A stretch of DNA of 64,000 nt, taken from NCBI GenBank assembly GCA_010909725.1, contig JAACMV010000014.1, forward strand, positions 682,001 to 746,000. The letters run 5' to 3'. Both the position numbers and the translations under genes were made by a program. This document shows positions 1 through 64,000 of the stretch, one piece after another; position 1 is the stretch's first letter, and each line of letters opens with the position of its first letter. Source of the DNA: Picochlorum sp. 'celeri'. Taxonomy: Eukaryota > Chlorophyta > Trebouxiophyceae. The notes under the pieces are model-generated. The model was given only the letters and a program-made list of their open reading frames with translations, did no database searches and had not been told where the DNA came from.

Positions 1-418
1 CATCCCATGATTCTCAGGCTTCCTCATCAACCTCGCAAATTCAGACTCCGGTATACCCATCTCTTTCAACCTTGGCCCATCCTCAAGCAAACGCGGAAGG
101 ACATTAGCCTTGGCCAAGGCAAGCAAATACTGCCGATGACGAAACTCTACAGGAGGCTCTACCTTCTCCCCTCGCTCCTCTTCGATATTCCTTGCTCGAA
201 CCGGTTTCTGATTGAATCCTGCATTACAAACCATTACATTGGTCACCACGTATTCGAGTTTTCCACACGTGTTTGCATGTTTGAGACAGGAAGTAGAACT
301 GCATTGCATACAAGCACAACGCACGTTGCCCCCTGTTGTTCCAAGTCGATGCACAACGAATGCATCCTCTCACTACTTGTTCAATACTTTTTTTTCTGTA
401 CAACAGCATGGAGTTCAT
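1..418 (-). CDS. Partial gene at left edge, probably an organelle-targeted protein of unknown function
   Basis: Not recognised. Model: exon 1 from 418 to 325 (ATG at 418), intron 219-324 (106 nt, gtgcgt...gcag), exon 2 from 218 to 1, open at the window edge. The junction is in phase and gives 104 residues so far. The N-terminus is basic and hydroxylated, with no acidic residues in the first dozen (MNSMLLYRKKS), like a mitochondrial presequence. The second exon is charged and helical (EFRHRQYLLALAK, LLEDGPRLKEMG). The donor GTGCGT matches the local splice consensus. It is divergent from CCT1, with about 300 bp between the two starts. Product unknown; the intron model is inferred from frame only. 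An in-frame ATG within the intron (234) is an alternative start. Confidence 0.5.
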
Positions 419-721
419 CGTATTCTGGCGACTTTTTCCTGGTATGTTCATACTGCCCCTGGTCTGCTACTCAAAAATAATCGCCTTGCATGAATCATTG
501 AATCATCGTTTTTTAACCACTATGCTTTATTTATTTTTTTTCCTTGACATGTAGCAGGGATGCAGTTCGACTGGAAAACATTCCAGCCCATTTCCGTAAA
601 TAGATGTGTTTGCCTGAATCAATCCCACCGACCGAAACACCCACAAATACCCTCCACTCTGTCATTTTCTGATTGAATATCAATCTATATTTGTCAGCAC
701 GAGACGAAGAAGAGGAACACA

Positions 722-2425
722 ATGACAGGGCCTCAGTTACAAATTCAAGGAGAGCGTTTCAGTGGGCAAGACGTCCGCTCACAAAACACGACGGCAGCTT
801 TGGCTGTTGCAAATGTTTTGAAATCTAGTCTTGGTCCAGTGGGTTTGGATAAGGTATGTTTCAATAGAGTGGCTGTTCAAAGTAGACTGATTGACGGTGT
901 TTGACGGTGTGGGACGCAGATGCTCGTGGATGACATTGGGGATGTGACAATAACAAATGATGGTGCTACAATATTGAAGTTATTGGAGGTGGAACATCCT
1001 GCGGCGAAGATTTTGGTGGAGCTTGCCGACCTTCAAGATCAGGAAGTGGGTGACGGGACAACGTCTGTGGTCATCGTAGCTTGTGAGCTGCTCAAGCGCG
1101 CGAATGAGCTCGTGAAAGCCAAAATACACCCTACGTCGATCATTAGTGGCTATCGTCTCGCTATGCGCGAGGCATGCAAGTATGTGAAGAACACACTGGC
1201 ACGAGATGTGGGTTCTTTGAATGAAGCAGTGCTTTTAAATGCTGCCAAAACGTCCATGAGCAGTAAAGTGATCGGGGGGGACTCGGATTATTTCGCATCT
1301 CTGGCAGTAGAGGCTGTTACATGTGTCAAGTCTATCAAAGACGATGGCAGAGTCCACTACCCAGTGGGTGCCATCAATGTGCTGAAAGCCCAGGGGAGGA
1401 ATATGAGAGAAAGCAGGGTTTTGGACGGATACGCATTGAATTTAGGTCGAGCTGCTCAGGGTATGCCAAAACATGTGTCAAATGTGAAAATAGCGTGCCT
1501 TGATATGAACTTGCAGAAGGCACGCATGGCAATGGGAGTGCAAGTCTTGGTCACTGACCCTGCTGAATTAGAAAAGATTCGTCAAAGGGAAAGCGATATA
1601 ACCAGAGAGAGAATCCAAAAAATACTGGATGCTGGTGCAAATGTGATACTGACAACGAAAGGAATAGATGATATGTGCTTGAAGTATTTTGTAGAGGCGG
1701 GTGCTATTGCCTGCAGGCGGGTTGCACGTGATGACATGCGAAGAATTGCCCGCATGACCGGCGCGACAATTGTTTCTACTCTTGCGGATGATGAAGGCAA
1801 TGAATCATTCGATTCAGAATGCCTAGGATCTGCTGAAGAAGTGTACGAGGATTCCATCTCTGACAATGATATGATTCTAATTAGAGCTCACTCGACAGCA
1901 GAGGCGAGAGCTGCAACTGTTTTGCTGAGGGGTGCGAACGATTACCTCTTGGATGAGGTTGATAGATCCCTTCATGACGCATTCTGTATCGTGAAAAGAG
2001 TGTTAGAGAGTGGAAAGGTGGTTCCAGGTGGCGGAGCTGTTGAATGTGCTCTCAGTGTGCATCTGGAAAGTTATGCAACCACCCTCGAGAGCAGGGAGCA
2101 ATTGGCCATCGCAGAGTTTGCTGACGCACTGCTTGTCATTCCAAAGACATTGGCTGTAAACGCTGCTAAAGATGCAATCGAGTTAGTTGCAAAACTTAGA
2201 GCATATCATCACGCGGCACAGGAGGCTGGTCAAGGAAAAGAGCACTTGGCTGACTATGGGTTGGATCTAATCAATGGTGTGGTGAGGAATAATGTTGAAG
2301 CAGGAGTGCTAGAACCGATGCTTTCCAAGGTCAAGATGATTCAATTTGCGACAGAGGCAGCAATTACAATTTTAAGAATCGACGATCTTATTCGATTGGA
2401 TGAAGATGAAGAGCCACAGGAATAG
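722..2425 (+). CDS. CCT1: T-complex protein 1 subunit alpha (CCT1/TCP-1 alpha)
   Basis: Subunit of the cytosolic TRiC/CCT group II chaperonin, which folds actin, tubulin and other proteins using ATP. Exons 722-853 and 920-2425, with a 66-nt intron (gtatgt...cgcag), give 545 aa, the usual length for the family. The ATP-site motifs NDGATILK (about residue 58), GDGTTSVV (about 86) and GGGAVE (about 414) are intact. The start [12 protein letters not shown] and the stretch [20 protein letters not shown] across the splice junction are typical of the alpha subunit rather than of other CCT paralogues. It is convergent with the eIF3g-like gene, 29 bp beyond its stop. Assignment is firm. Confidence 0.97.
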
Positions 2426-2454
2426 CTATGATCATAGCTAGAATCTTGCTTTCC

Positions 2455-2961
2455 TTAGTGGGGTGAATTGATGGATGGGGCCCACGAAACATATAAAATC
2501 ATGTGGTCATATCTAAACCCATCAAGTATATCAATTGCTCGCTGGGCATCCTTAATGTCTGCGAAAAAGACATAAACATTTCCAACAAAAACCCCACTAG
2601 GGTTCCTGACCATGTAAATTCCCTTCACATGTCCAAATTTTCCAACAAGTTCGAGGATTTCAACCTCCTCTGTATCCTCGGGCATATTGGTGATTCGCAC
2701 TGTCTCGTCCCTGACGCGCCCACATTTTTGTCTCCGTATAGTCTCCTTGTTCTGCTTCTCGATGTCTCTCTGTGCAAGAGCCTTGGCAAGCAGCCGCAAA
2801 GACAATTGTCTCCTAGCCCGACGACCAGCTCTTGACTTGCTTGTCTTGTCCTTTCCTGCAACAAAAAATAGGTACCCATATGTGAACCTACCCTGCATAC
2901 GAAGTGTCACATATGCATATTTATACATGAAAAAAAGATTCTATGCGAATGTACCTTTCAT
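2455..2961 (-). CDS. eIF3g-like RRM protein, shortened
   Basis: Exon 1 is only 7 nt (2961-2955, ATGAAAG), then intron 2850-2954 (gtacat...ttgcag), then the main exon to the stop at 2455, about 140 aa. The N-terminal 50 residues are very basic. The rest is one RRM whose closest family is translation initiation factor eIF3 subunit g: ETVRITNMPEDT, GHVKGIYMV, and the end GFRYDHMILYVSWAP, matching the eIF3g end GFGYDHLILNVEWA. Normal eIF3g (about 290-320 aa) also has an N-terminal eIF3i-binding region and a CCHC zinc knuckle. Neither is visible here; a single Cys remains in RRQKCGRVRD. The first exon is tiny, so a different upstream exon could exist; an ORF at 3061-3387 has a donor in compatible phase but does not look like eIF3g. 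The RRM is firm, the identity and N-terminus less so. Confidence 0.7.
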
Positions 2962-3060
2962 ATTGTCCAATCACGAGAGAGGTAATGTCTCGGTTTGAAT
3001 TCAGTTGGTGATCTGCGGGAGTCTTTTCACTCGATACCGAGATACTTTGACTAATGGTGG

Positions 3061-3387
3061 TCACGAAAAAAAGTAAAGATGATCGTTACTTTTATAGAAA
3101 TCTTTTGGTAGTACGAAACAGTTCAGAGCTGAGGACACATCATCGATGGCCCCAACGTCTGGGCGTTTCAAAGAGCGCGACGTTGCGATGCGCGCGCGTG
3201 ATTTGCGCCATTTGCCTTCTTGCAAGATTCCAGCATGCTCACCCTTTACTGAAACAAACAAGTATCGAAATTTTTTGGTATCAGTGAAATAACTAGGGTC
3301 AGTGAGTCCCGTGGCGAATTTGAGAATTTTCTTGAAAAAAGGACCACGGCGAGTGGGTTTCTCGAAACTATGACGAAGATCTGGCAT
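3061..3387 (-). CDS. Possible small hypothetical protein
   Basis: Open frame of 108 codons from an ATG at 3387 to a stop at 3061, with a basic N-terminus (MPDLRHSFEKPTRRG, then FFKKILKF). I do not recognise a family. A possible internal intron (gtgagc...cccag) would shorten it and keep the frame open. It lies directly upstream of the eIF3g-like gene on the same strand, so it could instead contribute an upstream exon to that gene. Evidence is only ORF length, an ATG and a protein-like composition; treat as tentative. Confidence 0.28.
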   Translation of the reverse strand: MPDLRHSFEKPTRRGPFFKKILKFATGLTDPSYFTDTKKFRYLFVSVKGEHAGILQEGKWRKSRARIATSRSLKRPDVGAIDDVSSALNCFVLPKDFYKSNDHLYFFS

Positions 3388-3679
3388 TTTCTTCCGACTC
3401 AATAATGATTGTTATCTTCCCGTTCTTATTATCACTTTTTCGCAGACGACAGGTTCTCGTGGAGAATTTATGGAAACGAATTCCTCGCGCTTTTCTGAGC
3501 GAGCGTACTTGATGTGGTGTTCGCACGATCTCTGCCATTCATTTGGTATCTTCTTTTGATTTTGGGTGCTTCTTGGAGAGAAACTCTTGTGTGCTAGGAG
3601 AAAGAAGCTCCGCCGTCGGAATCCCAACTTTAATATAGGTCAAGAAATTCAGTTGTGCAATTGCCCATGGGCTCTAAAC

Positions 3680-3767
3680 AGGGAAAGGCCGGGAGTTCGA
3701 ATCTCTCCAGAAGCACGAAGAAAATTCTATGCTTCTGTAGTTTAGTGGTTATAATATTCCTTTAGTA
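3680..3767 (+). tRNA. Circularly permuted tRNA-Thr(AGU) gene
   Basis: The 3' half lies upstream of the 5' half. 3680-3715 holds positions 38-73: A38, anticodon-stem strand GGGAA (3681-3685), variable loop AGGCC, T-stem GGGAG, T-loop TTCGAAT (3696-3702), CTCTC, acceptor strand CAGAAGC (3708-3714) and discriminator A (3715). A 15-nt spacer follows (3716-3730). 3731-3767 holds positions 1-37: acceptor strand GCTTCTG, TA, D-arm with GTGG, stem TTCCT, then TT, anticodon AGT (3764-3766) and A37. The acceptor pairs perfectly over 7 bp. The T-stem has five pairs, one a G-U; the anticodon stem has five, one a G-U. Invariant bases T8, A14, G15/C48, G18G19, A21, T33 and the TTCGA loop are present. G1-C72, C2-G71, G35 and U36 are the known yeast Thr identity elements. 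A run of five T (3774-3778) follows as a Pol III terminator, and leader CTAA can pair with TTAG at the 37/38 junction. The D-stem is weak (T13-T22 mismatch). No linear partner half is nearby. Confidence 0.9.
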
Positions 3768-3773
3768 GCACTC

Positions 3774-3778
3774 TTTTT
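3774..3778 (+). terminator. Pol III oligo-T terminator of the permuted tRNA
   Basis: Five consecutive T residues begin seven bases after the end of the tRNA 5' half, the expected position for RNA polymerase III termination of the permuted precursor. That it follows the 5' half, and not the upstream 3' half, supports a single transcript covering both. Confidence 0.6.
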
Positions 3779-3989
3779 GCATTGTATGACCGAGAGATTA
3801 ATTAATTCGTCCATGGCAAGGCCTCGATGACACGCAGTGTTTTGTTCTTCCATGGAATTCCCAATTGGAATACCTTGCAAGATATGCGACACAAGAGTCG
3901 TTACATGTTTTCTTCGGTTTTTATTTCTGTAGGCTGTACGAAGTACTGTTGATTGATTCACGTTGAACCATCAGATATCGCCAGGGTCT

Positions 3990-4104
3990 GAGCCAAGATC
4001 TTGCTCGATATGGATCCGGATCCAAGGCCCCATCGTATGCCCATCATCTTGGAAGATCAGGCATATTACCAAGATTTTTTCCCGAGCAGAACTCTTCCCT
4101 GCTC
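3990..4104. repeat. Cluster of four tandem inverted repeats
   Basis: This gene-free stretch holds, in order: a near-palindrome around AAGATCTT flanked by GAGC and GCTC (about 3990-4007); the perfect palindrome TGGATCCGGATCCA (4011-4024); ATCTTGG/CCAAGAT (4046-4052 with 4069-4075); and GAGCAG/CTGCTC (4084-4089 with 4099-4104). A T-rich tract (GATTTTTTC, 4073-4081) precedes the last hairpin, like an Sm site followed by a 3' stem-loop. No snRNA signature was recognised. Could be a structured RNA, a regulatory region or chance. Confidence 0.45.
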
Positions 4105-4348
4105 ATCATCTTGCCTTTGGGCCGGACTAATACAGATGACGAGCTAAGAATATACATTGTCATCAATGTCTATACAATTTAATGTCCATCAAGAAGCAGA
4201 TGACTGGGCAATTAGACAGTCAGTCTCATCCCAGAGAGGCCTCCAAATTGCCGCATCATGGGGCCATTCCTTTCTGGATGCAGCGCACGACATAATGCAG
4301 ACGCAGTCACAAATTTCGCTCAGTGTCCAATTTTAGCTACCCAAACAA

Positions 4349-4751
4349 TCAGCTACGAAACCGTCGAAGATGCTCCTGTAACTCCCTCTTAGAGCTAAAT
4401 CCCTGAAGTGTCAAGGGTGAGACAAACACTTGAGACATGTCCTTCACTATTCTCACCTTTGCTACTTCGTCCCTACATCTGCATATAGTCATCACAGATG
4501 AAACAAAAGCCACAATGAATGGCCCCACAGGCGGTCAACGTGTCGTACATGGCACAGGTGCTCATCTGCGACGCACATGAGAGGCAGAATACATGAGCAC
4601 AAGGATCCAATAGCCCAATCATATCACTTGGAAAATCGCAATTTGAACAAAAGTATGAAGATTTCTTGGAATGCTGCCCGCCTGGTTCAGTATTATTGGG
4701 GCCTATGGTTTTCTCTAGTTGAGCCGAGAACTGTTCTCTTTCAGCATCCAT
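4349..4751 (-). CDS. HAKAI-like RING E3 ligase (m6A writer complex family)
   Basis: Exons 4751-4549 and 4478-4349 with a 70-nt intron (gtacga...tgcag) give 110 aa. The splice restores the RING: FCSNCDFPSDM, then PCAHVFCLSCA, then STCAICRDEVAK across the junction. A degenerate C2H2-like segment follows (FSSKRELQEHLRRF), which in HAKAI/CBLL1 proteins is part of the phosphotyrosine-binding fold. The order CSxCDFP...PCxHVFCLxCA...CxxCxxxV...F.KR.E.. matches plant HAKAI, a partner of the mRNA N6-adenosine methyltransferase complex. The expected second-domain Cys pair (normally FICAAPHC) is not visible. The protein is much shorter than plant HAKAI (about 350 aa) and lacks its Pro-rich tail. It is divergent from CPSF73, with 194 bp between starts. 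Family assignment is good; function is inferred. Confidence 0.75.
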
Positions 4752-4945
4752 TGTATTCTCTTTCTAGAAATCTTTTTTTTTCATATACTGGATTCGCAAT
4801 ATTGCAGACCTCTATCAGAAATCATTTGCTTTATTTAATTCACAAATTAAGACAGTCTTGGATCATGATTGCTCATGGAGGGGTACAACTCATCACAAGT
4901 GCCGAAGACGGCATCGAAACTTGGATACTAATAATCAAAATCAAA

Positions 4946-7078
4946 ATGTCAAAGGATGAGGTGAGGGTTTCCGGTGGTGCTATCGACAACGTCGAAATAA
5001 TTCCACTGGGAGCTGGCCAGGAGGTGGGACGGTCATGCATTATCGTCAAGTACTTGGATAAGAGAATAATGATGGATTGTGGCATTCATCCTGGGTTCTC
5101 GGGGCATGCGTCGCTTCCATTTCTGGACCAAGTAAACCTTGCAGAGATTGATGTGATGCTGATTACACACTTTCACCTGGATCATTGTGCCGCTGTTCCC
5201 TTTGTTGTTGGCCATACGAATTTCAAAGGTAGAATATTTATGACTCATCCGACAAAGGCAATTGCACATACCTTGCTCAAAGATTTTGTGAAATTAAGCA
5301 AGTCTCAGAACTTCTTGTATGGGGATAAAGATGTGGAGGCTGCGACACAGAGAACAGAGGTGATCGACTTTCAGCAAACCATAGATATAGATGGAATCAA
5401 GATAACGGCGTATCGAGCCGGGCATGTTTTGGGCGCAGCGATGTTTATGGTGGAGGTTGCTGGAATGAGGTGCTTGTATACGGGGGATTATTCTCGCGTC
5501 GCAGATAGACATATGCCGGCAGCTGATTTACCAGTGAGTATGAGACCTGACATTGTCATTGTTGAATCCACATATGGTGTATCTCGCCACTTACCACGGC
5601 GAGAGAGGGAGGAGAAGTTTGCCACCATGGTACATTCAACAATAGCAAAGGGTGGAAGAGTTCTCTTGCCTGTTGTAGCCCTTGGGAGAGCACAGGAGCT
5701 GTTATTGATTCTCGAAGAATATTGGTCGAAGCACCCTGAGCTCCATGGTGTGCCAATTTATCAGGCAAGCGGCCTTGCTAGGAGAGCTATGACAGTGTAC
5801 AGGAGTTACATTGAGATGATGAATGATGATATCCGTGAAGCATTCACCACAGCCAATCCTTTCAAGTTCAAATATGTGACTCATTTAAAATCGACAGGGC
5901 AATTTGATGATGTTGGGCCTTGTGTTGTGATGGCAACTCCATCAATGCTGCAGAGTGGAATGTCACGAGAGCTGTTTGAGAACTGGTGTGGGGATCCCAG
6001 AAATTGCGTCGTGATCGCAGATTTTGCAGTTCAAGGAACATTAGCGCGAGATATTTTATCGAGTCCAAGCGATATACTGTCTAGATCAGGAGCACGCCTT
6101 CCATTGCGCTGTCAGGTGGATGCTATCTCATTTTCTGCTCATGCAGACTTTCCACAAACTTCTGAATTTCTGGACTCGCTGTCTCCCCCACATGTAATAC
6201 TTGTTCATGGCGAAGCAGCAGAGATGGGAAGATTGAAAAAGGCACTTGAACAACGCGCTGGAGCTCTTGGAATTTCCAGGACAGTGTACACACCAAAAGT
6301 AACTCAAGCTGTTTTAATTGCGCATGCCCCTCGTAGGACTGCACAAATCGTTGGATCTCTTGTTCAGGCAACAGAAATGGGAGTAGCAACAAAGAAAATA
6401 CAAGGTGTCGCCGTGAAACGAGGAGCAAGCATTGCCATTATGAATCAGGAAGATTTGCCAAGATATACCAAACTCCACACAGGATCTGTCACCCAAAGAC
6501 AATCAATAGCACTGCGTAGAGACTTTTCTGACGTTAGGCTTGCCCTTGAACTTACATTTGATGATATTGCAGCAGTAGAATCTGCTCAGACTGAGCATGA
6601 AGTTTCGCTTAGGATAGGAGACAGTGTCACAGTCACCCATAGCACTGCTACAAAAGATAGAGTACTGCTTGAATGGCTCGGTGGCACAGAAGCCGATATG
6701 ATTGCCGACGCTGTCATAGCTATGGTTTTGCAATCTGCAGGAGAACCTGCAGGTATCTGCGACGCAGAAGAACGAATGTTGGCCGCCATCAAATCTGGAG
6801 ACAACCAGGGTGCAGTACTCGCAGAAATGGGGCTGGTTTCCAAACTGTTGGATGCACAATTCGGCAAGACTAGAATAGACGAGAAACAAGGAATAATATT
6901 TGTGGACGTAGATGGCAAGCATGTGATCCTAACAACAGACCTCGACACTGGTGATGTCGATATCAAATGTGCAGACACTCAACTCAAGGCAAGAGTGGAA
7001 CGAGCAGTGTCTCGAATACATACAGCCGTCCATCCAAGCAAAATAATGATGCAAGACTCGATATCTCCAAAATTGTAA
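4946..7078 (+). CDS. CPSF3: CPSF73, pre-mRNA 3'-end processing endonuclease
   Basis: Metallo-beta-lactamase/beta-CASP nuclease that cuts pre-mRNA before polyadenylation in the nucleus. Single exon, 710 aa (human CPSF73 is 684). I start at ATG 4946 because MSKDEVRVSGGA leads directly into the conserved IIPLGAGQEVGRSC; the open frame continues upstream but overlaps the HAKAI-like gene. Visible motifs: THFHLDHC (zinc ligands, about residue 74), FMTHPTKAI, GHVLGAAMF, the beta-CASP region with ATPSMLQSGMSRELFE, FSAHADF (about 396) and LVHGEAAEM (about 420). The C-terminal CPSF73-100-like region follows. The stop codon lies inside TGTAA (7074-7078), the likely polyadenylation signal of its own mRNA. 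Assignment is firm. Confidence 0.97.
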   Translation: MSKDEVRVSGGAIDNVEIIPLGAGQEVGRSCIIVKYLDKRIMMDCGIHPGFSGHASLPFLDQVNLAEIDVMLITHFHLDHCAAVPFVVGHTNFKGRIFMTHPTKAIAHTLLKDFVKLSKSQNFLYGDKDVEAATQRTEVIDFQQTIDIDGIKITAYRAGHVLGAAMFMVEVAGMRCLYTGDYSRVADRHMPAADLPVSMRPDIVIVESTYGVSRHLPRREREEKFATMVHSTIAKGGRVLLPVVALGRAQELLLILEEYWSKHPELHGVPIYQASGLARRAMTVYRSYIEMMNDDIREAFTTANPFKFKYVTHLKSTGQFDDVGPCVVMATPSMLQSGMSRELFENWCGDPRNCVVIADFAVQGTLARDILSSPSDILSRSGARLPLRCQVDAISFSAHADFPQTSEFLDSLSPPHVILVHGEAAEMGRLKKALEQRAGALGISRTVYTPKVTQAVLIAHAPRRTAQIVGSLVQATEMGVATKKIQGVAVKRGASIAIMNQEDLPRYTKLHTGSVTQRQSIALRRDFSDVRLALELTFDDIAAVESAQTEHEVSLRIGDSVTVTHSTATKDRVLLEWLGGTEADMIADAVIAMVLQSAGEPAGICDAEERMLAAIKSGDNQGAVLAEMGLVSKLLDAQFGKTRIDEKQGIIFVDVDGKHVILTTDLDTGDVDIKCADTQLKARVERAVSRIHTAVHPSKIMMQDSISPKL

Positions 7079-7156
7079 GCCAATCTAATATTACATGATG
7101 CTATATAACGCGCCACGCAGCGAGAAACAACAAAATGGAATTCAGTCAGACGACGA

Positions 7157-7330
7157 CTACATTGGTCCCAGAACCTGTGCAAGGCTAGGCTTGGGATCCG
7201 TACAAGTCATCCCAACTACTATAATTGTAGGGATGAAACCCCAATGAACAGCCTTCTTGGCATACGGACTGGCCTTTTCCCACGCACGGGAAACTTGTTC
7301 CTTGATACGCTCAGACGCCGATGATCCCAT
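7157..7330 (-). CDS. TOM7: Mitochondrial import receptor subunit TOM7
   Basis: 57-aa tail-anchored protein of the outer-membrane TOM complex, which modulates complex stability. The family signature is clear: a short basic helix (VSRAWEKASPYAKK), then HWGFIPTIIVVGM as the membrane segment, then DPKPSLAQVLGPM; compare the conserved HYGFIPLIIxIGMNSEPKPQ...LLSP. I take ATG 7330 (MGSSASERIKEQ) rather than the in-frame codon further upstream because the protein then has normal length. Single exon. Downstream TTACA at 7091-7095 reads TGTAA on this strand. Convergent with CPSF73. Confidence 0.9.
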   Translation of the reverse strand: MGSSASERIKEQVSRAWEKASPYAKKAVHWGFIPTIIVVGMTCTDPKPSLAQVLGPM

Positions 7331-7542
7331 CACAAGTGTTCCTTTATTGATATTTTTTATCAATGATGTATCGAATCTCTGCGGATCAGGTGAATTTTGA
7401 CAGATTTCAACAATGATAAAAGGACATTTGTCGTGTTTAGAACATTAGAATATCCACCCGATGTGACCACACCTGGCCATGTGAGGGGTGTGACATCGAT
7501 GATAATAGCATTAATTCGTTATAATTGTTAATACAAAGTGGT

Positions 7543-7557
7543 ACCACGTAACGTGGT
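7543..7557. promoter_or_regulatory. ACCACGT-A-ACGTGGT palindrome upstream of P4-ATPase
   Basis: A perfect 15-bp inverted repeat (arms ACCACGT and ACGTGGT, one central base) about 137 bp before the P4-ATPase start codon. Each arm carries the CCACGT/ACGTGG core bound by plant-type bZIP and bHLH factors. A looser inverted repeat lies around 7463-7497. Regulatory role is inferred from position and symmetry. Confidence 0.4.
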
Positions 7558-7693
7558 CACGCCTCGAGACTCGACTGTTGTTGTCGTTGACCTTCACGTT
7601 CTGTTATACCAGAGAAGACAGGTGCTGATTTCACCCTTTCCTTTGTATTTATTCATAAAACTATACAATCAATAAAGACGTCGGTGTCAAGCG

Positions 7694-10600
7694 ATGACGT
7701 CGCTCAGGGTTGATGTGCCTGATGAGGAAGACAAAGCGTCTTCAAGCTCTCAATCTGGGAATATGAGGAGGAAGAAATCAGATGAGCAAGGGACGAGTAA
7801 TTCTTGGACTATGAAGGGTATTTTACAAAGTCCTGGTGCGATTATGAGCAGTCTTTCCAGGAAGAAGTTTGAGGACTTTGGGAGAAGGTCAAGTGTGGAA
7901 CCGTACTCCAGGGCGGCCGATATGGCAAAGTATCGCTCTACCTTAGAAATGCGTGATAGTCGTAAAGAAGGCGAGAAGTCCGGCAAGTCTGGCAAGGAGA
8001 AGAAACACAAGCCAGAGTTTAGGGAAATCCATTTTGAACCCAAGGTGTCCCAAAACCCAAACTTGGAGGCATTTAGGAAGGAGGACAATCGAGTCGTCAC
8101 AAGTAAATATAATATAGTGACGTTTTTACCCATCTTCTTGTTTGAAATTTTCAATAGGGTGGCATATTTGTATTTCCTGATCCAAGCCGGCCTTTCGTGG
8201 TGGAGTGTTGTATCTCCCTACAGTGGCATAGGAGCAACAATGGCTTTGGTGTTTGTGTTGCTTGTGGCCGGGGTTAAAGCAATCTGGGAGGATGTCAAAA
8301 GGCATAGAGAGGATGAAATTTTGAACAAGAGCATAACACATCGATTGCTTCCTGATGGAAGTGTTGAAGATATTTCGTGGACTGATGTTAAAGTTGGTGA
8401 TGCTATCATGGTGAAGGACGGGGAGAATTTTCCTGCAGACCTGCTTTGCTTGTATTCTGATCTAAAGGATAACGTTTGTTTTATTAGGACGACAAACTTG
8501 GACGGAGAGACAAACCTGAAGATTCGAAAGCCTGTAGACCTGAAAGACGGAAATGAGCATGTTACGTATCAGGATTTGCTCGATCTTGACTTGACTTTAA
8601 AGGCAGAAAATCCAAATTCAAATCTCCATAGCTTCAAAGGTACTATAACGGTAAGGAACCATGTCTATAAGGACATGTCTTTGTCGCCCAGCGAAGATGA
8701 TTCCAAACCATCTCTTGATATTCCAGTGACGATGAATGAGATGCTTCTTCGAGGATGCACCTTGAAGAATAGCAATCATATCGTTGGTTTGGTGGTTTAC
8801 GCTGGGAAGGAGACTCGCATTCAGAGGAATTCGACCAAAACACCCTTGAAGATTGGTTCATTCGACAGATTTCTGAATTTTCAGATTTCACTTGTGATTC
8901 TGATGCAGTTGGCTATGTGTATTGTTTTGGCGGTTCTCAATTATGTTTGGATCAGAAATACTGGCGTGAATCATCCGTATCTGGCGTTGACTTTTTATGT
9001 GGAGGGTGTATACTCAAATGGCTTTGTCCAGATTGTTCTAAACTTTTTTACCTTTTGGATTTTGCTTTCATACCTCGTGCCAATATCTCTTTTCGTGACA
9101 CTTGAGATCGTCAAATTCTGGCAGGGATTTATATTCATCAATTTCGACAAGATGATGAGAAATCCAGTAACCAAGGAGCATGCAATCTGCAGAAATTCGA
9201 ATCTGAATGAAGATTTGGGTAAGGTTGAGTATGTATTCAGTGATAAGACAGGTACATTGACATCCAATGAAATGCAATTGAGGCGTATATCAATAAAAGG
9301 AGATATATATGGAGATATTGAGAAGAGATTGGAGGATGACCAGGATGTTGTTGGGATTTCAGCTCTGAAATACTTTGATCAGCGATTATGTACGGCAGCA
9401 AAGGTGATGATGGGCCTTCCACTGCTAGACTCGGCAATCAGCAGAGGTGGAAGTTCGAAACAGGTCATGGCATTTCACAGTAGCAAACCTAGTGTGGGCA
9501 CAGCGACAGACCTGGGGCTACCCCATCAGAGTGTGAATTTGGAGGATTTCCGGATAGAAGATGAGGAGCCTGGTAGCCCAAAACCCTCAAAGGATAGCGA
9601 ATTGGAGCTGACACCACAGTCTGCACTTGCTTTAGGGCATCATATGACGGATTTTTTCACAAATATCTGCCTGTGCCATTCTCTCATCTTGGAGAGTACC
9701 GCTGATTCAGACAAGCCAATTTACCAAGGACCATCACCAGATGAAGTAGCCTTAGTTGACGCAGCAAGACAGCTTGGATTTGAATTTGTGAAGAGATCAC
9801 AAGGTAACCTCACTCTAAATATGCTGGGGAAAGAAGTGACGTATGAGATTTTAAATGTTATGGAATATAGCAGTGACAGGGGCTGCATGTCAGTTGTTGC
9901 CCGTACTCCAGATGGATCGATACGGCTGTATTGCAAGGGCTCGGATACAAAAGTAATGGCAAAAATCCGTGAAGGGACAGATAAGAATTTGTTGACAAAA
10001 ACTGACAATGATTTGCATACATTTGCTCGAGAAGGCCTTCGCACATTGGTGCTTGCCTCAAAAGTGATCCCTGAAGATGAATACAATGAATGGGACAATC
10101 GCTATCAAGAGGCATCTTGCCTTTTCGAAGGAAGAGATGATGCCCTCAATGAACTCGGACTTGAGATCGAAAGAGATCTTGAGCTGATTGGAGTGACAGC
10201 AATAGAAGACAAACTCCAAGAAGGAGTTCCAGCAGCGATCGAGACGCTCTTAGATGCTGGAATGCGTGTGTGGATGATCACCGGAGATAAGCAAGAGACT
10301 GCGGTTAATATCGCAGTATCCTGTAACCTTGTGAAAGATATTGAGAATCTCATAACAATTAATGTTGGAGATTCAGAAGGTATGTACCCTGTAGTGTGTC
10401 TATTTTTGCTTTGACATCATGTGAATGCCAAGAGATTTCTGTTTTTTTCAGATCCGGAGAAATATGCCATGGAAATGCTACAGGGTGCTGAGAAAAGGAT
10501 CTTCCACAAGTACACCCAGGAAGTTCAATCAGTCACGGATATTGAACAAATACCAGATTCGTGGCAAGGGGGCGAGCTGACCATTGATGGACCAACGTTG

Positions 10601-11932
10601 ACGCATGTATTGGGCGATGATAAAATGAAATGGAAGTTAGCACAGATTGTAGCCAGGTGTAGTGGGGTTGTGGTCAGTCGTTCTAGCCCAAGTCAGAAAG
10701 CTTCTGTCATTCAGATGATGAAAGAGTACGAAATGACAAAGGCTGCTGGAAATAGCAAAAGATTCATCAGGTGGTATAAAAGATATCGAAGGAGACTTCA
10801 AGGGAAAATGCTTTCAATTGGTGATGGTGCCAACGATGTCGCCATGATCCAAACTGCAGATGTGGGTATTGGAATCATGGGAAAGGAGGGACGCCAGGCC
10901 GTGAATAGTTCTGACTATGCAATTTCTCAGTTTAGATTCTTAGTACCACTGCTCCTAATCCATGGAAACTTGTCGTACTATCGCCTGTCTCGTCTGATTA
11001 AATACTCTTTCTATAAGAACATCACGTTTGCTTTTGTGATGTTTTATTACCAGTTCTATAATGGTTACTCTGGGCAGGCATTAGTGGACTCTATCACAGC
11101 AGCAGTTTTCAACGTGGTTTTCACATCTTTGCCAATTCTTTTATTTGCAGTCCTGGACCGGCCTGTTGGATCGTTATCTGCTTTCATCCGCTATCCGCAG
11201 CTTTATGACAAGAGGAATAACAAGTCTCTGACAACACTTTCATTCTGGAAATCTGGAGTTTTCCTGGGGATTGTTCATGGAGCAGTGTGCTTTTTCATTC
11301 CATATTATTGCGTCACGACTCTAGGTAGACGTTCAATCACAGATGTATATTCGCTTGGTAAAGTGACCTTTGCAGCACTGCTTGGTGCAGTAACTCTGGA
11401 GGTGGCTCTGATTGCACGCTATTGGACATGGGTATTCTTTTGGATTGTTCTCCTATCGTACTTCCTCATGTACCCATATTTCCTCATCTTCCCATATGTT
11501 GAGCTGGCATTGAGCTTTTACGATCCGGCCAACATTGGTGTAGCCATACAAGTGCTAGGCTCACCAGTCTTTTGGTTTGTTATTCTTGTTTGCTATGTCA
11601 TAACTTTTGGAATGCGATTCATAGAGAAGACGGTGCAGTGGGTATTTTACCCACATGATTCAATGATTCTGGCTGAAAAGGAGCACATTGGTGAAAGAAA
11701 AGGAAAGCATTTGTTATCAGATTTGTCAGGAGCAAGTGCCCATCGCCTGCGAGCTCTTGCCACGATTGGTCGAGATAGTCGCCCAGTACACGACTCATCA
11801 GATGTACTTGATGAGACAGAAATCACGCAGCAGTCTATATCTGCCGACGGCGAAGAAGTGTCCAGCGCCCCAAATGAGACTGATTCTATTCAAAACTGGG
11901 CCTCTTTGAATTCCAGAAAAGTCCCTGTGTGA
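7694..11932 (+). CDS. P4-type ATPase, phospholipid flippase (ALA/DRS2 family)
   Basis: Moves phospholipids from the outer or lumenal leaflet to the cytosolic leaflet of late-secretory or plasma membranes. Exons 7694-10379 and 10452-11932, with a 72-nt intron (gtatgt...ttcag), give 1388 aa. Motifs: the start of the fold KYNIVTFLPIFLFEIFNRVAYLYFL in pieces (about residue 139 on), LDGETNLK, phosphorylation site SDKTGTLTSNEMQ (Asp about 516), the nucleotide domain including QGPSPDEVALV, MITGDKQETAVNIA, and GDGANDVAMIQTADVGIGI (about 1018). Ten hydrophobic segments are distributed as usual. The first 120 residues are polar and Ser/Lys-rich, a likely regulatory tail. It would normally need a CDC50 subunit, not found here. 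Firm family call; subfamily and location inferred. Confidence 0.96.
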
Positions 11933-11973
11933 TTTCTACTTTTGAATTTGTGTTGTTCCCATTGCACCATGAA

Positions 11974-12129
11974 GAGCATCGTATCTTTTGAGATGCTCGA
12001 CATTTCTTATTGTAACGCAACAGTCTGAATATAATGAGGGATCTCTCATGAGAGATACTTGGAAGCAGTATCCTCCTTCTGATGAGAGAAGTTGAGCAGC
12101 CGATCCCATCCAACCCTGCATGGGATCGG
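11974..12129. repeat. Cluster of five tandem inverted repeats
   Basis: Downstream of the P4-ATPase stop: GAGCATC/GATGCTC (11974-11980 with 11992-11998); the perfect 16-bp palindrome ATCTCTCATGAGAGAT (12041-12056); GATACT/AGTATC (12054-12059 with 12067-12072); CTTCT/AGAAG (12076-12080 with 12087-12091); and CCGATCCCA/TGGGATCGG (12100-12108 with 12121-12129, 9 bp, 12-nt loop). A TGTAA lies at 12011-12015. The regularity suggests a folded RNA, either a separate non-coding RNA or a structured 3' UTR. No known RNA family was recognised. Confidence 0.5.
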
Positions 12130-12539
12130 ACTCAGCTTGGCAATGCCCCTGCCGCCGACTGACAGACATTCCACACAGAAGCCATTCACGCTCCCTGTCA
12201 CCAATAATTTCAAATAGTATTTATATATATATTACAAAAGGTGCGTCATTATCTCTAGATCATAACGAGAGGTACCTCGTTGCCCACTTGGCTTGTGACG
12301 GCAGGAGCAGCCATGAAGAACTCATGTTCACTGCATGCCCCACAAACGCATGCTAGCAAAGTTGGAATGGCTCTGTTGTTGAAAAATCTAAAGTCAAGTG
12401 CGGCACATGGGACAGAATGATACAGTCGTCGTCTTTCTCTAGAGAGCAGCCGTACTGTCGTCCGAGCACTCAGCGAAGCATGCTCAAACAGATAGCCTCG
12501 AATATAGAATACTAATGAGATAAAATATCTATTATGCAG

Positions 12540-12878
12540 ATGGCAAGAGATAAGAAGACCTCTGTGGTCGCCAGGGAGTACACAATCAACCTCCACAAGC
12601 GCCTGCACGGAGTCACCTTCAAGAAGCGTGCACCACGTGCGGTGAAGGAGATTAAGAAATTTGCTGGAAAGGTTATGCAGACTAGCGATGTGCGTGTAGA
12701 TGTGAAGCTCAACAAAGCCATCTGGAGCCAGGGTATCCGCAATGTTCCAAACAAGTTGCGCATCGTTATTCAGAGGCGAAGGGATGAGGAAGCTGAGGAT
12801 GAGGCCATGTACTCTTTGGTCACCCTTGCAGATGAGCAGGTCTTTGCCAACAGAGGTGTTGTTTGCATTGAGAGCTAA
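12540..12878 (+). CDS. RPL31: 60S ribosomal protein eL31
   Basis: 112-aa protein of the large cytosolic subunit near the exit tunnel. Conserved segments: [51 protein letters not shown], and the acidic C-terminal part ending [13 protein letters not shown] use ATG 12540; an in-frame ATG at 12534 sits inside TATTATGCAG, which looks like a splice acceptor (branch-like ACTAAT upstream). With a GTGCGT donor at 12241 this suggests a 5'-leader intron of about 299 nt, as is common in ribosomal protein genes. TGTAA at 12905-12909 is the probable poly(A) signal. Tail-to-tail with eL27. Confidence 0.95.
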
Positions 12879-12985
12879 TCGTGCAATGTTAGAATTTAGA
12901 TGTGTGTAAAAAAATACTCATTAGAAGCATGTGTACTCACAAGTTACACCTCTATACGAAAAATACATTATCTAGAATCATATGA

Positions 12986-13654
12986 TTAGAAGCGCAGTTT
13001 CGTGAAGAACCATCTGTTCTTACCGCTCTTGAACTTCTCCTCGAGGATGCCCTTGGCCTCCTTGTTGGCCTCCTTGCGCTTTGAGCTGTTCTCCAAGCAG
13101 TCATGGGTGATCACATTCTTCAAGTCAGCGTCCAATGTGTAACGAGTTGGCATCAAGTGCTGATAGTTAATTACCTTGGTGAAAGTCTTCAAGCTAGAGC
13201 GGCGTGCCTGCTTCAATTGAGAAGACTTCTTAATTACTTTTCTTGGCTCCTTGGCCAGACCGCACACCAGGGCGTGCCCATACGAGCGGCTACCATGACC
13301 ATCGTCATAATTCTTGACAATGACCGCCTTTTTACCGGCGAATCTACCGCTAAGAACAATAACGACCTTTCCAGGCTGCACACAATACATACAAGTCAAT
13401 GAGGCGTGAACTCAAATGCTCTCGCGTGCGTGTCCCCGTGTCGCTCTCCCAAGCTCCCGTTTCCAACCCACGCCATCCATACCGCATATACAAATGACAT
13501 AACACATTGCAGATAATTAGGGCGGCCTGAACGCATCCAGGCACGTGGCGGCATCCCACCTTCCACTGCCGCCGTCCAGGAGAGCGCCGAACTCTAGTCT
13601 TTCCAAATCAGATGCAGCGTCGACAAACGAACATACCTTGAGGAACTTCACCAT
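12986..13654 (-). CDS. RPL27: 60S ribosomal protein eL27
   Basis: Large-subunit protein carrying a KOW motif. Exon 1 encodes only MVKFLK (13654-13637); intron 13376-13636 is 261 nt, the longest I modelled; exon 2 runs 13375-12986. Total 135 aa, standard. Conserved: [50 protein letters not shown], and the C-terminus [12 protein letters not shown]. The second exon begins exactly where the family continues after the short first exon. The long GC-rich intron contains a 7-bp hairpin (GGCGGCA/TGCCGCC) and could host a small RNA. Confidence 0.96.
13547..13573. repeat. Hairpin inside the eL27 intron
   Basis: Arms GGCGGCA (13547-13553) and TGCCGCC (13567-13573), 13-nt loop, within the 261-nt first intron of eL27 (minus strand). 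Ribosomal protein introns commonly host snoRNAs, but I could not assign box C/D or H/ACA elements. Confidence 0.3.
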
Positions 13655-13696
13655 TTTGTATACAAATACCTATTTTTACTTGTCCGATTGCGCGAA

Positions 13697-13784
13697 GAGA
13701 GATGATATGCCATATCATCTCTCATTGGCCAAGGACCAAACATCCTTGGCCTTTCAGTCCCATCATGGATTGGCATTGATGGGA
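13697..13784. repeat. Cluster of three tandem perfect hairpins between eL27 and CDS
   Basis: Within the shared upstream region of two divergent genes: 13-bp arms GAGAGATGATATG/CATATCATCTCTC separated by one base (13697-13723); 9-bp arms GGCCAAGGA/TCCTTGGCC, 7-nt loop (13727-13751); 8-bp arms TCCCATCA/TGATGGGA, 11-nt loop (13758-13784). All arms match perfectly and the units are 3-6 nt apart. No coding frame or known RNA was recognised. Confidence 0.55.
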
Positions 13785-14035
13785 ACATCAGCCCAGAAGC
13801 ACAGAGGCCACTACAGCGCAATTGATCAATCGGTTGTATCGCCAGTCTTCTTCCGATCTAAAATCGAAGAAATATACATCTTACCGAGTGGATGCAGATA
13901 GCTGTATAATCTTCACGTCCACCAGACGATACGTACAAAATAGAGGGTGCTGGCTTTGGTGCCTCCAATAGACACGCTATACTATCCTGGGTACAGAAGA
14001 TTGGTTACATACACATATTAATTGTATAGTATACA

Positions 14036-15292
14036 ATGATACATGTGGTAGGAGGGTCACGCGTTGGCATGCCACTGCCACTGTGTGCTCGTTGTCAGAA
14101 GAAAAACTCTCACCAGGCTCTTGGTCAAGGTCTTGGAATTCGAAGAGCAGAAATGGGTGTAATTAATCCTTTTCGAGGTATAGGTACACATAAGACACAG
14201 CGTATACTCATCGCCCGGGATGGGACAGCATCTCTGAGTGGAGAGGGTGGTGCTCAGGATGGCTCTGAGAGTACAGAGGTTCATGAGGATGAACACTCTA
14301 CAGGCGGGGCACAACAGAAGGCAACCAGTAGCTTGACCAAGAGGGCTATATTTGGAAGTATTTTAGGGGTATCTGCTGCCGTCATCATCGTTATTGGCGG
14401 GTGGCCATTTGCTGCCGTGACATGTTTGTTGGCATATCAGTGCTCACAAGAGTTTCTTGGGCTTGTGAATGCAAAAGGAATATCAAAAGGCATGATTCCT
14501 CCGCCTCCGTTGGTGAGTTCTGCCATCAGCCTGATGTGTGTGGGGCTTTGTGCGTGGTCTTTTATGTCTGGCGGTAAGATGGCATCTGCTATGGCAGTTG
14601 CATCATTTTTGGTCCTTAGTTTACAACTCGTTGCGGTGGAAAAGCCGAGGTTTGCACAACTAACATCATCTGTATTTGGCCTCTTGTATTGTGGTACGTG
14701 CATTTTTTAATGTGTATCATAATTTGATGGAATCCACATTGAATTCCTGGTCTACTTGCTTGCAGGTTACTTGCCAAGCTTCTGGATAAAGCTTAGACTT
14801 CTTGCCATTCCCGCCAGCAATAGCTATCTATTACAGTCGTGGCAGGGCGTTATGGGCGGTGTGACCCATGCAACAGTTGGGCTTGTGGCAACCTTTACTG
14901 CAGTTGCCTGCATCATTGCTGCTGACACGGGTGCATATTTTTGCGGTAAATCTCTTGGGAAAACACAGCTTATCAGTGTGAGTCCGAAAAAGACTGTAGA
15001 AGGAGCTATTGGTGGTTTACTGTCGAGTATTTTGGCAGCAGTTACGTGCTATAGATTTTTGGGCTGGCCAGACAGCACGTTAGGAGCGGTGGCATTAGGG
15101 GTGATTGTATTTATTAGCAGCATTTTTGGAGATCTAATTGAGTCAGTAATAAAGAGAGACGCGGGTTTGAAGGATGCAAGTAATCTGATTCCGGGTCATG
15201 GTGGGCTCCTGGACAGATTGGATAGTTACCTCTTTACAGGTGCTTGTGTTTACTTCTTCATGAGATTCTTCTTGGTAGGATTTGGGGTTTAA
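14036..15292 (+). CDS. Phosphatidate cytidylyltransferase (CDP-diacylglycerol synthase), probably plastidial
   Basis: Makes CDP-diacylglycerol from phosphatidate and CTP, the precursor of phosphatidylglycerol. Exons 14036-14693 and 14766-15292 (72-nt intron gtacgt...tgcag), 394 aa. The C-terminal signature is intact: KRDAGLKDASNLIPGHGGLLDRLDS, here in two parts around residues 345-370, with the catalytic Asp pair. GxYFCGKSLGKTQL and SPKKTVEGAIGG precede it. About seven to eight hydrophobic helices. The first 100 residues are basic and polar with no acidic residues at the start, consistent with a plastid transit peptide as in plant CDS4/5. TGTAA follows at 15304-15308. Enzyme call firm, location inferred. 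Confidence 0.94.
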
Positions 15293-15667
15293 TGAATCAA
15301 GATTGTAATTCACTTGATGGAGTATCACTCCAAGACTTTTCTTTCATTCTTCCATACCGTGGCCAGAAATTCGTTGCAAACGATTGATCTCTCCTCATGA
15401 GGATTTCAAATCTTCATCTACCAAAAAAAAAATATACTTGGACACACTCAGTGTAGCCGATGCGCTGGTGATTAAATCGTTTGAATCAAATCGTCGTTGA
15501 AACGATATTTGAGTCAAAAAATATTCATTTGAGGACTAAGACAAGAGCACGAGTAGAGTAATCGCGTTAGACTTTGCTGAGCGCATGCATCTGTGTACTC
15601 CCGCAACTCCGTCTTCGCGAATCTGGAAACTCTCCATCCCGCATCAACTTCAATTATCTGATTCAAT
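15293..15667. other. Intergenic stretch with small inverted repeats
   Basis: No gene seen. It carries the CDS poly(A) signal, an A-run near 15421, ACACT-C-AGTGT, ATCGTTT/AAACGAT (loop about 17 nt) and two copies of the palindrome TTTGA-N-TCAAA about 40 bp apart. These could be promoter elements of AIR synthase. Confidence 0.35.
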
Positions 15668-17078
15668 ATGATGATTAAATTACCACAAGAACGTCCGATA
15701 TATACCCCAACTCGGACATCTTTGAGGAGAACGAGGCTAGTTCAGTGCAACTCAGGCAGTGGAGGTCTCAGTTACAAATCTGCCGGAGTTGACATTGAAG
15801 CTGGCAATGAGCTTGTCAAGAGGATTCAAAAATTGAACCCTAGCATCGGTGGCTTCAGCGGCATGGTGCCTTTCGGTAGGTTTTGGAGCTGTGGCCAGAT
15901 CCTGGAATGAGCTGGCATTATGATGTTGTGATCTATTGCTGCAGGCGACTCTTTCTTGGTAGCTGGAACGGATGGAGTTGGAACGAAACTCAAACTTGCA
16001 TTCGATCTGAATAAGCATGATACTGTCGGGATCGATTTGGTAGCCATGAGTGTGAACGACATTATCACATCTGGAGCAAAGCCAATGTTTTTCCTCGACT
16101 ATTTTGCAACAGGTAAACTGGATGTCGACACTGCCGAGCAGGTACGATACATGCAAGCTGAATTTGTGGTATGCAAACCAAATTGCAATGTTCCACTCAT
16201 CCGTTCATAGGGTGGAATGATCATGAGTTTGCGACAGTATTGTTTGGCAACTGATTTCCACAACAGCTCAGCCATAGCTGAGGGAGGAATGATCCCCAAA
16301 CGACACCTCAGGTGACTGAAAACACTTTTAAAATTTCCTGACATTGATGTAGGTCGTCAAAGGCATCGTGGATGGATGCAAGCAATCCGAATGTCAGCTC
16401 CTAGGCGGTGAAACTGCTGAAATGCCAGGATTCTATGCTGATGGTGAATATGATTTGGCTGGATTTGCGGTTGGTTCTGTCCTGAAAAACAAAGTAATAG
16501 ATGGATCGAGAATACAGGCTGGGGATGTGATATTAGGATACAAATCAAGCGGAGTTCATTCCAACGGATTTAGCTTGGTCCGTAAAGTTATCGAAATGTC
16601 GGGGTCAGACTTCAACCAATCAGTGGAGTGGAGTGATCAATCTTTGGGCCTGACCCTTTTGACTCCCACAAGGCTGTACGTGAAGGATGTTATGAATTTA
16701 ATCGACATGGTAGACGTCAAGGTACGAGTTGTGTCTTCATCTGCACCTGTGCCAGGGCACTCATGTGATGTTTTTCTTGGACAATTGCAGGGCCTTGTTC
16801 ACATTACAGGAGGAGGATTCCCGGAAAACATCCCTCGAGTTATTCCCAAGGGCCTTGGAACGCGAATATTCAACAACTCCTGGGAAATCCCCCCCTTGTT
16901 TAAATGGATTCAGGAAAATGGAAACATCGTTGACTCTGAAATGTTTTTGACGTTCAACATGGGTATTGGAATGATTGCTGTTGTCTCCCCATCAGACGCA
17001 GAAAAAGCATTGTCCTTGGGAGTGGATGCAACGATCATTGGAGAAATAGTTGAAGGTGGGGGAGTAGATATTGTTTGA
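15668..17078 (+). CDS. PURM: Phosphoribosylaminoimidazole (AIR) synthase, PurM, plastid-type
   Basis: Closes FGAM to AIR with ATP in purine synthesis. Exons 15668-15875, 15945-16141, 16353-16721 and 16791-17078; introns of 69, 211 and 69 nt; 353 aa. Family segments: [102 protein letters not shown]. The last intron is stop-free and a multiple of three, so retention would add 23 residues. The junction [13 protein letters not shown] restores the bacterial alignment. The N-terminus (about 35 residues, Arg/Thr/Ser-rich) resembles a plastid transit peptide; plant AIR synthase is organellar. TGTAA at 17089-17093. Confidence 0.95.
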
Positions 17079-17370
17079 TCGGTTCAAGTGTAAGCTAGCA
17101 ATCTAAGGCAATTGATCAAGAGTCGTGAGGACGGTTGACCAATCCTTGTATGATCTCTAGCGTCTCAAGCACAGAATGAATTCTATTAAACATTTTTAGG
17201 CTTCAAATGTTGAGTTTTAGTGTCCATTGATATTCCATAGCAAACACGCTCGCGCAGAACACGATGCGAAAGCACTGTTGTTGACATTTTGGAAACAATT
17301 CTTGACGACTGACAGTAACGCATCCACAAAGCTACAAATTAGCATCTAATACTCTTTTCTATCGGCAAGT

Positions 17371-20300
17371 ATGGCAGGAATTCCTGATAAACAGTCAAAT
17401 CTGCATTCTGTTGGCTCCCGCGTGTGGTTGCGTGACTTGGAGCACGGCTGGGTCCGCGGAGAGGTCCTCAGGCTCCATGAAGACGGGAAATTGATTGTGG
17501 AGATGGAAAATGGCACTGAAGAATCATTCGACGAGTCTGAGATACCGCTGCAGAATCCGGGGGAACGAGGGGTAGAGGTTGGTTGTGTACATGTATTTTG
17601 TGCTCAGAATCACATCTGACATTGTAATGAGACTGCAGGATATGATTACCCTGACCTATTTGAACGAGCCTGGAGTACTTTGGAATTTGAAAGTAAGGTA
17701 TCAGCAGGACGATATTTACACGTACACTGGTTCCATTTTAATTGCTGTCAATCCGTTTACACCAATGCCTCACCTGTATGGCACACACATGATGGAGCAA
17801 TACAAAGACGCCCTTCAGGGAGAACTCTCACCGCATGCATATGCCATTGCTGACGCTTCTTACAAGCAGATGATAACGAATCGCAAAAGTCAGGCCATTC
17901 TGGTGAGTGGAGAATCTGGTGCAGGAAAGACTGAGACAAGCAAACATATAATGCAGTATCTTGCCTGGTTGGGAGGAGAGCTTGATCGATCAACGATTGA
18001 AAAAGATCGAAATATCGAGCAAAAAATACTAGAATCGAATCCACTGCTAGAAGCGTTTGGAAATGCAAAAACTGTGAGGAATGACAACTCATCCAGATTT
18101 GGGAAGTTCACTGAAATTCAGTTTGATCAAAATGGTAGGATTTCAGGAGCAGCGATCAGAACATATTTACTGGAAAGATCACGAGTTGTAAGCGTCCTAG
18201 ATCCTGAAAGAAATTATCACATATTCTATCAGATCTGTGATGGTGCTTCTGAAGAGGAAAGGAAGGCGTGGAATCTTAGAGAAGCCAAGGATTTCTCTTA
18301 TCTCTCCTCCAGTTCTTGTTTCGAGCTAGATGGAGTCAACAATGCAGAGGAATATATCGTATGTCCCTTGGTTTGTATGGTTCTGAAAGGAATATGAGAT
18401 GTGCTAACAAATTAACATTGCTACTTGCAGAAAACAAGGCATGCAATGGACGTTGTTGGAATACCCAGAGAAACACAGGAGTGCGTCTTTAAAGCTGTTG
18501 TTGCAGTCCTTCATCTCGGTAACATTGTTTTCGAAGCAGTCGATGATGATGAATCAAAAGTCGCAAGCATAGGCGAGGAATCGTTATGTACTGCTGCAAG
18601 CCTTTTAGGGGTCCCTGTGGAAGGATTGAGAAAAATTCTGACGACACGAACCAGGAAAACTGTCGATGGGCCAATCATTAGTCCAATAAATGTAGATGCT
18701 GCGATAAATACAAGGGATTCTTTCGCAAAGACTCTGTACAGTCGTACTTTTGACTGGCTTGTTGAGTGTATTAACAAGTCAATTGGGCAAGATCCATCTC
18801 CATCTTCATTAATCGGTGTTTTGGATATTTATGGCTTTGAAGAATTTGCTAGGAACGATTTTGAGCAGTTCTGTATAAACTTTGCAAATGAAAAGCTCCA
18901 ACAGCACTTCAATCAGCATGTCTTCAAAATGGAGCAAAAGGAATATGAGGATGAAGGCATTGAGTGGAGCTATATCGAATTTGTCGACAATCAGGATGTT
19001 TTAGATATAATCGAAGGTTCAGGCTCAAATCGCTCGAAGATATCGGGAATCCTCGATTTACTAGACGAGAGTTGCAAGTTTCCCAGATTCACCCACAAGG
19101 ACTTTTCGCAAAAGTTGTACTCATCAGATTTCATCTCAAAATCCAACAGATTTTTCAAGCCGAGGTTATCTGAAACTGAATTTGCAATTCAGCATTATGC
19201 TGGCAAAGTTCAATACGATACACTCAACTTTTTAGAGAAGAACAAAGATTTCATTGTATTTGAGCATCAAGAACTTTTGAGCCAGTCAACTGAAGAATTT
19301 GTGTGCCTGTTGTTCCCGCATGAGGAAGCATCAGGTTCACAAGCATCTGTTAAATTCAGTTCAGTGAGCTCTAGATTTGGTAAGCAATTGTCAGAGCTGA
19401 TGCTATCACTCCAAGAGATGGAACCTCACTACATCCGTTGCATCAAGCCAAACAAGGATGGTGTCCCGATGGAATTTGACAATTCTAGCGTACTCCAGCA
19501 ACTTCGCTGCGGTGGTGTTCTTGAAGCTGTGCGAATATCTTGTGCTGGATATCCATCAAAGCGTACGTATGAGGAATTTTATGATCATTTTTGGATGATG
19601 TGTTTAGATGCTGGTGATCTGGAGGAGAAGGAGCTTTCCAAGTACATCATTGACAAGCACCTGCCTCAGAAAGATACTCAATTCGGTAAAAGCAGAGTAT
19701 TTCTTAGAGCCGGTCGGATGGCTGAATTGGAGAAGAAACGAATGGACTTGCAAAACAGTTCAGCCACCATTATTCAAGCTTATGTCAAGTCATGGCTAGC
19801 TGAGACATACTATATGAAGGCAAAAAGCTCCATACTCAAGATTCAGTCCAATTGGAGGAGTTATATTGCTCAGAGAGAGCTTAACAGAAGAAAGCGTGAG
19901 AACGCGGCCATCACAATTCAATCCAGATATAGGTCCTATCAAGCAAGGAAGCGACTGTTAAGTGTCATTCATGCTGTGGAAACCATCCAACGAGCGTACA
20001 GATCTTATGTGCATGCAAAGGCTTTGGAAGCTAGAAAGAGAGACTTGGCCTCTCTGAAGATTCAATCAGAGTGGCGAGGATATTTGGCTCGCAAAGAGTA
20101 CCAAGGTTATCTTAGAGTTGTGGTCTTAGCTCAGAGTTTGTGGAGAGCCAAGATGTCTCGAGAAGAAGTTGCCAGAAGACGCATGGAGGCCCGCGAGAGT
20201 GGAAAATTAATGAAGGATAAAGAAGCGTTAGAAAGTAAGCTTGAGAAACTCAGGGTTATATCAGAAACAGTGACAAACCAAAGAAATGATTTAAGGAAGC

Positions 20301-22171
20301 AACTTAAGGAAGAAAAGGCTGCCAAGGAGAAAATGCAATCAGAAATGTTAGCCCAGATCTCAGAAGCAAACCAAAAAGCATCCAGGCTAGAAATGATGCT
20401 GTCCGCTGCTAATGAAAACCATCGTACAGAGACAGAAAAGCTAAAAGAGCGCTTGTCGAAAGCAGCCCGTGATCATCAGCAAGAGAAGGATCTCTTGCTG
20501 CAGGAGCACCAGAAGAAAGAGCAAGCCCTCGTGGAGCAGAAGAAACATTTTGAGGGCATCAAAAGTCAATTGCTTAAATCTTCAGAGGAATTAAAAGGGA
20601 AAATTTCGGAATTAGAGGCTCAACTTGAAAAGTCAATGGCTCAGCGAGACAAGGCTAGGGAAGAAGCACAAATTGCAAGTGGTCTTCAGGGACAGGGAGC
20701 AGTGATGGGTACTCCCATGTCAGGTCATCTGGTAATGTCAAGGCCTGGAGAAAGCTATAAGGACGTGAAGAAGCCAAGGAGCCCATACGCTCGCGAGCAT
20801 ATTTCTGACATGGATCGCAGGCAGAGAGAGATTCTTGCGAAACAGCAGCAATTGCTGAGAGAACAGAGAATTGCAGACCAAGAGCTTCTTATGTCAGCAC
20901 TGAAAGCTGATCTTGGATTCCAGGAAAAGCGCCCAGTTGCAGCAATCGTTGTTTTTAGATCTTTTGTTCATTGGAAAGTCATTCAGCAGGACAAGGGGAC
21001 GATATTTGAAAGAGTAAGCGAGGCTATTGGTCGGCAGATTGAGGCCTGTCCAGATGACAACCGCAAGTTAGGTTACTGGCTTACAAATACTTGTGCACTC
21101 TATTATCTGATGCAAAGGCACACCAAACCAGCTGGTACAGCGGGAGAGAATGGCATCACAGCACGTCTACGCCTTTCTGGTCAGCAGGCAGCAAAAGGTC
21201 TTCTTGCCACAGCTGCTTCCTATTTGACAAGATCTCCAATAAAGCCTGGTGATGGACCAGATGCTTCTGCCCACGGAGGAACAAATGGCCTCTCTGTTCA
21301 ATTTGAAGCCAGATATCCTGCACTGCTGTTTAAACAGAGACTAGGAGTATTTGTCCAAGAAATATTCCCAGGGTTGCGAGACAACATGAAGAAGGAAATT
21401 TCAGGACAGCTAGGAATCTGCATGAACATGTCCAACACGCATGGGGGAAGGTCTGCAGCAAGGAGAGCATCTAAAAATCCCCACGACCATGAGAATGAGC
21501 ATTTACTTCCTTGGAGAGAGATTCTGAAATCCTTCACAAGTTTACTGGATGTTCTCAAGGAAGACTACGTGCCTCACCTGCTTGCTTCCAAATTGATGGA
21601 GCAACTGTTCACGATAATCAATGTGAATCTATTTAATCAGTTGATGCTAAAGAGAGATTGTTGCTCCTTCAGTAACGGAGAATATGTCAAATTGGGGCTC
21701 GGAGAGGTGGAGCAATGGCTTGAGAAAGCTGGACATGAATGGGTTGGGAATTCATGGGACAGTTTATCCCATCTGAGGCAGGCTGTGACCTTCCTAGTCA
21801 TTCATCAAAAGGCAAAAAAGTCTTTGGATGAAATAAGAAAAGATCTGTGCCCGTCTTTAACTGTGCAGCAAATATACAGGTTGAGCACAATGTATTGGGA
21901 TGACAGGTTTGGCACTGAATCGGTCTCCCATGAGGTGCTATCTGAGCTCAAAATAATCATGAATTCTGCTGGACAGCAATCCCAAAACCACTCTTTCCTG
22001 CTTGATGAAGACTCTGCCATTCCCTTTTCCGCAGAAGAGCTCAGCAGGACATATGATGGGCTGAATCTGCTTCAGTCAATTCGAGTGCCAGAGCCACTCC
22101 AGCAGTCTGATGACGAGAGGAAGGATAGATTCCAGTTTTTAACCAAAAATTTGATAACTCCATCAGTTTGA
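17371..22171 (+). CDS. Class XI myosin heavy chain with dilute tail
   Basis: Actin motor for organelle transport. Exons 17371-17577, 17639-18358, 18431-22171; introns 61 and 72 nt; 1555 aa, typical for class XI. Order: SH3-like N-terminal domain ([17 protein letters not shown]), motor with P-loop [10 protein letters not shown] (about 160), switch [11 protein letters not shown], switch II LDIYGFE, actin-binding HYIRCIKPN and the converter; then six IQ-like repeats (about 750-900, e.g. [24 protein letters not shown]); a coiled coil to about 1080; then a globular dilute domain (about 1290-1500) with [19 protein letters not shown] core and [17 protein letters not shown]. The dilute tail and six IQ motifs separate it from class VIII. 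TGTAA at 22181-22185. Myosin XI argues for Viridiplantae. Confidence 0.96.
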
Positions 22172-22279
22172 TTACCATATTGTAATATTATGAATAGATT
22201 ATGTTGTCTGGAAGAGCTGATTTCGCGAGTTGTCAGTTGAAAGGACCCTGACGATGGAAAAGTCCAACAAACGGGGACC

Positions 22280-22994
22280 ATGAACAACGCTGAGGACAGA
22301 CACCCTCAAATACCTGGCCCAGCGGGAGATGATAATATACCTGTTTCTTTGACAGGAACCCAGCCTTTGGGATTGGCAGAAAGTGGGCACAACCAAGCAA
22401 CTGACTCAGCTGGTGGGAGCAAGAAATCTCTCTGTCATAGTTTGAAAACTTGCGAAGCTCAAAATGTGACTGTTGAAGTCCTGAAAATCACTCCCAGTAT
22501 CAATGGAGAGACTTCTTTGCTTCTGAAAGATGCTGTTGGGGTCATGAAGGCCTCGCTGACAAAGCAAGCAACAAGCTATTTAGGATCCATACATGTCGGG
22601 GATATCCTGATTCTGAACAAGGTATGACTATCACTTCTGCTCATTTATTATTCCATCAAGATTCTGCCATCACCTTACAGCGTCTTCTGTGTCCTCGAAG
22701 GTGTACATTGTGGCATCAGGCCACTACAATCCTGTTCGTTTAGTATGCATCGATGATACCTCAGTCTCATCGAGACACGAGTCTTCGTATCAAAAGTTGC
22801 ATAACGAATCTCGAAACACAAATAATCATGATCTATACCAGTTCACTGACAGTGATACCGATCAGAAATCCATGCCATCTTCACCAAAGCAATGTCAGAA
22901 TGGAACAGCAACACAGATGGATGATTTACAGACGACGGGTCCCGCAGAAGACGAGATAGACGCTCTGTTTGATGGTCTAGAAGACCCATTCTAA
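22280..22994 (+). CDS. HROB-like OB-fold protein (MCM8-MCM9 cofactor family), tentative
   Basis: Exons 22280-22621 and 22701-22994 with a 79-nt intron; 211 aa. The acceptor used (cctcgaag before GTG TAC) is chosen because it keeps the OB-like frame open; a more pyrimidine-rich cag 20 nt upstream would shift it. The central part (VEVLKITPSINGETSLLLKD, GVMKASLTKQ, SIHVGDILILNK, VYIVASGHYNPVRLV) follows the layout of the HROB/C17orf53 OB-fold: LKDPTGEMQGTVH, PGAVLLLKQV, HYLNVTPSNL. HROB loads the MCM8-MCM9 helicase during recombination repair. The low-complexity N-terminus and acidic C-terminus (DEIDALFDGLEDPF) fit loosely. Start ATG 22280 is 109 bp after the myosin stop. Confidence 0.5.
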
Positions 22995-23250
22995 AGCGAG
23001 TCACCATTTGTGGCAATGACTCATTCTCAGCCAACTCAGTGAGTCTGTAGCACAGATACGAAATGATCACTTCTCTCCTTCTCGTCACAATAATGGGGCA
23101 CAAAGAAGAATACCCGCATTTTATTTAGGATGCAATCAATAAGTATACATTTATGTACATATATACAGTACACGATGCAATAATGAAACACAGGGCGTCT
23201 CGAAAGACAGCACTGCCTTGTACAAAGTATTGAATGCCCTTGATAGGAGC

Positions 23251-24576
23251 ATGAATCAGAGGATAGAACTTAGTCCAATTGATAGTACTGAAAATTTTGG
23301 TGATAGGCCAGTGGCGATGCCTTTAGATGATGATGAAACAGAGACCGCGAGGCTGTTACCGGACTCGACAGCTTCAAGCAAACACGAGGAGCCACAGGAA
23401 GAGTTGGTACGAGTGGTTTAGAAAATGTGTTTTTTATGTAGTCTAAATAATGCTTGCCTGATGTCATGCCAAATATATATAAGCTCTTGCCACTCTGTGT
23501 GCAGAGAGGTAGACAACTGTTTTTCTACCGTACGCGTCGAGTCTTGGGTTTCTTGCTAGCAAATTGGTATAAATTTGTCATCTTGGGGATATTCATAGCT
23601 CTCATTGTTCTCGTGTCGATTCATGTACGTGGCGGTGGTTGAGAAAGAGGGTCTTTTTGTGTGCTTGAGTCTCACAATCTTTTTGTTGGTGCAGGGGTTT
23701 TCAATCTTTGGGACCATTCTGGCCTGGTTCAAGAATAGGAATGGGTGGGGTGGATGGGGGGTATATGTCGGATTTTATACCGCGATTGTAGCCCTGTATT
23801 TTCCCGGAGTCGTCTTCATCATGGGTGCTGGGTTTGTGTTTGGGTTCTGGAGGGGATTGCTAGCTGTGTGGATTGGAGGTGCCATTGGCCAGGCATTGGG
23901 ATTTTTGCTCGCGAGGTACCTTTTGCGAGACTGGGTGGAGTCTTTTGTTCATCAGAAATGGAAGAAATGGAAATATATTGACGCGGCCATAGAGCATGAT
24001 GGGTGGAAGTTAGTTCTGATCATGCGCCTTTCTCCCATTATCCCTTACAATTTGCTAAACATTGCCATGGCGACTACAAGTATGCACTTTTGGTCCTTTT
24101 CAATTGTATCTGCTATAGGTATAGTGTTTGAATGCGGGATTTTCTGCTACATTGGGACTATCGCTGATAGCATAACCTCGATTGTCTCTGGGCAGACTGG
24201 CAAGCCAAAGGCAATTCAGTGGGTCTTACTGGGCCTGTCGATTACCATGGGCGTCATTGGAGCATTTTTTGTTAGTTTTATGGTGCGACGAGCTATTAGA
24301 AAAGCTGAGGAATTATCAGTATTGGACGATGATGATAGAGTGAGCTCGCCCATACCTAGGTTGCACACCCTCTCTCCTGAGAGGCTGCTGTTTTCCAAAC
24401 CTTCCTCCGTGAATGACGAGATGGATAGCGACAACGATATGGAGCGCGGTCAGCGTATCACCAAGTTTAAGTCATCACCTCGCACACTGAGTGTTGATTC
24501 GTTAGATAGTGATCCAACAGGACAATTGAGTGCAAAGAGCAACAGGAGGAAATCCAGAACAGAGGAGTTCTACTGA
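23251..24576 (+). CDS. VTT-domain (TVP38/TMEM64/DedA-type) membrane protein
   Basis: Exons 23251-23406, 23505-23624, 23695-24576; introns 98 and 70 nt; 385 aa. The polar, acidic N-terminus is followed by a membrane helix (FVILGIFIALIVLVSI), then the VTT core: FYTAIVALYFPGVVFIMGAGFVFG, GLLAVWIGGAIGQALGFLLARY, then IMRLSPIIPYNLLNIAMATT, the family's re-entrant loop signature, and two more helices. The tail (about 100 aa) is Ser-rich and cytosolic. VTT proteins act in ER/Golgi membranes, some as lipid scramblases. Start chosen at the first true ATG of the frame. Function inferred from family. Confidence 0.88.
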
Positions 24577-24627
24577 AAAATAAGTCGTTCTCAATAAGCC
24601 GCACAACTTTCTTTTACATTACTGTAA

Positions 24628-26157
24628 TCATGAGGCAACTTCTTCCCCTTCAATACCTGCTGCATGTGAGGTATCTGACATCCCAGAGACATCAGCACCT
24701 AGCTGTTCAAACTCATCAGAGTCAGAGTCTGGGACATCCAAATCATAGTAAGGTGTCACATGTGGTCTGGGTAATACTGCCTCAAATTGTCTTATCTCAG
24801 GGTTTATATAGTCTGGGGCCTTCAGGATAAATACAGCTGCCTTGTTCTTGTATCTAGATGCATCAGGGTTGATGAATTGGGGATAGTCTGGTGCACTGAA
24901 AACAGTCATCAAAACTCCTTCTGACGTTTCATGATCTGTCGTATATCCTTCCAGCATATTTGGCATTTCTGGTCGTGCTTCTCGAGCATCTGGTCCTTCA
25001 TGAGATCTAATAATGAGCTTAAGTTTGTTCTCTCTCAGGAAACACTGCATTGATCATAGAATGGACTAAACCCTTATGTATATATATCAGGCAGACAAAA
25101 TACAAGCCAATGACATACCTCAGTCACCTCTGGACCGAACACCATCCCAATTCCTCTTCCATCATTTTCTTTGAATCCTGATTCTTTCGCTGGGTCGCTC
25201 CACAAGACGTCAGCAGCAAGCTTACTCTGTCCAAAACCGCTTGGGTCCAAGCCTCCCTTAGAGCCATGCCTCAAATCATCAATGGAACCCACCACAAAAT
25301 CTTCTGCACTCAGCATCTCAAATATGAGATAAAATAATAGTTCAACGACGTTTGAAAATTCTCGCACGCACCAGTATGCTTTCTTTTCTGACCAGCCCTG
25401 GGCGTGTGACGGAATAACCCCCCATGTAAAACCAAGGTGTTTCTACTGATCAATGCAGCCAAGGGAAGTGCCTTGAAAAGCTGCTTACAAGCAGCAAAAA
25501 TACTCTGCACCGCAATAGTGATCACATAATTGCTTTCGTGGAAAACAAATTAACACTCATTTACTGCATACCTTGCCAGCAGTCTTGCCATACTTTGTCT
25601 CCACCTCCTGTTTGAACCCATACATGATTGCGCATGTAGCAGTCTCGTGATTTCCCCGAATTATATGCACATGGTCAGGAATTTTCAACTTGTGTACACA
25701 GAATAAAAGCAAGGTTTCAAGGCCCCATGCTCCCCTGTCCACCATGTCTCCATTCACAATGTATCGTTTTGACTGTGATGGATCCCCAGCAACTCTAAAC
25801 AATTCACAAACATCGTGAAACTGACCATGAGTATCCCCAACAACGACAACATCAGGATTCGTGTGGTCAGGAATGATCTACAACGTCATACATGTCACGA
25901 TAATGAAGAAAACCAAGGTCAACGAGATGTATGAAGCCCCACCAACGCACCTCCACCAAAGTTGCTTCCTTCGCTACAATCGCTTGAGTTCGACGCAATA
26001 TATCCAATACAAAGTCTTTGGGAAGATATTTTCTTAAATGAACTGGATTCGCATGTGTATATTCATGCAAGGAACGTCGAAATGAAGCAACAAACTCGTC
26101 GTCAACAACCTCAGGAATCGCATCAATTGGGGTCAATGTCACCATATTCTCTCTCAT
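24628..26157 (-). CDS. PPP-family Ser/Thr protein phosphatase, PP5/PP7-like
   Basis: Exons 26157-25951, 25877-25572, 25504-25372, 25303-25119, 25044-24628; introns 73, 67, 68, 74 nt; 415 aa. Metal and catalytic motifs are complete: VVGDTHGQFHDV (about residue 83), NGDMVDRG (about 113), IRGNHETATC (about 143), VLHGGLF, IIRSHEG and FSAPDYPQF. GNHE..TC..MYGFKxEVxxKYG resembles PP5 and plant PP7/PPEF rather than PP1, PP2A or calcineurin. An insert between the HGG and DLLWSDP-like (DVLWSDP) motifs is reminiscent of PP7. No TPR domain and no EF hands. The C-terminus is acidic (DSDSDEFEQ). Substrates unknown. Convergent with the VTT gene (51 bp between stops). Confidence 0.9.
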
Positions 26158-26435
26158 CTGTATCTATGTGATAATGTCAATATAAAAAAATAGAAGATAC
26201 CAGAGCTACGCAAACATGCTTTGATATGGCCTTGTTCCTGGTAGTTGAAACCATATCGTCACAGATCCGTTCGGACGGATGTTTTCATTGACCAGCCCTG
26301 CCGAGACATCACGATGGCCGCTCCCCATAGCAAATAGCATTTACTATTTACTTTAGACATTGGTGTGGAAGAATATTGGTCGACATATTGCATTATTCGT
26401 TCTTTTCTTCTGATCTCTCTACTAAGAAAACGGAA

Positions 26436-27424
26436 ATGTCGCTTGATCTATCAGTTACACAGACTATTTCATGTGAAGCAGTGGTTGCGATTGCTGAGGA
26501 TGCAGCAAAAGCAATCCTAGATGTGTATAATTCAAAGGTGGGTCAACCTCTGGAGTTGCTCTTTCCAGCAAAAGCAAGGTGCTTTGACGTATTTATTGTG
26601 TAGGACGAGGATTGGAGCGTCGAGATGAAGGCAGATGATTCTCCTTTGACTCGAGCAGATAAAGAAGCCAATGACATTATTTGCAAAGGCCTCGCTGCTC
26701 TAGGTATGTGAGCATGGTGTGTGTCTTATTGTCTTGTGTTATATTGGCCATCAATGTATCTTGTGCAGCTCCTCACATTCCAATCGTTTCTGAGGAAAAT
26801 AGGCAAGTTTCGTTTGATATCAGGAAGAATTATCAGTATAGCTGGTGCGTGGATCCTTTGGATGGAACAAAAGAGTTTATCAAGAGGAATGGGCAATTCA
26901 CAGTCAATATTGCATTGTTAGAAAATGATACGCCCATCTTAGGCGTTGTTCAAGTGCCAGTATCAGGAAAAGTATATTATGCTGCCAAAGGCCAAGGTGC
27001 TTTCGTGAAGGAAGGGCCAAGTGCACCTGCTACACAAATCCACGCTGCCAAGTTTTCCATGGGCGAGAAGGGATTGACAATCGTTGGGTCTGCATCGCAC
27101 AGCTCTGCCGCGACAGAGGAGTTTATATCGAGATTTGACGACCCAAAGTTTGAACAGCTAGGAAGCTCGTTGAAGCTACTGATGGTGGCCGAAGGTGTCG
27201 CTCATGTATACCCAAGACTAGCTCCAACATCTGAATGGGACACTGCTGCAGCACATGCCATAGTGACGGAGGCCGGAGGAGTTGTCCTCCAAGCGGGTAG
27301 GTGTGACAATAAAGGTGTAGCTTTGGAAGATTGGAAGGAAGTTCTCCCCAAAGAAATGAATGTTGTGTACAACAAGGAGCACCCATTGAACCCTTACTTT
27401 GTTGTCTATGGCCAGCGGATTTAA
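26436..27424 (+). CDS. 3'(2'),5'-bisphosphate nucleotidase, CysQ/SAL type
   Basis: Hydrolyses PAP to AMP, removing the by-product of sulfation and tuning retrograde signalling. Exons 26436-26537, 26604-26703, 26769-27424; introns 66 and 65 nt; 285 aa. Lithium-sensitive Mg phosphatase signatures: IPIVSEEN (metal Glu), [24 protein letters not shown], and WDTAAAHAIVTEAGG. The compact length and [21 protein letters not shown]-like stretch are closer to bacterial CysQ than to the longer plant SAL1/Hal2, so the gene may be of bacterial or organellar origin. No clear transit peptide from ATG 26436; an in-frame ATG at 26376 would add 20 residues. TGTAA at 27473-27477. Confidence 0.92.
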
Positions 27425-27646
27425 TGCTCTCGAGAGGTATCATTGAATTTGAAAGACACTTACTTGTCTGAATGTAACAACTGTCGTAGAGAGCCATGTG
27501 TAAACCATTGCTCTTGCTGTAATTGCAACTTGCATTGGCAATGTGCTTGAGATGGATACAATGTTGGCTGCATTGGAGGTGAATAGACATAATAACTCTT
27601 ATCCATGTAGGAATAATTATTTTATGCTTCTATAATCACTAAAACC

Positions 27647-30272
27647 ATGAGTAGGAACGGATACCAGGGACAGCGTGGCAGGCGAGGTGGATTCAGAGGC
27701 GGTTTCAAGAGAGGAAGAGAGGAGCAAGCGGTTCTTGATCCCCGTAAGGTCCTCTTATCCACGTTATTATATTTAGGAGACGATTGTATCCCGGTATGTC
27801 GTCGCTGATCGATGTGTCCCTTTGCTGTTTGCTCTTTGTTCGATGCTTCCTGTCTTGAAGTTTGATTTTACCCCTCTGTCGTTCAGGAACTACACGTTCC
27901 CCACGCGATTGTGAATAATGTTTGCGGAGAGATAAAAGAGATGATTAAAATGGACAGTGAATCTGTTGCGTCGATGCTGCTCAAGGTTATTGTTCAAGTG
28001 AGCCCCAAAATTCCCTTGTACTGTGTCTTGCTAGGTACGTTTTAAATGCTATATGAGTGCAGTATAGCTGAAACATTGTTGCGTGAACTGACACCATGTA
28101 CAAATTGAAATATCTTTAGGGATCATTAACACGGACGATGTCGTTGGGGTGGAATTTGTGGAGACTTTTGCCAATAGATTAGCAAAAGAAGTGGCAGCGT
28201 CAGTCGATTCTCCAGCTGGCAGGTTTGAGACAGCTCCTCTGATTCGCTGCCTTGGTCAGCTTGTTGCGTATGGCATCGTGGATCCCAAATCACTATGGGA
28301 TATATTAGATGACATGGTAAAAATTGCAGAGGAGATATCATCAGAAGATTCAGCTGGAGCATTTCAACCATACACAGATCATTTAGTATGTCTTGTTTTA
28401 GGAGCTTTACCATTTGGTGGGGAAGAGTTGTTGTGCTCCGTGCCAGAGAAGTTCAATAGATTGCTAAATAGGTGCAACAAGTATGCAGATAATCGCCTTT
28501 ACCAAATAAATGATGGCCTGAAGCCTTTTGCTGGTAAAGTAGGTGATGACGACCAGATTTACCAGAGCGACTGTGGAGCAGCAAGTCACTTGACAGAAAT
28601 GCTACGTGCTATTGAGGAAATGAGAGAAAGCTCTAGGTACTCTTTCGATACTATACCGCGACTTGCGAGCTTTTATGAAGAGGATCTCTTGTCCAACACG
28701 GCAATGATCACATTAAGGCCCGTCTCAATGTCAGGTGAGTTATCTCTGCAGACGACTAATGTAGACATTATAGCAAGAGATATAATCGAGTGGTATCCAC
28801 CAAGAGGTATAATACGATTTTTAAAAGAAGAGCATACCAAAGGAGAAAGGCTTCTGATAGAGCGGATCATTGCTGAGGATTACTTTCTTCACACGATCCA
28901 TTACTTTGAGGGAGACAGAGTGGAATGTGCGAAGCGTTTGGCCCGTTCGATGCCATTAAATTATACCTACGATCCTCTTCTATGCGAAGTGATATTCGGT
29001 CAAATGCTGAGGCTGCCAGACATGGAGTTCAAGACAATAATGTACGGCACACTCATGGTGGATCTGTGTAAGCTTGTTCCCACTTTTCCACGGGCAATGA
29101 GTGCTTGTGTCAGGGAGTGCTTTTCTAGAATGGGTATTATCGATCCTTATTTACGGCAGCGATTGGCGGAGTGGCTAGCATATCATGTCTCAAATTATGA
29201 CTTTGCTTGGCCATGGCAGAAGTGGTCACATGTGTTGGATGCTCCTGAGTACGACTGTCAAAGGCGATTCTGCGCAGATGTTGTCGCACGAATGATTCGA
29301 TTATCTTATTGGGACCGTATCCACGATGTGCTGCCTGAGCCCTTCAGAAAGCTACTTCCTCCAAAGCCTCAGATACAGGACTTGCCATCTGATCAGAGTG
29401 GGGATCTAGAGGCAATATGGGCCTCAAAAACTGTAGATTTGATCCGTAAAAAGACAAAAGCTGACCAGCTTGATGACTGGATGAAGTCTAATGCGCTAGA
29501 AGCGGTGCTAGGTGGCAAAGTGGCTGTAGCAAGGATGTTGTTGCGAGCACTTCTCGTTGCTGGACAGAAAACATATTCTCATATGATAATTGCTCTGGAG
29601 AGATACTATGGACCTTTGGCTATATTGATCACTGACAGCGGTGAAGAAGCACAGATGGCATCGATTGATGTAATTTGGCAAGTCTGGCATGAGAATCTCC
29701 AGCGGGCTGCAATGGCAGTTGATAGGATGATGACCCTGCGACTGGTCTCAGCAAACACTATTGTTGCATGGGTGTTCAAAACTGGCACAATCTGTTCTTC
29801 TGATGACCGGTATAAGTATAACTTTGGCTGGGAATCTTTACATGTGGCAGTAAACAAGGTAATTGCGAGAGTTGATGATGTGAGAGCTGACATTGCCAGG
29901 ATCCGGCAAGATTCTCCTTCAGACGATGCAGACAACAGAATAAGCGCAAAGCAAGAAGTTCTGAAGGAGTGTAAAAGGGATGCATCTGAGACTCTTGTCT
30001 TTGTTGTGAAAAATTTCGTGCAGGTGATTGATGACTTGTTCTCGGCAAATGAAACTATGTCATCCTATAGCAGCCTCGAGAGCATTGATGGTGTGCAAGG
30101 GAGCACTTCAAAAGAAAATATCCTGTTCTTTGAGCTTCTTCTATTCACAAAAGCTTTCATCCGCCATTATTATCAGTCATTTGCCAACTGTACTGCGGAG
30201 ATAAAAAAGCTAGCTGATGGTGCAAAAATTCCACTGACACAGTCAGTCATAAAATCATCCCTGCAAGTGTGA
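27647..30272 (+). CDS. NCBP1: Nuclear cap-binding protein subunit 1 (CBP80)
   Basis: Large subunit of the nuclear cap-binding complex; a three-MIF4G-repeat scaffold that holds CBP20 and links capped RNA to splicing, export and decay. Exons 27647-27793, 27887-28034, 28120-30272; introns 93 and 85 nt; 815 aa (family about 790-860). N-terminus RG-rich (RGRRGGFRGGFKRGRE). Family segments: LLLKVIVQVSPKIPLYC-like (read MLLKVIVQVSPKIPLYCVLLG), GVEFVETFANRLA, VDIIARDIIEWYPPR-like around residue 400-410, NYDFAWPWQKWSHVLD, PEPFRKLLPPKP, and FLELLLFTKAFIRHYYQSF-like near the end. All-helical throughout. Good call from these segments and length. Confidence 0.9.
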
Positions 30273-30635
30273 AAAAGGGCCATGCACACAATGAATTCGT
30301 TTCCTATCTTTGACATGTCAATCCATCTACATGACTAAGCACCGATCGTGACGAATTGAACCCATATGCCCATGTCGTATGCGTATAATTGGATCATGGC
30401 TGGAGAGTACGCCTTGCTCCATGTCGATCAAACGTGAGAGGGCGCCTGGCCTTGAATCGCAAATCATCGAATCGTTGTAGGTTTCATTGTAGCCCGCCCG
30501 GCCTCAACGGCACATTTATATCATTATCTGTGATAAAATACGGGGAGAAACTTCCAATTGACGCTCCTCTATCCCAGGCTTCCATTAATAAAGGACTGCC
30601 GACTTATCTTCAATACGACTGTGGTTTGTGCGCAA
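30273..30635. other. CBP80-LEUC intergenic stretch, nothing recognised
   Basis: I see no gene, clear repeat or tRNA. It must hold the CBP80 3' end and the LEUC promoter and leader. Confidence 0.4.
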
Positions 30636-32234
30636 ATGAAGCTCTCTCAAACAGTACAACGTAGTCAAATTAGAACTACGAAATATTCAGGAGCAAAAGC
30701 TGTCCGAATAACATGCTCAGCTTCCCCGACGACCTCGAGGAGTCCTGCGGCTACTGGACAGGTGAGGGCAGCAAAGTTCTTTAGTCTCGCAATTGGTATT
30801 TCGTTAACTAAAATCTTATTCTACAGGTCAAAAACGCATTGACGATGACGGAGAAGATCCTGGCAAAGCACAGCAACAATGCGAGTGTGGCTCCAGGCCA
30901 GAACATTTGGACCGACGTAGATAAACTTCTCACGCACGACGTGTGCGGACCTGGTACTTTCGGAATTTTCCAAAAGGAGTTTGGTGAGAATGCTGACGTC
31001 TGGGACAATGAAAAGGTGGTGATCATCCCAGATCATTACATTTTCACTGCAGACCCAAGGGCTAATAGGAACGTCGATATTTTGAGAGACATTTCCAAGC
31101 AGTACAATATCAAGTACGTTATTACTGCATTGATTTGTTTTATCATGTTTCGTGTCTCATTTTGATATTTTGCTGTTCAGGTATTTCTATGACATAACTG
31201 ACAGAAGTGACTTCAGGGCCAACCCCAACTACAAAGGAGTTTGCCACATTGCCATGGCTGAAGAGGGTCATTGCAAACCTGGTGAGGTTCTTTTTGGGAC
31301 TGATTCCCATACTTGCAATGCTGGGGCATTTGGACAGTTTGCTACGGGGGTTGGAAACACAGATGCAGGATTCATTTTGGGTACAGGGAAATTGTTGATC
31401 AAGGTGCCACCAACAATGCGATTCTGTTTAGATGGCGAGATGCCACCATACCTTTTGGCAAAAGATTTGATTCTACACATTATTGGAGAAATTACTGTCA
31501 GCGGTGGAACCTACAAGGCCATGGAGTTCACCGGGTCAGCTATTGAGAACATGAGTATGGAGGAGAGGATGACTGTTTGCAACATGGTTGTCGAAGCCGG
31601 AGGAAAGAATGGACTTTGCCCACCAGATCAAACAACATTCGATTATGTGACTGCAAGGACATCTGATTCATTTGAGCCAGTGTATGCAGATGCTGGGGCA
31701 AATTATATTGCTGACTATCGCTTTGATGTATCAAAATTGGAACCAGTTGTTGCTGCACCACACTCCCCAGACAACCGCAAGTTGGCTAGAGAGTGCAGTG
31801 ATGTGAAGATTGACAGAGTTTACATTGGCTCTTGCACAGGGGGGAAAACAGAAGATTTCCAAGCGGCAGCAAAACTTTTGCACAAGGCTGGTGGTCAGGT
31901 GAAGGTCCCTACATATCTTGTCCCAGCAACGCAGAAAGTATGGGGAGATGTTTATACCCTTCCCGTTCCAGGATGTGATGGCAAGACAGCGGCACAAATC
32001 TTTGAGGAAGCTGGCTGTGTCACACCAGCATCTCCATCATGTGCTGCCTGCTTAGGAGGCCCACAGGATACATTTGCACGAATGAACAAGCCGGAAGTTT
32101 GTGTCTCGACAACAAACAGAAATTTCCCAGGGAGAATGGGGCATAAGGAAGGACAGGTGTACCTTGCCTCTCCATACACTGCAGCAGCATCAGCATTGAC
32201 TGGATTTGTCACAGATCCAAGAGATTTCCTCTAA
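30636..32234 (+). CDS. LEUC: 3-isopropylmalate dehydratase large subunit (LeuC/IPMI LSU), plastid-targeted
   Basis: [4Fe-4S] enzyme isomerising 2- to 3-isopropylmalate in leucine synthesis (with a small subunit encoded elsewhere). Exons 30636-30761, 30827-31113, 31181-32234; introns 65 and 67 nt; 488 aa. Conserved: MTEKILAKHS, VIIPDHYIFT, GTDSHTCNAGAFGQFATGVG, GSCTGGKTEDF (cluster Cys), SCAACLGG (two cluster Cys), STTNRNFPGRMGHKEGQVYLASP. A separate large subunit is the plant, algal and bacterial arrangement (fungi have a fused protein). The first 42 residues (Lys/Arg/Ser/Thr-rich, ending at VRITCSA) look like a plastid transit peptide. TGTAA at 32246-32250. Confidence 0.96.
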
Positions 32235-32305
32235 TTGTGCCCTCGTGTAATCATTAAATAATCCTCATCCAAGAATATATGATATTCTGAAAATCTGTAA
32301 GAAGC

Positions 32306-33918
32306 CTATGTATCTGGCTCCCATATCTTCAAGGTTCTATCATATCCCACGGTTGCCATCTTGAGGTTCCCTAATCTAGACACATCGCTACCCATTACCT
32401 TACCCTCGTGCCCAGCCAACGTCTTCGTCAAGGTGAACTTATTTCCAGACCATATTTTGCAAACATTATCATATCCACACGTCATCAAGTAATTCCCTCG
32501 AATGGGATCAAATTTGACTTGTGAGATGAGAGATGTGTGACCTGGCAACACTGCCAATGTTTCTCTCTTCCGCAAATCATATATTCTAGCCGTGTGATCT
32601 TCACTGCCAGTGGCAATCATATATCCGTTCGGGCTGAAATCTACTGCTAACACTGCCTTGGCATGTCCCTTTAAAATTGATACAGAGCGCCCTGTTCTCA
32701 GGTCCCAGACTCTGGCATATCCATCCAACCCGCTTGAGACTGCAAGAGATCCATCTGTATTGAATGCCAAAGCGTATACAGATCTACTATGCCCCTCTTG
32801 CTCTAGGATACAATGGCCAGTGTCCAAATCCCAAAGTCTCCATGTGCGATCAAAGCTGCAAGTCCCTAGATGGGCCCCCATGGGGTGCATTGCTATCCTT
32901 GCAAGCCTCTGGGTGTGACCCTCAAGGCTCCTTAGCAGTGTTCCATCACAGCTCCACAGACGAGCGCAATTATCAACTGAGCCAGTTGCCAGATGTACAG
33001 ATTTCTCATTCTCACAGGCAGCGTCAAATGAGGGATGCCAGGCAACACAGGTGAGACGGTCCTCGTGTGCTTCTATTGTAGTCTTCACTTTCAATGTCTC
33101 GGTGCACCAAATTTTCGCCCTTCCGCTCCACGATGCTACAGCTATGTATTCATCTCTCGGTGAAAATGAACAAGAAACCACAGGCCTACTATCTGCAAGC
33201 TCTGATGCTGCATTTGTCATCGCTTGAAGCATGTCGCTGCTCTTCTTTTCATCCCCTGATCGAGTCCTCTCGTCATCTAACCTCTGGCGGGCTCTGAATA
33301 AGGAAAACTTGGCGACATCTCTCCGAAACGCAAGCAATTCATCGGAACCCTCGGTGAAGAATAACCCTTCTGGCTTTTTGTCAATGATCACATTGCTTGG
33401 TAAAGTCTGAGACACAGTCTCTGCATCACATACAAAGATAAAAAGATACCATCGTCAGTGCTGTGAATCAACCTAATTAAATAACGTATCACGCACGTAG
33501 GGATTCAATTTCTTTCTGATCTAATCCAACCAACAAGCCCCTCAATCGTTCCCTCCGTTCCAACTGCATCCACAATCATCAGCACAGTCGCATGAGAAAC
33601 TATATCGAACAAGACGCCTGATACATCCCACGAACCTTTCCCTCTCCAAAGAATGTAACCGGTTCCTCAAGAGCTCTCAGAAACGCCCGCACCTCGGCAT
33701 CAGAGGTGGGCACTACAACAGTCTTGAGCAGTCTCTTGTGCTCCAGTTTCCGCAGCTTATTCTCATGCTCTTCTCTTCCATCCATACCAGACTGCATTAA
33801 ATATACTTGTACATTATTCGTGACTGTCATAGAATCTGAATCATGCCACAACAGGACACTGTACCTCTGGGAGCAATGCTTCTTGTGCATCGCCCAACTG
33901 CCTCTTTTCCGCAGTCAT
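32306..33918 (-). CDS. PRP4: U4/U6 snRNP protein PRP4 (WD40)
   Basis: Component of the U4/U6 di-snRNP, paired with PRP3. Exons 33918-33865, 33791-33636, 33563-33497, 33420-32306; introns 73, 72, 76 nt; 463 aa (yeast Prp4 465). The N-terminal SFM motif shared with PRP18 is visible: VVVPTSDAEVRAFLRAL, EPVTFFGEGK, LERRERLRGLL. After a linker (FFTEGSDELLAFRRDVAKFSL) come seven WD repeats, e.g. HLGTCSFDRTWRLWDLDTG, MIATGSEDHTARIYDLR, and the end MATVGYDRTLKIWEPDT. Convergent with LEUC. Firm call. Confidence 0.95.
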
Positions 33919-34190
33919 GATGCAAGGCTGTTATAATATATATATTTAAGCATTAATTCAATAAAAAAATCGCAGTGGAAATTGTCGTCCATCCAGGGAT
34001 GCAAGTACCTTTGATCACCTAGAAAACTAACCATCATCTGATTGCAGGCCTCATCTTCGTCTAGACCCTCATGCCAATGAGTAACAGGCTATGTAAAATC
34101 CACATAAAATAGTACTATATTTAGCAGTGGAAGGATACTGACCTTTGGTATCCAATATATACAGTGGGAGACTGTTTTCCATTCGGAGTG

Positions 34191-34698
34191 ATGAGTTCGG
34201 TATGTTATATGTCCCGTATGGATGCACGCTGATAGTCAACTAAAAAAACATGTATCCATGTTACAGATGCCTATGGATGGAGTCCCAAGGGACCCACTCA
34301 GAGACGGTTTGTATGCCCATAAAGATGTGTCCCGAGTGACGCATCCCGTAGAGAATATTCTGCGGGAGTCTGACACTTCTGCACGAAAGAGTTTACAAGA
34401 ACAAGTGTATGGGACTGCACTTCCTGCTCGCGCGGTCATTGAGCACCAGATTTTGAATAGGTACGAATCCTGATCACCCATCCTCTTGCTGTGGTCAAAA
34501 TGCTCAAGAGTCGTGTGGACAATGTGTTGATGCAGAATTGAAAGACTTCCAGGATTTCCTTCATCCAAGCTTGGACTAGAATCGCTCACAGGAGAATTAG
34601 ATCATTTTGGGTTCGAATCCTACCTGCCTTCCATGGAGGAGAAGATTGATGTTCTAAAGGAACCGCACGAGGGAATGGAGAAGAAATGTGGCTTATAA
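34191..34698 (+). CDS. UMP1: Proteasome maturation factor UMP1/POMP
   Basis: Chaperone enclosed and degraded during 20S proteasome half-mer dimerisation. Exons 34191-34199 (only Met-Ser-Ser), 34267-34460, 34536-34698; introns 67 and 75 nt (gtatgt...tacag; gtacga...tgcag); 121 aa. Signature: DPLRDGL, HPVENIL, then QEQVYGTALPARAVIEHQIL, NRIERLPGFPSSKLGLESLTG and LDHFGFESYLP, matching plant UMP1 (HPLExS...YGxAFPLKxxLDRQILSRFQRPPG...GLEAL...FGFEDYL). The tiny first exon is inferred from a perfect-phase donor at the local consensus; ATG 34267 is the alternative start. The C-terminal tail is divergent. Confidence 0.88.
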
Positions 34699-34748
34699 GA
34701 ATTCGTATATGAGTTAAATGATAAATAAATAACGGCATCCTGCTTCAA

Positions 34749-35215
34749 TCAACGCTTATGGCGGTTCAATTTCCTCCTCTTTGCGTGCTTGTGCTTGTTC
34801 ATCTTCTTCTTCCGCTTCCTCCGAACGGAATCCGCCCTCCACTCGCTATCGTCGTCCTCACTCACAGGGTGTACAGGCCCACACAGCATGCTCCAGCGCG
34901 GTGGCACCACGACCCCTCTCTCACCAACGGCAAAAGAGCCCAACAAGGCACCATCTACTACTCTCGTACCCGTGCAGAGCACGGCATCATTGTTCGATCC
35001 TGAAGAAGAAGGCACTACATGATTGAAAGTCGATCGCAGATCTCATCTACCATGCACGTACCTCGAGTATTCTCAGAGACACCTCCAGAATAGGAATAGA
35101 GTTGGTTCAGGCCACCGTCAACCTTGGGCGCGGCCATCCCTGACCTCTTTCCAAGCTCTATCAAAACATTGTCAAATAATTTATCAAACGACTTGCGCAG
35201 CGATACACGAAGCAT
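34749..35215 (-). CDS. Mitochondrial small-subunit ribosomal protein mS38 (COX24/AURKAIP1 family)
   Basis: Exons 35215-35062 and 35014-34749 with a 47-nt intron, one of the shortest here; 139 aa. The diagnostic C-terminus is SVRRKRKKKMNKHKHAKRRK, the family's SxxRKRxxKMKKHKxxKxRK motif that ends mS38 proteins. The N-terminus is basic with spaced Arg/Lys (MLRVSLRKSFDKLF), a plausible mitochondrial presequence. The middle is weakly conserved, as usual for the family. Divergent from the copper ATPase gene. Motif is strong, the remainder permissive. Confidence 0.82.
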
Positions 35216-35346
35216 CGTGGCAACTATCGTTCACGACTGAGACAAGTGTTAAAAGGGTTGGCAAAACCCGACTTTACTCGTCTTATATGGATGACTCTTA
35301 TTTTTATACTACTGAGAATGAAACATCAATCGAATATAAACTTGCA

Positions 35347-35383
35347 GAAGGCGGATATGAGACAGGAATTGAAGGCGGATGTG
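35347..35383 (+). repeat. Short direct repeat in the mS38/copper-ATPase divergent region
   Basis: GAAGGCGGATATG (35347-35359) and GAAGGCGGATGTG (35371-35383), one mismatch, 24 bp start to start, in the 313-bp gap between divergent start codons. Possible tandem factor site; function unknown. Confidence 0.3.
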
Positions 35384-35528
35384 GGACTTTGATTTCCAGC
35401 AGTCATTCAAGATCTTTCGAAGGATTACTCTGTACTTCATGGGCAAGTGAATCCTCTTCATTACCCTCTACTATTATTTCATACATTAATTTATGTATAG
35501 GTCTATCCAAAACAGTTGATGACGGGGA

Positions 35529-38257
35529 ATGCCTCGCTCGATACGACTTCTGGCAATGGTACAAGGAAAACTCGCTGGGCTTACGACCACGACTCTTCGG
35601 ACTGGAACGAGGTCTATCCACACATATGCGAGAAGATTTCATTATGACAAGACACAGCAAAGAGCGCTCCCGAATGCGCTGCGAGGGATACTCGTAAGGG
35701 CGAGGTTTCCAGTGGACTTGCCAAGAGCTATTAGCACCGACACAAGTTTGGATGCTCCGCCAGAGAACGCAAGCACATCTCCAGACAATGTAGTGGTCTT
35801 GGATGTTACGAAGATGATGTGTGGAGGTTGCAGTGCATCTGTGAAGAAAATGTTGTCGCAGCAACCAAAGGTGAAGGAGGCATCAGTCAATCTCATTACT
35901 GGAACAGCAGTGGTTCATTTGGCTCCGGAGTCGAGTGATAAAGATGTGGACGATATTGTGCGAGTGATAAGTGATAAGGGATTCCCTACTTTCTTGCGTA
36001 CTGCGGAAAACAGTGCTGAGCAGATGGAACAGATTCGATTGGCAAAGGTGGAGGAGGAGAGGAAAGAGTACGCTGCTTGATTTCCATTGGAATGGGTCTC
36101 GTATTTCTAGCGCTTATTTGTTATTGTTTGGCATGCAGGAAACTGTCTTTACAGTTTGCATGGCTTTTGGCGGTGAGTTGTTATGGCCACCACTTGGGGC
36201 ATTTATTGCATGGGCTAGGATTGCATCAGTATGCCCACTCTGAATTTATGTCTTGGTTGGGGACACCTGCTGTTGGAGGTGCTCTTGGAGCTATCGCTAT
36301 TCTCGGCCCCGGGCGTGCGTTGTTGAGGGATGGATTCAATGCATTTGTGAATGGTCGACCTAATATGAATTCATTGATATCTCTTGGAGCCACTACATCA
36401 TTCTCAACAGGTCTGCTGTCTGCATTCTTGCCCAACCTCAGCATTGATCCCTCATTCTTGGAAGAGCCTGTGATGCTTCTGGCATTTGTTCTATTGGGAA
36501 GGTCTTTGGAGAAGAAGGCGCGTGCTGAAGCCTCGAATGACCTGACAAGTCTGGCAAACCTTCTCCCATCACACGCGCGTCTAGTCGAGGAAGAAATTGA
36601 ACATGATGCGAGCAAAGTAGAGGCGATCGGTTCGATATCAATTCCCACTTCTATGATTCGAACAGGTGACGTGATTCAAGTATTTCCCAGCGAGACAATA
36701 CCGGTTGATGGAGAGGTTATCACAGGCACATGCTCTGTGGATGAAGCGCTGCTCACTGGAGAATCCAGGACCATCCTCAAGACGGCTGGAGACAGCGTGA
36801 CGGGAGGTACAATTTTATTCGATTCTCCTGTACTCATCAAAGCTACCACAACCGGGGAATCCTCTACCTTATCCAGAATAGGACGATTGGTGGCAGAAGC
36901 TCAAGGACGTGAAGCACCCATCCAACGGCTTGCTGATCGGGTAGCTGGGTGGTTTTGCTATGGAGTCATGTCCGCTTCGGCATTCACTTTTGCATTTTGG
37001 TACGGTCTCGGTACCCATATTTTTCCAAATGTCCTGTACAGCGACATGATGGCAGACGTAGATGGCAGCATAGAGCTTCTGAGTCTGAAGCTGGCAATTG
37101 ATGTCCTAGTTGTTGCCTGCCCCTGTGCCTTGGGGCTTGCGACCCCTACAGCTGTATTGGTTTCATCTTCGGCGGCAGCAAAGAGAGGTATCCTTGTCAA
37201 AGGCGGTGAAACACTCGAGAGGATGTCAAGTATATCATCGATTATTTTCGACAAAACAGGTACTGTTACGGAAGGCAAACTCCAGGTATTGTCTGTGTCG
37301 AACTTTGCGGGCACCAAAGATGACGTCATTAGACTAGCAGCCACAGCCGAAACTCAAACAATTCACCCAATAGCAGCCTCTTTGCAAAGTTACGCTCAAG
37401 AGAAAGGTATGTCGCTATTTTTTTGTTCGCAGACTTGATTCCTTAAATCCTTAAATTAATTGTTGATTTGCGCTACCACAGGAATAAAACCCGGCAAGAT
37501 CGCAAAGTCTACCACGGAGCCAGGGAATGGGGTGTTTGCGAAGATCGACGGCGAAGATATATACGTTGGACGGCAGGAATGGGTTGGACTAAAGACAGGA
37601 GATTCGAGCCTCCGTCCTTCACAGTCAGAATTCACCGAGATATGGGTAGGTTCTTCCAGTGCTGGTGTTCTGGGCAAAATTTGCTTGTCAGACACTGTTC
37701 GTGAAGATAGCAGAGAAGTCATCGAAGGATTTCTTAAGGAAGGAAAGAATGTCTTCTTGTTGTCTGGCGATAATATAGGAATCACCCGCCGTGTAGGGAC
37801 AATGATTGGAATTCCCGAGTCCAATATTTTCGGTGAAAAATCACCCGAAGAAAAGGCAAGATTTGTTGAGAGTTTGAAGAGCTCAGGCCAAACTGTTGCG
37901 ATGGTTGGGGACGGCGTCAATGATACAATCGCGCTGGGATCGGCTGACATTGGTATTGCAATGGGTAGAGGAACGGATGCAGCTGGGTCTGCTGCCGATG
38001 TTATTTTACTTGGCGATAAATTAACGCAACTGCGAGAAGCGATCTTCATTGGTGATACAACGATGGCGAAAATCAAGCAAAATCTTACACTCGCATTGAT
38101 GTATAACTCTCTTGGTATTCCGATCGCAGCCGGTGCCTTGCTACCGAAGTTCGACATCGTCTTATCACCCACGCTGGCTGCAGCGATGATGGCATGCAGC
38201 TCAATTGTCGTTGTTGGAAATAGCGTGTTGCTGAAAAAGAAGTTCGCAGATCAATGA
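35529..38257 (+). CDS. Copper-transporting P1B-ATPase, plastid PAA/HMA type
   Basis: Pumps Cu(I), in plants into the plastid (PAA1) or thylakoid lumen (PAA2). Exons 35529-36067, 36139-37406, 37482-38257; introns 71 and 75 nt; 860 aa. Order: transit-like N-terminus (Arg/Thr/Ser-rich), HMA domain with MMCGGCSASVKKML (Cys pair about 98), helix rich in KVEEERKE, membrane segments, GEXXPV-like GESRTILKTAG, CPCALGLATPTA (about 508), DKTGTVTEGKL (about 550), IHPIAASL in place of the usual SEHPLA, and GDGVNDTIALGSADIGIAMG (about 745). The first intron also repairs what looks like a frameshift at 36067. Its last codons overlap the GPDH gene on the other strand. ATG 35556 is an alternative start. Confidence 0.94.
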
Positions 38258-39895
38258 TGTAAGTACGCCTCCGAGATAATCGGGCTCACTTCAGGTTTCA
38301 ATGGCCTGGACATGTTGCTCGCAACAATTTCAAGAGGATCTGCGCCCTCGTGTATGACCTGGACAAGGAAAATTGACACATTAGTTGAAATGAATCGTAT
38401 GGATATTTGTGTAATTTCTGTAAGCTCACCTTGTATATGCCTTCGATGATGTGACACTCGACACCAACCTTCTCCGCTAAATGATGTGCACTTTTGGAAG
38501 TCAGTATACCTTCGGCTACGGCTGACATGCTACTCTGTATGTCTTTCAACTTTTCTCCTTTTCCAAGTCGCACGCCCACTGTACGGTTCCTGTGAAATAC
38601 ATCAAATCGATCAGGTGTCGATCATCTGATGAAAATTCGTGAGCTTAACGCACGTACCTGCTTAAGTCTCCAGTGCAAGTCAGAATAAGATCGCCAACTC
38701 CTGAGAGCCCTGCCAAAGTAAGAGGATTGGCACCGCATTTCACTGCAGTAAAGCATTCACATGTTAGTCGCCACTAATGAGCATATTTGTGTACGAATGT
38801 CATACCTGCCAATCTTGACAACTCGTCCAGTCCTGCAGTTTCATAGGGATTCGTGAAGATCGTTAGGAGTGGATAATCGTGCGATGATTAAGAATTTTCG
38901 AACCTCTTGTCATGAGTGCAGCACGGGCATTAAATCCAAATCCTAATCCATCGGAGATTCCACATGCGATTGCCAGTACATTTTTCAACGCGCCTCCGAA
39001 TTCGACACCCACCGTATCATCTGTTGTATAACAACGGAACCGCACGGTGGACAGCAGATCTTGGACTTTCTTGGCTACAGTCTCATTCTTACTTGCGATT
39101 GTCACAGCCGTGGGCTGCTCCTGAGCAACTTCAGCTGCAAAGGAAGGTCCACTAAGAAATGCCAGCCTACGAACACATAGGTATTATTAAAGAGGTCATG
39201 GACAAATTCACGTGCAGCAATGAAAGAACGCATTACCAACCTGTCGTGAAGCTTATCTGGCAGAACTCGCTTCAATATTTGATCTGGCGTTTCTAGGGTC
39301 TACAATTACACACCAAGATCAGAGTTAAGTACGTGGAGATCTATTAGATGATGAGTTTTGATATAGTTTCACGATCAGCGCACCTCATTCAAAATTCCCT
39401 TGGTGCAGCTACACAGAATCTACACATGCAAGTAACGTTGTTATACTTGTTATCCATAGTTGGTCACATCAGGTTTTCATGACCAGAGCATCAAACCCAA
39501 CACCTAATTACCCACCTGATTACCATTGATATCATCAACAACCTGGCTCAACACTTTTTCTACAAATGGGGTTGGTATCACAATCAAAATCAACTCTCCG
39601 TGCACCATAGCAGCGTGAATATCTTGCGTCGCTCGTAAGTTATCAGGAAGGGTAAAACCCTGCAGTTGCTCAGACACAATTGAAGACATCAGTACCTGGG
39701 CCATTTCACACTGTATCCTGAAGCAACCTGACACACCTTGAAGAATACCACATTTTCGTGATGTATATTAATACCGTCTACAACTTCTTGCTCTCGAGCC
39801 CAGACAAGAACATCATGTCCTTTTCTAGCACAATGGAGGGCCAAGGCAGTGCCCCAAGCACCACCTCCCAGAACAGCAACTCGATCTGTGGACAT
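38251..39895 (-). CDS. Glycerol-3-phosphate dehydrogenase [NAD+], GpsA type
   Basis: Reduces dihydroxyacetone phosphate to glycerol-3-phosphate for glycerolipids. Nine exons: 39895-39737, 39659-39516, 39419-39384, 39299-39241, 39166-38904, 38832-38806, 38742-38658, 38589-38430, 38358-38251; eight introns of 63-96 nt; 346 aa. Conserved: [21 protein letters not shown] (NAD site), [77 protein letters not shown]-like IIEGIYK. Exons of 27 and 36 nt are supported by uninterrupted family alignment. It is the most intron-rich gene here. No transit peptide in frame from ATG 39895; an upstream exon cannot be excluded. Confidence 0.93.
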
Positions 39896-40316
39896 TTCTT
39901 CACAAGCAGATTTCCTTTCAAAACCCTGCGACGTATAAAGCAGTCAGCACAAACAGTTACGAGGTTACGGCATTTCCGTGGGGATCATTCTGAGATCAAA
40001 GTTTGTTTCCTCTGGCGGAGATTTTGCGGAAGTAATTCCACAACCTGATCACAGCATTACTATCGATCATCTGTCATGGACGGTAGAAACCCTCCAATCT
40101 ACAGTCCATTTCGACATACAGATCAGCTACATATAGATGTATTCAGATGTGCGCAGCATACATTTAAGTGCTTCAAAAGTAGCTGGGGGTTTACCATCTG
40201 AACTGCAGTGACTTTGAAAACAGGGAAAGTTTGGCTAGGAAACACGAATGTCTACATAGCCTCGCTTCCAATCAATCCACCAATCAAACCTTTTACTAGC
40301 TAATCACTTCCCACCT

Positions 40317-40577
40317 CTAAACGGAAAGCACAGGAAACCGAATATTCTCCTCTCTCGCACCTTGAAGAGCTTGTAATTGAAGCAGCAGTATCACCGAAAT
40401 TGGTTTCAGGGAATTTTGAGAGATTTCGCAGAATTTAACGCGTATTGGGTTTTCCTGGACGAGATGTCGCATGTATGTGGACCGGACCGAATCGTTAGAG
40501 ATTTCTCTCATTCGTTCGAATGTGTCACGGGCCGTGGGTACCAACCGATGAGTAACTTTCGTCAATTTAAGGAACAT
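40317..40577 (-). CDS. Possible small hypothetical protein
   Basis: 86-codon frame from a true ATG, with basic N-terminus (MFLKLTKVTHRLVPTARDTFERMRE) and a central YMRHLVQENPIRVKF. Not recognised; an organellar small subunit is possible. It lies between GPDH and RECQ4, divergent from RECQ4 by 169 bp, in an otherwise empty 850-bp gap. Support is limited to frame, ATG and position. Confidence 0.35.
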   Translation of the reverse strand: MFLKLTKVTHRLVPTARDTFERMREISNDSVRSTYMRHLVQENPIRVKFCEISQNSLKPISVILLLQLQALQGAREENIRFPVLSV

Positions 40578-40745
40578 TTTTGAATTTTCCGTCGTTCACT
40601 AGATGCGCGATTGTTATACCATCACATTTGTCAAAATTAAATCCAATTAATTCGAAGCATTTCATGGATTGGTTGTTTCCGAGGTGACGACAATTTCAAA
40701 TTTCAAGCTCAGCGGAACTGATTCGAGCACAAGTCGTCAGTCGTG

Positions 40746-43700
40746 ATGGCATTTCTCGAGGACAGTGAGGAGAGAATTGTCAGTGATTCAGAAGACTGGG
40801 CCGGCTATGAGTCTAACCCCTTTTGCTCGAGTAAGAAAGATGAGTTTGAAGGCAAGGAACGCAACGTTTTCCTGCGGAATCGCTCTGGGCTCAAGGACCG
40901 CAGGCGAGAACTGTCGACAGGAGAAAAGCGTTCGAAGTATCAATGTCAGGTGGACGAGGACTTGAGTCCTGCTTTTCGGGAGAATGACACAAGTGGTGCT
41001 CGTGTGCCTGGGCTTTCTTGGGAAGTAGATTTGTCTAGGAGTAAGGCAACCGTCAGGTCTTGCTCAAGAAAGATTGCGAAGCATTCTTTTTTGGATAAAG
41101 ATCCAAAAGTTTTAGATGCGAAGCTCGAGCGGGAAAGGAGTGTGAATGTCGACTCTGGCGTCAAGCCAAGTGTTGCTGTGTTTCCGCAAGGCAAGCAGGC
41201 TGCACAAGCAAGTGCAGTTAGAATGTGTACCAGGGAGGATGGTGCGACCGTTATCACTGCATCACATAACCAGGGAAAAAGTCGTGACGATCCGGTCAAG
41301 GTGAAAGGGAACAATGGTTGGGGTAATAATTTTGTTCGTCTTAATCTTAAAGTATGTGATCGTGTGATTTATGCAAGTTCTTTGTTTTGTATCACTGACA
41401 TGTCTAATACTTGGCTTCCAGAAATTCAACAGTAACATAGGGCGGGTGAAAGGAGCACGCAAGTTCAAAAGAAAATTTAAATCAAAATGGAAGACTGAGC
41501 CTATGAGACAAGTTGGAGACGGAGCAAATTACATGTGTGGTTGGGAGCATGGCAGTTCCCTGAGGTGCTATAAATGTGGACAGATGGGACACTTTTCGTC
41601 CTCTTGTACTAACAGTCAGATGATCGATGCAGATTCTTGCTCGATGGACTTGCTCTCAAGCAATGATGATGAGCCTACCAATCTTCCATCATCATCCAAG
41701 GACCTTAACCCTTCGGATGAAACATCTTCTCAGAAAGGCCCGTTGTACAAATGGAGTACAGAGAGTTGTCAACAGGACATTTTAAACATATTGGAAGCTA
41801 AATTTGGATATAAAGCATTTCGAGGGAGCCAGGAAGAAACGATCCTGAAAGTATTGCATGGGGAGTCATGTTTGAACATCATGCCAACTGGTATGGGTAA
41901 ATCTTTATGCTACCAGCTTCCTGCGTTCTTTTTAGAAGGTCCTGTGGTAGTAATATCTCCCCTGATTGCTTTAATGCAAGATCAATGTTCTGCAGCACCG
42001 CTGGAGTTGAATGCTGCAGTCCTTTGGTCAGGACAATCTCCTATCGAAGCAAAACATATTCTTGATGGTTTAAAGAACGGAAAAGTAAGGCTAGTGTTTA
42101 TTAGTCCTGAAAGAGTAACTAATCAGCATTTTTTGGAGGCAATCAGACCATGGCTCCCCCTGCAGTTGTTAGTGATTGATGAAGCACACTGCATTTCTGA
42201 ATGGGGACATTCTTTCAGGCCATCATATTATCGATTGGGAAACGTTATCAGATCCGAACTCCTGTGCAAAAGTATTCTAGCATTGACAGCGACTGCTACT
42301 TATGATACAGAGCTATGCATGCGAGATTGTTTAGGTATAAGTGCAGAAAACACTTTTCGGTGCTCTGAAATTAGGCCAAACATTGAAATCAGTGTCGAAA
42401 TGCTCAGTGCTTTTCCGACGAAAACTGACAAGTGGCAGGACATGGCCAAAAAGTTGAACGTGATGATATCAACCTCCACTAGGACAATAATATACTGCAG
42501 TTATCGGAAAGATGCTGATGATTTGACCAGAGCCTTGACTGTGGCAGGAGTCAGGGCCAAGTCATATCATAGTGGGACTTTTACCACAGAAAGGGAGAAG
42601 ATTCTTTCTTCCTTCGTCAAGGGAACACTCAAAGTTGTTGTTGCTACTACTGCTTTTGGTATGGGGGTGAATATTGCCAATGTTGATTTGGTGGTGCATG
42701 CATCCATGCCCAGGAGCCTTGAAGAATACGTTCAGCAGATAGGTAGAGCAGGAAGAAGTGGGCAGCACTCCAAATGCGTGTGCTTTTTATCTGAAAGTGA
42801 TTTTTTGACTCTCAGATCATTGGCTGTGAATCCTTATTTAAACCAGAAGGTTATCAATAAGGTGGTAGATGCTACCATAGGTGATTCTTACAGAGGGAAG
42901 TATCAAATCATACATTTGAAGGAATTTTCATCTGCTAGCGTTCCAGAAGAGACCATAGAGAGTATCATTTGCTATTTAGAGAATGAATATACTCCGCTAT
43001 TGACGTATTTTGGGAAAGTCCCACAAAAAGCCAGGGTTTCCTTCTATGCAAAACCGCCAGAGGAGATGAATGATATATCACTGGTTAACACGATTATTCA
43101 GTGCACAAAACCCAGATCTGGAGTATATCATGTTGACATCGCCGCCTTGTGCAGTAAAAATGGTTTATCTCCCTCGAAAAATTTCGAGGAATTGGCAGCT
43201 TTGTCCCAGAGAGGCCTCATTGGCTTTCAGGCCTCAAAAGAGGTTGGGTTCTGTGTTCGAATTGATAGCATTGTCGATTCTGGATGCAAAGACAAAGTTG
43301 CTGCAGGTGTGTTAAAGTGGCTTCGAAAAGTCAATTCTATTTCTATTCAAAAATTGGACACTGCATTCAAAGCATTTCAAGCAACCTCGCTGATTGATAA
43401 AGAAAGCCAAGGGAAAGCTCTCCAGTCTGTTTTAAATTGTTATTTCAGCGTCAATAACATTGATCAAGTAGAAAATACAATCAATAGCATTATCTTATCG
43501 CATAATTTACAGTCAGAGTGTGTTTTCCCTGTGAAGCGAGGAGGAACAGAAATAAATGGTGCAGTAAAGGCTGTGGAACGAAAAGCTTGTCAGCAAGGTT
43601 TTGAGATCTCAGCCGTCGAAATCGCCAATATTCTGCATGGAGTTGGCAAGGACAAGTCCTTCAAGAATAGCATGGGACTGTTTTGGGGCAGCATGAAGAA

Positions 43701-43755
43701 GTATGACTATATCGATGTCCTTACAATTGCCCATAATTTATTTGAATTGAAATGA
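40746..43755 (+). CDS. RECQL4: RecQ helicase, RECQ4 type
   Basis: 3'-5' DNA helicase acting in replication initiation and repair. Exons 40746-41351 and 41422-43755, 70-nt intron; 979 aa. The N-terminal part has the RECQ4-specific segment NNFVRLNLK, then a basic stretch, then a CCHC knuckle CYKCGQMGHFSSSC (about 251), as in animal RECQL4. Helicase motifs: GSQEETILKVLHGE, PTGMGKSLCYQLP (about 360), VVISPLIALMQDQ, IDEAHCISEWGHSFRPSYYRL (about 455, the RECQ4 form with HSFRPSYYRL), LALTATAT, GTFTTEREKIL, ATTAFGMGVNIANVDLVVH, QIGRAGRSGQ. The RQC/HRDC modules are not obvious, as expected for this subfamily. Convergent with the SANT gene. Confidence 0.93.
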
Positions 43756-43801
43756 ATCCATATTCATGTGGACCTGTACAAAGTTGAATACAAGTATCAA
43801 A

Positions 43802-45746
43802 TCATTTATCAAAAAGCTTTGCAAATGGCCTTTTCTCTACAGTTATCTCTTGCTGAGCATCAGTTTTTGCTGCATTGTCATTGTCAATCATTCCCATCCA
43901 TTTTGAATTACTCAATCCATCCAGGAACGAGAGGATCGATGTTGTCGGATGAATAACGTCTAGTGCAGAGAGGTTACACTCCTCTTTCAAGGTCCCAGTG
44001 CCCTCTTTTTCTTGTTCCCTTTGTTTGCCATTATTACCAGGTGACTCTGTTGGGTAACAAGAGTCGAATATTCCCTTCAGAGTTCGAATCGGAGAGCTAT
44101 CAGCATCAAACCGATGAAACTCGCTAGGCAACTTGAAAGACGAAGGTGGTGAAAGTGAAGCAATATTGAGATGCAAATCTTCCTGCGTATTTGATTGTGG
44201 TGTCGATGCTGGGGGCATCTTCTGCGGACTGCTCAAATTCTCTGGCGTAGTTGTCTTTAGTGCCTCAGCGATTGAAAGTCGCACTTTAGGGTCTTGATTT
44301 TGCAAGGCTTCAAGCAGTGATTCTTCCTTCTTGTCCGCAATGGACCTGGAAGGATCAAATGCTGGATACTTCTTAATGGACACCTGAGATGACCCTCTGG
44401 CAGGAAGATGAGATGGACAATACTTTCCTTGCATCAGGTTGTAGTTTTGAATTTGCTGCATTGCACCAGCATATTGCATCCAGCCGTTTTTCAAAATCTT
44501 TCCTGGTGGTACCTCATTTGGCTGGCCATTAGAGACCCTCTTCTTCTGCCTTTTTGCTTTCTTCTCCTCCTTCTCCACCGTCTGTGATCCTAGGAGTCTA
44601 TTCAGGCCTATTGGAATTCTTTTCTGTTCTACAAATTCAAAGACGCTGTTGCCACCTGGTCGCTGTTTTGGTGAACTATTAATAGGTGATGGTGGTTTCG
44701 CCTTTGATATCGGGCTAAATGCAGGCAAGCTGTCAGAATTCAAAATATCGATCAGCGATTTCCTCCCATCCTCCTGGGGACTCGTCCTTAATTTCTTCTC
44801 AATATGATTCGTGTGGATAACAGCAGTCGCTGGTATAGAGGTTGGAGCATATGATTCCCAAACATACCCTAATGTTGATGGTGAAGAGATTTGCAAAGCA
44901 ACCATTAAATCCACCAGCTGCAGGCAAAGAAAGAGGAAATAAGTTCATCTACAGGATAGCTGTATAAGACTATACAAAGAACGCACCGTGAGCTCTCTAT
45001 CACGAATGGGATCACCCCAGCTAAGTGGCTTTAGGGCCACAGGGCCCCCTTCAGGTGCCTTCAACCTGACACCACCTTTTCCCAGATGGCGCAAAGCCAC
45101 GTCCCAAGAATTACGAAGCTGATCTATGATACCAACAATCTTTTGAGAAGGATTAAAACTCAATCTCGGACATGGATCGCATCCAGAAGAAGCTATACTA
45201 TTTGCAAGATTCTCATCAAATGGCACCAGCAAAATTTCGACACGTTGCGCAGCATACAGATTGGCCATGGCATCTGCAGGCTCCTTGACATGATGACTTT
45301 CACTTCCTATTTGCTGTGGATTCGATTTACTTGTTTCTACAGGAGGTGATACTACCCTATCAACACCGGACAACTCCTCAACAGAATCCTGTTTCTTTTG
45401 AGTCCTCTTTGGGGCCACAAATGTATCGTAAAATTTTATCAGGATACCGTGCATCTTTCTGTTTGTCATACCGCACGTTTCTTTACCCTTAACTAGCCAT
45501 TGGAATGTTTTCTGGTAAAAGGCACAAACTTGCTCGACCGTCTTAGAGCCAAGGGTGCTCGAGATGTCTCGACAACAGTCCTCAACCGATCGATCACCAG
45601 CCACACGAAGATATTCATAGAAATATCTTTCCTCTGATACCTTCCACGCTCCTTTGGGACCACCTGCACAAATGCAACACACACGTCAGGAGACTCATGG
45701 ATGTTCCAGTCTTTCACTGCCTACACGTACCGCCTGTACTCGCCAT
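43802..45746 (-). CDS. SANT-domain protein, TKI1/Cramped-like
   Basis: Exons 45746-45731 (16 nt), 45663-44987, 44917-43802; introns 67 and 69 nt; 602 aa. The N-terminal SANT/Myb-like domain is WKVSEERYFYEYLRVAG ... GSKTVEQVCAFYQKTFQWL. A middle domain follows the plant TSL-kinase-interacting protein 1 and animal Cramped pattern: RVEILLVPFDENLANSI, PRLSFNPSQKIVGIIDQL, KPLSWGDPIRDRELT, LGYVWESYAP. The last 300 residues are Ser/Pro/Lys-rich with a basic patch (KKAKRQKKRV), probably disordered and nuclear. Family members act in chromatin regulation. Domain call fair, function inferred. Confidence 0.72.
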
Positions 45747-46094
45747 AACCCCTCCTCTTAATTGACTAATAAAATCATATATTTAATAAGAGAACATAAA
45801 TTGATATCCCTTTCGATTCAGATACAACGAGGAAAATTCGGAAATTTCAAATTTTCGCGTCGAATTCTGATGTCTATATGCGAAAAGTAATCCTAGAACC
45901 TTTCATAATCAATGAAATATATATTTTAATGCAAATATATACATATTGTAGGCATGCAATCTTGCCCACAAGAAGCAAAATAACCCAACATTGGACACGT
46001 CCTATTTATGAAAAAGCTAGGCATGGATCCTAGACCCAAGGGATCTCGATGACAAGGTGTTGTTACAAGAGAGATCAAAGTAGTATGCAATCAT
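45747..46094. other. AT-rich gap between SANT protein and PGRL1, nothing recognised
   Basis: No gene seen. It contains the PGRL1 3' signal (TTACA at 46063-46067, TGTAA on the minus strand) and the SANT gene promoter, with runs of A/T (ATATATATTTTAATGC and similar). Confidence 0.4.
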
Positions 46095-47197
46095 TTACGA
46101 TGAAGCTGGGGCTGCCTCTTTCTTCGCGGGCTCCTCTGGCTCCTGAACGACCACCTGTCTACTCTTTGCATCGAATCTAAGCTTGGACTTGCACTCGGAG
46201 CATTCCACGATGTTGGCATCCCTGTTTCCTGACACAGTGAATATGTCTCCAAAGTAGGCTACATTCTCAGTACCACAGTTTGGGCATTGGGCTTTCAACA
46301 CGAGTGCATCCCTGAAGACCAAATTGGTAATGGCATTTGACAAGACATACACAGCAGGGAGAATGACTCCCCAGACAACAATGATGCCAAATGGCTCTGG
46401 CAGTTCCATCAGCTGTGTCACCTCGAAGCCAGTCAAATCGTCAATGCTGAAAAGGGCTGCTAATACCGTGATTGCAGCCGGGGCATTCAAACTTAACATT
46501 CTCAGGTAGTCCACATTGGCATCAGAATACATCTTCCTAGACCGAATGCTGCAACGAGCTCCTTGGAAGGTCACAGCACTTCCCTCCTGTCGCAAAGCAT
46601 TCTTCAGTTCATCGAATTCCTCATTTGATATGATTGGCTTTCCAGCATTGTACGCCATTGTCGCCTCCAAGAACCTCTTCTCATTTGAAGAGAGAACGGC
46701 AACCTTGCTTCCACTCCAAAGCAACTCATCTTTCAGCAAGTCGAACTCTTCGTCCGAAATTGAGGGCGTCCCGTCATAGTAAAATGCCTGTATACGGAAC
46801 ATCAAAGAGATAAATTATAAATCAGGAGCACTAAACAAAGCGTGACACGTACAGAGAGTGCTTCCAAGAAAGCCTGCTCCTTCTCCCCCAGCGTCATCTG
46901 ACTCACTGGTTTACCCCCTTCCATATCAAGACTACAATAATCATTGATATTAGCACCGCATCCCTCTGCAATGTACAATACCACCAGGTGAACTCATTGG
47001 TACGCTGAGCAGGGGCTCGCACTGCCTGACGCTCAATTCAGCGTGTTCTAAGGTTTCTTTGTGATGTACATACCTGACTCTTCATTTGCTTTCACTCTGA
47101 ATCTGTTCGAGGCTGTGCATGGCCTCTGAACGAGACGGGGGCAAGCGTTCCTTACGCCCAAACTCACAACACCCTGGACTTTGTTCACAGCATACAT
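46095..47197 (-). CDS. PGRL1: PGRL1-like thylakoid protein of cyclic electron flow
   Basis: PGRL1 with PGR5 mediates antimycin-sensitive cyclic electron flow around photosystem I. Exons 47197-47074, 46965-46853, 46787-46095; introns 108 and 65 nt; 309 aa. The first exon is a good transit peptide (MYAVNKVQGVVVSLGVRNAC..., Arg/Val/Ser-rich). Then GCGANINDYC, with two of the redox Cys, SQMTLGEKEQAFLEAL, TMAYNAGKPIISNEEFDELK, CSIRSRKMYSDANVDYLRML, two membrane helices around FEVTQLMELPEPFGIIVVW, the zinc pair CPNCGTENVAYFGDI and CSECKS. All match PGRL1 closely. A nuclear gene for this protein shows a photosynthetic chlorophyll-bearing host. Divergent from the DEDD exonuclease gene. Confidence 0.95.
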
Positions 47198-47446
47198 GTC
47201 TCTTCGGTAGATGTATTAAAAGGTATCAAATCAATTTCCAATCATCTCAGACCCTGCCGACAGCTAGATATACAGGGGATGAATCCCTTGGAGAGGATTC
47301 GAACGCATCATCTCGATCGATATCTATAGATATTAGCTAATGTTCTATTCAAGACATCCTAGACAACTTTGAAAAGAGCTCGGGGTCTGACGACGACAGG
47401 TGATTGAGAAAACAGTTTATTGCCTTGAGAGAAAGGAATAGATGTA

Positions 47447-48293
47447 ATGTTCTTCTCGATCGATGTCGAATGTGTCGCTGTAGGTACAGACCACAATGCA
47501 AGAAGCGTGGCACAAATTTCCTTGGTGGTACGTTGATGGATGAAGTTACACTTATTATCATGCGAAATAATCTTCTTCATATATTTTAAATACAGAATCA
47601 GTTTGAGCAAGTGCTTCTGAATTTGTATGTGAGGCAAGAGGCTCACGTGGTGTCGTATCTCACCCCCCTTACTGGGTACGTTGCCATGCATGGTCTGGCA
47701 TTCCACATGTGTCCCGTGTATTGACTGCTGGTGATGATGTAGGTTATCAAAAGAAATTCTCGATACCCAGGGGATTCCTTTGTCCCATGCTCTTCATCTC
47801 CTGAGAACAATGCTCCCAAAGGATGCTATTCTTGTGGGACAGAATATCTCCAAGGATGTGGAATGGCTGGGGTTGAAATATGGTCAGGATTTTCAGGAAC
47901 TCAAAGATTTGACTGGCCTTTTCAGGGTCTTGAATCCAAAGTATAATTCGTATTCGGTATTTTCTCAGGATCACTTGGTGAAGACTCTGTTGAACTGGGA
48001 TGTCTCTGGCAATCATGACGCAGTTGGGTATGTTTGTGAGTCCTCTTGTACTTTTGTGACCCGATTTTTACAATTTTTTTCTATTTTTCCTGCGTAGGGA
48101 TGCCATAAAGTCGATACGATTATATCATTTGTACCTTCAATCTCAAAACCAGCCGGGATTGTGGGACGAATTATGCCGGAAGCTCTTGGAGTCCACGCCC
48201 GAGCCCTCTTTTGCCAAACTGCATCCAACATATGAGGGTGTCTGCATGGGTAACAGAAAGACGTGCTCTTGTGGAGCTCCATTCTTTGGATAA
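47447..48293 (+). CDS. DEDDh 3'-5' exonuclease domain protein
   Basis: Exons 47447-47527, 47596-47675, 47743-48027, 48098-48293; introns 68, 67, 70 nt; 213 aa as modelled. RNase H-like exonuclease fold: FFSIDVECVAVG (first Asp-x-Glu), YLTPLTGLSKEIL, VGQNISKDVEWLGL (second Asp), then HDAVGDAIKSIRLY (His-x4-Asp of the DEDDh type). It ends with a Cys cluster, CMGNRKTCSCGAPFFG, that may bind metal. Resembles REX4/ISG20-type RNA exonucleases, but the long KYGQDFQELKDLTGLFRV insertion and the Cys tail are distinctive. The N-terminus is uncertain: an upstream exon is likely, though none could be joined in frame. TGTAA at 48307-48311. Confidence 0.8.
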
Positions 48294-48349
48294 TACATAT
48301 TATTGGTGTAACATCGATGTGCGAATAAATTAGGGCAATGTTTCTTTAG

Positions 48350-49214
48350 CTAATCGAAAACAATCTTCTTTCCTGCTGGCTTGTGTAAATGGATTGCTAG
48401 CATGTCCTTCGATTCCTTTTTTGCTGCCCATGATGGGTGCAGAGGAGCTTCAGCCGCTTTCTTCGTTTGATTTTTCTTTCTCTCTGAAGATTTATGCTTT
48501 GCATCCGTGCCATGCAATTTCTCCGCAAGCCTTTGCCGAGCCCTCTGTCCCATTCTATTTTTTGGCTTTTTTCTCTTGACCTTGTCCTGACTTTTAGGGA
48601 TTGCATCTTTTGCAGAGGCTTTCACGGTCTTTTCCTCAACTGTTTGGAGATCATCTACCTGACTTTGTTTAGGCTTTAATGGCATGTTCTCCACCACAGG
48701 ATTCGTCTTGGCCTCCTGCAGTTTTTCCTTGATATCCCTCAAGCCTTGCACATGATCAACTACAACCTGAGCACCTGCGACCCTGATGGAATCTTCATCT
48801 AACTCTTCTTCTTGTGGGCCATCTGCACACAAAAAGCTCCAAACTTTTGCAACGTCGATATTTTTCGTCCGTTTCAATTTGTCTTCCAGGGGAGGAACAT
48901 GGGTTGGTTGAGAGTCCTTTGCCTTCTTCAGACTCTTTACTACTTTTCGAATTTCTGCCTCCTTACTTTTCTTGATTGCCTGTATTGTACCATGATGAAA
49001 TTCTAATCATTGATCTATCATACTCAGATGGAGCCAAACGAGCCATACCCTTTTGAGTTGAACCTTGCATGCGTGAAGTTTTTTCCCGTAGTATTCCTCC
49101 CTGTAATCGGATTAAATGTCATCAAAAATGTTTTTGATCCAAAAGAAAATGAAAACATCCACCATACCCTTTGATTGAGCTTCTTTTGCTGGCTTTAGGA
49201 CGAGAGTTTCCCAT
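48350..49214 (-). CDS. BUD22/SRFBP1-like nucleolar protein
   Basis: Exons 49214-49168, 49100-49049, 48979-48350; introns 67 and 69 nt; 242 aa. The N-terminal block (YYGKKLHACKVQLKR, AIKKSKEAEIRKVVKSLKKA) and the conserved C-terminal block HPSWAAKKES ... GKKIVFD are the two BUD22-family signatures. The middle is Lys/Glu-rich with a basic stretch KVKRKKPKNRMGQRARQR. Yeast Bud22 works in 40S ribosome biogenesis. Shorter than yeast Bud22 (about 519 aa). Family call good. Confidence 0.78.
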
Positions 49215-49425
49215 GCCGTCTTTACATGCGGTTTGACATTTTGTACACGTTAAGTTGCTGATCGTAAGATATATATAGTATAAAATTACATACTTGGTTT
49301 ACATTCGCACAGTAGTGTAGATGTCAAAATCCATGCAAAGACAAAATGTCGAGGAAAAAAGAGTGCCTTATGCATCATTTCAGATCTGATCTAGATCAAA
49401 TGGTAAAGGCAAGTGAAGCTGCAGT

Positions 49426-50721
49426 TCAAAGAAGGCACAAATCAAGCACCTCATCGAACACATCTTCAGAGACTGAAGCACATTTGAGAAGTTTGAGTAC
49501 CCAATCTTCGTCAAGCATGTCATAGTCTTCTTTTCTCTTCATCAGCATGTGACCAGATATTTCAAAAACTGCTGGATCCACCTGAGAATCCAACACGTCC
49601 TGTGGCAGTTCGTTCCTTGCTTTTCTCTGCGAGAAGTAATTTGGAACCAAAAAAACTCTTGCACCTCTGTCCACAATGAGCATGTTGTGAGGAATATTTT
49701 TCACAGCAAGTCGCTGACACAGGCCTCCAATCAAATTTGCCATATCAGTTGGATCACCTCCTGATTCAAACACAAGACCATCCACTGGATAATCAACCAA
49801 TTTTTCGATACGAATAGAGGAGTGACCAACTTTCTTCTTTGAAACGAATGTGGTTTTTGCGCGCTCCAGAGGCATTGCTGCTGACAAGTAGTATGCTTGG
49901 AAATGAAGATGGTTGATTGTTGCATATGCGCCCAGCGAGTTATATCCAATCCTGAAATATGGATTATTTGCTTCCTGAGCAAATTGTAGTGCCAGCAAGA
50001 GTGTGTCAGGTGTCACGAGCTGTGGCAAATTATCCAACACTCGTGGAACGAGGAGGACATGGCCATACTCAATTGGTGAGACATTAATCACAACCAGATT
50101 TGGAGAACCTGAAACAACGAAAGCTTCCTCAAACTCTCCCCCACGTCCGTGTTGACTTTCTTCGAATGCAAACAGAACTTCTTTCTGCATTGCCTTGCAG
50201 AAATTGAATTTGCAGTCATCAAATGGCTGGTCCACCTTGTCCACGCGAAATTCTGTTGGCCTCTTCTTGGAAGCCCTGCCTTCGTTCAGCTGAGCAATAA
50301 ACCCATATGATCCTTCAATTGTGTGCGTTGGGCACGCTGTCACATCGTATCTGAACAATCCTTCTTCCGCCTTGCATTCCCACTCTGCCAGGATCAAGGT
50401 GTCCAACAAGCTCTTCTGAGGGACAACCTGTCCACTGGACTCTGAGCCGTGCTCATCAGTAGAATCTCCCACGTGTGAGGAGATCACCTCGGATTCATTG
50501 TCAACATCTGGGACAACCATATCGGTAAAGCTTCCGAAAGACCTGATTTTGTGAATGGCATTCACTTTTGGAGCAAAATTGTACAAATGCACCGTGGCTC
50601 CCAAAATCTGCCTGATTGGCTTCTCGGACGAATCAACTTTCTCCTCGTTTTTGCTCTGATCATCATCCTGTAACTGCGTCAGAGAATACACAGTCTGTGA
50701 TTTCACAATGGAGAGTGTCAT
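49426..50721 (-). CDS. VTC2: GDP-L-galactose phosphorylase (VTC2/GGP)
   Basis: Controls entry into ascorbate synthesis: GDP-L-galactose plus phosphate to L-galactose-1-phosphate and GDP. Single exon, 431 aa from ATG 50721. Conserved: LLDTLILAEWECKAEEGLFRYDVTAC (in pieces), GSYGFIAQLNEGRASKKRPTEF, INVSPIEYGHVLLVPR, ANPYFRIGYNSLGAYATINHLH, FQAYYLSAAMPLE, with the HIT-like histidines in NHLHFQ, and EISGHMLMKRKEDYD near the end. It lacks the first part of the plant protein. The plant-type pathway supports a green lineage. The 700 bp upstream contain no gene I can support. Confidence 0.95.
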   Translation of the reverse strand: MTLSIVKSQTVYSLTQLQDDDQSKNEEKVDSSEKPIRQILGATVHLYNFAPKVNAIHKIRSFGSFTDMVVPDVDNESEVISSHVGDSTDEHGSESSGQVVPQKSLLDTLILAEWECKAEEGLFRYDVTACPTHTIEGSYGFIAQLNEGRASKKRPTEFRVDKVDQPFDDCKFNFCKAMQKEVLFAFEESQHGRGGEFEEAFVVSGSPNLVVINVSPIEYGHVLLVPRVLDNLPQLVTPDTLLLALQFAQEANNPYFRIGYNSLGAYATINHLHFQAYYLSAAMPLERAKTTFVSKKKVGHSSIRIEKLVDYPVDGLVFESGGDPTDMANLIGGLCQRLAVKNIPHNMLIVDRGARVFLVPNYFSQRKARNELPQDVLDSQVDPAVFEISGHMLMKRKEDYDMLDEDWVLKLLKCASVSEDVFDEVLDLCLL

Positions 50722-51447
50722 TTTTCTCTCTTGTCTCCTCAACTGTTGCAATCCACCTTTTGACCTTATTGCTAGCCTTATTTTCGATTATGACCAAAAA
50801 ATTTATGTACGATTCCTTACGATACTATCTGAAAGATTTATTTAATGTATCTATCCTTAAAGGATTTGCTATGAGAATTCCTAATACTTGGCTCACCAAG
50901 AGTCTATTCGTGCTGTTTGCTACTAGCAAGTCTACTTGTTTCCTCCACCAGACTGGCGCAAAATATCCTGAAAATACGTCAAAAATGAGATTAGGCAAAG
51001 ATCTAAATCCAAGCCAAGGTGTAACGTTCAAACATAAACGAGAGGCTTTCAACACCACATGCAGCAGCACGCACCGAAGGGCTTCCCCCCAAAGACACAG
51101 GACAACCTCTACCACCAGAATTATGTAAATTAATCATCTATAAGTATTTCTAACACCAATGTACTATGTATCTTATTTCGATCGCAATATTCTTTTTTGA
51201 TTCTGAAGTCTCGGACTCTACCACGTTACGTTTACGAGCTGAATGCACGCTCACTGAGTTGTATTCCAAAGTCAACAGTAAGAATCAAACTTCTATCGGA
51301 CTACTGCGTGGCATTGACGCAGGTATATGCCACGTGAAATGGCGTTAATGCAACGCGTGTGGGCATCTTCAATCCCGAGAGATGGTACCATCAATACTGA
51401 TGTCCAATGGGGCACATACGCCTTGTAGATCCGTGGCTGAAATTACA
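50722..51447. other. VTC2-AAMP gap, nothing supported
   Basis: A 726-bp stretch without a convincing gene; it should hold the VTC2 promoter and leader. Minus-strand frame 50825-51115 is open for 97 codons but has no ATG. TTACA at 51443-51452 (twice, overlapping) is the AAMP poly(A) signal on the minus strand. Confidence 0.4.
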
Positions 51448-52776
51448 TTACAGTGGCGGACTTCTCAAGTCAAACACTCGACATATGCAATCTTCTCCTC
51501 CAGTCAAGATCTGATTGCCATCTGGTGACAAGGCCATATTCTGGATAGGATCAGTGTGTCCTCTGAACTCATAGACACAAGACCCTGACCTTGCGTCCCA
51601 GCAGCGTACTATTCCATCGAGGCAGCTCGATACAATCATATGGTTTGATGGATGCGCTAATACTTTGGTAACTCCATCCGGATGCTGGCATTCCACGCGT
51701 ACACTGAGTGTGGCCATATCCCACACGACCACATTCCCATCCATACCAGCACTTGCTGCCAGGGAATTGTCTGCCAGATAAATAATGCTTTCTATGCTCG
51801 TTCCATCAGCGTGCTTATCCAAAGACCCTAATACTTTCCCTCCCTCGAGGGATACTAATTTAACAGTCCCTGCTTCTGCTCCAGAGAGAGCAGTTTGGCC
51901 ATTGGGATGTATTCCCATGCATGTGAGACCAGTGGCATGGAAATGTGCCCCCTCAACACACGTGATAGCCTGGCCTGACTTTGGATCCCATACACGGAGA
52001 GATGCGTCTCCCTCTCCTCCCCCTGTGACGACCAATTTCCCATCAGGGGTGAAAGAGCCACACGTAACTGACCCTGCATGCCCAGAGAAGGTCATCATGA
52101 ATTCCCCATTTTGGGCCGACCACATCCATGCCGTGAAATCAGAAGAGCCAGCAAGAACTATACTTCCTCTAGGATGCCATTGAACCCACTCGACAGATTC
52201 AGATGGCCCATCAAGGGTATGCAGGCAGTTGCCATGTTTGACATCCCAGATTTTGACGCAACCATCCATGGCCCCACTGGCCAGCAAACTGCCATCGTGA
52301 TTAAAGTCCATCGACGTGATTGTATCCTTATGACCTTTCAGTTCAAAGACATCCCCTTGATTTTCCATAAAAGCATCTTCGCCTACCCTCCAAATGAATC
52401 CTACATCGTCTCCCCCACCTGAGGCCACCGTGTCAGGTGAAACTCTGCTCCAGGCCACAGCATATACGGCTTCACTATGCCCTTGAAATGCGTGTATTGA
52501 ATCATCCACATAATCATTATCCATCATCATATCCATATCTCCTTCATACTCTTCCACATCCTCGCCTGCATCTCCTGCGCACATGCAAGTCAGCGTTGGG
52601 GTATATTCTTTACATGAAATAGACCAGGAACGAAAACCCATCACCAATTATGTTACAATACCTTGATTTCCATCCAAATCAGCCACAACAGTCCCACCAA
52701 CAACTTCTCCATTTTCAATAGCCACGTAATCTTGTTCGTCACCAGAAGCACCTCCCATATCGGTAGATTCCTCCAT
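51448..52776 (-). CDS. AAMP: AAMP/Sqt1-like WD40 protein
   Basis: Exons 52776-52662 and 52574-51448, 87-nt intron (gtattg...cgcag); 413 aa. Acidic N-terminus (DVEEYEGDMDMMMDNDYVDD) then seven to eight WD repeats: AFQGHSEAVYAVAWS, ELKGHKDTITSMDFNHDGSLLASGAMDGCVKIWD, LDGPSESVEWVQWHPRGSIVLAGSSDFTAWMW in pieces, and CRVFDLRSPPL at the end. The acidic start and LEWxxWHP-like repeat are typical of angio-associated migratory cell protein; yeast Sqt1 is the ribosomal protein uL16 chaperone. An in-frame ATG at 52881 would add 35 residues, possibly across a 48-nt intron. The stop TAA lies in CTGTAATGTAA. Confidence 0.88.
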
Positions 52777-52881
52777 ATCTGTAGAGAAAATCGTATATAA
52801 ATACTTGTTGTTTAATGCCTCATGACCTTGGATGCGCCATGGAAATATTGCCATATTGCCATCTCTGATCAGAGTTCCCAT

Positions 52882-53232
52882 GAGAAAGAGGAATCTTCAA
52901 ATCAAGGGACACCTTTTTAATCCGACACACGCAAATCATTCAGAATATTTGAATTCCATGGATGTGTAACCAAATACCATGAAGGAGAGGGGGAGCGATC
53001 GCGGTTGAGTTGAACGCTTGAACATGTACAGCATAATTGTCATTGGGAGCTTACTGCTTTTTGTGGTGTCTGAAAAGTCATTCATACATTTCTCGTACGT
53101 GCATATGGGTTGAATATGGTCTTGTATGGTTGGGTATACGTACGATACAGCCTGCTGAATTCGATGTGTCATCGCGTGCAGGCGGACAGCAAGAAGGGCC
53201 TTTTGGTATGTGCTGAGCTGTGCTATTTTCTT
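52882..53232. other. AAMP-APP1 divergent intergenic region
   Basis: About 350 bp between divergent genes. No supported gene. Splice-acceptor-like GTGCAG at 53175-53180 could end an upstream non-coding or coding exon of the APP1-like gene. Confidence 0.3.
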
Positions 53233-55505
53233 ATGGGTCGTCAAATGGCTTCAGGAGCTGGAGGGACTCGGCATGGCTTGGATTATGCTTACAGCGGTGC
53301 GTTGACGGGACTTTTCGGAACTGTCCACTTTGTTTCCAGGACTGTGTTGGTTGATACTCCTTGAGGAACGGCACATATGCGACCTGCAGGTTATCGCTGC
53401 GTCTGTTGTTGAGGATGAATATCTTAAAAAGACTGGATTAACTCCAATGGATATCGAGGCGACACGCGTTGTCAGGCAAAAGTATCGCAGTCCTTCTGGC
53501 CAAGGGCATTCGGAAAGGATTATGGATATTGTCAATGCAATCACCAGGGTGCGCATCTTTTTCCTATGTGTCAGCGTTTATGCTGTGTCATTATTTTCAT
53601 GACGACTTGTGGAGACGTGCAGGGGAAAGGATACACTGCAGGGACCAAGCAGCTTGTTTCCAGGGTATCTGGTGCCACCAGGAAACTCCAGAAAGGGCTG
53701 CATAGGATCATTCAGTCCGTTGGGAAGGAGGAATTAAATTTTATTTTATGTTCTATTAATGTTCCTGCTATGATTGAGGTTGCTCACACCAAGACCATAA
53801 AATTGCTTGTTGGGCCAAGGTTGAAAGATCTGGAAACTGTGTCCAGGGCAGCTATTGTTGATGGTCTGCAAAAGATTGGATTGAGATATAGGCACCAACG
53901 GCAAGAATGGGCAAAACAGGTTATATTACAGACATACGGGGTTCATCTAACATTATTTAAAGCATACATTGATGACGGTGGTGATTATCATTCAATGTAC
54001 AAGCTCCTGTACAATGACCTCCAGGGAGAAGTTCACAAAGAAGTTTTGAAGCATATTCACGTGCAAGCGGAAGCAGCAATGGAAGCCTTTCATCAGATTG
54101 ATCAGAGTGGATCGAAAACCCCTGGGATAGTGTTGAAAATTTTGAGTGATGTTGATGACACTGTTTTTTCATCTGGAGGCTCATTCCCGGCAGGGCTTGA
54201 CTCGCGATACCCAAGGTGCGATTGAATGAATGAACCTAATAGCCATAGAGTTATATGTATAGATTACTATCCACTGATTTGTACGTGATATACATGTGCA
54301 GAAAGTCATATTATCCAGGTGCATTGGCCCTGTACGCTGCTATGGACAGACATTTTGCAAAGAAACATCGTGCAAGCTTGGAAACATTGAAATCCCTTGC
54401 ATCAGGGGATTCGCCTACAAAGTCCAGAGTGCCGTCAAACATTCAGAAACTTCATCCCGCGAACCTGCCAAAATTGAAGACAAGCACACCTTTGAAGATA
54501 CCTTCACTTCAGGTGTCTAATAAGAGTGACGAGTCACAATCGCCACTTCCAGGCACTTCTCCAGAATTTTACATTCTGGGTGATTTGATGACGCCCAGAG
54601 ACACGGTTAACTTTTCGGCATTTTCTGGACTGAACAGATCTCACAGTGGAGCAACATCAAATAGGAAAAACAGTCCTCACCAGGAGGGTTCTAATTTAGT
54701 CTTATTATCTGCTAGGCCAGAAAGTTATAAAGGACTGACAGAAAGTGAAAGCTATAGAAAATATTTCCAGCCATTAGTCGAGCGCGGAGATTTGGATACT
54801 TCTCCAACAATGCTTCTTGGGTCATTGGATTCAGGCCCTCGAGCACTATTGAAGTTATTTTTCGGAAGCTCGAGCGACCCCGAACATCTCAAATCAAAAA
54901 CTGCAACAGACGCATTGTATCAGACACTCGCTGCTAAGAAATTGAGTAGATTTAACGAATATGCAGCTTTGTATCCTGAAGCTGCCTATGTATATGTAGG
55001 AGACAATGGACAAGGAGATGTTCTTTGTGCTGAAGCATTGGCCAACAATATGGTATCGAATCCTAGGATTATCGCCAGCTTTATTCACAAAGTTGCACCA
55101 ACAATGTCAACCCTATCCATGTTCCGGAAAGAAGAGAATAGACCTGAAGACATTGTTCGCTCATGGAAGATGAGAGGGATACATCTCCATCAAACGCACC
55201 TTGGCATGGCGAAAGCCGCACTTGATCTGGATTTGATTAGTATAGATGACGTAAGGAAGATAGGGATGTCCGCTGTATGTGAATTTGAAAGGATTTCAAG
55301 CAGGTATAGTGGCAGGCATGCAGGAAGGCACTTACCAAAAGCTGCAAAGGATCTGAACTCTGACATTGATAGTATCAATTCTTCACTTGCAGAAGCTGAT
55401 AGGATCCCTTACGTCAAAACAACCTCTGGAGAGGAAGCACAAACTTTTCCAGGCGACATGGTTTCCAAGCAGTCTTCCATGGAACATGACGTTATTTTAG
55501 AATAA
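53233..55505 (+). CDS. APP1-type phosphatidate phosphatase-like protein
   Basis: Modelled exons 53233-53296, 53340-53548, 53623-54215, 54302-55505; introns 43, 74, 86 nt; 689 aa. The catalytic Asp motif is LSDVDDTVFSSGG (first Asp about 268), the haloacid-dehalogenase DxDxT motif of the App1/lipin LNS2 superfamily. VLLSARPESYKGLTE and YVYVGDNGQGDVLCAEAL later in the protein match the remaining motifs. Around these lie a helical N-terminal domain and a Ser-rich insert. Yeast App1 dephosphorylates phosphatidate at endocytic sites. The first intron (43 nt) and the N-terminus are uncertain; an alternative intron ending at ctgcag near 53390 would change about 40 residues. TGTAA at 55577-55581. Confidence 0.78.
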
Positions 55506-55742
55506 GTCCATTACGCATTCTGATTCCCTCATCGTGGTACAATATTTTGCAAATAGCACCTAAATGATATTATTGGTGTAATTTTGAACTCACAAGCGAG
55601 CAATGAGAATGAATATGGCTTGAAACGGAGCCCGCACTGTTCTTTGTGTCAGTTTTGTTGCACCTTTTTTCGGGAGAGATGGCGAGTTTTGCTTTGCATG
55701 CGCGATTTATAGATTATAATTAGATGTTATACGGGAATTGAG

Positions 55743-57672
55743 ATGCATTCTCGAGTCTACCACAGGCCCACGCCTTTGCAAGGTGTGGCAAGGACCTCTA
55801 CGCCTCATATTCAAAGACGCTTCTGCGGCACTGATCCTCAGTTTGGATCAATCAGAATGATTGATTCTACAATAATTGTGTATTCAAGTTATGGAAATGA
55901 AAATGTGTCTGTCAGGACAAAGTTAGGGGTCGACAAGAACAGTTTTGACTCTGTCCTCAAATGTACGTGGACTGCGCCTGTGCTTCAACTTTGGATACTT
56001 GAGCGATCTCGTATTAAGATGTATTTTTATCCGTGCAGCATTGTGTGAGAAGAGTCAGTACGGAGAAGCCTGGAGTTTATACAGAGACTCCAGTGACTGG
56101 CTTGCATTTTTAAGTTATAATACCCTCCAGAACTTGCTATCACAATGTCTCAGGAATAGAAATTTTGCAGCTGCTGTTACTGTATTTGAAGATATGAAAA
56201 TGACGGGATTCAGACCAAATAAAGTGACGTTTTCCATGCTGATCAGTGGACTTGCGAAGCATAGAAGGAGGGGGTCGGGTTTCAGAGAGCTTGGATACAA
56301 GTATTGGAGAGAATTGCGGGCAATGCATGGCAATTTAGATCCAGCAGCTCTTAGAATAGGTATGCAGGCGTGCGTCGGAGTAGGAAAATTCGATGAGGCG
56401 GAAGAGATTTTGAATTTATTAGAAGAAAAGGATGCAGCAGCAGACATTAGGACGTACAATATTCTCATCAATGGATATGCAAAAAAGAGAGACACTTCAG
56501 CGATAGAGTTATTGTTTGATAAGATGAGAGTATCTGGAGTAAAGCCTTCAATAACAACTTACAATGCGCTAATATCATCCCACGCAAAAAGGGGGAGGAT
56601 GGGAGAGGCTGTCAGGTGCTTGGAGCGTGCTGAGTCCGATGGAATCGCAGCAGATGCCTGGACGTATACAATCATAATGAAGGGTCATATAAATAATGGT
56701 GATTTCTATCAGGCGAAACAGGCATGGCGTCAGATGGTTGAATCAGGAGTGAAGCCAACCCTTGTCTCCTTCTCAGTCATGATTGACTGTGCCATAGGAG
56801 AGGGTGATATGGCTCATGCCGAGAGATTACTAAGTCAAATGATTGAGCAAGGGGGCCATCCTTCTGAAGTTACATTCAATTCGATTCTGAGAGCGTATGT
56901 TGCTGACAATTCCTTAGAGTCACTACACAAAGCTGTCAGGGTCTTGGATCAGATGCAAGATTCTGGAGTGATTCCTTCAACAGACACCCTCAACATGCTC
57001 ATGTCCGCAGCTGTATCAGCAGAGCAAAGTTCGATGGCTGAGAAGGTGTACGATCGAATGCAAGAGATGGGACAGTATGCTGATGGATACACCTATACGA
57101 TTTTGATTCAGGCTTATGCAAGACAGGGGCGATTGCCAGATGCTGTGACAGCTTTTGAAAATCTTTCAAAAGACCCCCACGCTATCGTAGATATAGCAGC
57201 TTATAATGCAATGGTGGATGCATTTGCCCGTTCTGGAGAAATGCAAGCCGCAGAGAAGATGCTAGACACGACTTGTACATTTGCATCTGCGACAAACACA
57301 GAGCCTCCTGTGGAGGCGTTTGGAGCAGTAGTAGCAGGATATGTTAGACTTAAGATGGTTAATGCTGCAGTCAAAACCGTAAGGAGATTTCATTCCATCG
57401 GCGGCCAACCCGATGTGCAAATGTTGGATCAGTTGATAGACCTCTGTGTTCGAACTGGGGACTACAAGGTAGCAATGCAAGCCGTGAGAGCAATGGAGCT
57501 TGTAGGAGCAGAAGTAGATAAAGAAAAGTATAAAACAATGATTACCCGCCTCGAAGAAAAATCTCGTGCGCGTCGCTCAAATCAGTCAAAGTTGGAAGAA
57601 AAGAATTCATCAAAAGCGTACATGGAGCGATTTAAATTCTGGTTGGGACTCCCAAATTCGTATTACCAGTAA
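55743..57672 (+). CDS. Pentatricopeptide repeat (PPR) protein, P class, organellar
   Basis: Exons 55743-55962 and 56039-57672, 76-nt intron; 617 aa. Tandem 35-residue repeats from about residue 100: NAAVTVFEDMKMTGFRPNKVTFSMLISGL-type units, then DIRTYNILINGYAKKRD, SITTYNALISSHAKRG, DAWTYTIIMKGHINNGD, TLVSFSVMIDCAIGEGD, EVTFNSILRAYVADN, DGYTYTILIQAYARQGR. I count about ten. No E or DYW editing domain, so probably RNA stabilisation, splicing or translation in plastid or mitochondrion. N-terminus Arg/Ser/Thr-rich and targeting-like. Target unknown. Convergent with the RNase M5 gene, 9 bp between stops. Confidence 0.93.
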
Positions 57673-57681
57673 AACAGTGCA

Positions 57682-58599
57682 TCATGACATATCCGAATTT
57701 ATTATTTTATTCGCATATTGAAGTCCTTTTTCAACATCGTCAGGCAGAAACCCATATGAGTTGAGCTGTCTCAGCAGTTGCTTTCCATCACACATTCCTA
57801 GCCCGAGGTATTCACACAAAAGCTCCCTCCGCCAAGTCACGTTATCGCCCTGCATACCAAAATCACAATAATCAGTATCATACGGATTTCAAAGGTACTC
57901 CAAAGGTATTCCACGTACCCGTTGATGCATAGGTGCCACCACACCCTGAGATATCAAATATTCCCTAGAAAACACATTCTCTCGTCTACTCTTCCTGCTC
58001 CGCCTAATAGCTGCCTGGATCGCTGCTGAACTAGCATGCTCCACCCCAACATCTCCAATATCTTTATACTTTTTGTTAACACGTGATTGAGCTGAAGCCA
58101 CCGGGATAAAAGCGTGCCAGCAGCCATCAACACGCCTATCAATCTCATTTCGAGCCTGCCTTCCCGCAACATCCGGATCCAGTAACAGTATGATTCTCTT
58201 ATACACTGTACCAAGATGCTGCAACTCCCCAATTAAATCACTATCACCTGCTCTTGTAGCACTCCCAAGCACATACACATCCACATCTAAAAACGCTCGT
58301 ATCCTCCTCATATCATTCACCCCTTCAACCACAATCAATACCCCAGCAAGCGCCCTCTTCCTCTCTCCCGACTGAACCCCTCTTTTGTCCATTGAACACA
58401 CACATGTATTATCATATCGAGATTCCCAGGACATTGTCCTTCTAGGCATTGGTCCACGCAAATAGAATTTGCTTCTCCTAGTCCCATGCATTGCTGAGAC
58501 CTGACCGGAGGCAATGCTCATAAAAGCCTGACAACTACGTATTCTACTCATAGATATGGCAATGTATTCACACTGACCCGGGCATCGAAGGGAATACAT
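57682..58599 (-). CDS. RNase M5-like Toprim protein, probably plastidial
   Basis: Exons 58599-57919 and 57849-57682, 69-nt intron; 282 aa. Toprim core: VLIVVEGVNDMRRIRAFLDVDVY (catalytic Glu in VEGVND), then IILLLDPDVAGRQARNEID (Asp-x-Asp), then KDIGDVGVEHASSAAI, matching bacterial RNase M5 (VVEGKxD, DxPGExIR, KIGIGVEHAS). The second exon has the M5 C-terminal domain: LCEYLGLGMCDGKQLLRQLNSYGFLPDD. In Bacillus RNase M5 matures 5S rRNA. The 90-residue N-terminal extension has Ser/Arg/Met-rich character, as for organelle import, so plastid 5S rRNA maturation is the likely job. Start at the first true ATG. Confidence 0.85.
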
Positions 58600-58748
58600 C
58601 TTTTCCAATCCTGATGGCCTCGTGGGAAGATCCCAAGATGGCCAGGTCCATCAACATCTTTTCAAGCTTTTACACGCAGAAAAGGCCCACCATCTCCTTA
58701 GAAATACAATCTAAACTATTTCTTCATATAAAGTAAAGGATTCAAGCC

Positions 58749-59616
58749 ATGAAGGCCCTATATCGCCTGGGTTTTCTCCTCCGAGAGACCGGGCAAGCAC
58801 TTGATACACTAGGGTGCAAGTTACAGGGAAATTATTCTTATTTAGAGCAGCGTACGTGTTTTTCTGGACAACTACCTGTAAAATTATGTATCAAAGTTCG
58901 CAAAAGGGAGAAGAAGAGGTATGCATCTTCAGCGACTGACAAGTAAGGGCGTATTTCTTCTTTCGCAGTGAATCGCGCCAGGCCCGTGATGAATCTGTAC
59001 GATAAGGTACCAGATCTGGGCAAAAATGTTTTTGTAGCACCGAACGCCCTCGTGTCAGGTAGTGTTCGAGTTGGGAACAACTCCTCAATCTTTTACGGGG
59101 CTGTTGTTCGAGGTATGCGCTCACGTTCTTTGATGATTCGATATCAGTTCGGTGTCTAATGTACACAATTAACGCGCAGGGGATAAAGGATCGATATCTG
59201 TGGGAGAGAACACAAACATTCAGGACGGAACTACCGTCAGTACACACTCCAGCAGGCTTGGTGGCCATGTGCAAAACACATCGATCGGGTCAAACGTGAC
59301 CATTGGTCACCAAGCTAGCCTGCATGGGTGTGTTATTGAAGATGAAGCCTTGATTGGAATGGGTGCGACGTTGTTGGAAGGCTCGAGAGTCGAAAAAGGA
59401 GCCATGGTGGCAGCAGGTGCCATTGTTCAGCCTGGGACCACAGTGCCAGCTGGGGAGATTTGGGGTGGTGCTCCAGCAAAGCATCTGAGGGCTTTGAAAC
59501 CTGAAGAGAAGTCATTCTTGGCCGAATCAGCAGAGCATTATGTGAATGTTGCTGCCGTGCATTTGGAGCAGACAAACAAGAGTCTTTTGGATATTGCAAA
59601 GTCAAAGGGATTGTAA
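58749..59616 (+). CDS. Gamma-type carbonic anhydrase (mitochondrial complex I)
   Basis: Left-handed beta-helix subunit of the gamma-CA domain of plant and algal complex I. Exons 58749-58851, 58969-59112, 59180-59616; introns 117 and 67 nt; 227 aa. Plant gamma-CA N-terminus: LRETGQALDTLGCKLQGNY; helix coils: NVFVAPNALVSGSVRVGNNSSIFYG, NTNIQDGTTV, NVTIGHQASLHGCVIEDEALIGMGATLLEG, PAGEIWGGAPAKHLR. Of the zinc-site histidines, the HQASLHGC pair is visible; the earlier one lies near STHSSRLGGH. The stop TAA is embedded in TGTAA (59612-59616). Start includes the amphipathic RALYRLGF-like helix (MKALYRLGFLLRE). Confidence 0.93.
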
Positions 59617-59639
59617 CACACGTTTCTACCTCCAAGCTC

Positions 59640-59700
59640 TGTGAAAGTACTAGTAGTATCGATACCTACGGCTTTGCGAGCCTACTACTATCATGAGATG
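59640..59700. repeat. Inverted repeat after the gamma-CA gene
   Basis: TAGTAGT ... ACTACTA arms around 59653 and 59682 in the gene-free gap before the WEE1-like gene; loop about 25 nt. Possibly a 3' UTR stem. No further meaning seen. Confidence 0.25.
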
Positions 59701-59855
59701 ACTCTCGTGATGGATCATGATTGCTCTGCTTTGCATTTGCTCGACCAGGTCATCAACCGAATACACTTGGTTGTTGCGTAGCAACCCTCGATGTCATAAT
59801 TTTTTCAAATAATTCTAGTAGTTGTAATGATAGGTTTTGTTCTCACATTGAGCTA

Positions 59856-62237
59856 ATGAGAGAACATCACCGCAGAACAGAAGGCAGTGTTGCCTCAGAG
59901 GGACCGAGTCACGGGGAATGGTCTTTGCCACGAGAGAATTCAATAGCGTCGTCTCCAAATATTGATTATTTTGATGACGAAACACCTCGGCATAGTATGG
60001 AATTAGATAGGCTCGTGTCTTGGGTTCCCCCAGCGTCGCCCGTTGGGAACAGAAAGACGAGGTCCCGTGCTGGCCCTTTCATACCACGAACAGATTCCTT
60101 GAAAGAGTCAAAGGTACTATAATAATTATAATAACATTTCCAAGGGGATTTCTGGCCAAATATGGGTCTGCCCCAGGGGTGGTTGTGTTGCGTTGCGTTG
60201 GTTGTTACGGCGTCGTTGCAATTGACGAACGCGTATGTTTCTGTGTTGTAGGTTTTAATGGTGACTGGTATGCGTCGAACAGAAAGCATTATAGAACCGG
60301 AATTATTCCACTACCACGACCATTTTGAATTTCTCGGATTGATTGGGGAGACACAGACGAGCGAAGTGTTTCGGGTGAAGCAGCGTCAGAGCGGTGAGGT
60401 GTTTGCGGTCAAGCGTTCTAGAAAGAGATTCAGGAGTAAATTGCAGCGGGAGAGGTGCTTGAGGGAAATTCGGGCAGTTGCGGCGTTGCCAGCGCATGAT
60501 AACATTGTTGCTCAGTACAGGGCTTGGCAGGAGGTGTGTGTGTGTTTCTTCTTCTTTCTTGCCGTAGCAGGCGCTTTGTGGAATTTTATGAACTTTATGA
60601 ATTGAGATATGCATGTATTGCAGGGCGGACATTTTTATATTCAAATGGATTATTGCGATGGAGGTAGCTTGCATGATGTATTGCATAGTGGAGGAGTTGA
60701 CGTGAATCTTCGAGGAGAAGAATTGTGGAAGGTTGCTTTTGATGTGGCCAAAGGTCTTTCTTTTCTACATGCAAACAATGTGTTACACTTGGATATCAAA
60801 CCGGAGAATTTATACAGAAAGGTTGAAAAGGATGGCTCATTTGGATCTTGGAAGATTGGAGATTTTGGTCTGGCCATTGGGAAAGAGACCAAGGACTGGG
60901 AAGAAGGGGACGGTGATTATGTTGCTCCAGAGTTGTTGAAATCTGGATCAGAACCCTTGCCATCTGCGGATGTATTCAGCCTCGGGGCTACAATATTTGA
61001 ATGTGCTACAGGAAAAAAGCTTCCGAGAAAAGATGGGCTGCCTCAGTTTGATGTGCACGACCTCCATGGAGATACAGATTTGGAACTTCTTTTGAAATCA
61101 ATGACCTTGACAGATCCTTTTGAGCGCCCCACGGCGGTACAGGTGATGGAATTTTCAAAGTTTATGTTGCAGCAGGAGAGTGTAGATGCCCCTGTGGATG
61201 AGAAGAAAAAGCTGCCATCTCTCTCCCCAACAGAATCTCAGCGAGCAATCAATGCGGAGATTGTGTCAAAACTAAATGATTTTGAGCCAGATCAAGCAGA
61301 AGATGCTAATCCCTGCACTGAATTTGAAGCTCGGGGGGTCAAATTTCGATTGCCAATGCTCAAAATTCCACAACCACCATCGTACTCAAATCCGAACACA
61401 TCGAGAACGAATGATACGTCAGGTAGCTTTAGAATAAGGAAAAGAGACCCTAATATCACTCCAGGTAGAGATATTTTGCCATCAACCTCAGATTCTGAAG
61501 CATATAGTTTTGGTGACACACTCGGTTCAATGTCAGACATGGAATATCCAGATATTCTGTCACCAAAGTCACACAGAGAGCACAGTTTTGGCCCCTTATC
61601 ATCTAGACTGTTACAAGGAGCTGGAAGTTTGAATTTCGACATGAGCAATTCACCAGATGTAGCACTCAGCAACCAATCCTCACCCGCGAGAGGCAAAATC
61701 AAAACAAGACTCGATATTAGTCAGAAAGACGTAGAGGAATCAGTGCAGTCTCTTTCAGGACGTACAACAGGACGCAGTACTTCGGGAGCACCAGTCATAT
61801 CAGTCTGGAACGAGTTTGGGGACCAAGAGAAGCCAAGTTCAACCAGAATTTCAGCTCGAGGTGGTGCTTCATACAAGAGTCCCTTTGAGGAGCAGCGTGG
61901 AGAGAACAAAAACAAGAAGATTCCCAGCCTACATATTCCTCAGAAAAACTTTGGGAAGAAGCGGCAGCACAGCTCTAGAAAACTCGCTGTGAACAAGGGT
62001 AATAATTCAGATCGAAGCAATGATGTCAGCTCTGCCCGAAGTGTTGACAATCTCATGCCTCAGAAGAAAGGTGCCCGTTTCGCACACATGGAATTCCATG
62101 GCCAGAAAAATATTTCAACAAAGGATGCTGAGAACATAGCACCACTGAAAAATAGGCGGAACAAACGAGATCATTGTCCAGTTGCTATGGCTGCTCAAAT
62201 GCACTCCATGACATTGACCGAAGGAAATTCGTTATAA
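59856..62237 (+). CDS. WEE1/MYT1-like protein kinase with long C-terminal tail
   Basis: Exons 59856-60113, 60252-60533, 60624-62237; introns 138 and 90 nt; 717 aa. Inhibitory CDK kinases of this type phosphorylate the ATP-site Tyr of CDK1. Kinase about residues 95-390: FEFLGLIGETQTSEVFRV (G-loop), VFAVKRSRKRFRS (Lys), YIQMDYCDGGSL, LHLDIKPENLY (about 235), KIGDFGLAIG, EGDGDYVAPELL in place of APE, and ADVFSLGATIFECATGKKLPR. MDYCDGGSL, DIKPxN and EGDxxYxAxE are WEE1-family features. Unlike plant WEE1, where the kinase ends the protein, a 330-residue Ser/Pro-rich tail follows. TGTAA at 62286-62290. Confidence 0.88.
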
Positions 62238-62272
62238 TCAACCATGCAGAAATAAAATTCAATACATCTATT

Positions 62273-62686
62273 CTACGTATTTTGTGTAAATACCATCTTC
62301 CCACCGGTACCATCAGAGAAGAGACACGGATTCTGTTTGGGAAACATGGCTCTCCCACAAAGCAAGGCAAGTGGGACAATGTAAACTCCCTTGCCGGCGT
62401 CATCCCACTGCTGATGAGCAAATTCTATGCAACAACGACCTTTGGGAATTCGTTCCAGTCGTCCTTCCTCTATTCTACCCCAGTCTCCGTCGATCCCCAC
62501 AATTCTACCGACCCTGGTCTTGCTTGGGTTGGTAGGGGACTTGAGCAGCACAACATCGCCGCGCTTATACTTGTGCAGTACTTTATATGAAAACTTATCA
62601 AATACTATAATATCTTTTCCGACAAATTTCAACGTGGCAAACAAATCATGGAACACAAATGCGCAAGGCACCCATTTCAAAAGCAT
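62273..62686 (-). CDS. Inner-membrane peptidase (IMP2/signal peptidase I)-like protein lacking catalytic residues
   Basis: 137 aa, single exon. Aligns with the S26 peptidase fold of mitochondrial IMP2: KRGDVVLLKSPTNPSKTRVGRIVGIDGDW, then IPKGRCCIEF, then VPLALLCGRAMFP. In active IMP proteins the serine sits in GxSMxPTL and the base in the first Lys of KRIIGLxGD. Here the first site reads FHDLFATL and the second VGRIVGI, so both Ser and Lys appear replaced. The expected DSxxFGPV region is also altered (WDDAGKGVYIVPLAL). It looks like an inactive paralogue with a structural or regulatory role, or an old pseudogene that stayed open. The upstream frame stays open without an ATG, so a missing first exon is possible. 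Confidence 0.65.
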   Translation of the reverse strand: MLLKWVPCAFVFHDLFATLKFVGKDIIVFDKFSYKVLHKYKRGDVVLLKSPTNPSKTRVGRIVGIDGDWGRIEEGRLERIPKGRCCIEFAHQQWDDAGKGVYIVPLALLCGRAMFPKQNPCLFSDGTGGKMVFTQNT

Positions 62687-62741
62687 GACTACTTTCCTTT
62701 GCGAAACTTCACAGCCGCACGCGACAAACCTATGGTATTCC

Positions 62742-63525
62742 TTATTTATGGTTATTTTCTACTTCTGATGCCTTGAGTAATTTCTTTAGGGAATCCATGG
62801 TGGCTTTTTTCGGTTCGGAATTCGACCTCTTACTCTTCTTGTACAATGCTGCCAGGGCCTTGGAATCCATCAAACTGCCGACATTCCTCATGGACAATGT
62901 CATCGGTTTCGGTGTATCATGCTCCACCCAATGTCTTCGCTTTAAATTCGATTTCATTGGCTGCTCAGCTTGTTCGCCAAATGAAACCATGCCATGTGCA
63001 TCCTTGTCATCCGTCTCTCTGTGAGTTGTTTTCTTCCGTTGATCTCTCTTTCTCAAGAATTCCTTTTTCCTTGCTTTTGATCGCTTTCCTTCCTTCTCTT
63101 CTTCCACAGGGCGAGCAGTCGTCTCTTTCTGTACGCGAGTATTGTTGCCCTCAGCAGGTGCATTACCACGACTATTCTTTCTTCCTTTTGTTTCTTCTTC
63201 AACTCGTGTCCCACCACCAGGAGGGACATGCTCTTTCTTCGTCCCGTGCTTCATTGAAAGCATTTTGCGCATACCAGCTGTCATGTATGCATCCCCCTCA
63301 TGACCCACCACATCTGCATTCTTTTGCTTTTGCTTCTTGTTCTTCCCATCTTTGGTCATGCCCTCCTCCAAAGCAAACGGAGCCCGCCTCATACTCTACA
63401 CACATCATACACCATCGTCATACCAACATCCATCTCATATAGAAGATTGAATCACATACCTTCTTCTCATACTGCGCCTCTAACTGGCGGGAACGCCTTT
63501 TCCTCTTCTTCCCTCCAGATGGCAT
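62742..63525 (-). CDS. Lys/Glu-rich, probably nucleolar protein of unknown function
   Basis: Exons 63525-63460 and 63395-62742, 64-nt intron (gtatgt...tgtag); 239 aa. Highly basic start (MPSGGKKRKRRSRQLEAQYEKK), then a long Lys/Arg/Glu-rich region (EGKRSKARKKEFLRKRDQRK) and a C-terminal SLKKLLKASEVENNHK. The composition resembles small ribosome-biogenesis factors, but I do not recognise the family. It lies 55 bp upstream of the IMP2-like gene on the same strand. Confidence 0.65.
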
Positions 63526-63813
63526 GCTGTAATTTGTTTTGTTTCTCTTCCGCCCCTCGTCAACGCCAATGCCCTTCCTCCACCATGAAATAAATTTTAC
63601 TAGGAACCAAAATGTAAATATAATAATGCCTATCGATGTATCGCCTTGTGATCTTTGTTGGCATACACATCTACATTCCAAAACTCTACTTGGAATGGAT
63701 GATCCAGGATGGAACAAAAGATTGCCATCTGTTGTCGTGCCCTTGTAATGAAAACGAATTATTTTTTAATTACAGCACATACGATACAATCTGAAACGAA
63801 TCTTGTACACAGA

Positions 63814-64000
63814 ATGAAAGCTCGTGGTACCCCACTGACCTGCACAAAATTACAGGGTGTTCAACGATGCAGACCCTACGCCAGAAGACCAGTCATCACA
63901 CTTGCGTCTTCTCAGATACAAGGAGCTGGTGCATCAGGGTACGCAGTAGGACAAGGTCTTCGCCCAACATCACCCAAGGCTTGGGAGATGATCTCCACAG
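63814..64000 (+). CDS. Partial gene at right edge, plastid-targeted
   Basis: ATG at 63814 opens a frame that runs to the window end (62 codons plus one base). The N-terminus is Arg/Thr/Ser/Gln-rich without acidic residues (MKARGTPLTCTKLQGVQR...), a good plastid transit peptide. The last residues, SPKAWEMIST, could lead into a rhodanese-like domain (typical ...AxExI...GxxLVDVR), but too little is present. Divergent from the Lys-rich gene by 288 bp. Confidence 0.55.
   Translation, partial: MKARGTPLTCTKLQGVQRCRPYARRPVITLASSQIQGAGASGYAVGQGLRPTSPKAWEMIST

Follow-up and report, generated by a model that had tools for sequence, protein, structure and literature searches.

The locus raises the question of whether a threonine tRNA whose two halves lie in reversed order along the DNA constitutes a working gene. 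In the window, meaning the whole 64-kb stretch that was analysed (C14:682001-746000, in an assembly of 27,412,692 bases and 30 contigs), no tRNA was recognised in the unrearranged sequence by ARAGORN (bacterial code, no introns) or by Rfam at gathering scores, as is expected from a permuted layout. Both halves of tRNA-Thr(AGU) are on one strand, the 3' half lying 5' of the 5' half, and bases 73 and 1 are separated by a 15-nt spacer (Table 1), a length inside the range of 1-74 bp given for the spacers of permuted tRNA genes in a 2014 review (PMC3978253). Once joined, the halves are called tRNA-Thr(agt) by ARAGORN, with 7/7 Watson-Crick pairs in the acceptor stem, 5/5 pairs in both the T-stem and the anticodon stem (one G-T in each) and 3/4 pairs in the D-stem, where 13-22 is a T.T opposition. 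The preliminary description had proposed a circularly permuted nuclear tRNA-Thr(AGU) gene with its junction at 37/38, and this remains the best reading given the ARAGORN call on the joined halves and the model score reported below (E=2.7e-17); the limits that it gave for the halves and the spacer, the perfect 7-bp acceptor stem and the five downstream T all agree with the sequence. Among the open frames of at least 250 aa, the flanking ones encode a TCP-1/cpn60 family protein (920-2425) and a CPSF73-like protein (4577-7078). Threonine codons in six large frames of the window, introns not considered, number 62 ACT, 39 ACC, 97 ACA and 33 ACG of 4857.

Table 1. Features of the permuted tRNA-Thr(AGU) locus, in positions of the window.
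Feature	Position	Strand	Description and basis
TATA-like AATATA	3632..3637	+	Seven bases 5' of AAATTC; sequence reading
AAATTC upstream element	3645..3650	+	Common to linear tRNA genes; motif count
Leader CTAA	3674..3677	+	Predicted pairing with anticodon-loop bases 32-35 (TTAG, 3762-3765); 4/4 pairs
AC, first two bases of predicted 3-nt bulge	3678..3679	+	Predicted cut before 3680; register comparison
tRNA-Thr(AGU) bases 38-73	3680..3715	+	Anticodon-stem 3' strand, variable loop, T-arm, acceptor 3' strand, discriminator A; ARAGORN and model R2
Spacer, 15 nt	3716..3730	+	Acceptor loop of predicted circle; 14 nt in the other haplotype
tRNA-Thr(AGU) bases 1-37	3731..3767	+	Acceptor 5' strand, D-arm, anticodon AGT (3764-3766); ARAGORN and model R2
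TTTTT, predicted Pol III terminator	3774..3778	+	Sequence reading; T run of at least 4 after each of eight permuted genes

The element was scored with a model, R2, built by permuting in silico nine of this genome's linear tRNAs and containing no real permuted gene, which gave 65.4 bits on the Thr(AGU) stretch (E=2.7e-17, a roughly calibrated value). The 83.1 bits obtained there with an earlier model, R1, are not independent, this model containing the gene itself. A rule-based scanner marked one place in the window, which is the Thr(AGU) element with all three tested stems complete, and made 2 hits in 2.56 Mb of order-1 Markov sequence (40 windows), neither of them with all stems complete. Folding of the bare precursor did not separate it from shuffled sequences (z=0.20, with 115/200 shuffles folding at least as well). 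The permuted layout of Thr(AGU) is not due to chance.

The Picochlorum celeri assembly is described as a phased diploid of 27.43 Mb in two sets of 15 scaffolds with a G+C content of 46% (PMC7225527), and most tRNA loci were found paired on two contigs. The second Thr(AGU) allele, on C18, is identical in all 73 tRNA bases and in the 100 bases downstream, but departs at 1 position in the spacer (14 vs 15 nt), at 4 of the 100 upstream positions and at 4 lying further downstream, giving 9 differences in 3241 aligned columns. Because haplotype differences are so few, the unchanged 73 tRNA bases are weak evidence by themselves. A genome query with the 241-nt Thr(AGU) locus, in a search that skips very common words, returned 4 matches, corresponding to its two alleles and two alleles of Thr(CGU) (C19 and C11). 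Repeats do occur near some tRNA genes, so that a mobile or tRNA-derived repeat chancing to carry two half tRNAs was also considered, but matches confined to the alleles of this gene and of a different one make such an origin exceedingly improbable.

Thr(AGU) is one of at least eight distinct permuted genes in the genome, namely Thr-AGU, Thr-CGU, Ala-CGC, Ala-UGC, Arg-CCU, Arg-UCU, Tyr-GUA and Cys-GCA, represented by 15 copies, with seven genes present in both haplotypes and the Tyr copy taken from one. All eight are of type II (junction 37/38), the type at which the search was aimed. The Rfam YrlA family was used as a search proxy, since its tRNA-like domain has a permuted order of arms, and yielded 8 rows, all below cut-off, corresponding to Cys(GCA), Arg(UCU), Tyr(GUA), Ala(CGC) and Arg(CCU) (46/462 candidates scored). 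As this family also gives below-cut-off matches in 13/14 prokaryote control genomes, these rows count only through their confirmation by R2 and by the stems. Searching the genome with Ala(CGC) brought up Ala(UGC) as well as the other Ala(CGC) allele; the linear Ser(CGA), used in the same way, matched its own two alleles only. With 46/462 candidates scored, the proxy missed both Thr genes and Ala(UGC), three known permuted genes, and further ones therefore probably remain in the genome. All 15/15 joined copies were called by ARAGORN as a tRNA with the expected anticodon, and their R2 scores range from 45.8 to 65.4 bits, every other row being at 29 bits or less (the best is a fragment next to a linear Asn gene, described below).

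In an alignment of 10 permuted sequences fitted to the R2 structure, 99.0% of 210 cells pair and 19/21 pairs change on both sides, while 0/500 shuffles reach any of five measures and slid structures pair at 39-55%. The alignment being fitted to that structure, and stem sequences varying between different tRNAs in any case, the modelled covariation identifies the elements as tRNAs with a permuted order and goes no further. Predicted folds close the acceptor stem over each of the 15 spacers and place inner hairpins in the Ala, Tyr and Arg(UCU) spacers, these being single predictions with no control. In both Ala genes the alleles differ in the D-arm and the spacer, with the 3' half and the anticodon arm identical or nearly so, and D-stem pairing is mostly kept despite the D-arm differences. 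The haplotypes diverge strongly from about the permuted Ala(CGC) gene onward; 36 nt of its trailer are repeated exactly some 3.65 kb downstream, beyond intervening reading frames (C10:935325-939200 and C16), a possible duplication or insertion beside a tRNA gene.

The use of the YrlA family brings in another reading, in which the element would be a tRNA-like, Y-RNA-like non-coding RNA that keeps its permuted form and has no part in translation. YrlA RNAs (RF02553) carry a tRNA-mimic T-arm, acceptor hairpin and D-arm in permuted order without being tRNA genes, and this same order of arms accounts for an Rfam match of 20 bits; such a score lies far below the YrlA cut-off of 69, and a YrlA-like identity was rejected on that basis. 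Anticodon arms of Thr, Ala, Arg, Tyr and Cys type would be unexpected in such RNAs, as would leaders that pair with the anticodon loop and the absence of linear isoacceptors from the loci found (both detailed below); this reading is considered highly unlikely.

Upstream of each 3' half, the four bases ending two before base 38 were compared with anticodon-loop bases 32-35 in the eight genes, one copy each. At this register 27/32 cells pair, against 10-17 at eight other registers tested. Shuffling partners between genes gave a mean of 20.4, with 183/100000 shuffles reaching 27; the mean is as high as this because T33 and the base opposite hardly vary. The leader and loop pairs are CTAA/TTAG in Thr(AGU), CGGA/TTCG in Thr(CGU), CAAA/TTTG in Ala(UGC) and GTAG/CTGT in Tyr, with pairing of 3/4 in Arg(CCU), Arg(UCU) and Ala(CGC) and of 2/4 in Cys. 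Judged from these sequences, leader and anticodon loop appear to co-vary. In eukaryotic splicing-endonuclease substrates, the 3' site takes the form of a helix followed by a 3-nt bulge. The precursor had previously been likened to a bulge-helix-bulge substrate, of which the central leader helix and the 3-nt bulge at 37/38 are borne out as predictions by the comparison of the eight genes, but the outer helix is not evident by eye, leaving half of the motif. Domains of the tRNA splicing endonuclease (intron endonuclease) are encoded in the genome. The tRNA intron endonuclease domain, as a 112-aa open frame, was seen at seven places (C9, C12, C26, C10, C16, C21 and C25), in the first three at the same distance from the contig start (1564-1779), which may point to a splicing-endonuclease subunit duplicated in subtelomeric regions.

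Linear tRNA genes were searched with RF00005, which scored 63/866 candidates; 34 rows passed E<=0.001, and relaxing the threshold to E<=10 brought in two more, both weak (19 bits), for a total of 36. The 34 rows correspond to 18 linear loci, 16 present in both contigs of a pair and 2 found once, with the anticodons Lys-CTT, Ile-AAT, Asn-GTT, Val-TAC, Glu-TTC, Glu-CTC, Lys-TTT, Met-CAT, Asp-GTC, Pro-AGG, Phe-GAA, Ile-TAT, Arg-CCG, Trp-CCA, Leu-CAA, Pro-TGG, Gly-TCC and Ser-CGA. These were assigned by ARAGORN, which places an anticodon-loop intron in 8/18 of the genes, save for three intron-bearing loci re-read from the anticodon stem (L029, L031 and L032), whose ARAGORN labels of Trp, Arg and Gln became Arg-CCG, Leu-CAA and Pro-UGG. 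An extra ARAGORN call on locus L020, a Gly tRNA with a long intron, was taken as spurious and excluded.

No anticodon is common to the 18 linear loci and the permuted genes, and no linear Thr, Ala, Tyr or Cys gene was found with 63/866 candidates scored. A linear Thr family had been named beforehand as the genomic counter-evidence to seek; none occurs among the 18 linear loci, and a genome search with the joined Thr(AGU) 73-mer matched nothing beyond its own two halves in each haplotype. With 63/866 Rfam tRNA candidates scored, a linear Thr gene might still exist. Within the same scope, several expected tRNAs, among them His, Gln, Gly-GCC and most Leu and Ser, were found neither linear nor permuted, and both lists are consequently incomplete. 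A DNA query resembling Thr(UGU) gave no match, even though 19 of its bases also occur in the 5' half of Thr(CGU), so that this search mode misses short similarity.

These results bear on whether the element might be a dead relic, that is, truncated neighbouring tRNA copies (a 3' half, then a 5' half) left unexpressed after tandem duplication. Tandem duplication is a proposed origin of permuted tRNA genes, and tRNA debris may exist in this genome in the form of the 18-nt T-arm-like fragments that abut base 1 of two linear genes. The two Thr(AGU) halves are, however, fully complementary across the acceptor and anticodon stems and unchanged in both haplotypes, the same layout and leader register recur in eight different tRNAs, and no intact replacement Thr gene was found by RF00005 (63/866 candidates) or by the 73-mer search, which together make a relic very unlikely. 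We hold with high confidence that the locus works as a nuclear tRNA-Thr(AGU) gene, circularly permuted at 37/38 (type II). The element is real and probably functional, a gene of a known kind.

The fragments just mentioned share an identical sequence, AGAGGTCCCGGGTTCAAA, next to linear Asn-GUU (L019) and Phe-GAA (L027), and differ from the own T-arm of both genes; R2 gives 29 bits at the Asn copy. Whether AGAGGTCCCGGGTTCAAA is a displaced B box or the debris of a permuted or tandem state is a question that it raises. A repeat, CTTGGCGTG.AGAAAACACGGCTC followed by poly-A, begins about 80-145 nt upstream of the Asn, Asp, Phe and permuted Ala-UGC genes (L019, L025, L027 and L067). Its poly-A lies towards the gene, resembling the end of a tRNA-targeting retroelement, in a comparison of selected tRNA loci and the window.

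The Thr(AGU) unit carries a TATA-like string and AAATTC upstream and a T run downstream, forming a putative promoter and terminator as read from the sequence. Exact AAATTC occurs within 100 nt upstream of 6/8 permuted and 9/18 linear genes, compared with 157/3588 flank tiles and 78/1278 window tiles. For the 15/26 genes, the binomial P at the window rate is 2.4e-12, for a motif chosen after viewing the same sequences. The exact motif is absent from Thr(CGU) and Cys, and elsewhere its distance to the gene is 23-97 nt. A TATA-like string (TATA, TATT or ATAT, strings chosen after looking) precedes AAATTC by 5-22 nt in 10/16 cases at tRNA genes vs 12/84 in the window, with 6/6 at permuted and 4/10 at linear genes. 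In the U6 gene, TATATATT is followed by CAATTC, a near match to AAATTC.

Regarding the transcription factors, Cyanidioschyzon merolae is reported without TFC1 and TFC3 homologues (PMC3978253), whereas here Tau95 and B-block TFIIIC-like proteins are encoded, and a TFIIIC loss as in C. merolae was rejected. The Tau95 protein was detected at E=6e-17, for a family with matches in 0/14 prokaryote controls, and one further protein combines a B-block (E=1e-9) with a GTF3C1 winged-helix domain (E=7e-12), the B-block family alone being weak evidence since it also matches in 8/14 prokaryote controls.

By analogy with the Cyanidioschyzon model, we infer how the Thr(AGU) gene would be transcribed, circularised, cleaved in order and used in decoding. 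RNA polymerase III would start upstream at the TATA-like/AAATTC promoter and stop at the T run, and the precursor would fold with its acceptor stem closed by the spacer. Pairing between the leader and the anticodon loop would then direct the splicing endonuclease to its two cut sites, 3' of base 37 and 5' of base 38, and ligation of the ends would yield a circle from which RNase P and tRNase Z would remove the spacer. Addition of CCA would follow, and A34 would probably be converted to inosine, in which case this tRNA could, together with that of the permuted Thr(CGU), read all four Thr codons. The cell probably has to circularise the Thr(AGU) RNA in order to use it.

The closest parallel in gene content comes from C. 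merolae, whose Thr(AGT) and Thr(CGT) genes are both permuted at 37/38 in Table 1 of the 2014 review (PMC3978253). The likeness extends to the same two Thr isoacceptors, the junction, a short spacer (24 and 31 nt in C. merolae, 15 and 20 nt here), an upstream TATA-like sequence, a T run and a CCA that is not encoded (PMC3978253). The range of junctions differs, being of types I-IV in C. merolae (PMC3978253), whereas all eight genes found here by a search aimed at type II are of that type. Prasinophytes (Ostreococcus and Micromonas) and chlorarachniophyte nucleomorphs with permuted genes belong, like the present alga, to the green lineage. In the review's table, 18/19 green-algal permuted genes have their junction at 37/38, including Cys(GCA) and Arg(TCT) (PMC3978253); that set is made up of Ser genes in 10/19 cases and lists no Thr, Ala or Tyr (PMC3978253), all three of which are permuted here. 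Permuted Ser genes are also described in chlorarachniophyte nucleomorphs (PMC4494063).

The preliminary description was right to cite Cyanidioschyzon and prasinophytes as known carriers, to which Trebouxiophyceae have to be added, since Auxenochlorella UTEX 250-A of this class is the closest relative with reported permuted tRNA genes (PMC12636532). Auxenochlorella is also a vegetative diploid, in which the set of tRNAs from tRNAscan-SE became complete only once permuted genes had been recognised (PMC12636532, PMC12633428). The suggestion that the Thr gene may be undescribed agrees with the open-access literature searched, supplements aside, in which no report of permuted tRNA genes in Picochlorum was found. 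In the accessible text of two Picochlorum genome papers, one used tRNAscan-SE and has no mention of "permuted" (PMC11092101) and the other mentions neither "tRNA" nor "permuted" (PMC6811619), and in that of PMC13353863 the words "Picochlorum" and "permuted" occur in the reference list only. Permuted tRNA genes are a known kind of gene, Trebouxiophyceae included, and those of Picochlorum are new members of it.

For the genome as a whole, we lean cautiously towards a picture in which a large share of the nuclear tRNA set is permuted, with decoding by Thr, Ala, Tyr and Cys tRNAs depending on permuted genes only. In this picture, the upstream TATA-like/AAATTC promoter would be common to permuted and linear genes with TFIIIC retained, the leaders would be exchangeable guides co-varying with the anticodon loop, and the spacer and D-arm of the Ala genes would have been rebuilt between haplotypes with pairing mostly kept.

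Permuted tRNA genes are rare, with 34 listed in the 2014 review (PMC3978253), and ordinary tRNA finders miss them. What surprises is the number of such genes in one alga, together with the recurrence of a Thr pair that a red alga also has in permuted form. Since in C. merolae, too, Thr(AGU) and Thr(CGU) carry the 37/38 permutation, common ancestry versus convergence becomes testable. A fast-growing diploid alga with at least eight permuted genes would offer a practical system for asking why such genes persist, how RNA polymerase III manages transcription when the A and B boxes are inverted though TFIIIC is apparently present, and in what way the splicing endonuclease is directed by the leader pairing.
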